Part shown: positions 1 through 38,891 of the stretch, one piece after another | Position numbering within the stretch: the first letter of the stretch is position 1 | Layout: each line of letters opens with the position of its first letter | Source of the DNA: an uncultured Lachnospiraceae bacterium | GTDB lineage: Bacteria; Bacillota; Clostridia; Lachnospirales; Lachnospiraceae | NCBI GenBank assembly: GCA_902793685.1 | Contig: CADBEN010000021.1 | Location: forward strand, 1 to 38,891 | Direction of reading: 5' to 3' | DNA: 38,891 nt | Notes under the pieces: model-generated | What the model saw: the letters and a program-made list of their open reading frames with translations, nothing else | The model's database searches: none | What the model was told of the DNA's origin: nothing | Translations under genes and position numbers: made by a program

Positions 1-2
1 GC

Positions 3-77
3 AGAAAGCACGGTGTCAGCGCCTACGAGGCATTGACTGCAGCTTTTGCCGGAAACGCTGAGATCGTCCTGCAGTAA
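3..77 (+). CDS. C-terminal end of an unidentified protein (partial)
   Basis: An open frame enters from the left edge and ends with TAA at 75-77, giving about 24 residues ending in GNAEIVLQ. The composition looks like ordinary protein and the frame is closed just before a non-coding gap, so it is probably the tail of a plus-strand gene that starts outside the window. It converges on the minus-strand SEC-C gene. A GC-rich imperfect inverted repeat around 117-143 lies between the two ends and could terminate transcription, but it lacks a clean U-tract. The piece is too short to assign a family. Confidence 0.45.
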   Translation, partial: RKHGVSAYEALTAAFAGNAEIVLQ

Positions 78-177
78 GCAGGGGGTCTGAACAGTTACTT
101 CCTCTTTTCGTTTTTCGGTCTCCGGGATCCGGGACCCGGGACCATGCGGTTTCCGACCATTTTTTACCCGCTTCGTT

Positions 178-1275
178 TTACTGCCAGGTATAAGAGATCT
201 CCGGCGCTTTCCCGGCTTCATACGGAAGCTTCCATCCTCGATATTCGCCCTTGTAGTTCCGGGCATTATACTGTGCCGCCTGGGAATACCCGGTCTGAAG
301 ATCCGCCTTTTCCACCTTGATACAGTCGCAGCAGATGCAGCCTTCCTTCTCCACCGTGCAGCAGAACACTAACTGCCCCGGCACAGCCGCAGCGTCCGGA
401 ACGGCACTGTGCATCCGCCTTATCATTTCCTCAAGATTCACACGGTCGACATCTCCGCCAAGGGTGATAAGACCAGGTCCGCCGGTGATCTTCGCGTAAA
501 ATGTGGCCTTATCTGCCGGCTGATACGCAAACACCGTCACCTTCTTTTTCCAGAACAGGAGACGGGGATTTCCGCAATGATGAAAGGTTTTCAAAAGAAA
601 AATCCCGTCCAGCAGCATGGCATACAGCGTAAGCATGATCAGGTACAGATGCTGCTCATCGTTTTCCGTCTGATGATTCATGAAATAGATCGCTGCCGCC
701 AGCGTCGCTCCCAGCATTAAAAGCCCCAGCACCAGATACCGCAGTCCAAGTCTCGCAGGGCAAATACGCTCCGCCTTTAAAAACAGATCATCCGCAAATA
801 ACAAAAAGACACCTGTGGCAAGGAGACCGCACATCGTTGTTTCGCCCAGATTGTCGAACAGGAAACTGACGACCTTGTAAACTCCCGGAAGCGCATGGGC
901 CAGCGACGTCATCAGAAACGCGTAGACTATATAGAAAAGGTACAGGGCAAAGGGCATCGCTGCCGAGATCCCCGCCAGCAGAAGCCATGCCCCGGCGCGT
1001 TCCGCCGTAAACAGCGAAGGCGCTTTGCTGTACACGACCGGCTTCACCGGCTTCTTTTTCGGCGGCACAAAACCGGTCTGTCCGTGCGCCGCAGCTGCCG
1101 GTTTCGGCGCCGCAGGTGCAGGTTTCGTCTCCGATGCCATTGATTTCTCCGCCAGATACTTACGGTATTCCTCTCTCCCGTGGCAGAGTTTATACTTCTT
1201 CAGGCTGCCGCAGGGACAAGGCTCATTCCACCCGATCCTTGGCTGCCTCCGGTACTTTCCTTCACTCGTTCCCAT
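178..1275 (-). CDS. SEC-C metal-binding motif membrane protein
   Basis: 365 residues. A SEC-C zinc-binding motif (C-x-C-x8-C-H, read as CPCGSLKKYKLCHG) lies near residues 20-33. It is followed by an Ala/Pro/Lys-rich linker (about 45-85), four likely membrane helices (about 93-230) and a soluble C-terminal part with several Cys residues (CCTVEKEGCICCDC). SEC-C motifs are known from the SecA C-terminus and from many small proteins that bind zinc and contact ribosomes or other partners. A SEC-C tether on a four-helix membrane protein suggests a membrane-localised adaptor, which is inference. An AAGGAG site sits a few bases before the ATG. The gene lies 52 bp downstream of the histidine phosphatase on the same strand and may share its transcript. 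No precise function can be given. Confidence 0.8.
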   Translation of the reverse strand: MGTSEGKYRRQPRIGWNEPCPCGSLKKYKLCHGREEYRKYLAEKSMASETKPAPAAPKPAAAAHGQTGFVPPKKKPVKPVVYSKAPSLFTAERAGAWLLLAGISAAMPFALYLFYIVYAFLMTSLAHALPGVYKVVSFLFDNLGETTMCGLLATGVFLLFADDLFLKAERICPARLGLRYLVLGLLMLGATLAAAIYFMNHQTENDEQHLYLIMLTLYAMLLDGIFLLKTFHHCGNPRLLFWKKKVTVFAYQPADKATFYAKITGGPGLITLGGDVDRVNLEEMIRRMHSAVPDAAAVPGQLVFCCTVEKEGCICCDCIKVEKADLQTGYSQAAQYNARNYKGEYRGWKLPYEAGKAPEISYTWQ

Positions 1276-1327
1276 TCCTGCCGCTCCTTGTAAAATAGCT
1301 GTTCAGATACGATCCGGATCTCCGGCA

Positions 1328-1891
1328 TCAGAAATCGAACCTGCAGACCTCACAGTTCCCTACACCGAAAGAAGCGAATTCCTCGTTCGTCATATCCAGG
1401 AAATAAGATTTCACAAAGCGGGCTATTCCGTTGTGCGCGACCAGGATATACGTGGGCGGATCTGTTCCCGGCGCGGCATTCTCCGCTTCCGCCTTCAGTT
1501 CATCCAGCAGATTGTAGATCCGCTGAGCCACCCGGAACATGGATTCCCCGTCCCCGTAGCTGCATATAAAATTCAGTTTTGCTGCCCGGAAGGCTTCACT
1601 GTCCCGCGGGCTGGTCCCTTCCCAGATCCCGAAATTCTGCTCCACCAGCCGCGGTTCCACCTTCACCGGAATCCCGGTCACCTCAGAGATCTCCTTCGCA
1701 GTGTCCGCAGCCCTCTGCAACGGCGAGCAGAGGATCAGGTCTGCCCGGATCCCCAGTTCCCTGATCTTTTCTCCTGTCTCCCGCGCCTGGGCACGGCCCT
1801 GCGCTGTCAGCGGGATGTCCGTGGCCCCGCAGATCTGATCCGTAACATTCCACTCCGACTGCCCGTGCCGCACAAAATAGATCGATGCCAT
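1328..1891 (-). CDS. Histidine phosphatase superfamily protein (phosphoglycerate mutase-like)
   Basis: 187 residues, a typical single-domain length for the family. The N-terminal RHG motif (R8-H9-G10 in YFVRHGQSEWN) supplies the phospho-accepting histidine. The second catalytic-core histidine is in VAHNG near residue 153, and the SPLQRAADTA segment carries the conserved Arg that contacts phosphate. Members hydrolyse phosphate esters in the cytoplasm. The family includes cofactor-dependent phosphoglycerate mutases, alpha-ribazole phosphatase and sugar phosphatases, and the sequence alone does not choose among them. It lies 12 bp downstream of the MazG-like gene on the same strand, so the two are probably co-transcribed. 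This pairing suggests housecleaning of phosphorylated metabolites, which is inference. Confidence 0.88.
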   Translation of the reverse strand: MASIYFVRHGQSEWNVTDQICGATDIPLTAQGRAQARETGEKIRELGIRADLILCSPLQRAADTAKEISEVTGIPVKVEPRLVEQNFGIWEGTSPRDSEAFRAAKLNFICSYGDGESMFRVAQRIYNLLDELKAEAENAAPGTDPPTYILVAHNGIARFVKSYFLDMTNEEFASFGVGNCEVCRFDF

Positions 1892-1903
1892 GTGAACTCC
1901 TTT

Positions 1904-2224
1904 TCAAAGTTCCGTGTATTTCGCAGCGCTGCCCCGGGCCTTTTCCACGGGATACTTCGCCTCGTTTTTGTCCATCTTTGCGTTGATGATCTCATCCTCG
2001 TCCAGATCCAGTGCATCCAGCATATTCCGGCAGTAGACCATCACATCCGCCAGTTCTTCCTTCACATGTTCCCGGTCAAACTTCGTTCCGCTCCACTGGA
2101 AACACTCCAGAAGTTCACCTGCTTCAATGACAATAGACTTTGCAAGATTCTCCGGGGTGTGGAACTGCTCCCAGTCCCGGTCTTCGGAAAACTTCCGGAT
2201 CCGCGCTATCGTTTCTTCTTTCAT
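1904..2224 (-). CDS. MazG-like nucleotide pyrophosphohydrolase
   Basis: 106 residues, the size of single-domain MazG-like/dCTPase-type enzymes. The metal-binding signature is visible as EAGELLE (about 36-42) followed by EELADV (about 60-65), the ExxE...ExxD pattern that holds magnesium in all-alpha NTP pyrophosphatases. Such enzymes hydrolyse (d)NTPs to NMP and pyrophosphate and remove damaged or excess nucleotides. The start ATG has a GGGGG purine run seven bases upstream. The stop of the AAA/DUF4143 gene lies 14 bp upstream, and the histidine phosphatase follows 12 bp downstream, giving a compact three-gene unit. The exact substrate is unknown. Confidence 0.87.
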   Translation of the reverse strand: MKEETIARIRKFSEDRDWEQFHTPENLAKSIVIEAGELLECFQWSGTKFDREHVKEELADVMVYCRNMLDALDLDEDEIINAKMDKNEAKYPVEKARGSAAKYTEL

Positions 2225-2238
2225 AATAACACCCCCGC

Positions 2239-3420
2239 TTACAGTTCGGTCATCTCTACAAAATCCCGAAAACGAATATGACGTACAGTACTGGTGCTGA
2301 AATCAATGTCATCATTCGAAATAACGATCTTCTGCGTGGAGTTATCCATTTTGGAAAAAGCTCCGAACTCCCGCTCATATGCCTTGTCCTCAGCAACAGA
2401 ATAGGCGACCTGAATATAATATTGTTTATTCCCTTTATTCGCTACGAAGTCAATTTCCTGAGAACCATCATGGTATACTTGAAGATTATAGCCCATGTAA
2501 ATAAGTTCATTATAAACAACATTTTCAAAATTATGGGTCAGATCATACCGGTTATTCATGACCCGGATAGAATTCAGAGCCACATCTTCATCATAGACCT
2601 TAAGATAGTATTCAAGTTCACGTTTGGATTTGGCAGAGTATTTTTTCACAGTCTCTATTGCATAGGCTTCTTCCAGATATCCGATATACTTCGTTATTGT
2701 TGTGATGGAACACGGCAGACCCGCTCCTTTCATATATTTCTCTACGGATCTCGCGGAAAGGATTCGTCCGTTTGACAGAAATACAAAATTGGCGAGACGC
2801 TTGAATATTTCGGTTTTCCTGATTTTATAACGATTGATGATATCATTCAGAATAATGGTCTCATTCAGCTCATTCAGGTATATTCTCTGGCCGCTCTCGC
2901 CGCTGTATTCGATCCGTTTCGGGAAACCTCCCCAGATGATATAGTCGGTAAGAGTGACATCCTTTCCGAGCTCTTTTCCATACTCCGCAAGTTCTCTATA
3001 TACAAAAGGCCGGACCCGGAATGAAACATACCTGCCGGATAGTTCTTTTGTAAATTCTCTGGATAATAATTTTGAGTTTGAACCACTGATAAAAACAGAG
3101 CAGTTCCTGATACGTAGTGTTCTGCAGGCTCCTGCCCATCCATCTACCCGCTGAACCTCATCAAGAAAAACATAGCACAATGATTCCTTGCGATGACTGT
3201 CAATATAGTTCAAAAGAGCCATTTCGTCCGGAATGGCATTCATAACAGCGGTGTCTTCAAAATCCAGAAAAATAACGTTGTCTGTCCGTTCCCGGATCTC
3301 TTCCAGTATCTGCTTTAGAAGAATGGATTTTCCGCACCGGCGGATACCGGTGATGACCTTGATCAGATCCCCATCATAAAACTCCCGTATGGGCTCTATG
3401 TATTTCTCGCGTTTGATCAT
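2239..3420 (-). CDS. AAA ATPase with DUF4143 domain
   Basis: 393 residues, the common length for this family. The Walker A motif is GIRRCGKS (about 26-33), the Walker B-like strand is VIFLDFED and a second acidic strand is CYVFLDEVQ. These belong to the AAA_14 domain (about 18-145). The C-terminal half (about 190-350) matches the DUF4143 layout, which resembles a nuclease-like fold; its GSQEIDFVANKG segment near residues 320-331 carries acidic and Lys residues of the PD-(D/E)XK kind. The family is widespread in anaerobes, often in many copies, and has no settled function. The upstream region holds three copies of a 10-bp motif (3451-3533), suggesting dedicated control. It is followed closely by the MazG-like and phosphatase genes. 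Confidence 0.88.
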   Translation of the reverse strand: MIKREKYIEPIREFYDGDLIKVITGIRRCGKSILLKQILEEIRERTDNVIFLDFEDTAVMNAIPDEMALLNYIDSHRKESLCYVFLDEVQRVDGWAGACRTLRIRNCSVFISGSNSKLLSREFTKELSGRYVSFRVRPFVYRELAEYGKELGKDVTLTDYIIWGGFPKRIEYSGESGQRIYLNELNETIILNDIINRYKIRKTEIFKRLANFVFLSNGRILSARSVEKYMKGAGLPCSITTITKYIGYLEEAYAIETVKKYSAKSKRELEYYLKVYDEDVALNSIRVMNNRYDLTHNFENVVYNELIYMGYNLQVYHDGSQEIDFVANKGNKQYYIQVAYSVAEDKAYEREFGAFSKMDNSTQKIVISNDDIDFSTSTVRHIRFRDFVEMTEL

Positions 3421-3450
3421 CTTTTGTTCCCCCTGGCAGTGATCTTATTC

Positions 3451-3533
3451 CTACTGGACATTTTAATCCAAGCTGCAGTTATTGTCCATTACTACTGGAC
3501 ATTTTTGCTTCTCTTTGAAAAATTGTCCAGTAG
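3451..3533 (-). promoter_or_regulatory. Three-copy TGTCCAGTAG operator-like cluster
   Basis: The 10-mer CTACTGGACA occurs at 3451-3460 and 3492-3501, and its exact reverse complement at 3524-3533. The last two form a perfect 10-bp inverted repeat with a 22-bp spacer. A partial copy (TGTCCA) is at 3483-3488. The cluster lies 31-113 bp upstream of the AAA/DUF4143 start codon, where a promoter is expected. This arrangement fits binding sites for a dimeric regulator or for the encoded protein itself. No regulator is identified. Confidence 0.55.
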
Positions 3534-3569
3534 AAGACCGCCTATACAATAACCGCATCCACTATCCTG

Positions 3570-3621
3570 AAAAAAAAGGTCTGCCTCACTTGTTGATGGT
3601 TAATACCAACAGAGACAGACC
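3570..3621 (-). terminator. Rho-independent terminator after kptA
   Basis: On the minus strand a 10-bp stem (GGTCTGTCTC pairing with GAGGCAGACC, one G-U pair) is followed directly by a run of eight T. It begins 10 bases past the kptA stop codon, as expected for the end of the kptA transcript. Confidence 0.85.
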
Positions 3622-3631
3622 CTGAATACCT

Positions 3632-4171
3632 CTATTCCTTTTTCAGATACTTTGCGGGTACTGCTTTTGTGAGCCAGACCTTGTTTGCAGACAGATAAAA
3701 CTTGTATCCGTCCGCAGCCATTCCCGCACAGTCGATGGTATAGATCACCGGTTTTCCGTGCCTGCCGCCCACCTTCCGCGCCGTCTCCACATCCGAAGAA
3801 AGATGCACATACAGCCGCCCTTTCGGCAGCAGTCCCTGCGCATTGATAGACGGAACGTACTTCTCGCCGGTGCCATGGTAAAGCACCGCCGGCGGCACCT
3901 TCTCCTCCAGTTCCACGTCCACCGGGATCGAATGTCCCTGATTTGCCCGGATCAGCGTGTGGTCCTCATTGAACGAATACCTCTGCTTCTCATCCTCCCG
4001 GACGATCTCCTCCAGAAGCTCCCGGTCCAGCCGGTGCCGCCCGGCCCCATTGATCCCCCGGATCAGCTCGTCCACATCCGCCCATCCATGTTCATCGAGG
4101 ACGATGCCGGCAGCCTCAGGCCTGTGTCTGAGGATCAGCGATATGAATTTGCTGGTTTCTCTTTTTCCCAT
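3632..4171 (-). CDS. kptA: RNA 2'-phosphotransferase (Tpt1/KptA family)
   Basis: 179 residues, full length for bacterial KptA. Conserved family features are present: SKFISLILRHRP at the N-terminus, RYSFNED, IRANQGHS (Arg/His of the active site), the YHGT motif and the RLYVHLS segment. KptA moves the 2'-phosphate from RNA to NAD+, giving ADP-ribose 1''-2'' cyclic phosphate and nicotinamide. In fungi this completes tRNA splicing. Bacteria lack that splicing route, so the native substrate is uncertain and could be damaged or ligated RNA, or ADP-ribosylation of 5'-phosphate ends. It starts 2 bp after the stop of an unrecognised gene, which implies translational coupling, and it is followed by a strong terminator. 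Confidence 0.93.
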   Translation of the reverse strand: MGKRETSKFISLILRHRPEAAGIVLDEHGWADVDELIRGINGAGRHRLDRELLEEIVREDEKQRYSFNEDHTLIRANQGHSIPVDVELEEKVPPAVLYHGTGEKYVPSINAQGLLPKGRLYVHLSSDVETARKVGGRHGKPVIYTIDCAGMAADGYKFYLSANKVWLTKAVPAKYLKKE

Positions 4172-4173
4172 GT

Positions 4174-4608
4174 TTATTCCATCACCCCCTCGTAACTTGC
4201 CAGTCCTTTCCGGAGCTTCAGGATCTCTGTGACGACATCCCGGGCATCCCGGTAATAAGCTGCCGCGACCGCAGCCCTGTTCTTTTCTGAAAACCCAAAG
4301 AGACCGGAGACAGTATTCCGCAGATCATCCTTCCAGTCCGGTTCCTCGTCCGCTTTTCCCGCAAGATACCGCCGCATCTCCTCCAGCGCTTTAATGTCCC
4401 GGTCATAATACCGTACCATCTCGAAGGCGACCCAGGCACTGTACACACTGTGGTCTTCCTGAGAATTCCCTACCTCCGCCAGGCAGTTCTTCCCCCGGCA
4501 GAGGTCATGGTAAAACCGGAGCTCATCTTCCTCGAAATAATCCGTGAGTCCCCTCCAGAAGATCAGAATGCTGTTTCCAAGTCTTTCATTCAGTTCTCTT
4601 TCCATCAT
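4174..4608 (-). CDS. Unrecognised protein coupled to kptA
   Basis: 144 residues, mostly helical and charged, with no signal peptide or membrane helix. Notable segments are FWRGLTDYFEEDELRFYHDL and AWVAFEMVRYYDRDIKALEE. I do not recognise a family. A good AAGGAG site lies before the ATG-ATG start. The stop codon is two bases before the kptA start, so the pair is almost certainly one operon. A role tied to KptA, such as substrate delivery or sensing, is possible but is only inferred from position. Confidence 0.7.
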   Translation of the reverse strand: MMERELNERLGNSILIFWRGLTDYFEEDELRFYHDLCRGKNCLAEVGNSQEDHSVYSAWVAFEMVRYYDRDIKALEEMRRYLAGKADEEPDWKDDLRNTVSGLFGFSEKNRAAVAAAYYRDARDVVTEILKLRKGLASYEGVME

Positions 4609-4692
4609 TTTCTCCTTCCTGTGTGACGGATTATGCTGTCACTGATAGGACGGAAAAATGAGGAATTCGGTTCACAAAATTTTATTAAAATT

Positions 4693-5502
4693 CTATAAAG
4701 AGCCGTACATCTCTGCCTTCCGGTTCTCGTAGGACGGGACTTTCTTCCGGACCTGTGCCAGCCGGTCGGTGTCGATGAACACCGGGATCACCTTTTCGCC
4801 TTCGCCGCCGCTGGCCAGGGTGACGCCCATGGGATCCACAGCAATGCTCTCGCCCATGCGGATCTTGCTGTACTGGTCGCAGGCGATCATGAAAACCGTG
4901 TTCTCGATGGCCCTTGCTTTCACCAGCGTCTCAAAGTGCATGCTCTTCATGTCGCCCTTCACCCAGGCTGTGGGCATGATGATGATCTCCGCACCTTTGG
5001 CGCGCTGGTCCCGCGCCACCTCCGGGAAACGCACTTCGTAGCACACAAAAAGCCCGATCCTGCCGAACGGCGTGTCCACCGGCTCAAAGAAAGCATCGCC
5101 CGCCTTGATCTCCTCCGACTCCAGATATCCGAAGGCATCGTAGAGATGCGTCTTGTGGTAGGTGCGGACGATGCTGCCCTCCGCATCCAGCATGACGACC
5201 GTATTGTAGACCCGCAGATCTTCCGGATCCTCCACCTTCTCCTTCATGCCGAAGACGATCCAGACCCCCTGTTCCCGGGCCAGCTTCCGCATTCCGGCGA
5301 CAAACGGACCGTCCAGCGACTGTGCCCAGGCATTCCGCACCCGGACCTCCCTGCCATCCTCACTCATGAAGGTCTCCGGGAACACGACCAGATCCGGAGC
5401 GCAGAGTTCCGCTGCCTCCCGGATAAACATCTCCGCTTTCTTCAGGTTTTCCGCCGGATCCGGGACAGACTCCATCTGAATCATGGCAAATTTGCTTTTC
5501 AT
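4693..5502 (-). CDS. Carbon-nitrogen hydrolase (nitrilase superfamily, omega-amidase-like)
   Basis: 269 residues with the complete Glu-Lys-Cys triad of the nitrilase superfamily: E43 in VVFPETF, K117 in YHKTHLYD and C154 in LFVCYEVRFPE. The order and spacing resemble Nit2/omega-amidase and related amidases, which hydrolyse C-N bonds of small amides such as alpha-ketoglutaramate. The start has AAAGGAG five bases upstream. It lies downstream of the AbgB-like amidohydrolase, the HD protein and a 27-codon ORF on the same strand, so an amide-scavenging operon is plausible. The exact substrate cannot be deduced. Confidence 0.9.
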   Translation of the reverse strand: MKSKFAMIQMESVPDPAENLKKAEMFIREAAELCAPDLVVFPETFMSEDGREVRVRNAWAQSLDGPFVAGMRKLAREQGVWIVFGMKEKVEDPEDLRVYNTVVMLDAEGSIVRTYHKTHLYDAFGYLESEEIKAGDAFFEPVDTPFGRIGLFVCYEVRFPEVARDQRAKGAEIIIMPTAWVKGDMKSMHFETLVKARAIENTVFMIACDQYSKIRMGESIAVDPMGVTLASGGEGEKVIPVFIDTDRLAQVRKKVPSYENRKAEMYGSL

Positions 5503-5547
5503 GATGACTCCTTTTTTTCGCCAAAAGTATTCCTTGCTTAATGATGT

Positions 5548-5631
5548 TCACAGCTCTTCGGCATCAATGACCCGGAACCCGTTCTGCATCAGCAGTTCCG
5601 CTGTCACGCCTGTCTCCGGCACCAGCTTCAT
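5548..5631 (-). CDS. Small 27-codon ORF overlapping the HD gene
   Basis: The frame begins with an ATG whose A and TG lie inside the TGA stop of the HD-domain gene (ATGA overlap) and ends at TGA 5548-5550. It encodes a 27-residue acidic peptide starting MKLVPETGV and ending IDAEEL. The ATGA overlap and the short distance (45 bp) to the nitrilase start suggest translational coupling. It may be a real microprotein, or the tail of a longer ancestral product cut off by a frameshift. No family is recognised. Confidence 0.4.
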   Translation of the reverse strand: MKLVPETGVTAELLMQNGFRVIDAEEL

Positions 5632-6095
5632 GTTTTCAGTCCGAACTCCTTGCAGACACTTTCGTACCGCGCCTGTTCTTTCTCCTTCACCGGCTTGGAC
5701 ACATCGTTGAAGCAGTGATGGATCACGTCCGCATCTTTTAAGAGTTCATCCATAGGCGAATCAACAGCATACTTATCATCATGATGATAGATGGCGGAAC
5801 AGATCAGCTCTGTCTCCCCCGCATCGGTCAGCTTCAGTTCGCCAAGGATCTCCCGGGCCAGTTCCGCACCTTTATGCGCATGGTCGTCATAGCTGCCGGT
5901 CTTATATGCATGCATGTCGTGAAGCATGGCCGCCATGGAACATAATTCCGGATCAAGTCCGCGCTTCTCTGCCAGCAGCGCCGCGGCAAGGGAGACCCCG
6001 TACAGATGGGCCGCCGCACTGATCCGCTTGTCCGGATCCTGCATCTTATTCAGTTCCGCATCAACATACTTTCTAAGCTCTTTCAGTCTGCTCAT
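5628..6095 (-). CDS. HD-domain metal-dependent phosphohydrolase
   Basis: 155 residues. The HD signature is visible as H..GVS near residue 30, then AAMLHDMH (about 55-62, the HD pair), IYHHDD (about 100-105) and a late Asp in LLKDADVIHH (about 120-127). This is the H...HD...D metal site of the superfamily. Such proteins hydrolyse phosphate esters, nucleotides or related compounds in the cytoplasm. The start codon overlaps the stop of the AbgB-like gene by 4 bp, and a 27-codon ORF overlaps its own stop in the same way. The substrate is unknown. Confidence 0.85.
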   Translation of the reverse strand: MSRLKELRKYVDAELNKMQDPDKRISAAAHLYGVSLAAALLAEKRGLDPELCSMAAMLHDMHAYKTGSYDDHAHKGAELAREILGELKLTDAGETELICSAIYHHDDKYAVDSPMDELLKDADVIHHCFNDVSKPVKEKEQARYESVCKEFGLKT

Positions 6096-7540
6096 TTGGC
6101 ACCCTCCTGTTCTGAAAACTTCTTCAGCTCCTCCACATCTCTGTGCGGTTTAATGTGTTTCGGTATCGGACACAGGTACGGCTTTCCTTCCGTCGTCTCA
6201 ATAAACTCTTCCTTTGCCTTTTTCAGAAGCTCCGGATCTTCGATCAACTGTTTTCCCGCTTCCGCCAGCACCTTTGCCGCGTACAGCATGCCCTTCATGG
6301 CAATGCTGCTTTTTCCCTGGGCAACCATCTGCCAGGAATGGCCGGGGGTGCCTGGTGTAAAAGTGGCCGCCACAAACTGGGCCGTCGGAACCACACGGCT
6401 CGCATCGCCCACGTCCGAAGAACCGGGGACAAAGACGTCCAGATGATGGTGTTCGATCACAAAATCCATCATCGGACTCTCGCGGTAGAGGGCCGCGCAG
6501 CGCCGACGCTCCCTGTTCGGGAGGAAGCTGATGCTGAGATCCCCCGCAGGATCAATGTCTTTATAACTGTCCTTGATGGCTTTCGCGAAGTCGAGCTCCT
6601 CCGCCGTATATTCCGGCAGCGGAACCTTTTTCATGCTCTGATAAAGCACGTCCTCCAGAACGGCATTGGAAAGGGTGCTGCTCACAGCCTTGTCGAACAG
6701 GATCTCCACCTTGGTCTCCGTCATCAAAGCCGCGCCGCGGGCGATGTTGCAGACCCGCTCATATAGCGCTTTCACCTTTTCGGTGTCCGTGGAACGGATG
6801 AGGTACAGGACCTCCGCATGGTTCTGGACCACATTGGGGGAAGTGCCGCCGGTATCCAGGATGGCGTAATGTATCCGGTCCGTGGGTTCCATGTGTTCGC
6901 GCATATAGTTCACACCCACATCCATCAGCTCCACTGCGTCCAGAGCGCTCCGTCCGAGATGCGGGGCGGCTGCCGCGTGGGCAGATCTGCCGCGGAAACG
7001 GTAATAGACCTGACAGTTCGCCATAAACGCCCCTGTGATGACCGCATTGCCGCCGCCAGGATGCCAGGTGAGCGCGCAGTCCAGTCCGTCAAAGACACCG
7101 TCCCGCGCCATGTAGGTCTTCCCGGAACCGCCCTCCTCACCCGGACAGCCGAAAAACATGACCGTTCCCGGCCTTCCGCTCTCTTTAAGGTAATCCCGCA
7201 GCATAAGCGCCGCGCCGGCAGCCGCGCTTCCCAGGAGATTGTGACCGCAGCCGTGGCCGTTCCCGGTTCCCGGCCGGACCTTCTTCTCTGTGACTCCGGC
7301 TTCCTGGGAAAGACCGGACAGGGCGTCATATTCGCCGAGGAAGCCGATGACAGGTTTCCCGGTGCCCCACTTCGCGGTGAAAGCAGTCTCCATGCCGGCG
7401 ATCCCGCGGGTCACCTCGAAGCCTTCCTGCTCAAGGAGACCGGCAAGCTCCTCTGCGGAATTCTTCTCGTTGAATTTCAGTTCTGCATAGTCCCAGATGC
7501 GGCAGCTGATGTCGCACAGGGCTTTGCTGTAGTCTTTCAC
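6092..7540 (-). CDS. M20 family amidohydrolase, AbgB-like
   Basis: About 482 residues from the GTG at 7540, close to E. coli AbgB (aminobenzoyl-glutamate utilisation subunit B). That GTG is preferred over an ATG 15 codons upstream because AAAGGAG lies five bases before it. M20 metal ligands are visible in GHGCGHNLLG, CPGEEGGSGK (general-base Glu and ligand Glu), DCALTWHPGG and the late PGTPGHSWQ segment. The lid domain has GRSAHAAAAPHLGRSALDAV. AbgB acts with AbgA to cleave p-aminobenzoyl-glutamate, but no AbgA is seen here. Other family members cleave indole-amino acids or other N-acyl amino acids. It is the first gene of an operon with the HD protein, the small ORF and the nitrilase. Confidence 0.88.
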   Translation of the reverse strand: MKDYSKALCDISCRIWDYAELKFNEKNSAEELAGLLEQEGFEVTRGIAGMETAFTAKWGTGKPVIGFLGEYDALSGLSQEAGVTEKKVRPGTGNGHGCGHNLLGSAAAGAALMLRDYLKESGRPGTVMFFGCPGEEGGSGKTYMARDGVFDGLDCALTWHPGGGNAVITGAFMANCQVYYRFRGRSAHAAAAPHLGRSALDAVELMDVGVNYMREHMEPTDRIHYAILDTGGTSPNVVQNHAEVLYLIRSTDTEKVKALYERVCNIARGAALMTETKVEILFDKAVSSTLSNAVLEDVLYQSMKKVPLPEYTAEELDFAKAIKDSYKDIDPAGDLSISFLPNRERRRCAALYRESPMMDFVIEHHHLDVFVPGSSDVGDASRVVPTAQFVAATFTPGTPGHSWQMVAQGKSSIAMKGMLYAAKVLAEAGKQLIEDPELLKKAKEEFIETTEGKPYLCPIPKHIKPHRDVEELKKFSEQEGAK

Positions 7541-7776
7541 AGTGGCTCCTTTCAAAAGGCAGATCCGGAGATCCGCGTATGGCATATTTCAGTGATCCTC
7601 TTTACGAGTATAACATTTCCGGCTTTACGAAAGCACCACAAATGATTATACTAAAACACGTTCACTGTCCCCGGACTATTAAACGAGGATGAATCTTCCG
7701 TCCTGTGTACGTCTGTTCCGTGCAGTACGGGGGAAAGATATCTGTTTCTGAAAATAAAGAAAAGAAGGACTGAAAA

Positions 7777-8895
7777 ATGGAAAACAACAAAAACAAAAAG
7801 ACTGCCCTGATCATCGGAGCGATCCTGCTCATCGTGATCCTGGCAGTGCTGGGAATCAAGGCTTCCCGCCAGACAAAACCCAGTACCGCACCCTTGTCCA
7901 CGTACTGGACGGAAGGTTCGCCGGTGGCGCAGAGTCTCAGGGATTATGTGGCAAAGGTGACTGATCCGAAGGACACCGCCAACTTTATTCCCGAGAAGGA
8001 CCGGATCGCGGTGTTTGACATGGACGGAACGCTGACCTGCGAAACTTACTACACCTATTACGATACGATGATGTTTATCGAGTACTGCCTGAACGATCAT
8101 CCGGAAAAGGTGTCGGATGAATTAAAGCAGGTCGCCGCTTCCATCAAGCCCGGATATCTTGCCGACGAGGCGCTTGCAAGGAACTTCGCAAAAGCATACG
8201 CCGGCATGACCATGGAGGAATTCTACAACTATGCCGTAGAGTTCGGCAAGAAAAAAACCGCGAGTTTCAACAACATGCGGTACATTGACAATATGTACCT
8301 TCCGATGACGGAGCTTGTCCGGTATCTGTATGAGAACGGCTTCACGATCTACGTGATCAGCGGCACGGAGCGCACCACCACCCGCGCGATCGTGGCAAAC
8401 TCTCCGATCAAAGATTACGTCATGCCGGCTCATGTGATCGGCACGGATTTCGAAGTCAAGCAGAAGGGCCATGAGACGGAAGCGTCGAACCTGAATTTCA
8501 AATATGAAAACGGCGACGAGCTGGTCCTCACCGGCGGATTCATTCAGAAGAATCTTAACGCCAACAAATCCATCTACATTGAACGTGAGATCGGCCAGCG
8601 TCCGGTGCTGGCTTTCGGGAACAGCGGAAGCGACACCAGCATGATGAACTACACGATCGATGACAGAAACCCCTACCCCGCACAGGCTTACATGGTCGTC
8701 GCGGACGATAATTTCAGAGAGTGGGGCAAGCAGAACTGGGAAGAAAAGTCCGCGGAATATATCGCAAAGGGATATATTCCAGTCTCCATGAAGACCGATT
8801 TTGCCCAGATCTACGAAGAAGGCATCACCAAAGCCGCGGAGCAGTATACGGCACCCGCGTGGGCCCCGGAAGAGGAATTACAGAACGCTTCCTGA
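7777..8895 (+). CDS. Membrane-anchored HAD-family phosphatase
   Basis: 372 residues. Residues 9-28 form an uncleaved signal anchor (ALIIGAILLIVILAVLG), so the catalytic part should lie outside the cytoplasm. HAD motif I is VFDMDGTL with nucleophile D81 and acid/base D83, motif II is YVISGTE, and motif IV is LAFGNSGSD. The layout resembles phosphoserine-phosphatase-like or class B-like secreted phosphatases. A paralogue with a lipoprotein signal is encoded at 18952-20280; both share W-T-E-x-S-P, RIAVFDMDGTL and the glycine-rich GNxxSD motif. AGAAGGA precedes the ATG, and a very strong terminator follows. Substrate unknown; extracellular phosphate-ester hydrolysis is inference. Confidence 0.85.
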   Translation: MENNKNKKTALIIGAILLIVILAVLGIKASRQTKPSTAPLSTYWTEGSPVAQSLRDYVAKVTDPKDTANFIPEKDRIAVFDMDGTLTCETYYTYYDTMMFIEYCLNDHPEKVSDELKQVAASIKPGYLADEALARNFAKAYAGMTMEEFYNYAVEFGKKKTASFNNMRYIDNMYLPMTELVRYLYENGFTIYVISGTERTTTRAIVANSPIKDYVMPAHVIGTDFEVKQKGHETEASNLNFKYENGDELVLTGGFIQKNLNANKSIYIEREIGQRPVLAFGNSGSDTSMMNYTIDDRNPYPAQAYMVVADDNFREWGKQNWEEKSAEYIAKGYIPVSMKTDFAQIYEEGITKAAEQYTAPAWAPEEELQNAS

Positions 8896-8955
8896 GTAAA
8901 CACAAAACGCCTGCGGCACAGAACACTTTCGATATGGCACGCTTAAAATAGAGCG

Positions 8956-8992
8956 GATGCCGGTCAGATCATGACCGGCATCTGTTTTTTTT
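8956..8992 (+). terminator. Rho-independent terminator after HAD gene
   Basis: A perfect 11-bp stem (GATGCCGGTCA with TGACCGGCATC), five-base loop GATCA, then TG followed by eight T. It lies 60 bp past the stop codon of the plus-strand HAD gene and separates it from the convergent BASS transporter. Confidence 0.92.
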
Positions 8993-9037
8993 GCCCCCTC
9001 CGCAGCGCACAGCCTTCATCGGCCGCATACGGCGGCT

Positions 9038-9961
9038 TCATTCGATCTTCCTGTAGATTCCGGCCAGGACCGCGCCGGAGATGTTGTGCCAGACAGAGAA
9101 TATGGCACCGGGGACCGTCGCCATGGCAAGATCCGGGAATGCGCTCGAAGCCAGCGTGGTCGCGAGTCCTGAATTCTGCATTCCGATCTCTATGGAGACA
9201 GCTTTCTTTCTCGGCACATCCATCTTTAAAAGATCTCCCACCAGATATCCGCACAGATATCCCAGCAGGTTGTGCAGGATCACAATGGCAAAGATCACCA
9301 GTCCGGTGGAGAGGATCTTTTCACTGTTATGCGATACCACCGCACCGACGATCAGGCAGATGGCAGTCACTGATACCGTCGGCAGAACATCCACGATCCT
9401 CTGAGTGTACTTTTCAAACAGTCGGTTGATCAGAAGCCCGAGCCCGATGGGGATAATGACGACCTGTATGATAGAGAAAAACATTGACATGACGTCCACG
9501 CTGACCGAGGTCCGGAGATAGAGATAGGTAAGCGCCGGCGTGAGAAAGGGCGCCAGCAGTGTATTGATGCTGGTCATGGCGACCGAAAGCGCCGTGTCTC
9601 CTTTGGACAGATAGGTGATGACGTTGCTGGAGGTCCCGCCCGGGCATGTTCCCACAAGGACCACCCCCACCAGCAGCTCATCGCTCACGCCGAAAAGCTT
9701 TCCCAGCGCAAAGGCCAGAAACGGCATGATGACGAACTGCGAAACACATCCGACGGCAGCGTCCCGCGGTCTTGAAAATACCACGGCAAAGTCCGACAGC
9801 TTCATCGTGAGTCCCATGCCGAACATGACGATCATCAGAAGATAATTGATCCACCTGGTCTGGATCCAGAGGCAGGTCCCGGGCGCAAACAGTGCCGCCG
9901 CTGCGATGACCAGCACGATCCACGCCATATATTTCCCGATAAAAGCACTGACTTTCTTCAC
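9038..9961 (-). CDS. Bile acid:sodium symporter (BASS) family transporter
   Basis: About 307 residues from a GTG at 9961, with about nine to ten membrane helices. The start was chosen because AAAGGA lies about 11 bases upstream; the longer frame to 10012 would begin inside the terminator of the previous gene. Family hallmarks are MIVMFGMGLTMKLSDF in an early helix, the crossover-type GTCPGGTSSNVITYLSKGD segment and EIGMQNSGLATTLA. BASS proteins move organic anions with sodium, including bile acids, pantoate and keto acids. The upstream gene is an alanine/ornithine racemase-like enzyme, but a terminator separates them. Substrate unknown. Confidence 0.9.
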   Translation of the reverse strand: MKKVSAFIGKYMAWIVLVIAAAALFAPGTCLWIQTRWINYLLMIVMFGMGLTMKLSDFAVVFSRPRDAAVGCVSQFVIMPFLAFALGKLFGVSDELLVGVVLVGTCPGGTSSNVITYLSKGDTALSVAMTSINTLLAPFLTPALTYLYLRTSVSVDVMSMFFSIIQVVIIPIGLGLLINRLFEKYTQRIVDVLPTVSVTAICLIVGAVVSHNSEKILSTGLVIFAIVILHNLLGYLCGYLVGDLLKMDVPRKKAVSIEIGMQNSGLATTLASSAFPDLAMATVPGAIFSVWHNISGAVLAGIYRKIE

Positions 9962-10004
9962 TGTACCTGTGTTCCTTTCAGAATGAATTAGTTTTTGTGT
10001 AGAT

Positions 10005-10037
10005 TTTACCACAAAAAGAGGGACGGAAAACCGTCCC
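10005..10037 (-). terminator. Rho-independent terminator after the racemase gene
   Basis: On the minus strand GGGACGG, loop TTTT, CCGTCCC, then TCTTTTTG. It lies 10 bases beyond the racemase stop codon. It also argues that the BASS gene starts downstream of this hairpin and has its own expression signals or depends on read-through. Confidence 0.85.
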
Positions 10038-10046
10038 CCTTTCTCT

Positions 10047-11117
10047 TTACGAGTCGATATAAACTTTTTTCACGAAGTCAGAGGTGAATGCCCGCATGGT
10101 GGAGAAGTATCCGAGCTGCAGTGTGATCGGATCCCCCACATGGAATTCCCCGTCTGCGTCCGTGAGATCCAGCATCAGGTGGTCTGAGCTCGCGCCGAGA
10201 AGGATCATCTTCGGATCCGCCGGGACTGTGGTCTCCGGGTCGAAGTCCTGCTTTCCCAGGGCGCAGACTGCCTTCAGGCGCTTCGGCCCCCGGTCTGTGA
10301 ACTCCGGCCTTCTTCCGTAGGAATCGACGCCCACGGTGCCCCAGGGCAGGGACGGCTTCTCTTTCAGCTCCACGATCTCACACTGGAGCATGAAGACATC
10401 CTTGTGGGTCCCCGGAAGATACTGATATCTGGCCCGCTCTTTTCCGAACAGGAGGGACTCCCCGAGGCGGAGGTTGTTCACCCCCGCGGGAATGCCGCCC
10501 CGCAGCATGAGGTCCAGGGCTGCGGAATTGCCGCCGCTGACGTACTCGACCTTTCTTCCGATGGCTTCGGAGACATCGTCCGCGATGGAGGTCAGCTTCA
10601 GGAGTTTTTCCGTGTCATGCTGGATGAAAGAGAAACAGGTCAGGTTCACGCCGACGCCGCCCACCTCCACGTTCGGAAGTTTTTCGGCCTCGACCGCGGT
10701 CCGCTTCAGTTCTTCATAGTCGATATAGCCTTCCCGGATATCCCCGAGGTCGGCCATCAGGACGACCTTATGCTTTCTGCCCTGACGGACTGCTTCCTCG
10801 CTGATGGCGCGGATCACAGCGATCTCCGAGTTCAGCGACACGTCGGCAAAGCGGACCAGCCGTTCGATCTCGGACAGCATCGGAGGCCGGATCAGCCATT
10901 TTTCAGCTTCGAGGCCGGAAAGCCGCTCCAGGTTGTCGACTCTGGAATCTCCCAGAATCTCAAGCCCTTCTTCGAGATAAATACGGGCGATCTCAGGATC
11001 GCCCGTGAAGCACTTTGTAATGCCTGTGATGCGGATGCCGTGCTCCCCGCAGAGCCGCTTCATGGTACGGACATTTTCTCTCAAATGTCCGAGGTTTATT
11101 GTCAGCAGCGGATACAA
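10047..11117 (-). CDS. Alanine/ornithine racemase family PLP enzyme
   Basis: 356 residues with the fold-type III alanine racemase N-domain. The PLP lysine is probably K35 in GITKCFTGD. A phosphate-binding region follows in YVSGGNSAALDL and NNLRLGESLLFG, which is typical of the alanine/ornithine racemase family that includes clostridial ornithine racemase. The start is TTG, supported by AAAGGAG seven bases upstream; no ATG fits. It lies 27 bp downstream of the alanine/glycine symporter gene and is probably in the same transcript. The enzyme interconverts L- and D-amino acids; ornithine or another basic amino acid is possible, but the substrate cannot be fixed from sequence. Confidence 0.85.
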   Translation of the reverse strand: MYPLLTINLGHLRENVRTMKRLCGEHGIRITGITKCFTGDPEIARIYLEEGLEILGDSRVDNLERLSGLEAEKWLIRPPMLSEIERLVRFADVSLNSEIAVIRAISEEAVRQGRKHKVVLMADLGDIREGYIDYEELKRTAVEAEKLPNVEVGGVGVNLTCFSFIQHDTEKLLKLTSIADDVSEAIGRKVEYVSGGNSAALDLMLRGGIPAGVNNLRLGESLLFGKERARYQYLPGTHKDVFMLQCEIVELKEKPSLPWGTVGVDSYGRRPEFTDRGPKRLKAVCALGKQDFDPETTVPADPKMILLGASSDHLMLDLTDADGEFHVGDPITLQLGYFSTMRAFTSDFVKKVYIDS

Positions 11118-11144
11118 TTCACCGCTCCTTTCTGTATGACGGAA

Positions 11145-12554
11145 TTACTCGTTCCAGAAGTCAAGCGTAGACGGATCGAGGCCGATGTCTTTTGCGTGGA
11201 AGTGGATCTTGTCGCTGGTCTTTCTCTTCTCACGGTAGTCATTCAGGCACTTGTAGGCCGTTCCGCCGATCAGCATACACACAGGCATGTTGATGAAGGC
11301 CATGATGACGTTCAGGAAGTCAGCCAGATCCCAGACGGTTCCCGCGGAAAGGGTCGCGCCGATGCCGATGATGACAGCGCCGACGGTGCGGATGGTGTTC
11401 AGAGCGCTCTTGCTGAGGGGCTTGCCGTTCAGGTAGGTGAAGCAGTTCTCAATGAAGAAGAAGTTGCCCAGCAGGGTCGAGAAAGCGAACATTGCCAGCG
11501 CCACGACCATGAAGGTGGGGCCGATCTCTCCGAAAACAGCCTTCAGAGATTCCTGGACATAGGGTGCGCCGGAGAGTTCCTTGGTCGGAGCGACGCCGGA
11601 GCAGAGGCACATGAAACCGGTGCAGGAGCAGAGAAGAAGGGTGTCGATGAACACGGACATCATCTGGACCAGACCCTGCTTTGCCGGGTGAGAGGTGGAA
11701 GCGGAAGCCGCTGCGTTCGGAGCGGAACCGATACCTGCCTCGTTGGAGAACAGACCGCGCTTGAAGCCGAGGATCATGCAGGAGCCCATAAGACCGCTGA
11801 AGATAGCCTTGAAGTCAAATGCATCCGCGAAGATCATGCCCAGCATGTGCGGAATGTTGCCGATGTTCAGGATGATGACGACGATGGCGACCAGGACATA
11901 GAACACACCCATGACCGGGACCAGACGCTCGCAGATCGCGACGATACGTCTTCCGCCGCCGATCAGGCAGTACAGGCAGAGGAGACCCAGAGCTGCGCCG
12001 AAGACCTTCGGGAAGACTGCCGGATCATAGAAGCTGTAGTACTTGAAGGTAGACTGCATGTTGTAAGCAGCCAGCATGTTGAATGCGATACCGTAGCATG
12101 CGATCAGGCAGACGGAGAAGATGATCGCCAGCGGACGGCTGTGCAGAGCGGCCTCGATGTAGTATGCCGGTCCGCCGTAGGAGCTTCCGTCCGGATTCTT
12201 CTTCTTATAGATCTGTGCAAGGCAGGACTCCACAAAACCGGAAGCGCCGCCGAGAAGGGCGACCACCCACATCCAGAACAGAGCGCCGGGGCCGCCAAGG
12301 CAGATGGCGGTGGAGACGCCGATGATGTTTCCGGTACCGACGCGGGACGCGGTGGAGACCATCAGTGCGCCGAAGGAAGAAATATCACCCTCGTTCTCCG
12401 GCTTTTCCAGGATCACGCGCCATGCCTCTTTGAACATTCCGAACTGCACGAATTGCGTGCGGACCGAGAAATAGATTCCGCCGACGATCAGAAGCGTGAT
12501 CAGCGGCCATCCCCAAAGGAAACCGGAAATGGTATTGATGACTGACATTATCAT
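11145..12554 (-). CDS. Alanine/glycine:cation symporter (AGCS family)
   Basis: 469 residues, about 11 membrane helices, full family length. Hallmarks are TRVGTGNIIGVSTAICLGGPGALFWMW in the early helices, GLFSNEAGIGSAPNAAASA in the middle and a late aromatic-rich FFIENCFTYL helix. AGCS proteins import alanine, glycine and sometimes other small amino acids with sodium or protons. A purine-rich AGGGGG lies seven bases before the ATG. A promoter and a large leader hairpin sit at 12581-12654. The racemase follows 27 bp downstream, suggesting uptake of an amino acid and its racemisation. Confidence 0.93.
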   Translation of the reverse strand: MIMSVINTISGFLWGWPLITLLIVGGIYFSVRTQFVQFGMFKEAWRVILEKPENEGDISSFGALMVSTASRVGTGNIIGVSTAICLGGPGALFWMWVVALLGGASGFVESCLAQIYKKKNPDGSSYGGPAYYIEAALHSRPLAIIFSVCLIACYGIAFNMLAAYNMQSTFKYYSFYDPAVFPKVFGAALGLLCLYCLIGGGRRIVAICERLVPVMGVFYVLVAIVVIILNIGNIPHMLGMIFADAFDFKAIFSGLMGSCMILGFKRGLFSNEAGIGSAPNAAASASTSHPAKQGLVQMMSVFIDTLLLCSCTGFMCLCSGVAPTKELSGAPYVQESLKAVFGEIGPTFMVVALAMFAFSTLLGNFFFIENCFTYLNGKPLSKSALNTIRTVGAVIIGIGATLSAGTVWDLADFLNVIMAFINMPVCMLIGGTAYKCLNDYREKRKTSDKIHFHAKDIGLDPSTLDFWNE

Positions 12555-12580
12555 AAGTTTTACCCCCTTTTTTTGATAGC

Positions 12581-12654
12581 GCCTGCCGCGGGCCGGAATG
12601 ACCCGCGGAAGGCTGCCATTGGTTCCATTATACTATATTTATCCCCTGCATTAA
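12581..12654 (-). promoter_or_regulatory. Promoter and leader hairpin of the symporter operon
   Basis: On the minus strand a -35-like TTAATG (12649-12654) and a consensus -10 TATAAT (12627-12632) are spaced 16 bp apart. About 14 bp below the -10, an 11-bp GC-rich stem (GCCTGCCGCGGG with CCCGCGGAAGGC, one mismatch; 12581-12613) would lie at the 5' end of the mRNA. No U-tract follows, so it is not a simple terminator; it may protect or regulate the leader. No known riboswitch is recognised. Confidence 0.5.
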
Positions 12655-12671
12655 GATAAAATGACTGCTGA

Positions 12672-13640
12672 TCAGGACTTCCCGGTCAGTTTGTTCGGCA
12701 CACCGGCGAAGGTATGAAGCAGGAAGTCATCGGACAGGACCTTTAAGATCGCCTCTCCTCCGACGCTGTTGCCCTTCTTGTTGAGCCGCGGTCCGAAGAC
12801 GCCGATGCCATATCCGCCTTCGCCCACTGCCACGATACCGCCGCCCACGCCGCTCTTGGACGGAAGACCGATCTTGACTGCATATTCTCCGGATTCGTCA
12901 TACATTCCGCAGAGCATCATCAGCGTGGTGACGACCTTGACGATCTGGGGATCCAGAAGGCGCTCTCCGGTAGCCGGGTCAACACCGCCGCAGGAAAGGA
13001 TCAGCGCGTAATTGGCCAGGTCTCTGGCTGTTACCATGACCGAGCACATACGGAAGTACACATCCAGAACATCCTCCGGCTCTCCGTCCAGAACGCCGAC
13101 GCTCTTCAGAAGATAGGCGATGGAACGGTTTCTGGTGCCGGTGCTTTTTTCCGACATATACACTTTTTCATTCAGGTGGATCTTCGGGTTGCCGCAGAGC
13201 CTTCTTACCAGATCAAGGAAAGCCTGGAAGGGGTTCGCCGCCCGCACACAGCCCGCTGTTACAATGGCTCCGGCATTGATCATCGGGTTGAAGGGGCGCA
13301 TGTCCTTCAGCTCCAGCTGCAGGATGCTGTCGAAACGGTCTCCGGTAGGTTCCATGCCGACTTTGCTGAACAAATACTCATAACCGGCAGTCTGCAGGGC
13401 AAGTATCAGCGAAAAGGTCTTTGAAATACTCTGCATGGTAAAGGGGATGTCAAAATCCCCGGTCTCATAGGTACGCCCGTCTGAGGTGCGGATGCAGACG
13501 CCCAGGTTGGAAGGGTTCGCCTTTGCCAGTTCCGGAATGTAGTTCGCGACCGCTCCCTCGCAGAGGACGTCGCGTCCCTTTTCCATGGCCTTTTCCAGGG
13601 TCGCAAGAATCCATTCGTCGTTTTCCATCTGTCCACTCAT
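12672..13640 (-). CDS. glsA: Glutaminase A
   Basis: 322 residues from the ATG at 13640, which has AAAGGAG about ten bases upstream; a further in-frame start at 13694 lacks such a site. The beta-lactamase-like serine-dependent fold is shown by the S-x-x-K motif (S71-I-S-K74 in MQSISKTF), RPFNPMINAGAI, RNRSIAYLLKS and the GLPSKSGVGGGI segment. The enzyme converts glutamine to glutamate and ammonia in the cytoplasm. Downstream are the alanine/glycine symporter, the racemase and the BASS transporter, but a separate promoter lies between this gene and the symporter. An AT-rich 230-bp region upstream should hold its promoter. Confidence 0.93.
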   Translation of the reverse strand: MSGQMENDEWILATLEKAMEKGRDVLCEGAVANYIPELAKANPSNLGVCIRTSDGRTYETGDFDIPFTMQSISKTFSLILALQTAGYEYLFSKVGMEPTGDRFDSILQLELKDMRPFNPMINAGAIVTAGCVRAANPFQAFLDLVRRLCGNPKIHLNEKVYMSEKSTGTRNRSIAYLLKSVGVLDGEPEDVLDVYFRMCSVMVTARDLANYALILSCGGVDPATGERLLDPQIVKVVTTLMMLCGMYDESGEYAVKIGLPSKSGVGGGIVAVGEGGYGIGVFGPRLNKKGNSVGGEAILKVLSDDFLLHTFAGVPNKLTGKS

Positions 13641-13874
13641 GATCCGGCATCTCCTTTCGGTTGATTTTTCCATGAATACACTAACATCAATCAATCAATT
13701 AAGCTAATAGGAAAGGCACATAAGGGATATGAGAAAAATACATAGCCGCAAAATTTCATTATTTATTTTTCTCTACAGAGTATTATATTCGCATATTGCA
13801 TGATAATTCTACAATATTTCAAATTTGTTATGCAATTTTCCCTGTTGTCCGGCTAAGAAGATATAATTCGGATA

Positions 13875-14219
13875 ATGTTCGGAAGACAAAACAGAACTGT
13901 TTGAGTATGCCCCGGTTCCCAGGGCCATGGCTGTAATGGCGATCCCGACGATCTTCAGTCAGCTGGTCCCGCTGATCGGCTACAATTACGCGGCAAAGAA
14001 TTTTTCCAGGCGATCGGCCGCGGGCCGGTATCCTTCTTCCTGGCGGCAGCCAGGCAGCTGGTGTTCAATATCCCGCTCCTTCTGCTTCTGGACCGTTTCT
14101 TCGGAATGGACGGTCTTGTCTGGACCCAGTTCATCGCCGACATCTTCACCGTAATCCTGACCTACGCCGTGTACTGGAAGCTGTACAAAAAACCGCAGAA
14201 AAAAATGAGGGGTTCGTGA
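13875..14219 (+). pseudogene. MATE-family efflux transporter remnant
   Basis: Three pieces of a MATE transporter are joined. The first is an N-terminal piece ending PVPRAMAVMAIPTIFSQL. The second is a short mid-protein piece resembling the GYNYGAK motif (IGYNYAAKNF). The third is a C-terminal piece in the next frame that starts FFQAIGRGPVSFF and ends at TGA 14217-14219. A normal MATE protein has about 450 residues, so most of the middle is deleted and a frameshift separates the last two pieces. The ATG at 13875 is out of frame with the first piece by one base; removing one T would give a start MSEDKTEL. The TGA stop lies in the loop of the downstream terminator. Non-functional. Confidence 0.8.
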
Positions 14220-14237
14220 CGGGAACCCCTCATTTTT
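14201..14237. terminator. Bidirectional rho-independent terminator
   Basis: A perfect 15-bp inverted repeat (AAAAATGAGGGGTTC / GAACCCCTCATTTTT) with a 7-base loop. T runs on both strands let it serve the MATE remnant on the plus strand and cardiolipin synthase on the minus strand, whose stop codon is 48 bp away. Confidence 0.93.
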
Positions 14238-14284
14238 TTATCATTTCCGCTGAACCCGGCAGTTTCCGGCACTTGCCGCGTTCG

Positions 14285-15850
14285 TCACATCAGCGGGCCG
14301 AACATCCTGAGGATCAGCTGGCCCAGGCGAAGCCCCGCGGATCTTCCGGTGCTGTACTCTTCGGTGACCTCCTCGCACTGCGGGAACAGCTGCAGGAAGT
14401 CGTCGCGGATGTCCGCTACCGCCGGGCTGCCGATCAGCACGCAGCCGCATTCAAAGTGATGGTACAGGCTTCGGTAGTCCATGTTGATGGTGCCGCAGGT
14501 CGCGATGATGTCGTCGGATATGCTCATCTTCGCGTGGCAGAAACCGGGGGTGTACTCGAAGATCCGGATACCGCCCTTCACCAGCTGGGCGTAGAAGGAC
14601 CGGGTCAGCTTATAGATGAGCTTCTTGTCCGGGATCCCGGGGGTGATGAGACGGACATCCACGCCGCGCTTTGCGGCAAGGTTCAGGGCCCGGGTCATCT
14701 CTTCGGTGATGATGAGGTAGGGCGTGATGAAGTACAGGTATTTCTGGGCACGGTCCGCCATGCTGATATAGACATCCTCGCCCACCGGCTTTGTGTCTAT
14801 GGGCGTGTCCGAATAGAACTGGACCAGGCCCTCCGCCTCCGGAACAGCCGTCTCCGGGAAGTATTTCCGGAACGTCACATCCTCCTCGTCATCTTCCCGC
14901 ACCGCGTTCCAGCTGGAAAGGAACGTGGCCGTCAGGGCCCGGACAGCCTCTCCCTCAAGGCGGATGCCGGTATCTTTCCAGTGGCCGAAGGGATGGGTGA
15001 TGTTGAAGTACTCGTCGGCAATGTTGTAGCCGCCGGTGAAGGCGACCTTGCCGTCGATGATGGTCATCTTCCGGTGATCGCGGTTGTTCAGGAACACGTT
15101 CAGGAGGGGGACCATCGGGTTGAAGACCCGGCAGCGGATCCCGCGCTTCTCCAGTTTTTTGACGAAGTCCACGTTGATGAAGCCGATGCTGCCGATGTCG
15201 TCATAGAAGACGCGCACGTCCACGCCCTCCGCGGCCTTCTCCGCAAGGATGTCCTCAATGGACTGCCAGCTCCCCGCGTCCTCGATGGCAAAGTAGGCCA
15301 TGAAAATGAAGGACTTTGCCTGCTTCATGTCCTCCTTCTGGGCCGCGATCCCCTTCGCCGCGTCGTCGTAGTAGATGACATCCGTATTCACGTAGACCGG
15401 GTATCCGCTCTCATTCAGGAGATAGCGGCTGATGCCGGCGCAGGACGGCACCTGGTCCTCCAGCGCGTGCATGACCTCCTCATCCTGTACCAGGTTCGGC
15501 ATGAGCTTCGCGTCCATCTCCGCGTAGCGTTTCTTCATCTTCCGGGTGGAGCCGGACAGACCGATGAAGAGATAGAGGGACACGCCCACCGGCGGGAAAA
15601 GGAGGATCAGGATGATCCACGGGATCTTGATGGAGCCGGTCCTGTTCTGGCTGTAGATGAACAGGACCAGGAACAGGGCCAGCACGCGGATGACCACCGC
15701 GATGAGCCCCGCATAGTTTCCGAGGTGCGCCTTCAGGATCCCGACGATCAGCGCGATCTCCAGAAGAATGGCGATGGCCACGAATACCACCCGAAGGATC
15801 CCGTTCTTTGTATTTGCCTGGTTTTCATGAGTCACAGGTGATGATGACAT
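14285..15850 (-). CDS. cls: Cardiolipin synthase (phospholipase D family)
   Basis: 521 residues. Two N-terminal membrane helices (about 20-66) and a PLDc_N-like helix (PWIILILLFPPVGVSLYLFI) are followed by two HKD motifs: HRKMTIIDGKVAFTGG and HAKMSISDDIIATCG. This is the standard bacterial cardiolipin synthase layout, which condenses two phosphatidylglycerol molecules at the membrane. The start has a GGGGGG tract six bases before the ATG. It is the last gene of the minus-strand run XpaC-TelA-small membrane protein-SRAP-cls; a hairpin at 15891-15913 separates it from the SRAP gene and may reduce read-through. A bidirectional terminator follows. Confidence 0.93.
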   Translation of the reverse strand: MSSSPVTHENQANTKNGILRVVFVAIAILLEIALIVGILKAHLGNYAGLIAVVIRVLALFLVLFIYSQNRTGSIKIPWIILILLFPPVGVSLYLFIGLSGSTRKMKKRYAEMDAKLMPNLVQDEEVMHALEDQVPSCAGISRYLLNESGYPVYVNTDVIYYDDAAKGIAAQKEDMKQAKSFIFMAYFAIEDAGSWQSIEDILAEKAAEGVDVRVFYDDIGSIGFINVDFVKKLEKRGIRCRVFNPMVPLLNVFLNNRDHRKMTIIDGKVAFTGGYNIADEYFNITHPFGHWKDTGIRLEGEAVRALTATFLSSWNAVREDDEEDVTFRKYFPETAVPEAEGLVQFYSDTPIDTKPVGEDVYISMADRAQKYLYFITPYLIITEEMTRALNLAAKRGVDVRLITPGIPDKKLIYKLTRSFYAQLVKGGIRIFEYTPGFCHAKMSISDDIIATCGTINMDYRSLYHHFECGCVLIGSPAVADIRDDFLQLFPQCEEVTEEYSTGRSAGLRLGQLILRMFGPLM

Positions 15851-15890
15851 TTGGTTCCCCCCCCGATTTCCGATTTTTTTTATAAAGCTT

Positions 15891-15913
15891 CCGGTCAGCG
15901 GAAAGCTGACCGG
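15891..15913. other. Stem-loop between SRAP and cls genes
   Basis: A perfect 9-bp inverted repeat (CCGGTCAGC / GCTGACCGG) with a 5-base loop lies 10 bp past the SRAP stop codon. Neither strand has a proper U-tract immediately after it, so it may be a weak terminator or an mRNA-processing or stability element between the two genes. Confidence 0.5.
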
Positions 15914-15923
15914 GAATTATTTA

Positions 15924-16526
15924 TTATGCTTTTTCAAACATCATGTCCGTCAGCGCCAGCTTCATAACTTCCTCCGGATCTCCGTCCGGACGGATCCAGG
16001 CATCGATGGCATCTTCGGGAAGGATGAGGGGCATCCGGTCGTGGATAAAGCGGATCTCCTCCCCCGGTTCCCGGGTCAGGATCACGAATACCGGAAGACC
16101 TTCCTCGATCCTGTACAGACCGCCGAGCCAGGTCATGGTGCTGCCCTTCGGCTGGAGCATAAACTTGTCCCCGGTATGCTTTTTTCCGTCGCTGCCCGTC
16201 AGGTGCTCCCACTCAAAATACCAGGAGGCGGGGATAACACACCGCCTCCGTTCCCAGGACTCTTTGAAGGTTGGCTTTGAGGCCGCAGTCTCCACCCGGG
16301 CGTTCAGCAGCAGCGACCGCCCGGAAAATCCCCATTTCATGGGGAACACTGCCCGCTCCCCTTTCCGGTTGGGGGCGATAACCGGCACCACGTCGGCGGG
16401 CCGTACTTCTCCGGCGGTCGTGATCCCCGTGGTCCTGTGCCATTTCGCCACCAGCGGCGAGCGGTTCATTTCTTCCACGATAGCCCGGAGCTCCGGGGAT
16501 TCCTCCGCCCAGTATCTGCAGCACAT
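15924..16526 (-). CDS. SRAP (HMCES/YedK) domain protein
   Basis: 200 residues. The catalytic Cys2 is exposed after Met removal (MCCRY). Other active-site features are N75-A-R77 (LLLNARVET), E105 in SWYFEWE and H162 in IHDRMPLIL. SRAP proteins form a stable thiazolidine crosslink between Cys2 and abasic sites in single-stranded DNA, shielding them during replication. The third residue is Cys instead of the common Gly (usual MCGR), giving two adjacent cysteines. It lies 18 bp downstream of the small membrane protein gene, in an otherwise envelope-related cluster, and the reason for that pairing is unclear. Confidence 0.92.
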   Translation of the reverse strand: MCCRYWAEESPELRAIVEEMNRSPLVAKWHRTTGITTAGEVRPADVVPVIAPNRKGERAVFPMKWGFSGRSLLLNARVETAASKPTFKESWERRRCVIPASWYFEWEHLTGSDGKKHTGDKFMLQPKGSTMTWLGGLYRIEEGLPVFVILTREPGEEIRFIHDRMPLILPEDAIDAWIRPDGDPEEVMKLALTDMMFEKA

Positions 16527-16544
16527 GGCGATCCTTTCACGTTA

Positions 16545-16814
16545 TTATTTCTTCATCTCGTCGAATTTCTTAAGCTCCGCTTCCCGGCGCTTCTGCGCTT
16601 CGTTCTGCTCCCGCTCCTTCCGCTCCCGGACGGCATCTACGATCACCCAGATCCCGACGCCAAGGCAGAAGAGCACGGACAGGATGAGAAGCGCAACGAT
16701 CGCCTTCAGGATCCAGCCGAACCCGACGATATGAAACACATAGTACATCACTGCGCAGACAGCGATCCCGAGCAATGCGAGGATCCCGCTGCCGCCGCCC
16801 TGTCCGTCTCCCAT
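16545..16814 (-). CDS. Small two-helix membrane protein with charged tail
   Basis: 89 residues: a Gly-rich N-terminus, two hydrophobic helices (about 10-30 and 34-60), then a highly charged helical tail (RERKEREQNEAQKRREAELKK segment region, about 63-85) likely to form a coiled coil. No family is recognised. The gene sits 46 bp after TelA and 18 bp before the SRAP gene, so it is probably in the XpaC-TelA transcript. A membrane partner or scaffold for TelA is a possible role, inferred only from position and from the coiled coils in both. Confidence 0.7.
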   Translation of the reverse strand: MGDGQGGGSGILALLGIAVCAVMYYVFHIVGFGWILKAIVALLILSVLFCLGVGIWVIVDAVRERKEREQNEAQKRREAELKKFDEMKK

Positions 16815-16860
16815 GCTCTAAACTCCTTTGATATTATGCCCGGTTTCTTTCTCCGGTCCT

Positions 16861-18060
16861 TTACTTCTCTTCGATGGCTGCCTGCTCTGCGCCGGCCACC
16901 GCCTGCTGCGCTTCGCCGCTCAGCTGGAAGGCGCCTGCCTCTTCCATCTTGTCCAGCTGCTTCTGGCCCTCTTCCGCCAGCTTCCGGAACTCCTCAATGG
17001 TGCTCTGCATTCTGGGCAGGGCCTCTCTCCGGTACTCGCTGATGTTCTGCAGCGCTTCCAGGGTATCCGCGAAGGACTGCTTCAGGGTGTCGGTGGAGAT
17101 CATGGCTTCGGAAGACTGCTTCTGGATCTCGACGCCCTGGGTCTTCAGCATGTTGGAGGTAGCCGCGATCATCTCGTTGGTGCTCTGGTTCAGAAGATTC
17201 ACCTTCTCCAGCACCAGCTTCTGGTTGTAGAGGGCGCCGGCCACCGTAACTGCCGTCCGGAGGGACGAGACCGTGACGGATTTCGCGCGGTCCACCGCGC
17301 GGACCAGCTCATTGTTGTTTCTGCGGATCACGTCCAGCGCGACGACGCCCTGCTGGGAGACCGCCTGCAGCTGCTGGAAATCCATGATGCGCTGGCGCAG
17401 CGGGAAGAGGACCTCCTCTTCCACAAACTGGACCTTCTCTTCTTCGCCGCCTTCGGCGCGCTTCTTCTCGATGGCGCTGGTGAGGTATTCGTCGAGAGCC
17501 GTACCCATAGCCACCTTTTCCGTCAGCTGCTTGGAAAGGCCGAGAAGCTCCTGCTCCTCCAGTTCAAGCGTCACGTTGTCGTTCTTCAGCATCTTCTTGC
17601 CGCTGTCCAGGGACTTCACGATGTCCGCGATCTGGGCATCCGCCGTCTTATAGCGGTCGAAATAACGCTTCACCGGAGCCGTGATCTTTCCGAAGAGGCC
17701 CTTCTTTTCCTCAAAGGAGATCCCGGTGGGGTCGAGCTCACGCATCTGCTCCGTGAGAGCCTGCAGGCCCTTTGCCACCTCTCCCGTGGCGTCGCTTCCC
17801 TTGGAAAGCTCCACCATGCGCTTGGAAAGGATCCCGTTCTTCGCTTCCGTCTTGCGGATCACATCGGAACCGAACTCCTCAAACGCCGCGGCGACGCTCT
17901 TCCGGTCTTCAAACACGGTGATGTCCGTGCCCATGATCTGCTCCACCTTTTCCCGGGCAGCCTCCTGGACCGTTCTTTCCCGCTCTTCGCTGATGGCGAG
18001 TTTCTGCTCAACCTGCTCCTTTACTTCTTTCTCATCCGGAAGCTCAAGATCAAATGCCAT
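16861..18060 (-). CDS. Toxic anion resistance protein, TelA/KlaA family
   Basis: 399 residues, full length for the TelA family. It is almost entirely helical with long coiled coils. Characteristic segments are DLDSGKKML-like KSLDSGKKMLKNDN, LQAVSQQGVVALDVIRRNN and KSVTVSSLRTAVTVAGALYNQ region (about 265-300). TelA was named for tellurite resistance, but in most Firmicutes it accompanies XpaC and is tied to envelope or phage/antimicrobial stress; its biochemical activity is not settled. It lies 20 bp downstream of the XpaC-like gene. No membrane helix; predicted cytoplasmic. Confidence 0.9.
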   Translation of the reverse strand: MAFDLELPDEKEVKEQVEQKLAISEERERTVQEAAREKVEQIMGTDITVFEDRKSVAAAFEEFGSDVIRKTEAKNGILSKRMVELSKGSDATGEVAKGLQALTEQMRELDPTGISFEEKKGLFGKITAPVKRYFDRYKTADAQIADIVKSLDSGKKMLKNDNVTLELEEQELLGLSKQLTEKVAMGTALDEYLTSAIEKKRAEGGEEEKVQFVEEEVLFPLRQRIMDFQQLQAVSQQGVVALDVIRRNNNELVRAVDRAKSVTVSSLRTAVTVAGALYNQKLVLEKVNLLNQSTNEMIAATSNMLKTQGVEIQKQSSEAMISTDTLKQSFADTLEALQNISEYRREALPRMQSTIEEFRKLAEEGQKQLDKMEEAGAFQLSGEAQQAVAGAEQAAIEEK

Positions 18061-18080
18061 ATTTGTCCCTCCTGTTATTT

Positions 18081-18884
18081 TTACAGTGCGTCTTTATAAT
18101 ATTTCGTGGTATCGATAAGTTTCTGGATCTCTTCCAGGATCCGTTCATTTTCCGCTTCCGTCGCCTCATTGGAAAGCTGGGAGACCTCTGCCGCGCAGCG
18201 GTCCAGCCTTAGGAGCATCTCCTCCGACGGATCCAGCATCTGCTCCAGCTCACGGAGACGCTGCCGATAGTGTCTGAGACGCTCCTCCTGCAGAGCGTCA
18301 TCGACCCCGTCCTTCCTGTACTCGCCGGAGACGACAGATGTGCCGAGGGCGGTGTAACCGCTGTCGTCGAAGAGCTCCAGCTGCTCCGCCAGCTGCGCGG
18401 CGCCCGCCGTGATGGCTTCCATGCTCTGATCCAGAACGCCTTCATACTTACCGGTGGTCAGGGAGGTGTCCCCGAACTTCTTCCGGATCACCGCGCGGAA
18501 CCGGGTCTCTTTTTCCTTTGCGCCGGCCAGCTGCTTCAGCGCCTGCTTCGCGATATAGCCGCAGCCCGGCCGCGATTCCAGTGCGTGCAGCCGCATCTCC
18601 GTGCGGACTGCCAGACCTGCATCCGCGGGCGATGCTGCCATCTTCGCAGCGTTTCCGCCTTTCCGGAGAAGCCTCACCAGAAAGAACACGCCGCAGCAGA
18701 CCAGAACAGCCCAGAGCGCTATAGCCAGACCGCCCCGGAAAATACCGGAGTCAGAGGGTGAGAGATGAAACCCCACAGGAGAAAAGAGGATGAACCCTGC
18801 CGCCAGGCAGATCAGGAGCCCTGCCAGCTCCTTTCCAAAATATTTCAGAATACCGCCCCCTTTCTTTGAAAACAGGCAACTCAA
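18081..18884 (-). CDS. XpaC-like membrane protein
   Basis: 267 residues or fewer. Two hydrophobic helices (about 19-36 and 47-70) precede a long charged coiled-coil domain, the layout of the XpaC family (named for 5-bromo-4-chloroindolyl phosphate hydrolysis), which commonly sits just before telA. The start is uncertain. The longest frame begins with TTG at 18884 without a clear ribosome site. A strong AAAGGGGG tract near 18852-18860 would instead suit an unusual CTG at 18848 (residue 13). The gene is followed by TelA after 20 bp. It probably anchors TelA at the membrane (inference). Confidence 0.82.
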   Translation of the reverse strand: MSCLFSKKGGGILKYFGKELAGLLICLAAGFILFSPVGFHLSPSDSGIFRGGLAIALWAVLVCCGVFFLVRLLRKGGNAAKMAASPADAGLAVRTEMRLHALESRPGCGYIAKQALKQLAGAKEKETRFRAVIRKKFGDTSLTTGKYEGVLDQSMEAITAGAAQLAEQLELFDDSGYTALGTSVVSGEYRKDGVDDALQEERLRHYRQRLRELEQMLDPSEEMLLRLDRCAAEVSQLSNEATEAENERILEEIQKLIDTTKYYKDAL

Positions 18885-18951
18885 TACTTTTACATTTTAC
18901 TACAAAACCACGCACATTCCTACGGTCAGGCCGCCGGCCGGGCAGCAGTAC

Positions 18952-20280
18952 TTATGCTGCCGGTTTCAACGACTCCGGGCCTTCCCCGGGAGATTCCTCC
19001 GGTTCTTCCGAAGTATTCTCCGGCACATTCTCCACGGCTTTCACTGCGGGGACAGTTCCTTCTCCCGGGTCTGCAGGCAGATACGAGGTTTTGACAACGC
19101 CTTCCCCGTAGATCGTCGTGAACTCATCCCGCATGGAGATCGTCTCAAATCCGAGACCTTCGCAGGTCTTTTTAAACGCCCGCGCCTCTTTCTCGTCTCC
19201 GTAATCCCGCTCCGTGTCGTCGCAGAGCAGCATATAGGCTTTCCCGCCGTTCTGCAGCGCGTACTGCGCCATGGCGAAATCGCTGGAGGTGTTTCCGAAC
19301 ACCAGGATCGGAGGCTTTCCGATCTCATTCACGATGGATACAACTTTGTTCATCTTCTGGTTTTTGATCACCAGGTCGCCGCCCAGCAGTACCTGGTCCT
19401 CCGGGGCATAGGTATAATTCCGGCCCTCGTTGCCTCCCTGACCGCGGGCGACCAGGGAAAAGGTGCTGCCGATCACCCGGTGCGGCGGGATCGATTTCTC
19501 CAGCAGATCCGCCGTCTGTTCCCGCACAAGGTTCCGCTCCGATCCGCTGCTGATAAAGACCGTAAACTCATTCTTCACAAGGTAATCGATGAGCGCGACC
19601 ATGGGACTGTACAGGCATTCCCCGTAGGTCATGTTCTCAAACCCCACCGCCGGAACTTCCATGAAATCCCGTACATGGGTCCGGTATTCTTCCACAGTGA
19701 GACCCTTGAAGGCCTCCGCCGCGATCTGTGCGTCCGATCCGGGGGATTCCGGCGCCGGCGTTCCGTTCAGAAGAGCTTCCTCCAGTTCCTCCGCATACTG
19801 TCTGATTTCCGGATCCGGCGTATAGGAGGGATCCCGCAGAATCCGGTGAAGCATAAAGCACTTGTCAAAGTACGTGGGGAACCGTTCCCCGCAGAGCGTC
19901 CCGTCCATATCGAACACGGCGATGCGGTCTCTTCTCCTCACGAAATCGGGTGAGGACTTGTCCGTGACTGCCTTGACATACGCGACGATCGAAGCCATCG
20001 CGGGAGAATTCTCCGTCCAGAAGAGGATCTTGTCCTCCGGGGTCTTCTCCTCGCCGGCACCCGTCTCTGGTTCCACCGTATCCGGGGCTGATTCTTCAAC
20101 GACCGACGAAGGCGCGTGCATAGTACCGATGATCTTCGGCGCGGCTGTCGTTTCCGGGGCGCTGGTCTCTTCCGGGGCTGCCGCAGAAGTCTCCTGAGAC
20201 TTTCTTCCGCCGCAGGCGGAAAGAAGCAGCGCGATTATCATCAGCAGCGAAAGGATATTTCTGATCTTTCTCTGTCTCAT
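18952..20280 (-). CDS. HAD-family phosphatase lipoprotein
   Basis: About 442 residues from the ATG at 20280, which has AGGAAAGG eight bases upstream; an ATG 14 codons earlier is less likely. A lipoprotein signal ends in LLLSAC (C23), followed by a Thr/Pro/Glu-rich spacer to about residue 80. The HAD domain follows: motif I VFDMDGTL (D124, D126), motif II VFISSGSE and motif IV LVFGNTSSD. It is a paralogue of the membrane-anchored HAD protein at 7777-8895. The product should be lipid-anchored on the outer face of the membrane. It lies 67 bp upstream of the XpaC-like gene and may be in the same transcript. Substrate unknown. Confidence 0.87.
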   Translation of the reverse strand: MRQRKIRNILSLLMIIALLLSACGGRKSQETSAAAPEETSAPETTAAPKIIGTMHAPSSVVEESAPDTVEPETGAGEEKTPEDKILFWTENSPAMASIVAYVKAVTDKSSPDFVRRRDRIAVFDMDGTLCGERFPTYFDKCFMLHRILRDPSYTPDPEIRQYAEELEEALLNGTPAPESPGSDAQIAAEAFKGLTVEEYRTHVRDFMEVPAVGFENMTYGECLYSPMVALIDYLVKNEFTVFISSGSERNLVREQTADLLEKSIPPHRVIGSTFSLVARGQGGNEGRNYTYAPEDQVLLGGDLVIKNQKMNKVVSIVNEIGKPPILVFGNTSSDFAMAQYALQNGGKAYMLLCDDTERDYGDEKEARAFKKTCEGLGFETISMRDEFTTIYGEGVVKTSYLPADPGEGTVPAVKAVENVPENTSEEPEESPGEGPESLKPAA

Positions 20281-20453
20281 TCTTCTGACCTTTCCTGTCC
20301 GGTTTCCATGATACATTGCCATATAATCATAGCATTTGTACTGCGGGAAATGGGCGGTTTTCCTTATGAAAATTCTGTGTACCCGCTCTTTTTTATGTGT
20401 GTGGCTCTCCGCGGAACCTTTATCCCTGTGAAGGACTCCCTCTGAGACAGAAA

Positions 20454-20500
20454 ACGGATCCCCGCAGCTGTGGTCTTTAAGATCACAGACGGGGATCCGT
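20454..20500 (-). terminator. Terminator of the ABC transporter operon
   Basis: A long hairpin: outer stem ACGGATCCCCG / CGGGGATCCGT (11 bp) and inner stem CTGTG / CACAG. On the minus strand it is followed by TTTTCTG. It lies 56 bp past the last gene of the ABC operon. Confidence 0.75.
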
Positions 20501-20555
20501 TCTGTCCGGTCGATCCGGGATTTTTTCTTTCAGCAGTCCGCCGAAGCGGTTTTCG

Positions 20556-21035
20556 TCAGATATCTGCCGGGGCGACCTCTTCCATAAGATCGACGCCCTC
20601 GCCCTCCTGGCTCTCTCCGGTCTCCTCCTCCGGAACCACGATCTCAAGCTCAGAGAGATACGCGTCCGCGGGGAGGCCGTTCAGCAGCGCCGGAAGGTTG
20701 ATCAGAATACCATCCATATTGTAGGGAAGAGTGAGGCTGACCGTGTAGGTCTCGGGCTCATCTCCCTTGTTCTCAGTGACGTTCAGGGTCATGCTGAATT
20801 TCTGGCCCATGGTCTCCACCATACCTCGGTCGCGCTTGGAAAGCTTCGCGACCCTCTCATCTTTAACAAAAACCTCGACCTTCTGGTAGGCCTCACAGCT
20901 CTGGCCGTTGTACTCAATGGTCTTGTTGTCAAAGTAGACCGTGTGGCCGCGGCCTGTCACCATCATGGCCGCCGCGATGAGAAGGACCAGCAGAAGCGCT
21001 CCGACACGGAATATCAGCTTTCTTTTCTCCTTCAT
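20556..21035 (-). CDS. Small membrane-anchored protein of the ABC operon (DUF6672-like)
   Basis: 159 residues. One N-terminal hydrophobic helix (about 8-25, VGALLLVLLIAAAMMV) is followed by an extracytoplasmic, beta-rich domain (HTVYFDNKTIEYNGQSCEAYQKVEVFV region, about 31-120) and an acidic tail rich in Glu. The start codon overlaps the stop of the preceding permease by 4 bp, so it is translationally coupled to the transporter. From memory this resembles the DUF6672 family that accompanies DUF3798 ABC systems, but I am not certain of that name. It may be an accessory subunit facing the binding protein (inference). Confidence 0.72.
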   Translation of the reverse strand: MKEKRKLIFRVGALLLVLLIAAAMMVTGRGHTVYFDNKTIEYNGQSCEAYQKVEVFVKDERVAKLSKRDRGMVETMGQKFSMTLNVTENKGDEPETYTVSLTLPYNMDGILINLPALLNGLPADAYLSELEIVVPEEETGESQEGEGVDLMEEVAPADI

Positions 21036-22141
21036 GCCTGCTCCTTCCCGGCGTGCTCTTCCTCTTCCTGCGCCTTTGCGAGCTGTTCGCCCGCGGCGCT
21101 CTTCGCCTTCCGTTTGCTGGTCTCATACATGACCAGTGCCACCGTGATGACCGCATAGGAAACGAACACGCGGAAATACTCACCGATCATGGAGTCTCCC
21201 GTAATGTACGCGCCGGCGCGGGGCGCCACGATGAACATGGTGTGGAACAAGATCACGCCGAGGAACACGTTCCCGATGGAAGCGCGGTCCACGGACGCGC
21301 CGCCCACCAGCAGCGCCGCGATACAGAACATACCGATCTGGGAGTGGGAACTGTAGGTGGCAATGTTGCCCATGTTCTGAAGATAGATGATCATGCCGAA
21401 GCCGGCCAGAACCGTGGACATGACGATGGAGATGATCCTGGTGCGTTCCACATTGATGCCTGCGTCACGGGCCACTTCCATGTCCTGGCCCACTGCGCGC
21501 ATATCCTGTCCCAGCTTGGTCCTGCGGAACCAGATGATAAAGAGGCACAGGAGGCCGATGATGATAAAGGTCACCACCGGGATCTTGATCCCGCCGATCT
21601 TGATGGCCACAAGATTGTCCAGATGCTGGCGCATCCGGAGCAGCGACACCGTGTTGCGGATACCGTAGCCTCTGGGCAGCTTGATGGAGCTGTGTTTGAT
21701 CGGGATGACGCTTCCCATCAGGTAGAGGACCACCAGCTGGTAGATACCGTTGATGAAGAAGCTCATGATGTAGCTCGTGATCATCTCACGCCCCTTGGCT
21801 TTGTTCAGGATCTTGCCGCAGAACACGCCGAGGAGAATAGAAATCGGAACAGAGATGATGGCTGCCAGGACCATGCCGGGAATCCCGACGATCTGCCAGT
21901 CAGATACCAGGATCAGGCCGATCTCGCCCGCCATGGCACCCAGGGTCATACCGAAATTCAGTCCCATGCCTGCCATGATCGGGATCAGGAGGCTCAGGAT
22001 CAGGAACGAGTTTCTTCCCATACGGGTGACGATCTCATTCGCAAGATAGCTGGGAGAAAGACCCGCGATCGGGATACAGAACGCACAGATCAGGATGAAC
22101 ATTAACGGCACAGACGCCTTGGCTAAAAAACTGTTTTTCAT
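21032..22141 (-). CDS. ABC transporter permease (BPD_transp_2 type), second copy
   Basis: 369 residues, about eight to ten membrane helices, of the branched-chain/ribose type permease fold (BPD_transp_2). Conserved segments include MGLNFGMTLGAMAGEIG, the EAA-like GQDMEVARDAGINVERTRIIS cytoplasmic loop and ALLVGGASVDRASIGN. The C-terminus is a basic/acidic cytoplasmic tail. It overlaps the first permease by 4 bp upstream and the small membrane-anchored protein by 4 bp downstream, both ATGA-type overlaps. It forms the channel together with the other permease. Confidence 0.9.
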   Translation of the reverse strand: MKNSFLAKASVPLMFILICAFCIPIAGLSPSYLANEIVTRMGRNSFLILSLLIPIMAGMGLNFGMTLGAMAGEIGLILVSDWQIVGIPGMVLAAIISVPISILLGVFCGKILNKAKGREMITSYIMSFFINGIYQLVVLYLMGSVIPIKHSSIKLPRGYGIRNTVSLLRMRQHLDNLVAIKIGGIKIPVVTFIIIGLLCLFIIWFRRTKLGQDMRAVGQDMEVARDAGINVERTRIISIVMSTVLAGFGMIIYLQNMGNIATYSSHSQIGMFCIAALLVGGASVDRASIGNVFLGVILFHTMFIVAPRAGAYITGDSMIGEYFRVFVSYAVITVALVMYETSKRKAKSAAGEQLAKAQEEEEHAGKEQA

Positions 22142-23199
22142 CGCGCCGCCTCCGTTTTTCTGGTAAGTGCAAACAGGATCATGCCCATGGATGCGATGAT
22201 GCGGATGACCTCGGACATATCCATATGGATCATGTTGTTCATGACCGTCGGCGTCATGGTGACAATGCCCTGGAACAGGATGGTTCCCACGATGACGTTC
22301 ATGATGGTAGCCTTGTTGACCGAAGCTCCGCCGATCAGGATCGCGGAGACTGCGGGCAGCGCCATGTAGAAGGGCGCCATGTAAAGCTGGATGAAGCCGA
22401 AGCCCTGCTCATAGACCAGGATGCCCACCGCCGCCAGCCAGGTGGACATGACCACCGACAGAGTACGGATCTTGTCCACGTTGATGCCTGCCGCTTTCGC
22501 GAACACCGGGTTGGAGCCCACCGCGGTCATGGCGGTGCCGGTCTTGGTGTGAAGGAAAGCCCAGATCCCGAAAGCCAGCAGCGCGAAGAACAGAAGCGTG
22601 CCCGTGGGGATGGAGATCCTTCCGATGGTGATGCGGCCGATGCTGGCCAGCGCCTGGTCATAATAGCCTTCCAGGGAGATGGTGGTCCTCAGTCCCTTTC
22701 CCGCAAGACCCCAGACCATGTTCGGGCTGTGGTAGGGCAGGATGAGCCACATCATGCACATCAGGGATACGGAGGAGAAGCCCACGTAGGTGGCGATCAT
22801 CATCTCTCCGCCCTTGATCTTGTTCAGGAGCCAGCCGTAGACATTCCCGAAGATCAGCGCAAAGGGAGTCGCGATCAGGACGGCCATGACAAAGCTGAAG
22901 GGGCCGGTAAAGCCAAGCTCAATGGACAGCGTCGCGCCGAGAAGCCCGGAGATGATCCCCAGCGGCAGGCCGAAGTTCAGGCCGCAGCCGGAGTGGACCA
23001 TGGGCACCATGGCCAGGACCAGGATCCCGTTCCAGCTGAAGCGGTTGATGATGTTGGAGACCTGCGTCGGCAGATCCGCGCCGACAAAGGGCGCCATGAT
23101 CAGGAGCAGCACCAGGAAGCCGGTGATAATGAGTCGCGGAAGGCCGAATTCTCTGAGCGCTGCGATGACTTTGTCTTTCATCGTTACAGTTTCGTTCAT
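22138..23199 (-). CDS. ABC transporter permease (BPD_transp_2 type), first copy
   Basis: 353 residues, about nine membrane helices. It is similar in layout to the following permease: GCGLNFGLPLGIISGLLGA matches the GLNFG segment, NPVFAKAAGINVDKIRTLS is the cytoplasmic coupling loop and AILIGGASVNKATIMN matches the late glycine-rich segment. The two proteins are probably products of an old duplication and form a heterodimeric channel. It lies 15 bp downstream of the ATPase gene and overlaps the second permease by 4 bp. Confidence 0.9.
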   Translation of the reverse strand: MNETVTMKDKVIAALREFGLPRLIITGFLVLLLIMAPFVGADLPTQVSNIINRFSWNGILVLAMVPMVHSGCGLNFGLPLGIISGLLGATLSIELGFTGPFSFVMAVLIATPFALIFGNVYGWLLNKIKGGEMMIATYVGFSSVSLMCMMWLILPYHSPNMVWGLAGKGLRTTISLEGYYDQALASIGRITIGRISIPTGTLLFFALLAFGIWAFLHTKTGTAMTAVGSNPVFAKAAGINVDKIRTLSVVMSTWLAAVGILVYEQGFGFIQLYMAPFYMALPAVSAILIGGASVNKATIMNVIVGTILFQGIVTMTPTVMNNMIHMDMSEVIRIIASMGMILFALTRKTEAAR

Positions 23200-23214
23200 T
23201 TCTTCCTCCTTCCT

Positions 23215-24819
23215 TTAAACAACGTGGCTGAGCATCAGCGCGCCGAACTCTTCCACCGGGGACGATGCCGGCAGAATGCCGGAGATCCTGCCTCCTGAGA
23301 CGATGGCAATACGGTCGCAGGTGGACCGCAGCTCCTCCAGCTCCGAAGAGATCATGACGACGGTGACCCCGCTCTCCCGGTTGAACTGCTTCAGCGCGTC
23401 CAGCACCAGGGCTTTCGCGCCGACGTCGATGCCCCGGGTGGGTTCGGAGACAAAGAGGACCCGGGGCTCCAGGGCAAAGGCCTTCGCAAGACAGACCTTC
23501 TGCTGGTTTCCGCCGGACAGCTCGCGGGCGTTCTGCCGGGAGCTGGTGCACTTGATCTTCAGTTCATCAATGTATTTTTCGGTGATCCCGCGGATCGCCT
23601 GCTCGTCTCTCCATTTGATCAGGCCGCCGAAATAGGACTTAAGGAACTTGTTCTGGACCTGCATGGCGGGGAACGCCACGTTCCATTCCAGGGATTCGTC
23701 CAGAAGAAGGCCCACGCCTCTCCGGTCTTCGGACACGAAGGCAAAGGAGGAGTCCAGGCACTTTCTCGGATTGTTCAGCGGGATCTCCTGCCCGTCAAAC
23801 TCCACCCGGCCGCCTGCCTCGCAGAGGCCCATGATCCCGTTGGGGATCCCGAGCTTGCCCTGTCCGGCCAGGCCGCCAATGCCGAGGATCTCTCCCTCTT
23901 TCACATCGAGGCTCACATTCCGTACCGTCTCTCCGGGCATGTCGACCCAGAGCTTTTCAATCTTCAGGATAGTACGGGCATTCTCATTTTCCGGACGGGA
24001 GACCTTCTTCGCCGCGGGATTGTCGTCCACGCTGCGGCCCACCATCCATTTCGTGATCTTTTCCACAGTGGCTTCCGCCGCCGGAACCTCCTGCACCAGG
24101 ACGCCGTCCCGCATGACCGCGACCTTGCTGCAGACCGCAAGGATCTCATGCAGACGGTGCGTGATGAAGATCACGGCGATGCCGCGGGCAGCCATGCCCC
24201 GGATCGAATCCAGCAGCGCCTCTGCCTCATGCTCGGTCAGAACGGCCGTGGGCTCGTCCAGAATGAGGAGCTTCAGCTGGTCCTTGGACAGCTCTCTCGC
24301 GATCTCCGTAAACTGCTTGTGTCCCACAGGCATGGTACTGATCATCATATGCCGGTCAATGGACACACCCATCTTGTCGATGGCGTCAGCGGCCTTTTCA
24401 TCCATGGCCTTCCGGTCCAGCGTGTCCAGACGGTCGCCGAAGATCTCCGCGACAAGATTCGGGTTCTTCGGCTCTCGGTTCAGAAGGATGTTTTCCGTCG
24501 CGTCAAAGCCCGGGATCAGGGAGAATTCCTGGTGGACCATACCGATGCCGGCCTCGATCGCGTCAAAGGGGGAACTGAAGGAGACTTTCTCTCCGTTCAG
24601 ATAGATTTCTCCGCCATAGCCTCCGGTCGCGGCGATATCGGCCGCGCCGAAAAGGATCTTCATGAGGGTGGATTTGCCGGCGCCGTTCTCTCCGCACAGA
24701 CCCAGCACCTCGCCCTCTTCCAGTTTCAGATTGATATCTGTCAGGACCTGGTTTCCGAAAAAGTCTTTCTTGATATTGCGCATCTCCAAAAGCGGTGCGT
24801 TCGCCATAGTTATATCCAT
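23215..24819 (-). CDS. Double-domain ABC transporter ATPase (sugar/nucleoside type)
   Basis: 534 residues with two ABC domains in the RbsA/MglA/nucleoside-importer style. Domain 1 has Walker A GENGAGKST (about 43-51), a relaxed signature PVGHKQFTEIAREL and Walker B LLILDEPTAVL. Domain 2 has a degenerate Walker A (GLAGQGKLGI, lacking the usual GKS/T), a perfect LSGGNQQK signature and Walker B VLFVSEPTRGID, with Ser in place of the usual Asp. Such asymmetry is common in this class. The start could be either ATG four codons apart; the ribosome site is weak. It energises the two permeases encoded immediately downstream. Confidence 0.92.
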   Translation of the reverse strand: MDITMANAPLLEMRNIKKDFFGNQVLTDINLKLEEGEVLGLCGENGAGKSTLMKILFGAADIAATGGYGGEIYLNGEKVSFSSPFDAIEAGIGMVHQEFSLIPGFDATENILLNREPKNPNLVAEIFGDRLDTLDRKAMDEKAADAIDKMGVSIDRHMMISTMPVGHKQFTEIARELSKDQLKLLILDEPTAVLTEHEAEALLDSIRGMAARGIAVIFITHRLHEILAVCSKVAVMRDGVLVQEVPAAEATVEKITKWMVGRSVDDNPAAKKVSRPENENARTILKIEKLWVDMPGETVRNVSLDVKEGEILGIGGLAGQGKLGIPNGIMGLCEAGGRVEFDGQEIPLNNPRKCLDSSFAFVSEDRRGVGLLLDESLEWNVAFPAMQVQNKFLKSYFGGLIKWRDEQAIRGITEKYIDELKIKCTSSRQNARELSGGNQQKVCLAKAFALEPRVLFVSEPTRGIDVGAKALVLDALKQFNRESGVTVVMISSELEELRSTCDRIAIVSGGRISGILPASSPVEEFGALMLSHVV

Positions 24820-24922
24820 CGCTTTCCGTGTTTTGATTATTTCTCACTCATGGAAAAACCCCTCCCGGAACTGCCTTCATTCTCTCGCATTCCCGGGAAG
24901 GGCTTCAGGTTTATGCTGCTCT

Positions 24923-24960
24923 GCCGGAGCCTGCCGCATAGTCTATGCCGCTGATCCGGC
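24923..24960 (-). other. Stem-loop between binding-protein and ATPase genes
   Basis: A 38-base stem-loop (outer GCCGGA/TCCGGC, inner GCATA/TATGC) lies 14 bp past the binding-protein stop codon. There is no U-tract after it. In many importer operons such hairpins protect the 3' end of the abundant binding-protein mRNA and lower expression of downstream genes; that role is inferred here. Confidence 0.5.
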
Positions 24961-24974
24961 GTCCTGCCGCATGA

Positions 24975-26327
24975 TTATTTCACAGTGAAATACTTCTCGG
25001 GAACTTCGACCTTGGTGGACTCCATGTAGTGTCCGGGATCTCCCATGATATAGGTATCCTGGTAGATCAGGAAGGTGTTGTCTGCCTTGACGCCGGTATC
25101 GACGTTGGTGTAGTTGGAACCGTTCCACTCTGCGCCCGGGGAGAACACGCCGTATGCAGCAGAGATGTCGTCGATGTCATCCAGCTCGCTGGTGCCTTCG
25201 ATCACGTTCTTCGCGTGCTCGGCAAGACCTGCGGAAACGGTGTAGCCATAGGAGAATGCCCAGGTTCCGAACCGGCCTGCGCCGCCCTTCTCGACTACTG
25301 CGGACTCAACCTTTGCAAGGATCTTCTCGAAGTCTCCTGCCTCCTCGGTGAGGTCCAGACCCAGAGCGCCCGGATAGCCCATCAGCGGGGACGGAAGGTC
25401 AGCTTCAATGAAGTAGCCGCCGCACTCCAGCAGCTTCTTCAGCAGCGGCTCGGTGTGAGCGTCGTTGGTGCAGAAGTATGCGGAATTCTGGCCGTACTTC
25501 TCGACCCACTCCGGAACATGCTCAAGAATGTAAGCCTGTGCGCCGGGAACGCCGACATCGGTGGTCGGATCCGGAGCGGTCTCCATCTCGAAGTTCATGC
25601 CGAACTCCTTGCAGGCTTCCTTCATGATCGCGACACGGCGGCTCATGGTCTCATAGGACATGTGACGCGGGAAGGAGATGTGGACAAAGGTGTCGCAGCC
25701 CAGCTCGTGAGCGGTGCGGATCATCAGATAGCCGCGGGCCACAAAGTCGTTGTTGACGACCAGGTCTGCTGCGGAACCGATCTCCGGAAGGTCCTCGTGA
25801 GACTCACCCGCGATGCAGATGATGTCAGGTCTTCTCTCCTTGATCTGACGGAATGCCTCGGTGGTGCCCGGAATTGCCTGGTTGACGATGATGGCCTTCA
25901 TCTGCGGGTCATCAGACAGGTTCACGATGGTCTGGATCGTGGTCTCAAGCTCCTCAGTGAAGTTGTCCGGATAGATGGCCAGCTTGACCATATCCTCGCC
26001 GTACTTCGCCTGGAATGCCTCAGCGCCGCGGCGGTCATCCTCAGACTGGGAAACGGAACCGGTGACGATGCCGATGTGGAAATCCCCCTCGGCTGCCTCA
26101 GCCTTGGTCTCCTCGGCCTTGGTCTCCTCGGCCTTGGTCTCCTCGGCCTTGGTCTCCTCAGCCTTGGTCTCCTCAGCCTTGGTCTCCTCAGCCTTGGTCT
26201 CCGCCGCCGCCGCCGTGGTCTCTGCCTTCTGGACCGCCGCAGTCTGTGCCGTTCCGCCTCCGCCGCATGCTGCAAGAGAAGCAGCCATGACTGCGCTCAG
26301 AAGCACTCCCAACAGTTTCTTTTTCAT
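24975..26327 (-). CDS. DUF3798-like substrate-binding lipoprotein
   Basis: About 450 residues from the ATG at 26327, which follows GGGAGGAAACACT. A lipoprotein signal ends SLAAC (C21). A spacer follows made of seven ETKAE-type pentapeptides (about 42-77). The binding domain then runs to the end and includes FHIGIVTGSVSQSEDDRRGAE, DDPQMKAIIVNQAIPGTTEA and NNDFVARGYLMI. These are the marks of a periplasmic-binding-protein-like fold, which I match from memory to DUF3798. It is the first gene of the five-gene importer operon and captures the substrate outside the cell. The substrate is unknown; the ATPase and permeases are of the sugar/nucleoside class. Confidence 0.85.
   Translation of the reverse strand: MKKKLLGVLLSAVMAASLAACGGGGTAQTAAVQKAETTAAAAETKAEETKAEETKAEETKAEETKAEETKAEETKAEAAEGDFHIGIVTGSVSQSEDDRRGAEAFQAKYGEDMVKLAIYPDNFTEELETTIQTIVNLSDDPQMKAIIVNQAIPGTTEAFRQIKERRPDIICIAGESHEDLPEIGSAADLVVNNDFVARGYLMIRTAHELGCDTFVHISFPRHMSYETMSRRVAIMKEACKEFGMNFEMETAPDPTTDVGVPGAQAYILEHVPEWVEKYGQNSAYFCTNDAHTEPLLKKLLECGGYFIEADLPSPLMGYPGALGLDLTEEAGDFEKILAKVESAVVEKGGAGRFGTWAFSYGYTVSAGLAEHAKNVIEGTSELDDIDDISAAYGVFSPGAEWNGSNYTNVDTGVKADNTFLIYQDTYIMGDPGHYMESTKVEVPEKYFTVK
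26101..26205. repeat. 15-bp tandem repeat in the binding-protein linker
   Basis: Seven copies of a 15-bp unit (GCCTTGGTCTCCTCG or ...CTCA on the plus strand; the last diverges) encode the ETKAE linker between the lipid anchor and the binding domain. Identical units invite slippage, so linker length probably varies between strains. Confidence 0.95.
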
Positions 26328-26373
26328 AGTGTTTCCTCCCTTTGGTTTATTTATGGAAAGATCCATAATGCCT

Positions 26374-26402
26374 ATCTTACTCTCATTTTCTAAATAGGTA
26401 AA
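26374..26402 (-). promoter_or_regulatory. Promoter of the ABC importer operon
   Basis: On the minus strand TTTACC (26397-26402) and TAAGAT (26374-26379) are separated by exactly 17 bp, each matching four or more consensus positions for the main sigma factor. The -10 is 47 bp upstream of the binding-protein start codon. Confidence 0.6.
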
Positions 26403-26670
26403 GTACTGTTAATTATTCATCATCTCAGCATCAAATTATTTTGTTGTCTGGCAATATATAATCTGACTATTACACTGTGTACACAATCCGCCCTGCCTGC
26501 TCTTTCTGCTGTTCTTTCTGCTGTTCTTTCCGCTGTTTTCCCCGCGGTTTTTTTCCTTGTTTTTTCCGCGTATGCGAGTAAAATAAGGAATCTGGTACCG
26601 TATTTCAGACAGGCGCCGTTTTTGCAGGGTCTCCCCTGACAACCTTTCGGAAGGAAGAACTGACTTATTT
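26403..26670. other. Divergent intergenic region with 12-bp repeats
   Basis: This AT-richer gap separates the importer operon and the antiporter gene. It contains a -10-like TATAAT on the plus strand (26457-26462) with no convincing -35. At about 26498-26540 there are three to four copies of a 12-bp unit (CTGCTGTTCTTT), followed by CCGC/GCGG and a T run that could form a small hairpin. No gene was seen. Confidence 0.45.
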
Positions 26671-28002
26671 ATGACATCATTGCTGAACATCGCCATTGCC
26701 CTGCTTGCGGGGCTCCTCATGACCCGTGTCTTCAACCTTTGGAATCTGCCGGACGTCACCGCCTTTCTCTCGGCAGGTCTCCTGATCGGTCCCTGCGCCC
26801 TGGGACGCCTCGGGATCCCCGGCCTCGGCTTCCCCACCTACGAAAACGTCGAATCGCTGTCACTGCTTTCTGACGTGGCCATGGGCTTCATCGCCTTCTC
26901 CATCGGGACAGAGTTCCGTCTGGAGTCTCTGCAGAAGACAGGAAGACAGGCCTTCGTCATCGGCATTGTCCAGGCCCTGACCGCCACTGTGCTGGTGGAT
27001 CTTGCCATGGCCGGACTGCATTTCTGGAAACCGGATCTTCTGTCCCTGCCCGCGGCCATCACCCTCGGTGCCATTGCCACAGCCACTGCGCCGGCAGCGA
27101 CCCTGATGGTCGTCCGGCAGTACAAGGCAAAGGGTGAGCTGACGGATCTCCTGCTGCCCATCGTCGCTCTGGATGACGCCGTCGGTCTCATTGTGTTCGC
27201 AGTATCCTTCGGGATCGCAAAAGCCATGCTCCTGGGAAACATCGATGTCTTCACCATCGCAGCGGGACCGCTGGCCAAGATCCTCGCCTCCGTGCTGCTT
27301 GGGACCCTGGCAGGCGTCGTCCTTACATGGCTGGAGACCTTATTTCACTCCAACACAAACCGCACCTCCCTGACCATTGCCTTCGTCATTCTGACCGTAG
27401 GCCTTTCTTCCATGGAGTTCACCATCGGACCGCTGACCATAGGATTCTCACCGCTTCTGGTCTGTATGATGCTCGGAACCGTGTTCTGCAATATCAGCCC
27501 TCTGTCCGAGGATCTGATGGCCCGGGCCGACAAATGGTCCCAGCCTCTCCTGGCAGTCTTCTTCGTGGTGAGCGGCGCGGAGCTTGAGCTGGCAGTCTTC
27601 CGGGATCCCCTGCTGGTGCTGATCGGCGTGGTCTTTATCCTGTCCCGCTGCCTGGGAAAATATTCCGGCGCCTTCTTCTCAGCCAGGGCCGTGGGCTGCA
27701 GTCCCAATGTTGTGAAATACCTGGGCGTGACCCTTTTCCCCCAGGCCGGTGTGGCTCTGGGCATGTGCATCCAGGCGGCTCAGCTGGGTCCGGAGGGCAT
27801 GCTGGTGCGGAACATTATCCTCTTCTCTGTCCTGATCTACGAGATGACGGGTCCGCTGATGACAAAGCAGGCACTGATCGCTTCCGGTGATATCGGAGAA
27901 AAGCCCCGGGAGATCCGGGAGCGGCGTGCCAGGAAGCTGGCTGTTGCGCAGCCGAAGGCCTTCCTTAAGTGGGCCGCAAAATTCCGGCATGGAAAAAAGT
28001 GA
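26671..28002 (+). CDS. Cation:proton antiporter (CPA2/Kef-type)
   Basis: 443 residues, about 12 membrane helices and a short basic cytoplasmic tail, without a Rossmann-type KTN/TrkA-N regulatory domain. Hallmarks include LPDVTAFLSAGLLIGPCALG, MGFIAFSIGTEF, the TATAPAATLMVVRQY helix break and LPIVALDDAVGLIVF carrying the DD ion-binding pair. CPA2 members exchange Na+ or K+ for H+. GGAAGGAAG lies upstream of the ATG at a rather long spacing (about 13 bases). The stop codon lies inside the stem of the following terminator. Confidence 0.9.
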   Translation: MTSLLNIAIALLAGLLMTRVFNLWNLPDVTAFLSAGLLIGPCALGRLGIPGLGFPTYENVESLSLLSDVAMGFIAFSIGTEFRLESLQKTGRQAFVIGIVQALTATVLVDLAMAGLHFWKPDLLSLPAAITLGAIATATAPAATLMVVRQYKAKGELTDLLLPIVALDDAVGLIVFAVSFGIAKAMLLGNIDVFTIAAGPLAKILASVLLGTLAGVVLTWLETLFHSNTNRTSLTIAFVILTVGLSSMEFTIGPLTIGFSPLLVCMMLGTVFCNISPLSEDLMARADKWSQPLLAVFFVVSGAELELAVFRDPLLVLIGVVFILSRCLGKYSGAFFSARAVGCSPNVVKYLGVTLFPQAGVALGMCIQAAQLGPEGMLVRNIILFSVLIYEMTGPLMTKQALIASGDIGEKPREIRERRARKLAVAQPKAFLKWAAKFRHGKK

Positions 28003-28023
28003 GCCCGGGGGCTCACTTTTTTT
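27993..28023 (+). terminator. Rho-independent terminator after the antiporter
   Basis: AAAAAAGTGAGCCC and GGGCTCACTTTTTTT form an extended stem with a very short loop, ending in seven T. The antiporter TGA is part of the stem. Confidence 0.9.
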
Positions 28024-28091
28024 GTCATACGGCGTTTTAAATGATATAGTGACAGGAGTCGTAAACAAAATCATTCGTCCGGAAGGATCTT

Positions 28092-29315
28092 ATGACACAC
28101 TTTCTGATCATCGTTATTTATCTTTCTTTCATCAGTCTCGGCCTGCCGGATTCCCTTCTGGGTGCGGCCTGGCCCTCCATGCAGCCGGAGTTCGGCGTCC
28201 CGGTCTCCTGGGCCGGCGCCATTTCCATGACCATCGCTGCCGGAACCATCATTTCCAGCCTGATGAGCGACCGCCTGACGCGGAAGATGGGCACGGGAAA
28301 AGTCACCGCCATCAGTGTGGGCATGACAGCTGCCGCCATCTTCGGCTTCTCGGTCTCACATTCTTACTGGATGCTGCTTCTCTGGGCCGTTCCCTACGGT
28401 CTCGGCGCCGGAAGCGTGGACGCGGCACTGAATAACTATGTGGCGCTGCACTATGAAAGCCGCCACATGAGCTGGCTCCACTGCTTCTGGGGCGTAGGCG
28501 CGTCCGTCGGTCCTGTCATCATGGGTCTGGCCATCACCGGCGGGCTGCACTGGAACGGCGGGTACCGGATCATCAGCATCCTGCAGATCCTTCTGACTTT
28601 TGTCATCGTCCGCAGTCTGCCGCTGTGGGAGGACCGCAGCGCGGGCGAGGCCGGAACTCCCGCCGGTTCCGGAAGAACAAATGACGCAGACAAGACCGGA
28701 GAAGGCAGTCCTGCAGCGCCGGAAAAAGAAGACCGGCCCCTGTCCCCGGGGGAGATCCTCAGGATCCCCGGTGCAAAGGCCGTCATGCTGTGTTTCTTCT
28801 GTTATTGTGCGGTGGAACAGACTGCCGGGCTCTGGGCCGGCACCTTCCTGGTGCTGCGCTGGGGTGTAAGCGCTGCGGAGGCAGCATCCCTTTCCAGTCT
28901 CTTTTTCATAGGCATCACGGCGGGCAGAGCCGTCAGCGGATTTGCCACCTTCCGCTTTAATGACTCCCAGCTGGTGAGGATCGGCCAGGGCATCATGCTG
29001 GCAGGAATTCTGATGATCCCGCTGCCCGTCAGCCGCCTGTCTGCCATGGCGGGATTCATTGCCATCGGTCTGGGCTGCGCACCCGTCTATCCCAGCCTGA
29101 TCCATGCAACCCCCCGCAATTTCGGCGCGGACCGGTCTCAGGCCATCATCGGAGTCCAGATGGCCAGCGCCTACGTCGGGACCTGCCTCATGCCGCCGCT
29201 GTTCGGACTCATCGCCGGCCGGTTTTCCATCTCGCTGCTGGCGTTCTATCTGCTTGCCCTGTTAACCGTCATGTTCCTTTCCCATGAGCGCCTGAACCGG
29301 GTGTGCGGCTCATAA
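28092..29315 (+). CDS. MFS transporter
   Basis: 407 residues, 12 predicted membrane helices with a charged cytoplasmic loop (about 180-220, rich in Gly, Ala, Glu and Asp) between the two six-helix halves. Conserved MFS features include a modified motif A (SDRLTRKMGTGKV) after helix 2, LPDSLLGAAWP in helix 1 and GVGASVGPVIMG. It resembles sugar or efflux-type MFS carriers of Clostridia; the substrate is unknown. GGAAGG lies five bases before the ATG. It has its own terminator on either side. Confidence 0.9.
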   Translation: MTHFLIIVIYLSFISLGLPDSLLGAAWPSMQPEFGVPVSWAGAISMTIAAGTIISSLMSDRLTRKMGTGKVTAISVGMTAAAIFGFSVSHSYWMLLLWAVPYGLGAGSVDAALNNYVALHYESRHMSWLHCFWGVGASVGPVIMGLAITGGLHWNGGYRIISILQILLTFVIVRSLPLWEDRSAGEAGTPAGSGRTNDADKTGEGSPAAPEKEDRPLSPGEILRIPGAKAVMLCFFCYCAVEQTAGLWAGTFLVLRWGVSAAEAASLSSLFFIGITAGRAVSGFATFRFNDSQLVRIGQGIMLAGILMIPLPVSRLSAMAGFIAIGLGCAPVYPSLIHATPRNFGADRSQAIIGVQMASAYVGTCLMPPLFGLIAGRFSISLLAFYLLALLTVMFLSHERLNRVCGS

Positions 29316-29328
29316 TCGCATCGCATAG

Positions 29329-29368
29329 AAATAACCCCTTTACCGGGTGTCCGGTAAAGGGGTTATTT
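29329..29368. terminator. Bidirectional rho-independent terminator
   Basis: An 18-bp perfect inverted repeat with loop GTGT (stem from AAATAACCCCTTTACCGG) lies just after the MFS stop codon and just after the stop of the truncated minus-strand gene. It can serve both convergent transcripts. Confidence 0.92.
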
Positions 29369-29389
29369 CAGCCCGGAGAGCGGGCTGTC

Positions 29390-29620
29390 TTATTCTTTCC
29401 CGGGAATGTAATCCCCTGCTTTTTCATCGTAGACATAGCGGGTCTCGCTGACCTTCACCGCCTTGTCCCCTTCGACCCGGTAGACAAGATCGTAATAGGC
29501 TTCCGCACCGTCCCGGACCGTACTGTTGATCTCTTTGTTCTCCGCGTCCGCCCACCTTAAGACGTCACTTTTGATACAAAGCGACGTGAGAAAAACCTCC
29601 GAATTATCGGGGGTTTTTCT
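29390..29620 (-). pseudogene. C-terminal fragment of a truncated gene at the island edge
   Basis: A minus-strand frame ends at TAA (29390-29392) and reads like normal protein: DVLRWADAENKEIN, AYYDLVYRVEGDK and TRYVYDEKAGDYIPGKE. It is open back to 29620 but has no start codon, and base composition shifts from GC-rich to AT-rich at about 29560-29625. Residues upstream of about LCIKSDVL may come from the incoming DNA, including part of a terminator-like hairpin (about 29590-29618). It seems to be the tail of a chromosomal gene cut by the island. Family not recognised. Confidence 0.6.
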
Positions 29621-29626
29621 TTATCC

Positions 29627-29838
29627 TTGCACCAATTTTGGTCTTCAGAGCCACATTTCAACTCTTGAAATCTATAAAACTCCGCTCAGTTAAGCATTTT
29701 CAAAATAATCGCTTGCACCAATTTTTATCACTTCAAGTGAAAAAACTGGTGCATTAAAGCATAAGCAGCACGGCTTTTTCTGAATGTGGGAATAATAAGC
29801 ATGAGCCACACGGCTTTCAGTCAATGCACCAATTTTTT
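29627..29838. repeat. Repeat cluster at the island edge
   Basis: TGCACCAATTTT occurs as direct copies at 29628-29639, 29714-29725 and 29825-29836. The middle copy starts a near-palindrome of about 20-bp arms (29714-29753) centred on TCACTTCAAGTGA. A separate 21-bp pair (AAGCATAAGC... at 29757-29777 and 29797-29817, 18 of 21 identical) is spaced exactly 40 bp. No gene is present. Such arrays are typical of recombinase or transfer-protein binding sites, but the role here is unproven. Confidence 0.7.
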
Positions 29839-29850
29839 AATTTTCGGCAG

Positions 29851-29878
29851 AAAAAAGAGCGGTCATTGCTGGCCGCTC
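29851..29878 (-). terminator. Terminator after the recombinase remnant
   Basis: On the minus strand GAGCGG ... CCGCTC (6-bp stem, 10-base loop) is followed by six T. It lies 21 bp past the recombinase stop codon. Confidence 0.8.
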
Positions 29879-29899
29879 AAGCTGTTATCCGCGTGAGCC

Positions 29900-31111
29900 T
29901 TAAGGCTGGATAGCGACTTCGATTTTTGAATTATCCTTAAATTCGAAAGTCAACGTATCCGGCTTCACAACTACGCATTCTACTAAATCCCCCCAATCTT
30001 GTTCAGTGAATTCCATGACCCCCTCACATCGCGCTAGTGCCTCTATGAATCGATTCAGTTTCTCTCTCATTCCAACCATTTTAAGCTCTTCGGCTTTAAG
30101 GTCTGCGATGAGAGTTTTCTGTTTGTCGATACGCTCCACAAGTTTATTGAACTTTTCACGGTATTTCTGCTGATCCTGAGACTTGCGAGCATTCTCCTGA
30201 ACCAAGGCCTGAATATCAGTCATAAGCGTCTCTAAAGTAATCTCAGCCTGGAATCGATCCTCTTTAAGTTGAGCGAGTGCGCTCTCGTTATTGAGCTTTG
30301 CGTTACAGTCCGCGATATGCGATTCTTTGTCCGACAATAGCCTTTCCAATGCAATCAGATAGTATTTTTCAATATCTGGTTCAGATATGCTCGGAGTACT
30401 GCATTTTTCCTCGCCATCATATCGGCGATTACAATACCATACAACTTTCCGATGCTTCTCACTCGTACTGTGGAGCGTCTTTCTGCCATAAAAGTAACCG
30501 CACTCACCGCAAATGATTTTTGTGCTGAATACACTGTTGTCTCTTAAGGCGGATTTGAACTTACTCCTTCTCGCGAGTTCGGCCTGAACGAGATTAAAAG
30601 TGTCTTCATCCACGATGGCATCGTGCGAATTTGACACATAATACTGTTTGACCTCACCGTTATTCTTGCGAACGGTCTTAGATAGATAGTCTACCGTATA
30701 GGTCTTTTGACGCAAGGCATCACCTTTGTATTTCTCGTTCGAGAGAATACTCTTGACTGTACTGACTGCCCAGTTGTCTTTACCGCCGGGCGTTTTAATG
30801 CCACGGCGCGTCAACTCATCGGCAATAGTGCGAATAGTCTTACCGTCGAGGAACATTCTGTAGATATCTCTTACTACCTCAGCCTCTTCCGGAACGATTT
30901 CAGGGCGACCATCGTCACCTTTTTTATATCCAAGGAAACGCTTATAAGGCAGCGAGATATTACCATCTTGCATACTTTTCTGCATTCCCCAACGGACATT
31001 TTCTGATATAGAGCGGCTTTCTTCCTGAGCGAGACTGGACATGATCGTTAGCATAACTTCACACTGCTTATCTAAGGTTCGGATACCTTCTTTCAGCGAT
31101 GATATTCGCAT
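29900..31111 (-). pseudogene. Large serine recombinase lacking its catalytic domain
   Basis: 403 residues remain. They start at the end of the resolvase domain (LTIMSSLAQEESRSISENVRWG) and include the Recombinase domain (about 55-155), a zinc-ribbon (CGECGYFYGRKT ... WYCNRR, about 200-245), a long coiled coil (about 275-370) and the C-terminal end. The first 85 or so residues, which carry the catalytic serine, are missing and replaced by helicase sequence in another frame. Full-length relatives of about 500 residues excise and insert mobile elements. This one cannot catalyse strand exchange. The apparent start codon is fortuitous. Confidence 0.85.
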
Positions 31112-31862
31112 GGCTGATTGACGGGCAGAAAACTATAGTCTTAGGATGCTCTCTTTCCGCCACTTTTTCGTTAATGATACGGACTATCTCATCATCGCGC
31201 TTAGGGACGAAGATATTCCGATTCAGTTCCGCGATGGTTATATCGTCTCTGCCAAGATACTTGAAGATGTCTTCGATGTCGTCTAGCAGGAGACGATAAT
31301 CTACCGTAGCTAAAAGATGCTCTTTGATGGCCTGTGGCAGGTCTTTTTCATAGATTACATCACCGAAAATCTCAGAGATATTCAGGCCGTCCAAGCGTTT
31401 TGGTGTTGCCGTCATCCCCAAAAGGAACTGAGGCATGAAGTAGGTAATCACTTTCTTGAAAGTGCTTGCCTGTCCATGATGAGCTTCGTCAACTACGATG
31501 TAGTAAAATTCCTGTGTGTCAAATTCCTTTAAATGTAGCTTCATGGTCTGAAAAGAGGCAAATAGGAAATTGACCCGATGAGATGTTTTTTCTACGCCTG
31601 TATACAGACCATAACTATACTCCTCTCCGAATACTGACATATATTCAGTTTTCGCCTTGTTGAGGATTTCGTTGTTGTGGCACAGAAACAGGACCCGGCT
31701 GTCTTCACCACGCTCGGCAAAAAACTCGCGAATACTAAAAGCAGACGTTAGCGTCTTGCCCAATCCCGCGGCCATAACGACAAGGGCTCTATTGCGCCCA
31801 CTTCTGTAGGCGTTGGTCAGCGCTTTAACGCAATCTGCCTGATACGGCTTTGGCTTTTTCAT
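31068..31862 (-). pseudogene. DEAD/DEAH helicase fragment fused to the recombinase
   Basis: 264 residues from a proper start (GGGGGT before ATG at 31862). They contain Walker A (MAAGLGKTLTS), the DEAH box (YIIVVDEAHH-like VVDEAHHGQ), motif III (GMTATPKR) and the start of the second RecA domain (KTIVFCPSISHANII). The reading frame then runs into foreign sequence and stops at 31068. It resembles helicases of restriction or mobile-element systems whose normal length is two to four times greater. The join with the recombinase lies near 31070-31110. Activity is unlikely. Confidence 0.85.
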
Positions 31863-31910
31863 TTTCGTTACCCCCTTAGGTTTTTTGTTTTTCCTACGGG
31901 CACGAAAACT

Positions 31911-32459
<549 letters not shown>

Positions 32460-32683
32460 TAAAAAGTCAAGCCCCAAAATGGACTTGACCGAAAAAGGTT
32501 ACAGAACAGAAAAGGGAGTAGGTAGGTAGCACAAAGAGGCCACCGAGTAAACGCTGGCCTGGCGGTAGATAGCACAGTTGCCCCAGTCAGTCAAGGATAA
32601 ACAGCTTCGCTGCGCCTGCGGCGTCCTTGACAGCCTGTGTCACCTGTGCAAATGGGGAGGAAAGGGCGGCAAAGCCGCCTCAG

Positions 32684-33925
32684 TCAGCAGGAAGGCTGCT
32701 GAGGATCTTTACCTGACGCTTCGTTCTCCAAGGTGTCCAGGTAGTTCATCACCTTGGCGTAGTAATGACGAAGGAACTTGTTTGCGCCGGCCGTCATGTA
32801 GACGTAGTAGGGCTTGCCCTCAGAACGTTTCTTGTCCAGGAACTGGTAAATTGGATCATCTACAGGAGATTTCTGCAAGATCGTACTCATCAAGCAGAAC
32901 AACGTCTTTCTGAGATAAGGGGAACCTCTCTTCGTGGTTTTGTTGCTGCGTGAAGTTTTGTCGCCGGAATCGTTCGGCGCGGGATCTACACCGGCAAAAG
33001 CCACCAAGGACTGCTTCCTAGCGAACCGGCGAACGTCACCGATCTCAGCCATGAGCTGGGGGCCGAAGGAAGTTCCTACGCCATACTGAGCCATAACGAT
33101 TGGATACTCCGGAAGCGTGGAAGCAAGCCGATTCATTTCGGCACGGTAAGTTTCCACAGAGCGAGAAATACTGGTAAGCTGTGCAGCTGCCTGCTGAACA
33201 AGCACCTTGGTTGTCTCATTCTTGGAGACAAGGACAACAGCGGACATTGCCAGCGCGTAGACTTCGGCAGCCTTGTCCGTATTGAAGTTGTAGCCGTGTC
33301 TTTTACACCACTTGCGGTAGCGTTCCGTGAAGGCCTTAAGGCTCACTTTGCGAACACAATCAACGTGCCAGAAGGTATAAGTGAAGTCCACCCACTTCTG
33401 TGTGCCGTCGCTGCGAACCGGACTGTCAAAACATTTGCGGATGCCGGGGAAGGATTGCTCCTGAAGGGCAACAAAATTATTACTCAGAGCAGTCCTGGTC
33501 TTGGATGCGAGCTGAAACTGGCGATGCATTGTTTTCAAGTTGTAACGTGTCTCATCCATGGGGGTATAATCCCGCAGTTCTGCCCAGTTGTCAAGGCCGT
33601 ATTTGGCGATCTTCACGGCATCAGCCTTGTCCGTCTTGACCTTGCGGAGAGAATTGCCGCCGTACTCCTTGATGAGGAGAGGATTTACAGCGCTTACGAA
33701 TAAACCGGCCTCATGGAGCGATTTGGCAATGGATTCATAGTATCGTCCGGTATGCTCCATGACCACGCGGCTTTCTCCCTCCAACTGCTGTAGAAACTGG
33801 GACAGGGAGAGCAGGGACACTGAATCATGGCGAACCTCAAAAGGGGCGCTGACTACTTCTCCAAGCGGGCGAAGAACCGCAACCATACTTCTGCCGTTAG
33901 AAACATCGATTCCCACTGAGTTCAT
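32684..33925 (-). CDS. IS110-family transposase (DEDD recombinase)
   Basis: About 413 residues from the ATG at 33925, which has AGGAG eight bases upstream; a GTG three codons earlier is the alternative start. The N-terminal RuvC-like DEDD domain shows D7 (VGIDVS), E57 (VVMEHTG) and D99/D102 (KTDKADA). The C-terminal Transposase_20 domain carries LVAFAGVDPAPNDSG and RGSPYLRKTL with the conserved catalytic Ser. The protein appears complete, so the element may still be active. In this family the enzyme binds a bridge RNA made from the element's end and joins donor and target DNA guided by it. Confidence 0.95.
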   Translation of the reverse strand: MNSVGIDVSNGRSMVAVLRPLGEVVSAPFEVRHDSVSLLSLSQFLQQLEGESRVVMEHTGRYYESIAKSLHEAGLFVSAVNPLLIKEYGGNSLRKVKTDKADAVKIAKYGLDNWAELRDYTPMDETRYNLKTMHRQFQLASKTRTALSNNFVALQEQSFPGIRKCFDSPVRSDGTQKWVDFTYTFWHVDCVRKVSLKAFTERYRKWCKRHGYNFNTDKAAEVYALAMSAVVLVSKNETTKVLVQQAAAQLTSISRSVETYRAEMNRLASTLPEYPIVMAQYGVGTSFGPQLMAEIGDVRRFARKQSLVAFAGVDPAPNDSGDKTSRSNKTTKRGSPYLRKTLFCLMSTILQKSPVDDPIYQFLDKKRSEGKPYYVYMTAGANKFLRHYYAKVMNYLDTLENEASGKDPQQPSC

Positions 33926-33949
33926 CTTCAACACTCCTGATAGAAAGAT

Positions 33950-34124
33950 TCGTAATGGACACAGCCAACTTTACCCATTGCTTGTTCTATCTGTTTGATG
34001 ACGCGAACACTTCGGGGACGCCGATGATTCTACCTGCACAAATCGAATGCTGCGAACAGGAGGCTGGCTGACTGACTTTCTCACGGACATGCAAGTCCTT
34101 GGAGTGACAGGCCAGACCATTACC
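33950..34124 (-). ncRNA. Candidate IS110 bridge (guide) RNA
   Basis: Minus strand, upstream of the transposase. Two loop structures are seen in the order known for IS621. First, a target loop: outer stem CUGGC/GCCAG (34111-34115 with 34064-34068), apical hairpin GGAC/GUCC (34095-34098 with 34085-34088), left guide UCACUCC (34101-34107) and right guide GAGAAAG (34076-34082). Second, a donor loop: outer stem UGUUC/GAACA (34054-34058 with 33983-33987), left guide UGCAGGU (34032-34038) and right guide AACAG (33991-33995). The right target guide pairs with CT plus TTCTC of the real insertion site. The donor guides match the element's own ends. Length from the predicted start is about 175 nt; ends are estimates. 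Confidence 0.7.
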
Positions 34125-34130
34125 CCTCCT

Positions 34131-34159
34131 ATTCTACAGCTTAGGCAATGAGATGTCCC
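34131..34159 (-). promoter_or_regulatory. Promoter for the candidate bridge RNA
   Basis: On the minus strand GGGACA (34154-34159) and TAGAAT (34131-34136) are spaced exactly 17 bp. A start about seven bases downstream, near 34124, would begin the RNA just before the target-loop stem. Confidence 0.55.
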
Positions 34160-34207
34160 ATGCCGATGGCTGGCTGCCATGAACAAGGGGCAAATATATA
34201 GTAACAG

Positions 34208-34560
34208 GTGTGGACATTTGCGTGATAGATATGCCGCTTTTAGACACAAGGCGAGGCAAAGACTTGGTCGGCACCTTCCTTAGCGATATCGTCCTACAAG
34301 TGCTATCCTTTGTAGCGGAGAATGAAAGAACGAACATCCGTAAGCGCCAAGCGGAAGGTATCGCGGCTGCGAAAGCAAAGGGAGTGCATTTCGGGAGACC
34401 GCCGGAACCGCTACCGCCGAACTTTCACGAGGTCTACCAACGATGGCGGCTGAAAAAGATCAGTGTCAGCGAAGCCGCTAAAGAATGTAATATGCCCAGA
34501 TCTACCTTTTTCTACAAGGCAAAAATGTACCAAAACTCCATATTTACAAATTTAGGCTAA
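34208..34560 (+). pseudogene. Small serine resolvase/invertase, 3' part
   Basis: Continuation of the split resolvase: GVDICVIDMPLLDTRRGKD, LVLQVLSFVAENER-type dimer helix, RKRQAEGIAAAKAKG and a C-terminal helix-turn-helix (KISVSEAAKECNMPRSTFFYK, DNA-binding). The stop is TAA at 34558-34560. Only the IS110 insertion breaks the gene; no other lesion is visible. Excision at the CT core would restore it. Confidence 0.92.
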
Positions 34561-34586
34561 AATCCAGAATTGTGTACTTCGTAAAA

Positions 34587-34607
34587 CGCCTGAAGAGGCG
34601 ATTTTTT
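34587..34607 (+). terminator. Terminator after the resolvase gene
   Basis: CGCCT GAAG AGGCG followed by ATTTTTT, 27 bp past the resolvase stop codon. Confidence 0.8.
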
Positions 34608-34663
34608 ATGTACTATTTTTTATGTTTGTTTCTGAAAATTTGGCGATTTCTACTCTGGCATAC

Positions 34664-34692
34664 TTGAATATTCTCGGCTTTTATGTTATAAT
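34664..34692 (+). promoter_or_regulatory. Promoter of the lipoprotein gene cluster
   Basis: TTGAAT (34664-34669) and TATAAT (34687-34692) are separated by exactly 17 bp, a near-consensus main-sigma promoter. It lies about 120 bp upstream of the first lipoprotein start. Confidence 0.8.
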
Positions 34693-34813
34693 TAACCATT
34701 AAAAAAACCGTTGGGCTGAAATCCAAGAAAGTACACCTTGTTGTATGGGTACACTGGTTTCAATGGATAAGTCTTGTTTTATCCCATTCCAGAATATAGA
34801 GGAGATCTTTGCC

Positions 34814-36325
34814 ATGATGAGAAGAATCGTTTCAATTGCGTTATCATTGGTGCTCTGCCTTGCTCTCGCAGGATGCGGACAGTCTGCATCAACAACAGTG
34901 GGTAGCGCATCAGACAAACTTGAGAACGCTACAGCATCAAGTGAATCAGAAAGCGAATCAGTTTCAGAGACCCCTGTAGATGCATTTGAAGCAGAATCCA
35001 ACCAGGATGGAGAGTACTTCATACTTGATGGTATGGATATCCAAGGTATGGGTCCGTTCGTTAACGGAATTGGCTGGGTGCAGTATTACGAAGGATCAGA
35101 GATGTTTACCGCTGCGGTGGAAGCTGATGGTCATGTTCTGTTCAAAATGCCTGGCCCAATCTGGTACGTATCGCCGTTTGAAGATGGAACAGCATTTATG
35201 GTCGTCTCTGATAACGCCTCGCATTTTACAGAGGACTCCTATGTATATGACCAGAAGCAGGACTCCGGTTGGCATGAGGTAATTGTCGATACTGCTGGAA
35301 ATGAACTCTATTCTACAGCGCTGATTGAAACCGCTACGAGCACCGAAGAGGAACATATCCTGTGTGCCGGAGACGGCAGATTTGTAGTTATGCGCCATTC
35401 ATCTGGGTTGCAAAGCAACGAATGGACGCTGGGAACAATTGACAAGAACGGAAATGTGATCGACGATTTCAATAGTTATAGCATTGCCGTTCCACAGGCG
35501 AGCAGCATGCAGCGAAAGCTTGACGAGAAACAATTACCCAATTGGAAAAACAGCAGAACTTTACCAAACTATTACTACTATAGAGAAGACGCCGGTGAGT
35601 TTAGTAACAATGGATTCCCGCGTTATCTTGGCGATGGCGTGTTCTTCCTGCCGGGAATTCTTGGCTCAGGTACATCCAGTATTCTGTATCAGCCCGAAAA
35701 GAAATTAGCAGTACCGTTAGTGGGCGAACTCCTTATGAGTTACGCTTTTAATGGAAAAGTTATTTCCAAGTGGAACACGACGTACTATCTGCAGGATATC
35801 AATAGCACAGATGCAGAAACCGCAGATGTTTTGAAAGAGACACAATATGCGGAGTTTAGCTATCAAGATGCATCCACTGGCGATATTTTCCCTAACATCA
35901 TGATTGATAACAAGCTATATCATGATCATGCCTATTTCGATACTGGGCTTAATCGGACGATCAATATCGCTGACTATACAGATCTTCCTATGGAAGGATC
36001 CTGTTTTACAGACGGGTATGCCCTTCTGAGATTGAAAGGGGCTGATGGAAATTTCTACGTGACAGTCATAGACGAGACTGGTGCCGTGCAGTTTGAGCCA
36101 TTCAAGGTGGATACCTATGCTGGAACCTCCCCAAGAATTTCCGAGGGTTATTTTGTAGCGAATGACGGCAACGACTGCGTAGTTTATGATATTCATGGCA
36201 ATTATATTCGCCGTCTTTGCGATGGCAGTGATATCTTCGGGATCCCCATTATATCTGGCAACTTTGTCATGATCAGTTTTGACGGCATTCACAGTCGTCT
36301 ATATGAACTAAATCCAGAGAAATAA
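34814..36325 (+). CDS. Lipoprotein with WG-repeat-like domain
   Basis: 503 residues from the ATG at 34814 (AGGAGA eight bases upstream). The lipoprotein signal ends LALAGC (C21), followed by a Ser/Glu-rich spacer. The rest is beta-rich with recurring blades such as FVNGIGWVQYYEGSEMF, FEDGTAFMVVSDN, FTDGYALLRLKGADG and EGYFVANDGNDC. These resemble WG (KWG) repeats that build propeller-like surface domains. No enzyme motif is seen. It is the first of three consecutive lipoprotein genes. Its signal-peptide DNA is nearly the same as that of the third gene (TTTCAATTGCGTTA is shared). A surface-binding or decoy role is speculative. Confidence 0.83.
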   Translation: MMRRIVSIALSLVLCLALAGCGQSASTTVGSASDKLENATASSESESESVSETPVDAFEAESNQDGEYFILDGMDIQGMGPFVNGIGWVQYYEGSEMFTAAVEADGHVLFKMPGPIWYVSPFEDGTAFMVVSDNASHFTEDSYVYDQKQDSGWHEVIVDTAGNELYSTALIETATSTEEEHILCAGDGRFVVMRHSSGLQSNEWTLGTIDKNGNVIDDFNSYSIAVPQASSMQRKLDEKQLPNWKNSRTLPNYYYYREDAGEFSNNGFPRYLGDGVFFLPGILGSGTSSILYQPEKKLAVPLVGELLMSYAFNGKVISKWNTTYYLQDINSTDAETADVLKETQYAEFSYQDASTGDIFPNIMIDNKLYHDHAYFDTGLNRTINIADYTDLPMEGSCFTDGYALLRLKGADGNFYVTVIDETGAVQFEPFKVDTYAGTSPRISEGYFVANDGNDCVVYDIHGNYIRRLCDGSDIFGIPIISGNFVMISFDGIHSRLYELNPEK

Positions 36326-36382
36326 CGCATCAATCACACATTTTATGAGATAACGGGTTCCCGAATAAAGGAGAGAAGACAC

Positions 36383-37114
36383 ATGAAAGCAAAGCCAGTT
36401 TTATTGATCGGATGTATACTGCTTCTCATGCTCAGCGTGTCTGCATGCGGAGACATGAAGGAAGCAGCTACTCAAAGAGAAGAAGCGGCTGTGACAGAAG
36501 TCCCTGCAGAGTCGGATGGACCGGTAGCTGACGCAGAGGATACATCTGCGGCTGAAGACGGCACTGGAGTACGATATTGTGAAGATGAACTGTTCCGGTT
36601 TCAGATCCCAGAAGGATCCTTCCAGCCGAAAAACTCGACCGGCATATGTATGAAACCGAGTGAAGAATACCAGATGTATCTGCGGGAATTAGGTGCCGCG
36701 AACGGAATGGAAGACATAGCGGAACAGGATATCGAACGCATGATGAAATCCGGCTACAACTATCTTGGATGGATCGACGACGGGCGGAACGGGTTCAAGC
36801 TCGTTCATAACGTCGAGATTAGCAGTGCGTATGAGGGGGTTGAGGTCCTATATCAGGAAGCCATTCAGAGCGGATTCCACGATTCGGAAAACCCTGAGCC
36901 ATTTAGCGTGACCCGTATGGAGACTGAGATCGGAGGATGCCCGGCGTACATCATAAGGCAGGTGGGCGACCCTGAACTTATGGGTAGTCAGGAAAACTAT
37001 GTGGCACTCATCGACGCCCCGACCGGCGAAGTAGTCAGGTTCAACTATTATATTGTCGATCTGGCTACGGAAGACGCCGTAGAGGCTATTTTTGCAAGCT
37101 TTGAGTTCAAATGA
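36383..37114 (+). CDS. Lipoprotein of unknown function
   Basis: 243 residues. AAAGGAGAG precedes the ATG. The lipoprotein signal ends LSVSAC (C22), then an acidic Ala/Glu/Asp spacer to about residue 60. The mature domain includes FRFQIPEGSFQP, YNYLGWIDDGRNGFKLVHN and a C-terminal EAIFASFEF, which recalls small beta-rich lipoprotein domains that follow a sensed or bound ligand. Not recognised with confidence. It lies 57 bp after the first lipoprotein and 21 bp before the third, so the three are probably one operon. Confidence 0.78.
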   Translation: MKAKPVLLIGCILLLMLSVSACGDMKEAATQREEAAVTEVPAESDGPVADAEDTSAAEDGTGVRYCEDELFRFQIPEGSFQPKNSTGICMKPSEEYQMYLRELGAANGMEDIAEQDIERMMKSGYNYLGWIDDGRNGFKLVHNVEISSAYEGVEVLYQEAIQSGFHDSENPEPFSVTRMETEIGGCPAYIIRQVGDPELMGSQENYVALIDAPTGEVVRFNYYIVDLATEDAVEAIFASFEFK

Positions 37115-37135
37115 TGCTACTGAGGTGAATTAGCC

Positions 37136-37843
37136 ATGAAGAAAGGAATATTTATTTCAATTGCGTTACTGATGATTCTCTGCCTCGCCCTTGCCGGCTG
37201 CGGCCAGAGAGGAAGCAACACCAATGATTCGAGCAACCACACGGCCAGCCAGAACGAGGAAAACACAACGGTAAATAACACCGATGTGGAAACCGAAGAG
37301 CCGACCGAAACGGAGACCGAGACCGAAACCGAAACGAATCCGTCTAATGGCGATTCCGGCATGTACACCTACGAGCTGCATGGCGGTATCACAATATCCT
37401 GCAAGACGAATGTCTGGGATTATATCGATGGAAACAGTTTTGATTTCCGCACCATGGCGCATGACTTAGGGTTCATCGATGATCTCAACGATATGCCCGA
37501 GTGCCACGGATTCAGTAACGAATTCAATGGACAGACGGTAGTAATAGGCTTTGCAGAAGACGAGAATCCGGATCTCTCAAATCCATACTATAAGTATGTC
37601 GCAATTACCGCTTACGACGGTGGCGTTAGAGAATTGGCCGTTAAATACTACTTCGATGATAACAATTTCTATACTATCAACGGAAGTGGACCGAAACTCT
37701 CATTCGACGCCATTCCAATAGTGGCCTATGCTCTGGAAAACTTTAGTTCGGATAATAAAGATCCTTACAAAACCCTCTTCGAATCCTACGAAGCACCGAA
37801 GGATAGCAAGCAAGCTTCCTGGAGGGAGTATCATCTTCCTTAA
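37136..37843 (+). CDS. Lipoprotein with Thr-Glu repeat spacer
   Basis: 235 residues. GAGGTG precedes the ATG. The lipoprotein signal ends LALAGC (C22), almost identical to that of the 503-residue lipoprotein. An Asn/Ser/Thr-rich spacer holds a run of Thr-Glu dipeptides (about 58-66). The folded part (about 75-235) begins MYTYELHGGITISCKTN and contains FSNEFNGQTVVIGF. No family is recognised. The stop codon is followed directly by the type III restriction pseudogene in a different frame, suggesting that the island was assembled from unrelated pieces. Confidence 0.78.
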   Translation: MKKGIFISIALLMILCLALAGCGQRGSNTNDSSNHTASQNEENTTVNNTDVETEEPTETETETETETNPSNGDSGMYTYELHGGITISCKTNVWDYIDGNSFDFRTMAHDLGFIDDLNDMPECHGFSNEFNGQTVVIGFAEDENPDLSNPYYKYVAITAYDGGVRELAVKYYFDDNNFYTINGSGPKLSFDAIPIVAYALENFSSDNKDPYKTLFESYEAPKDSKQASWREYHLP

Positions 37844-37845
37844 AA

Positions 37846-38325
37846 AACAGCGCAAAAAGCCACGCCTACCTGAGAAATTCCTATGAGAAGTACATGTCTG
37901 GATTCGCAACGATAAAAATCCGCAGTCGCTCGGAAAATATGTTCGAACGATGGTGCGAAAGTCATGAAGATATTGATTGGATTTACAAAAATGGCGACTC
38001 GGGACATAACTACTTTTCTATTGTCTATATAACTGGTTCTGGTAAGCAGCGTCTGTTCTACCCTGACTAAATTGTGCGGAAGCAGGATGGTTCCGTCTGG
38101 CTCTTTGAAGCGAAAGGTAGCGAGGGTGCGGATGGCGACACGCAGAATATTGATGATCAGGCTGAGAATAAGTTTAATGCGTTACGCGACTATGCGACAA
38201 AACACGGTTTGAACTAGGGCTTCGTGCGCAACTATGATGGGCAATTGTTTATCAATAATACTGAATGGTATGAAGATATGAGTGATCCGTATTTGGTGAT
38301 GCTTGACGGGGGCGTTAAACTCTAA
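37846..38325 (+). pseudogene. Type III restriction enzyme Res subunit, C-terminal remnant
   Basis: One frame from about 37846 reads SYEKYMSGFATIKIRSRSE, DIDWIYKNGDSG, SIVYITGSGKQRLFYPD, then TAA (38068-38070), then IVRKQDGSVWLFEAKGSEG, YATKHGLN, then TAG (38215-38217), then GFVRNYDGQLFI to the final TAA at 38323-38325. The VWLFEAKG segment is the PD-(D/E)XK nuclease core of Res subunits. The two internal stops sit where a Tyr/Phe codon and a Trp codon are expected, so they are point nonsense mutations in an otherwise clean frame. The helicase part (about 800 residues) is absent. Confidence 0.85.
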
Positions 38326-38599
38326 TAAGTATCATGTCATTCTCCGAATGTAATATGCTATATTATTCATAGTAGTCCATTATTACTTAGCTTTCCTTTC
38401 CTAAATTATTTTTGCAAAAATTAGTAAGAATGGGCTACATTTAAGACAAAATGAAAAAATTGAAGTATCACGCAAAATATTAATTTGTATTAAAATAGAT
38501 ATGGGTGAATATATGCTCATTTGATGCTCCGTATATGCTAAAAAACTTTTGTGGCTATAATTGAGTAATTAATAACTAAATTCACCCTTCCTTCCTACA

Positions 38600-38669
38600 C
38601 CAAGCCCGTACTTTTATTTACATAACAGAGTGTTAATATATGTAAATAATAGCGCGGGCTTGGTTTTTA
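38600..38669 (+). terminator. Long terminator-like hairpin
   Basis: Outer stem CCAAGCCCG / CGGGCTTGG and inner stem ATTTACATA / TATGTAAAT are followed by TTTTTAT on the plus strand. There is no intact gene directly upstream, so it may be a relic, or a terminator of a lost or unseen small RNA. Confidence 0.55.
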
Positions 38670-38714
38670 TAATAAATAGGTAAAAACAAGCAGAAATAAT
38701 AAGGTCGTTTAAGC

Positions 38715-38831
38715 GTGCGTAAAAAGTATCTTATCAAAATAAACGGAAACAAAGATTCTGATTTAATAAATAACATAAGTGTGATATTTTTAGAGGCTTC
38801 TGGCATGATAGTGGGTACTCATGCCTCCTGA
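38715..38831 (+). CDS. Doubtful 38-codon ORF
   Basis: GTG start preceded by AAGG at 12 bases; encodes a 38-residue peptide beginning with a basic VRKKYLIKINGNK and ending in GTHAS. No family, no strong ribosome site. Listed only because it is the sole frame of note in this stretch. Confidence 0.2.
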   Translation: MRKKYLIKINGNKDSDLINNISVIFLEASGMIVGTHAS

Positions 38832-38891
38832 GTTGACAGTTTCATATTGAAAAGCCATCTGTGTTCCGATAGTGTATTAGCGTCCAAACCT

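What the first reader, a model, noticed from the sequence alone, without database searches (positions are those of the whole stretch)
33950..34159. Candidate IS110 bridge RNA whose guides match the actual insertion site
The element's 5' noncoding region carries a 17-bp-spaced promoter followed by two loop structures. In element orientation the insertion site reads ...CCACAC-CT-TTCTC... and the element ends read ...TTTGCAGG-CT at the right end and CT-GTTACTA at the left end. In 5' to 3' order the RNA contains UCACUCC, close to the left target: one internal mismatch and one wobble, with the core C matched. It then contains GAGAAAG, perfectly complementary to CT plus TTCTC. Next comes UGCAGGU, matching TGCAGG plus the core C by wobble. 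Last is AACAG, complementary to CT plus GTT. The order (left target, right target, left donor, right donor), the enclosing stems and the length of about 175 nt all agree with IS621-type bridge RNAs. This gives a testable programme for a new element.
Basis: partly seen in the sequence, partly recalled or inferred. Interest (0 to 1): 0.8.

Follow-up and report, generated by a model that had tools for sequence, protein, structure and literature searches.

The report
Jumping gene guided to ribosome-binding sites

Summary
An IS110-group element (window 32452-34205, minus strand) splits a small serine-resolvase gene and carries a bridge-RNA-like structure upstream of its recombinase. In relatives the guides change together with the DNA they should pair with. 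Target-guide matches exceeded all 2000 permutations in each of four tests. The right donor guide matched the element end in 78 of 78 parsed loci. Two stem-loops with guides in internal loops are supported by covariation.

The clade's programmed target resembles the 3' end of 16S rRNA (TCACCTC-CT-TTCT, or CTCCTTT-CT), and the elements mostly insert at Shine-Dalgarno sequences. An ATG-started frame began 6-24 nt from the insertion in 43 of 73 junctions and in 19 of 28 further ones, against 11% of random AG sites and 20% of AGGAG sites. The window's own insertion is off-pattern: inside a gene, mismatched at -2.

Bridge-RNA guidance is known, and IS900 is reported to target translation-initiation signals. 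The apparently new point is a guide resembling the anti-Shine-Dalgarno tail. Expression and activity are untested.

The parts
32452..34205 (-). IS110-group element between the two CT cores (AG on the + strand at 32450-32451 and 34206-34207)
   Evidence: ends shared with relatives; resolvase reading frame resumes across the junction
32684..33925 (-). DEDD recombinase gene; ATG at 33925 likelier than the listed GTG at 33934. Counting from that GTG: D10, E60, D102, D105 and S323-G324 in a G--P----SG motif (numbers counted by me on the alignment)
   Evidence: PF01548 2.9e-25, PF02371 9.6e-18; matches ISCro4 and IS621 chains in the PDB; motif as described in PMC11187229 (passage)
33950..34124 (-). 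predicted bridge RNA, about 175 nt; start inferred from the -10 box, end from the conserved region
   Evidence: alignments and consensus structure; transcription not shown
34131..34159 (-). candidate internal promoter GGGACA-17-TAGAAT
   Evidence: the -10 box reads TAGAAT, TATAAT or TACAAT in relatives
34101..34107 (-). left target guide UCACUCC (pairs with left target -6..-1 and core C)
   Evidence: covariation at -7..-3 in the window's clade
34076..34082 (-). right target guide GAGAAAG (pairs with core CT and right target +1..+5)
   Evidence: covariation at +1..+5
34032..34038 (-). left donor guide UGCAGGU (matches right-end TGCAGG, then core)
   Evidence: follows changes of the right end
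33991..33995 (-). right donor guide AACAG (complement of CT-GTT at the left end)
   Evidence: 78 of 78 parsed loci match over 5 nt, four different sequences
32465..32490 (-). intrinsic terminator-like hairpin at the right end; its TTGACT (32470-32465) would sit 17 bp from TACTAT (34203-34198) in a circle
   Evidence: 2 such sites found, 2.3 expected by shuffling, so not significant alone; junction spacing read
32190..32451 (+). 5' part of the split small serine resolvase gene
   Evidence: PF00239
34206..34560 (+). 3' part of the split resolvase gene
   Evidence: PF00239

Best explanation
The region encodes the bridge RNA of an IS110-group element. Its first internal loop holds two target guides and its second two donor guides. 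The RNA holds the recombinase on the target and on the circular element, which recombine at a CT dinucleotide. In this clade the target guides resemble the 3' end of 16S rRNA, split at the core, so the elements seek Shine-Dalgarno sequences and insert at or just upstream of them, leaving the ribosome-binding site and start codon of the neighbouring gene intact. The window copy landed instead on a Shine-Dalgarno-like stretch inside a resolvase gene, with a full right-guide match (+1 to +5) and an imperfect left-guide match. Shown by sequence: the guides, their covariation with target and ends, the structure, the site preference. Inferred: transcription, protein binding, catalysis, and selection for mimicry of 16S rRNA.
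For: Guide-target covariation in two clades, 0 of 2000 permutations in each of four tests. Donor guides follow the element ends in several states. Structure: 97.3% of cells paired, covariation score 0.220, against 0.170 for shuffles (0 of 500 reach it) and at most 0.069 for slid versions. Start-codon test: 43 of 73 junctions, against 11.0% of 39013 random AG sites, 19.7% of 837 AGGAG sites and 7 of 74 right flanks. Further set: 19 of 28. The 16S 3' end in two genomes of the same genus reads GGATCACCTCCTTTCT. Left guides match it at two different registers in two clades, 4.64 and 5.21 of 7 against shuffled maxima 3.11 and 4.14. Five of 82 parsed loci carry exactly TCACCTC-C, three of them with TTCT on the right. 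L039, L062 and L080, with other left guides, sit at matching sites that are not Shine-Dalgarno sequences.
Against: The window's own site is inside a gene and mismatched at -2. In 30 of 73 and 9 of 28 junctions no ATG frame passed the test. L085 has the same left guide as L039 but sits at a Shine-Dalgarno-like site that this guide does not match. The core T is unpaired by the left guide in the window's clade (0% match). The right guide of the second clade does not follow 16S (1.41 of 5). Two of five structure measures did not clearly exceed shuffles. The window's single-sequence fold is not remarkable. No expression data.
Confidence: 0.9

Rival explanations
1. It is an ordinary bridge RNA, and the conserved CUCC of the left guide is kept for RNA structure or protein contact; the Shine-Dalgarno preference is a by-product.
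For: Positions -3 to core C are the same in 35 of 36 distinct guide pairs of the window's clade plus intermediates, and -2 shows no covariation there.
Against: The second clade uses another register of the same 16S tail (TTCCTTT-CT type), and some of its relatives carry TTCCTCC at the core (L127, L129, L132). L062, L039 and L080 have lost the motif and target accordingly.
Confidence: 0.2
2. Survivorship: CCTCC-type guides hit many sites, but insertions outside genes survive better, so start regions are over-represented.
For: Insertion at these sites leaves reading frames whole; AGGAG sites in general are near starts in 19.7% of 837 cases.
Against: It does not explain guides that match 16S at two registers. 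It can add to guide targeting rather than replace it; 43 of 73 and 19 of 28 against 19.7% could be a mixture of both.
Confidence: 0.3
3. The conserved region is only a 5' leader or attenuator of the recombinase mRNA, and the guide matches are coincidence.
For: It lies directly upstream of the recombinase gene; promoter evidence is weak.
Against: Permutation tests on genomic target sites, and donor-guide changes that follow the element ends.
Confidence: 0.02

Closest known systems
IS621 and its bridge RNA (Durrant et al. 2024, PMC11208160, named sections and passages read; Hiraizumi et al. 2024, PMC11208158, passages read)
   Same: IS110 group, upstream noncoding RNA, target loop then donor loop, guide order left then right, CT core, DEDD plus serine recombinase
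   Different: IS621 targets REP elements (passage); here the programmed target resembles the 16S 3' tail. The recombinase is a distant relative (one stretch, residues 4-112, E 3.1e-13)
IS900 of Mycobacterium avium subsp. paratuberculosis (Doran et al. 1997; only its title seen, in the reference list of PMC8141618)
   Same: IS110 family; reported to target translation-initiation signals
   Different: No guide-RNA explanation was found in the passages read here; where exactly IS900 inserts relative to Shine-Dalgarno and start codon was not checked
seekRNA elements ISEc11 and ISEc21 (Siddiquee et al. 2024, PMC11187229, passages and one section read)
   Same: RNA-guided target choice, natural reprogramming between relatives
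   Different: Targets are other sequences; no word beginning 'Shine' occurs in the main text held

Membership tests
IS110 group | DEDD RuvC-like N-terminal domain and PF02371 C-terminal domain with conserved SG | tested here: met
   S323-G324 aligned to the SG of ISCro4
IS110 group | longer noncoding region with the RNA upstream of the recombinase (left end) | tested here: met
   left end 273 nt to the listed GTG, holding the RNA; right end about 230 nt in the window
IS110 group | no long subterminal inverted repeats (these mark the IS1111 group) | not tested
   no inverted-repeat search was run
Bridge RNA of IS110 | two stem-loops with internal guide loops | tested here: met
   (26 sequences)
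Bridge RNA of IS110 | 5' loop follows the target, 3' loop the donor | tested here: met
Bridge RNA of IS110 | RNA expressed and bound by the recombinase | not testable with these tools
   no RNA data; promoter scan weak
Bridge RNA of IS110 | guides can be reprogrammed to move insertion | not testable with these tools
   natural reprogramming only (L014, L062, L080)
Rfam families | match to a curated RNA family | tested here: not met
   0 matches at gathering threshold

The most novel reading that the evidence does not exclude
Bridge RNAs of this IS110 clade are molecular mimics of the 16S rRNA anti-Shine-Dalgarno tail, selected because the ribosome keeps that target present and near-constant in nearly every bacterium. 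Another IS110 clade uses a different widespread signal, the T-tract of intrinsic terminators. RNA-guided IS110 elements would thus gain host-independent, gene-sparing landing sites by copying the cell's own expression signals.
Probability: 0.6. Interest if true: 0.78.

Novelty: new variant of a known kind. Interest (0 to 1): 0.66.

Why it matters
It gives a natural set of tens of elements whose guides and targets can be read side by side, and a simple principle for choosing broad yet gene-sparing targets: copy the ribosome's own recognition sequence. It may offer an RNA-level explanation for the older report that IS900 targets translation-initiation signals. It also makes a direct test easy, since changing a few guide bases should move insertion away from ribosome-binding sites.

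Tried and rejected
Rfam scan: no family. Megablast of the element against plasmids: no match. tblastn of the recombinase against phage records: 24 records, all under 60% identity; not used further. 16S in the window's own genome: none found, so two genomes of the same genus were used. A first attempt to score the outer stem of the target loop by regular expression parsed 69 of 88 loci (33 distinct) and gave 148 of 198 paired cells, just above the permutation maximum of 147 (mean 135.8); because of poor parsing it is not used as evidence. No covariance model was built and no protein structure prediction was run. Paper searches. I judged their listings by title and start of abstract, and read passages of seven papers (PMC11208160, PMC11208158, PMC11187229, PMC8141618, PMC7823733, PMC7288454, PMC11616780). 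None of what I saw describes Shine-Dalgarno targeting by a bridge RNA.

Weak points of my parsing. In one search the left guides of L039 and L085 were read one base out of register, and L040 was grouped with the first clade. In one search, 5 of 28 junctions had no parsable guides (L098, L099, L114, L133, L134); three of these counted as ATG hits, so without them the count is 16 of 23. L093 has no CT at its left core. In one search the clades were split slightly differently (36 and 29 distinct guide pairs). At one further register of 16S the first clade also exceeded its shuffles (2.89 of 7, maximum 2.25).

Full report
What is there. On the minus strand an open frame (32684-33934) has both IS110 domains, PF01548 and PF02371, and matches the ISCro4 and IS621 recombinases in the PDB. 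Upstream lie 273 nt of noncoding left end, counted to the listed GTG. The element splits a small serine resolvase gene between 32451 and 34206. The two halves both match PF00239. Read as one protein across the junction, at least 5000 plasmid records match; of the five listed, four align in a single piece (about 52% identity, for example residues 4-199) and one in two pieces. Excision at the CT core would therefore restore the frame. One copy was found in the window's genome, which is a 63-contig assembly.

The observation. A single fold of the region is not striking (z -1.43), no Rfam family matches, and the promoter is a 9-of-12 match. From the window alone the case would be suggestive only.

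Relatives. One scan of genome contigs kept 80 loci of 210 that encode relatives, and one of viral contigs gave 7. With the window this makes 88. The ends are alike in most: CT-GTTAC, CT-ATTAC or CT-ACTAC on the left, TTGACTTTTTATTTGCAGG-CT or close variants on the right. A target-binding loop could be parsed in 82 of 88; L015, L037, L048, L060, L079 and L088 could not.

Target guides. I paired each element's guide with its own flanks and, by permutation, with the flanks of others in its clade, after removing identical pairs and rows without a full flank. Window clade plus intermediates: left side 230 matches over 39 pairs against a permuted mean of 189.9 and maximum of 218; right side 163 over 40 pairs against 88.5 and 113. 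Second clade: left 229 over 35 pairs against 196.9 and 217; right 123 over 30 pairs against 64.0 and 84. None of 2000 permutations reached the observed value in any of the four tests. By position, in the first clade the left signal lies at -7 to -3, with a weaker one at -1; at -2 there is none because the guide base hardly varies. In the second clade it lies at -5 to -2. On the right it is at +1 to +5 in both. There is none at -8 or +6. This is close to the span expected of bridge-RNA guides (8-9 nt and 4-7 nt in PMC11208160, section read). Identical guides occur at different sites that share paired bases (L005 and L082, L017 and L018, L065/L066/L068/L069), so shared guides do not refute the model. 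L003 carries the window's target guides beside a different right flank, CT-TTCGTC, matching at +1 to +3; its left flank is missing. Against the trend, L085 has the left guide of L039 but a left flank that does not match it.

Donor guides. The right donor guide equals the complement of the first five bases CTNNT of the left end in 78 of 78 loci where both could be read, in four states (GTT, ATT, ACT, GGT). The left donor guide matches the right end exactly over six bases in 70 of 82, including joint changes to TGTAGG (L011, L013, L014), TGTAAG (L034), TGCAAG (L021) and TGCAGA (L026, L028, L029). Nine have one G-T wobble, L087 a wobble and a mismatch, L023 a mismatch, and L035 an unclear register (tally by me from its table). 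These states are inherited within clades, so the counts are not independent events.

Structure. On 26 aligned sequences of the 88, chosen from the window's clade, the intermediates and L039, RNAalifold gives two stem-loops with the guides in internal loops. 97.3% of cells pair. The covariation score is 0.220 against 0.170 for shuffles (0 of 500 as high) and at most 0.069 when the partner strand is slid. Thirty-one cells have changes on both sides, against 8.7 in shuffles. The number of further pair types did not exceed shuffles (20 against 21.2), and pairs with double changes did so only weakly (5 against 3.5, 62 of 500).

What the guides spell. I read outward from the left end, starting at the core AG. 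Of 73 distinct junctions (those with at least 120 bases of left flank, duplicates removed, the window counted once with L002), 63 have GGAG, GAGG, AGGA or AAGG in the first 14 nt; no control was run for that count. I asked whether an ATG 6-24 nt from the core opens a frame of at least 50 codons (30 if it runs off the contig). It does in 43 of 73; with GTG and TTG, in 51 of 73. Controls: 11.0% (any start 23.5%) of 39013 random AG sites in the same flanks, 19.7% (31.5%) of 837 AGGAG sites, and 7 (14) of 74 right flanks. With the same criterion I looked at 59 loci from other searches (L090-L148): 8 had no donor-loop motif, 10 no clear left end, 13 repeated a known junction, and of the remaining 28 new junctions 19 passed (21 with any start). 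Leaving out five without parsable guides gives 16 of 23. Fisher p against AGGAG sites is 3.7e-12 for the first set (the 837-site count rebuilt from its rate); binomial p for the second set against 19.7% is 4e-8. Related genomes are not fully independent, so these p-values are guides only.

The 16S 3' end in two genomes of the window's genus reads GGATCACCTCCTTTCT. The programmed target of the window's clade resembles that sequence with the core at CCTC-CT-TT (TCACCTC-CT-TTCT). The second clade uses a core four bases further on (CTCCTTT-CT). Left guides match 4.64 of 7 and 5.21 of 7 at these registers, against shuffled maxima of 3.11 and 4.14. Right guides match 2.69 of 5 in the first clade but only 1.41 of 5 in the second, so there the right guide does not follow 16S. 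Five loci carry exactly TCACCTC-C (L008, L010, L013, L024, L034), and L010, L013 and L024 also specify TTCT on the right, 13 bases identical to 16S in a row. L039, L062 and L080 carry other left guides and sit at matching sites that are not Shine-Dalgarno sequences (L039 matched by eye after correcting the register). Insertion leaves the ribosome-binding site and start codon whole: in the first clade the AG of the core completes the AGGAGG, in the second the motif lies in the flank.

The window copy. Its programme, TCACTC-CT-TTCTC, is a good Shine-Dalgarno complement. Its actual site, CCACAC-CT-TTCTC, lies inside the resolvase gene: the right guide fits at +1 to +5 and the left guide fails at -2. 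L002 shares this insertion. It is best read as an off-pattern landing.

Mechanism and status. By analogy with IS621 (PMC11208158, passages) the RNA would hold the recombinase on target and circular donor, and strands would be exchanged at CT. In a circle the right end's TTGACT would stand 17 bp from the left end's TACTAT, a likely junction promoter (read). PMC11208160 reports such a promoter (section read). None of this is shown here by experiment.

Novelty. Bridge RNAs are known. The title of Doran et al. 1997, seen in the reference list of PMC8141618, says IS900 targets translation initiation signals. The searches listed under Tried and rejected found no report of a bridge RNA that mimics the anti-Shine-Dalgarno tail. 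I rate it a new variant of a known kind.

A side finding. Another IS110 clade (38-41% identical to the window's recombinase) inserts in T-tracts, often after a hairpin: 8 of 13 distinct junctions fold at -7 kcal/mol or lower over 40 nt, against 23% of 2240 random 40-mers; the other 5 do not. The seven members put on a tree form one group with modest support (84/50).

Noticed in passing
left junctions of L107, L108, L109, L111, L113, L153, L159, L162 (weaker: L105): Another IS110 clade (38-41% identity) inserts in T-tracts that mostly follow hairpins, like intrinsic terminators: 8 of 13 junctions fold at -7 kcal/mol or below, against 23% of random 40-mers.
   Followed up: partly
L006, L016, L026, L033, L036, L049, between recombinase and right end: The right end lies 589-794 nt past the recombinase match, against roughly 70-290 in most others; in L006 and L016 the extra DNA seems to hold a small frame (read by eye), perhaps a passenger gene.
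   Followed up: no
window 32590-32631; also L002, L003, L004, L011, L013, L014, L079: A GC-rich block with inverted repeat GTCAAGGA..TCCTTGAC in the right end, absent from the downstream stretch printed for near relatives such as L005, L007 and L009.
   Followed up: no
window 34174-34202 (+): An outward promoter-like site CTGCCA-17-TATAGT at the left end pointing at the neighbouring gene; about one such site is expected by chance.
   Followed up: no
window 29900-31862 (-): A helicase frame (ResIII, 264 aa) overlaps a large serine recombinase frame whose Resolvase match starts only at profile position 96, as if two genes were fused or cut at about 31070-31110.
   Followed up: no
window 34203-34198 and 32470-32465: In a circle the ends would make TTGACT-17-TACTAT; the -35 lies in a terminator-like hairpin, so one sequence may serve both.
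   Followed up: no
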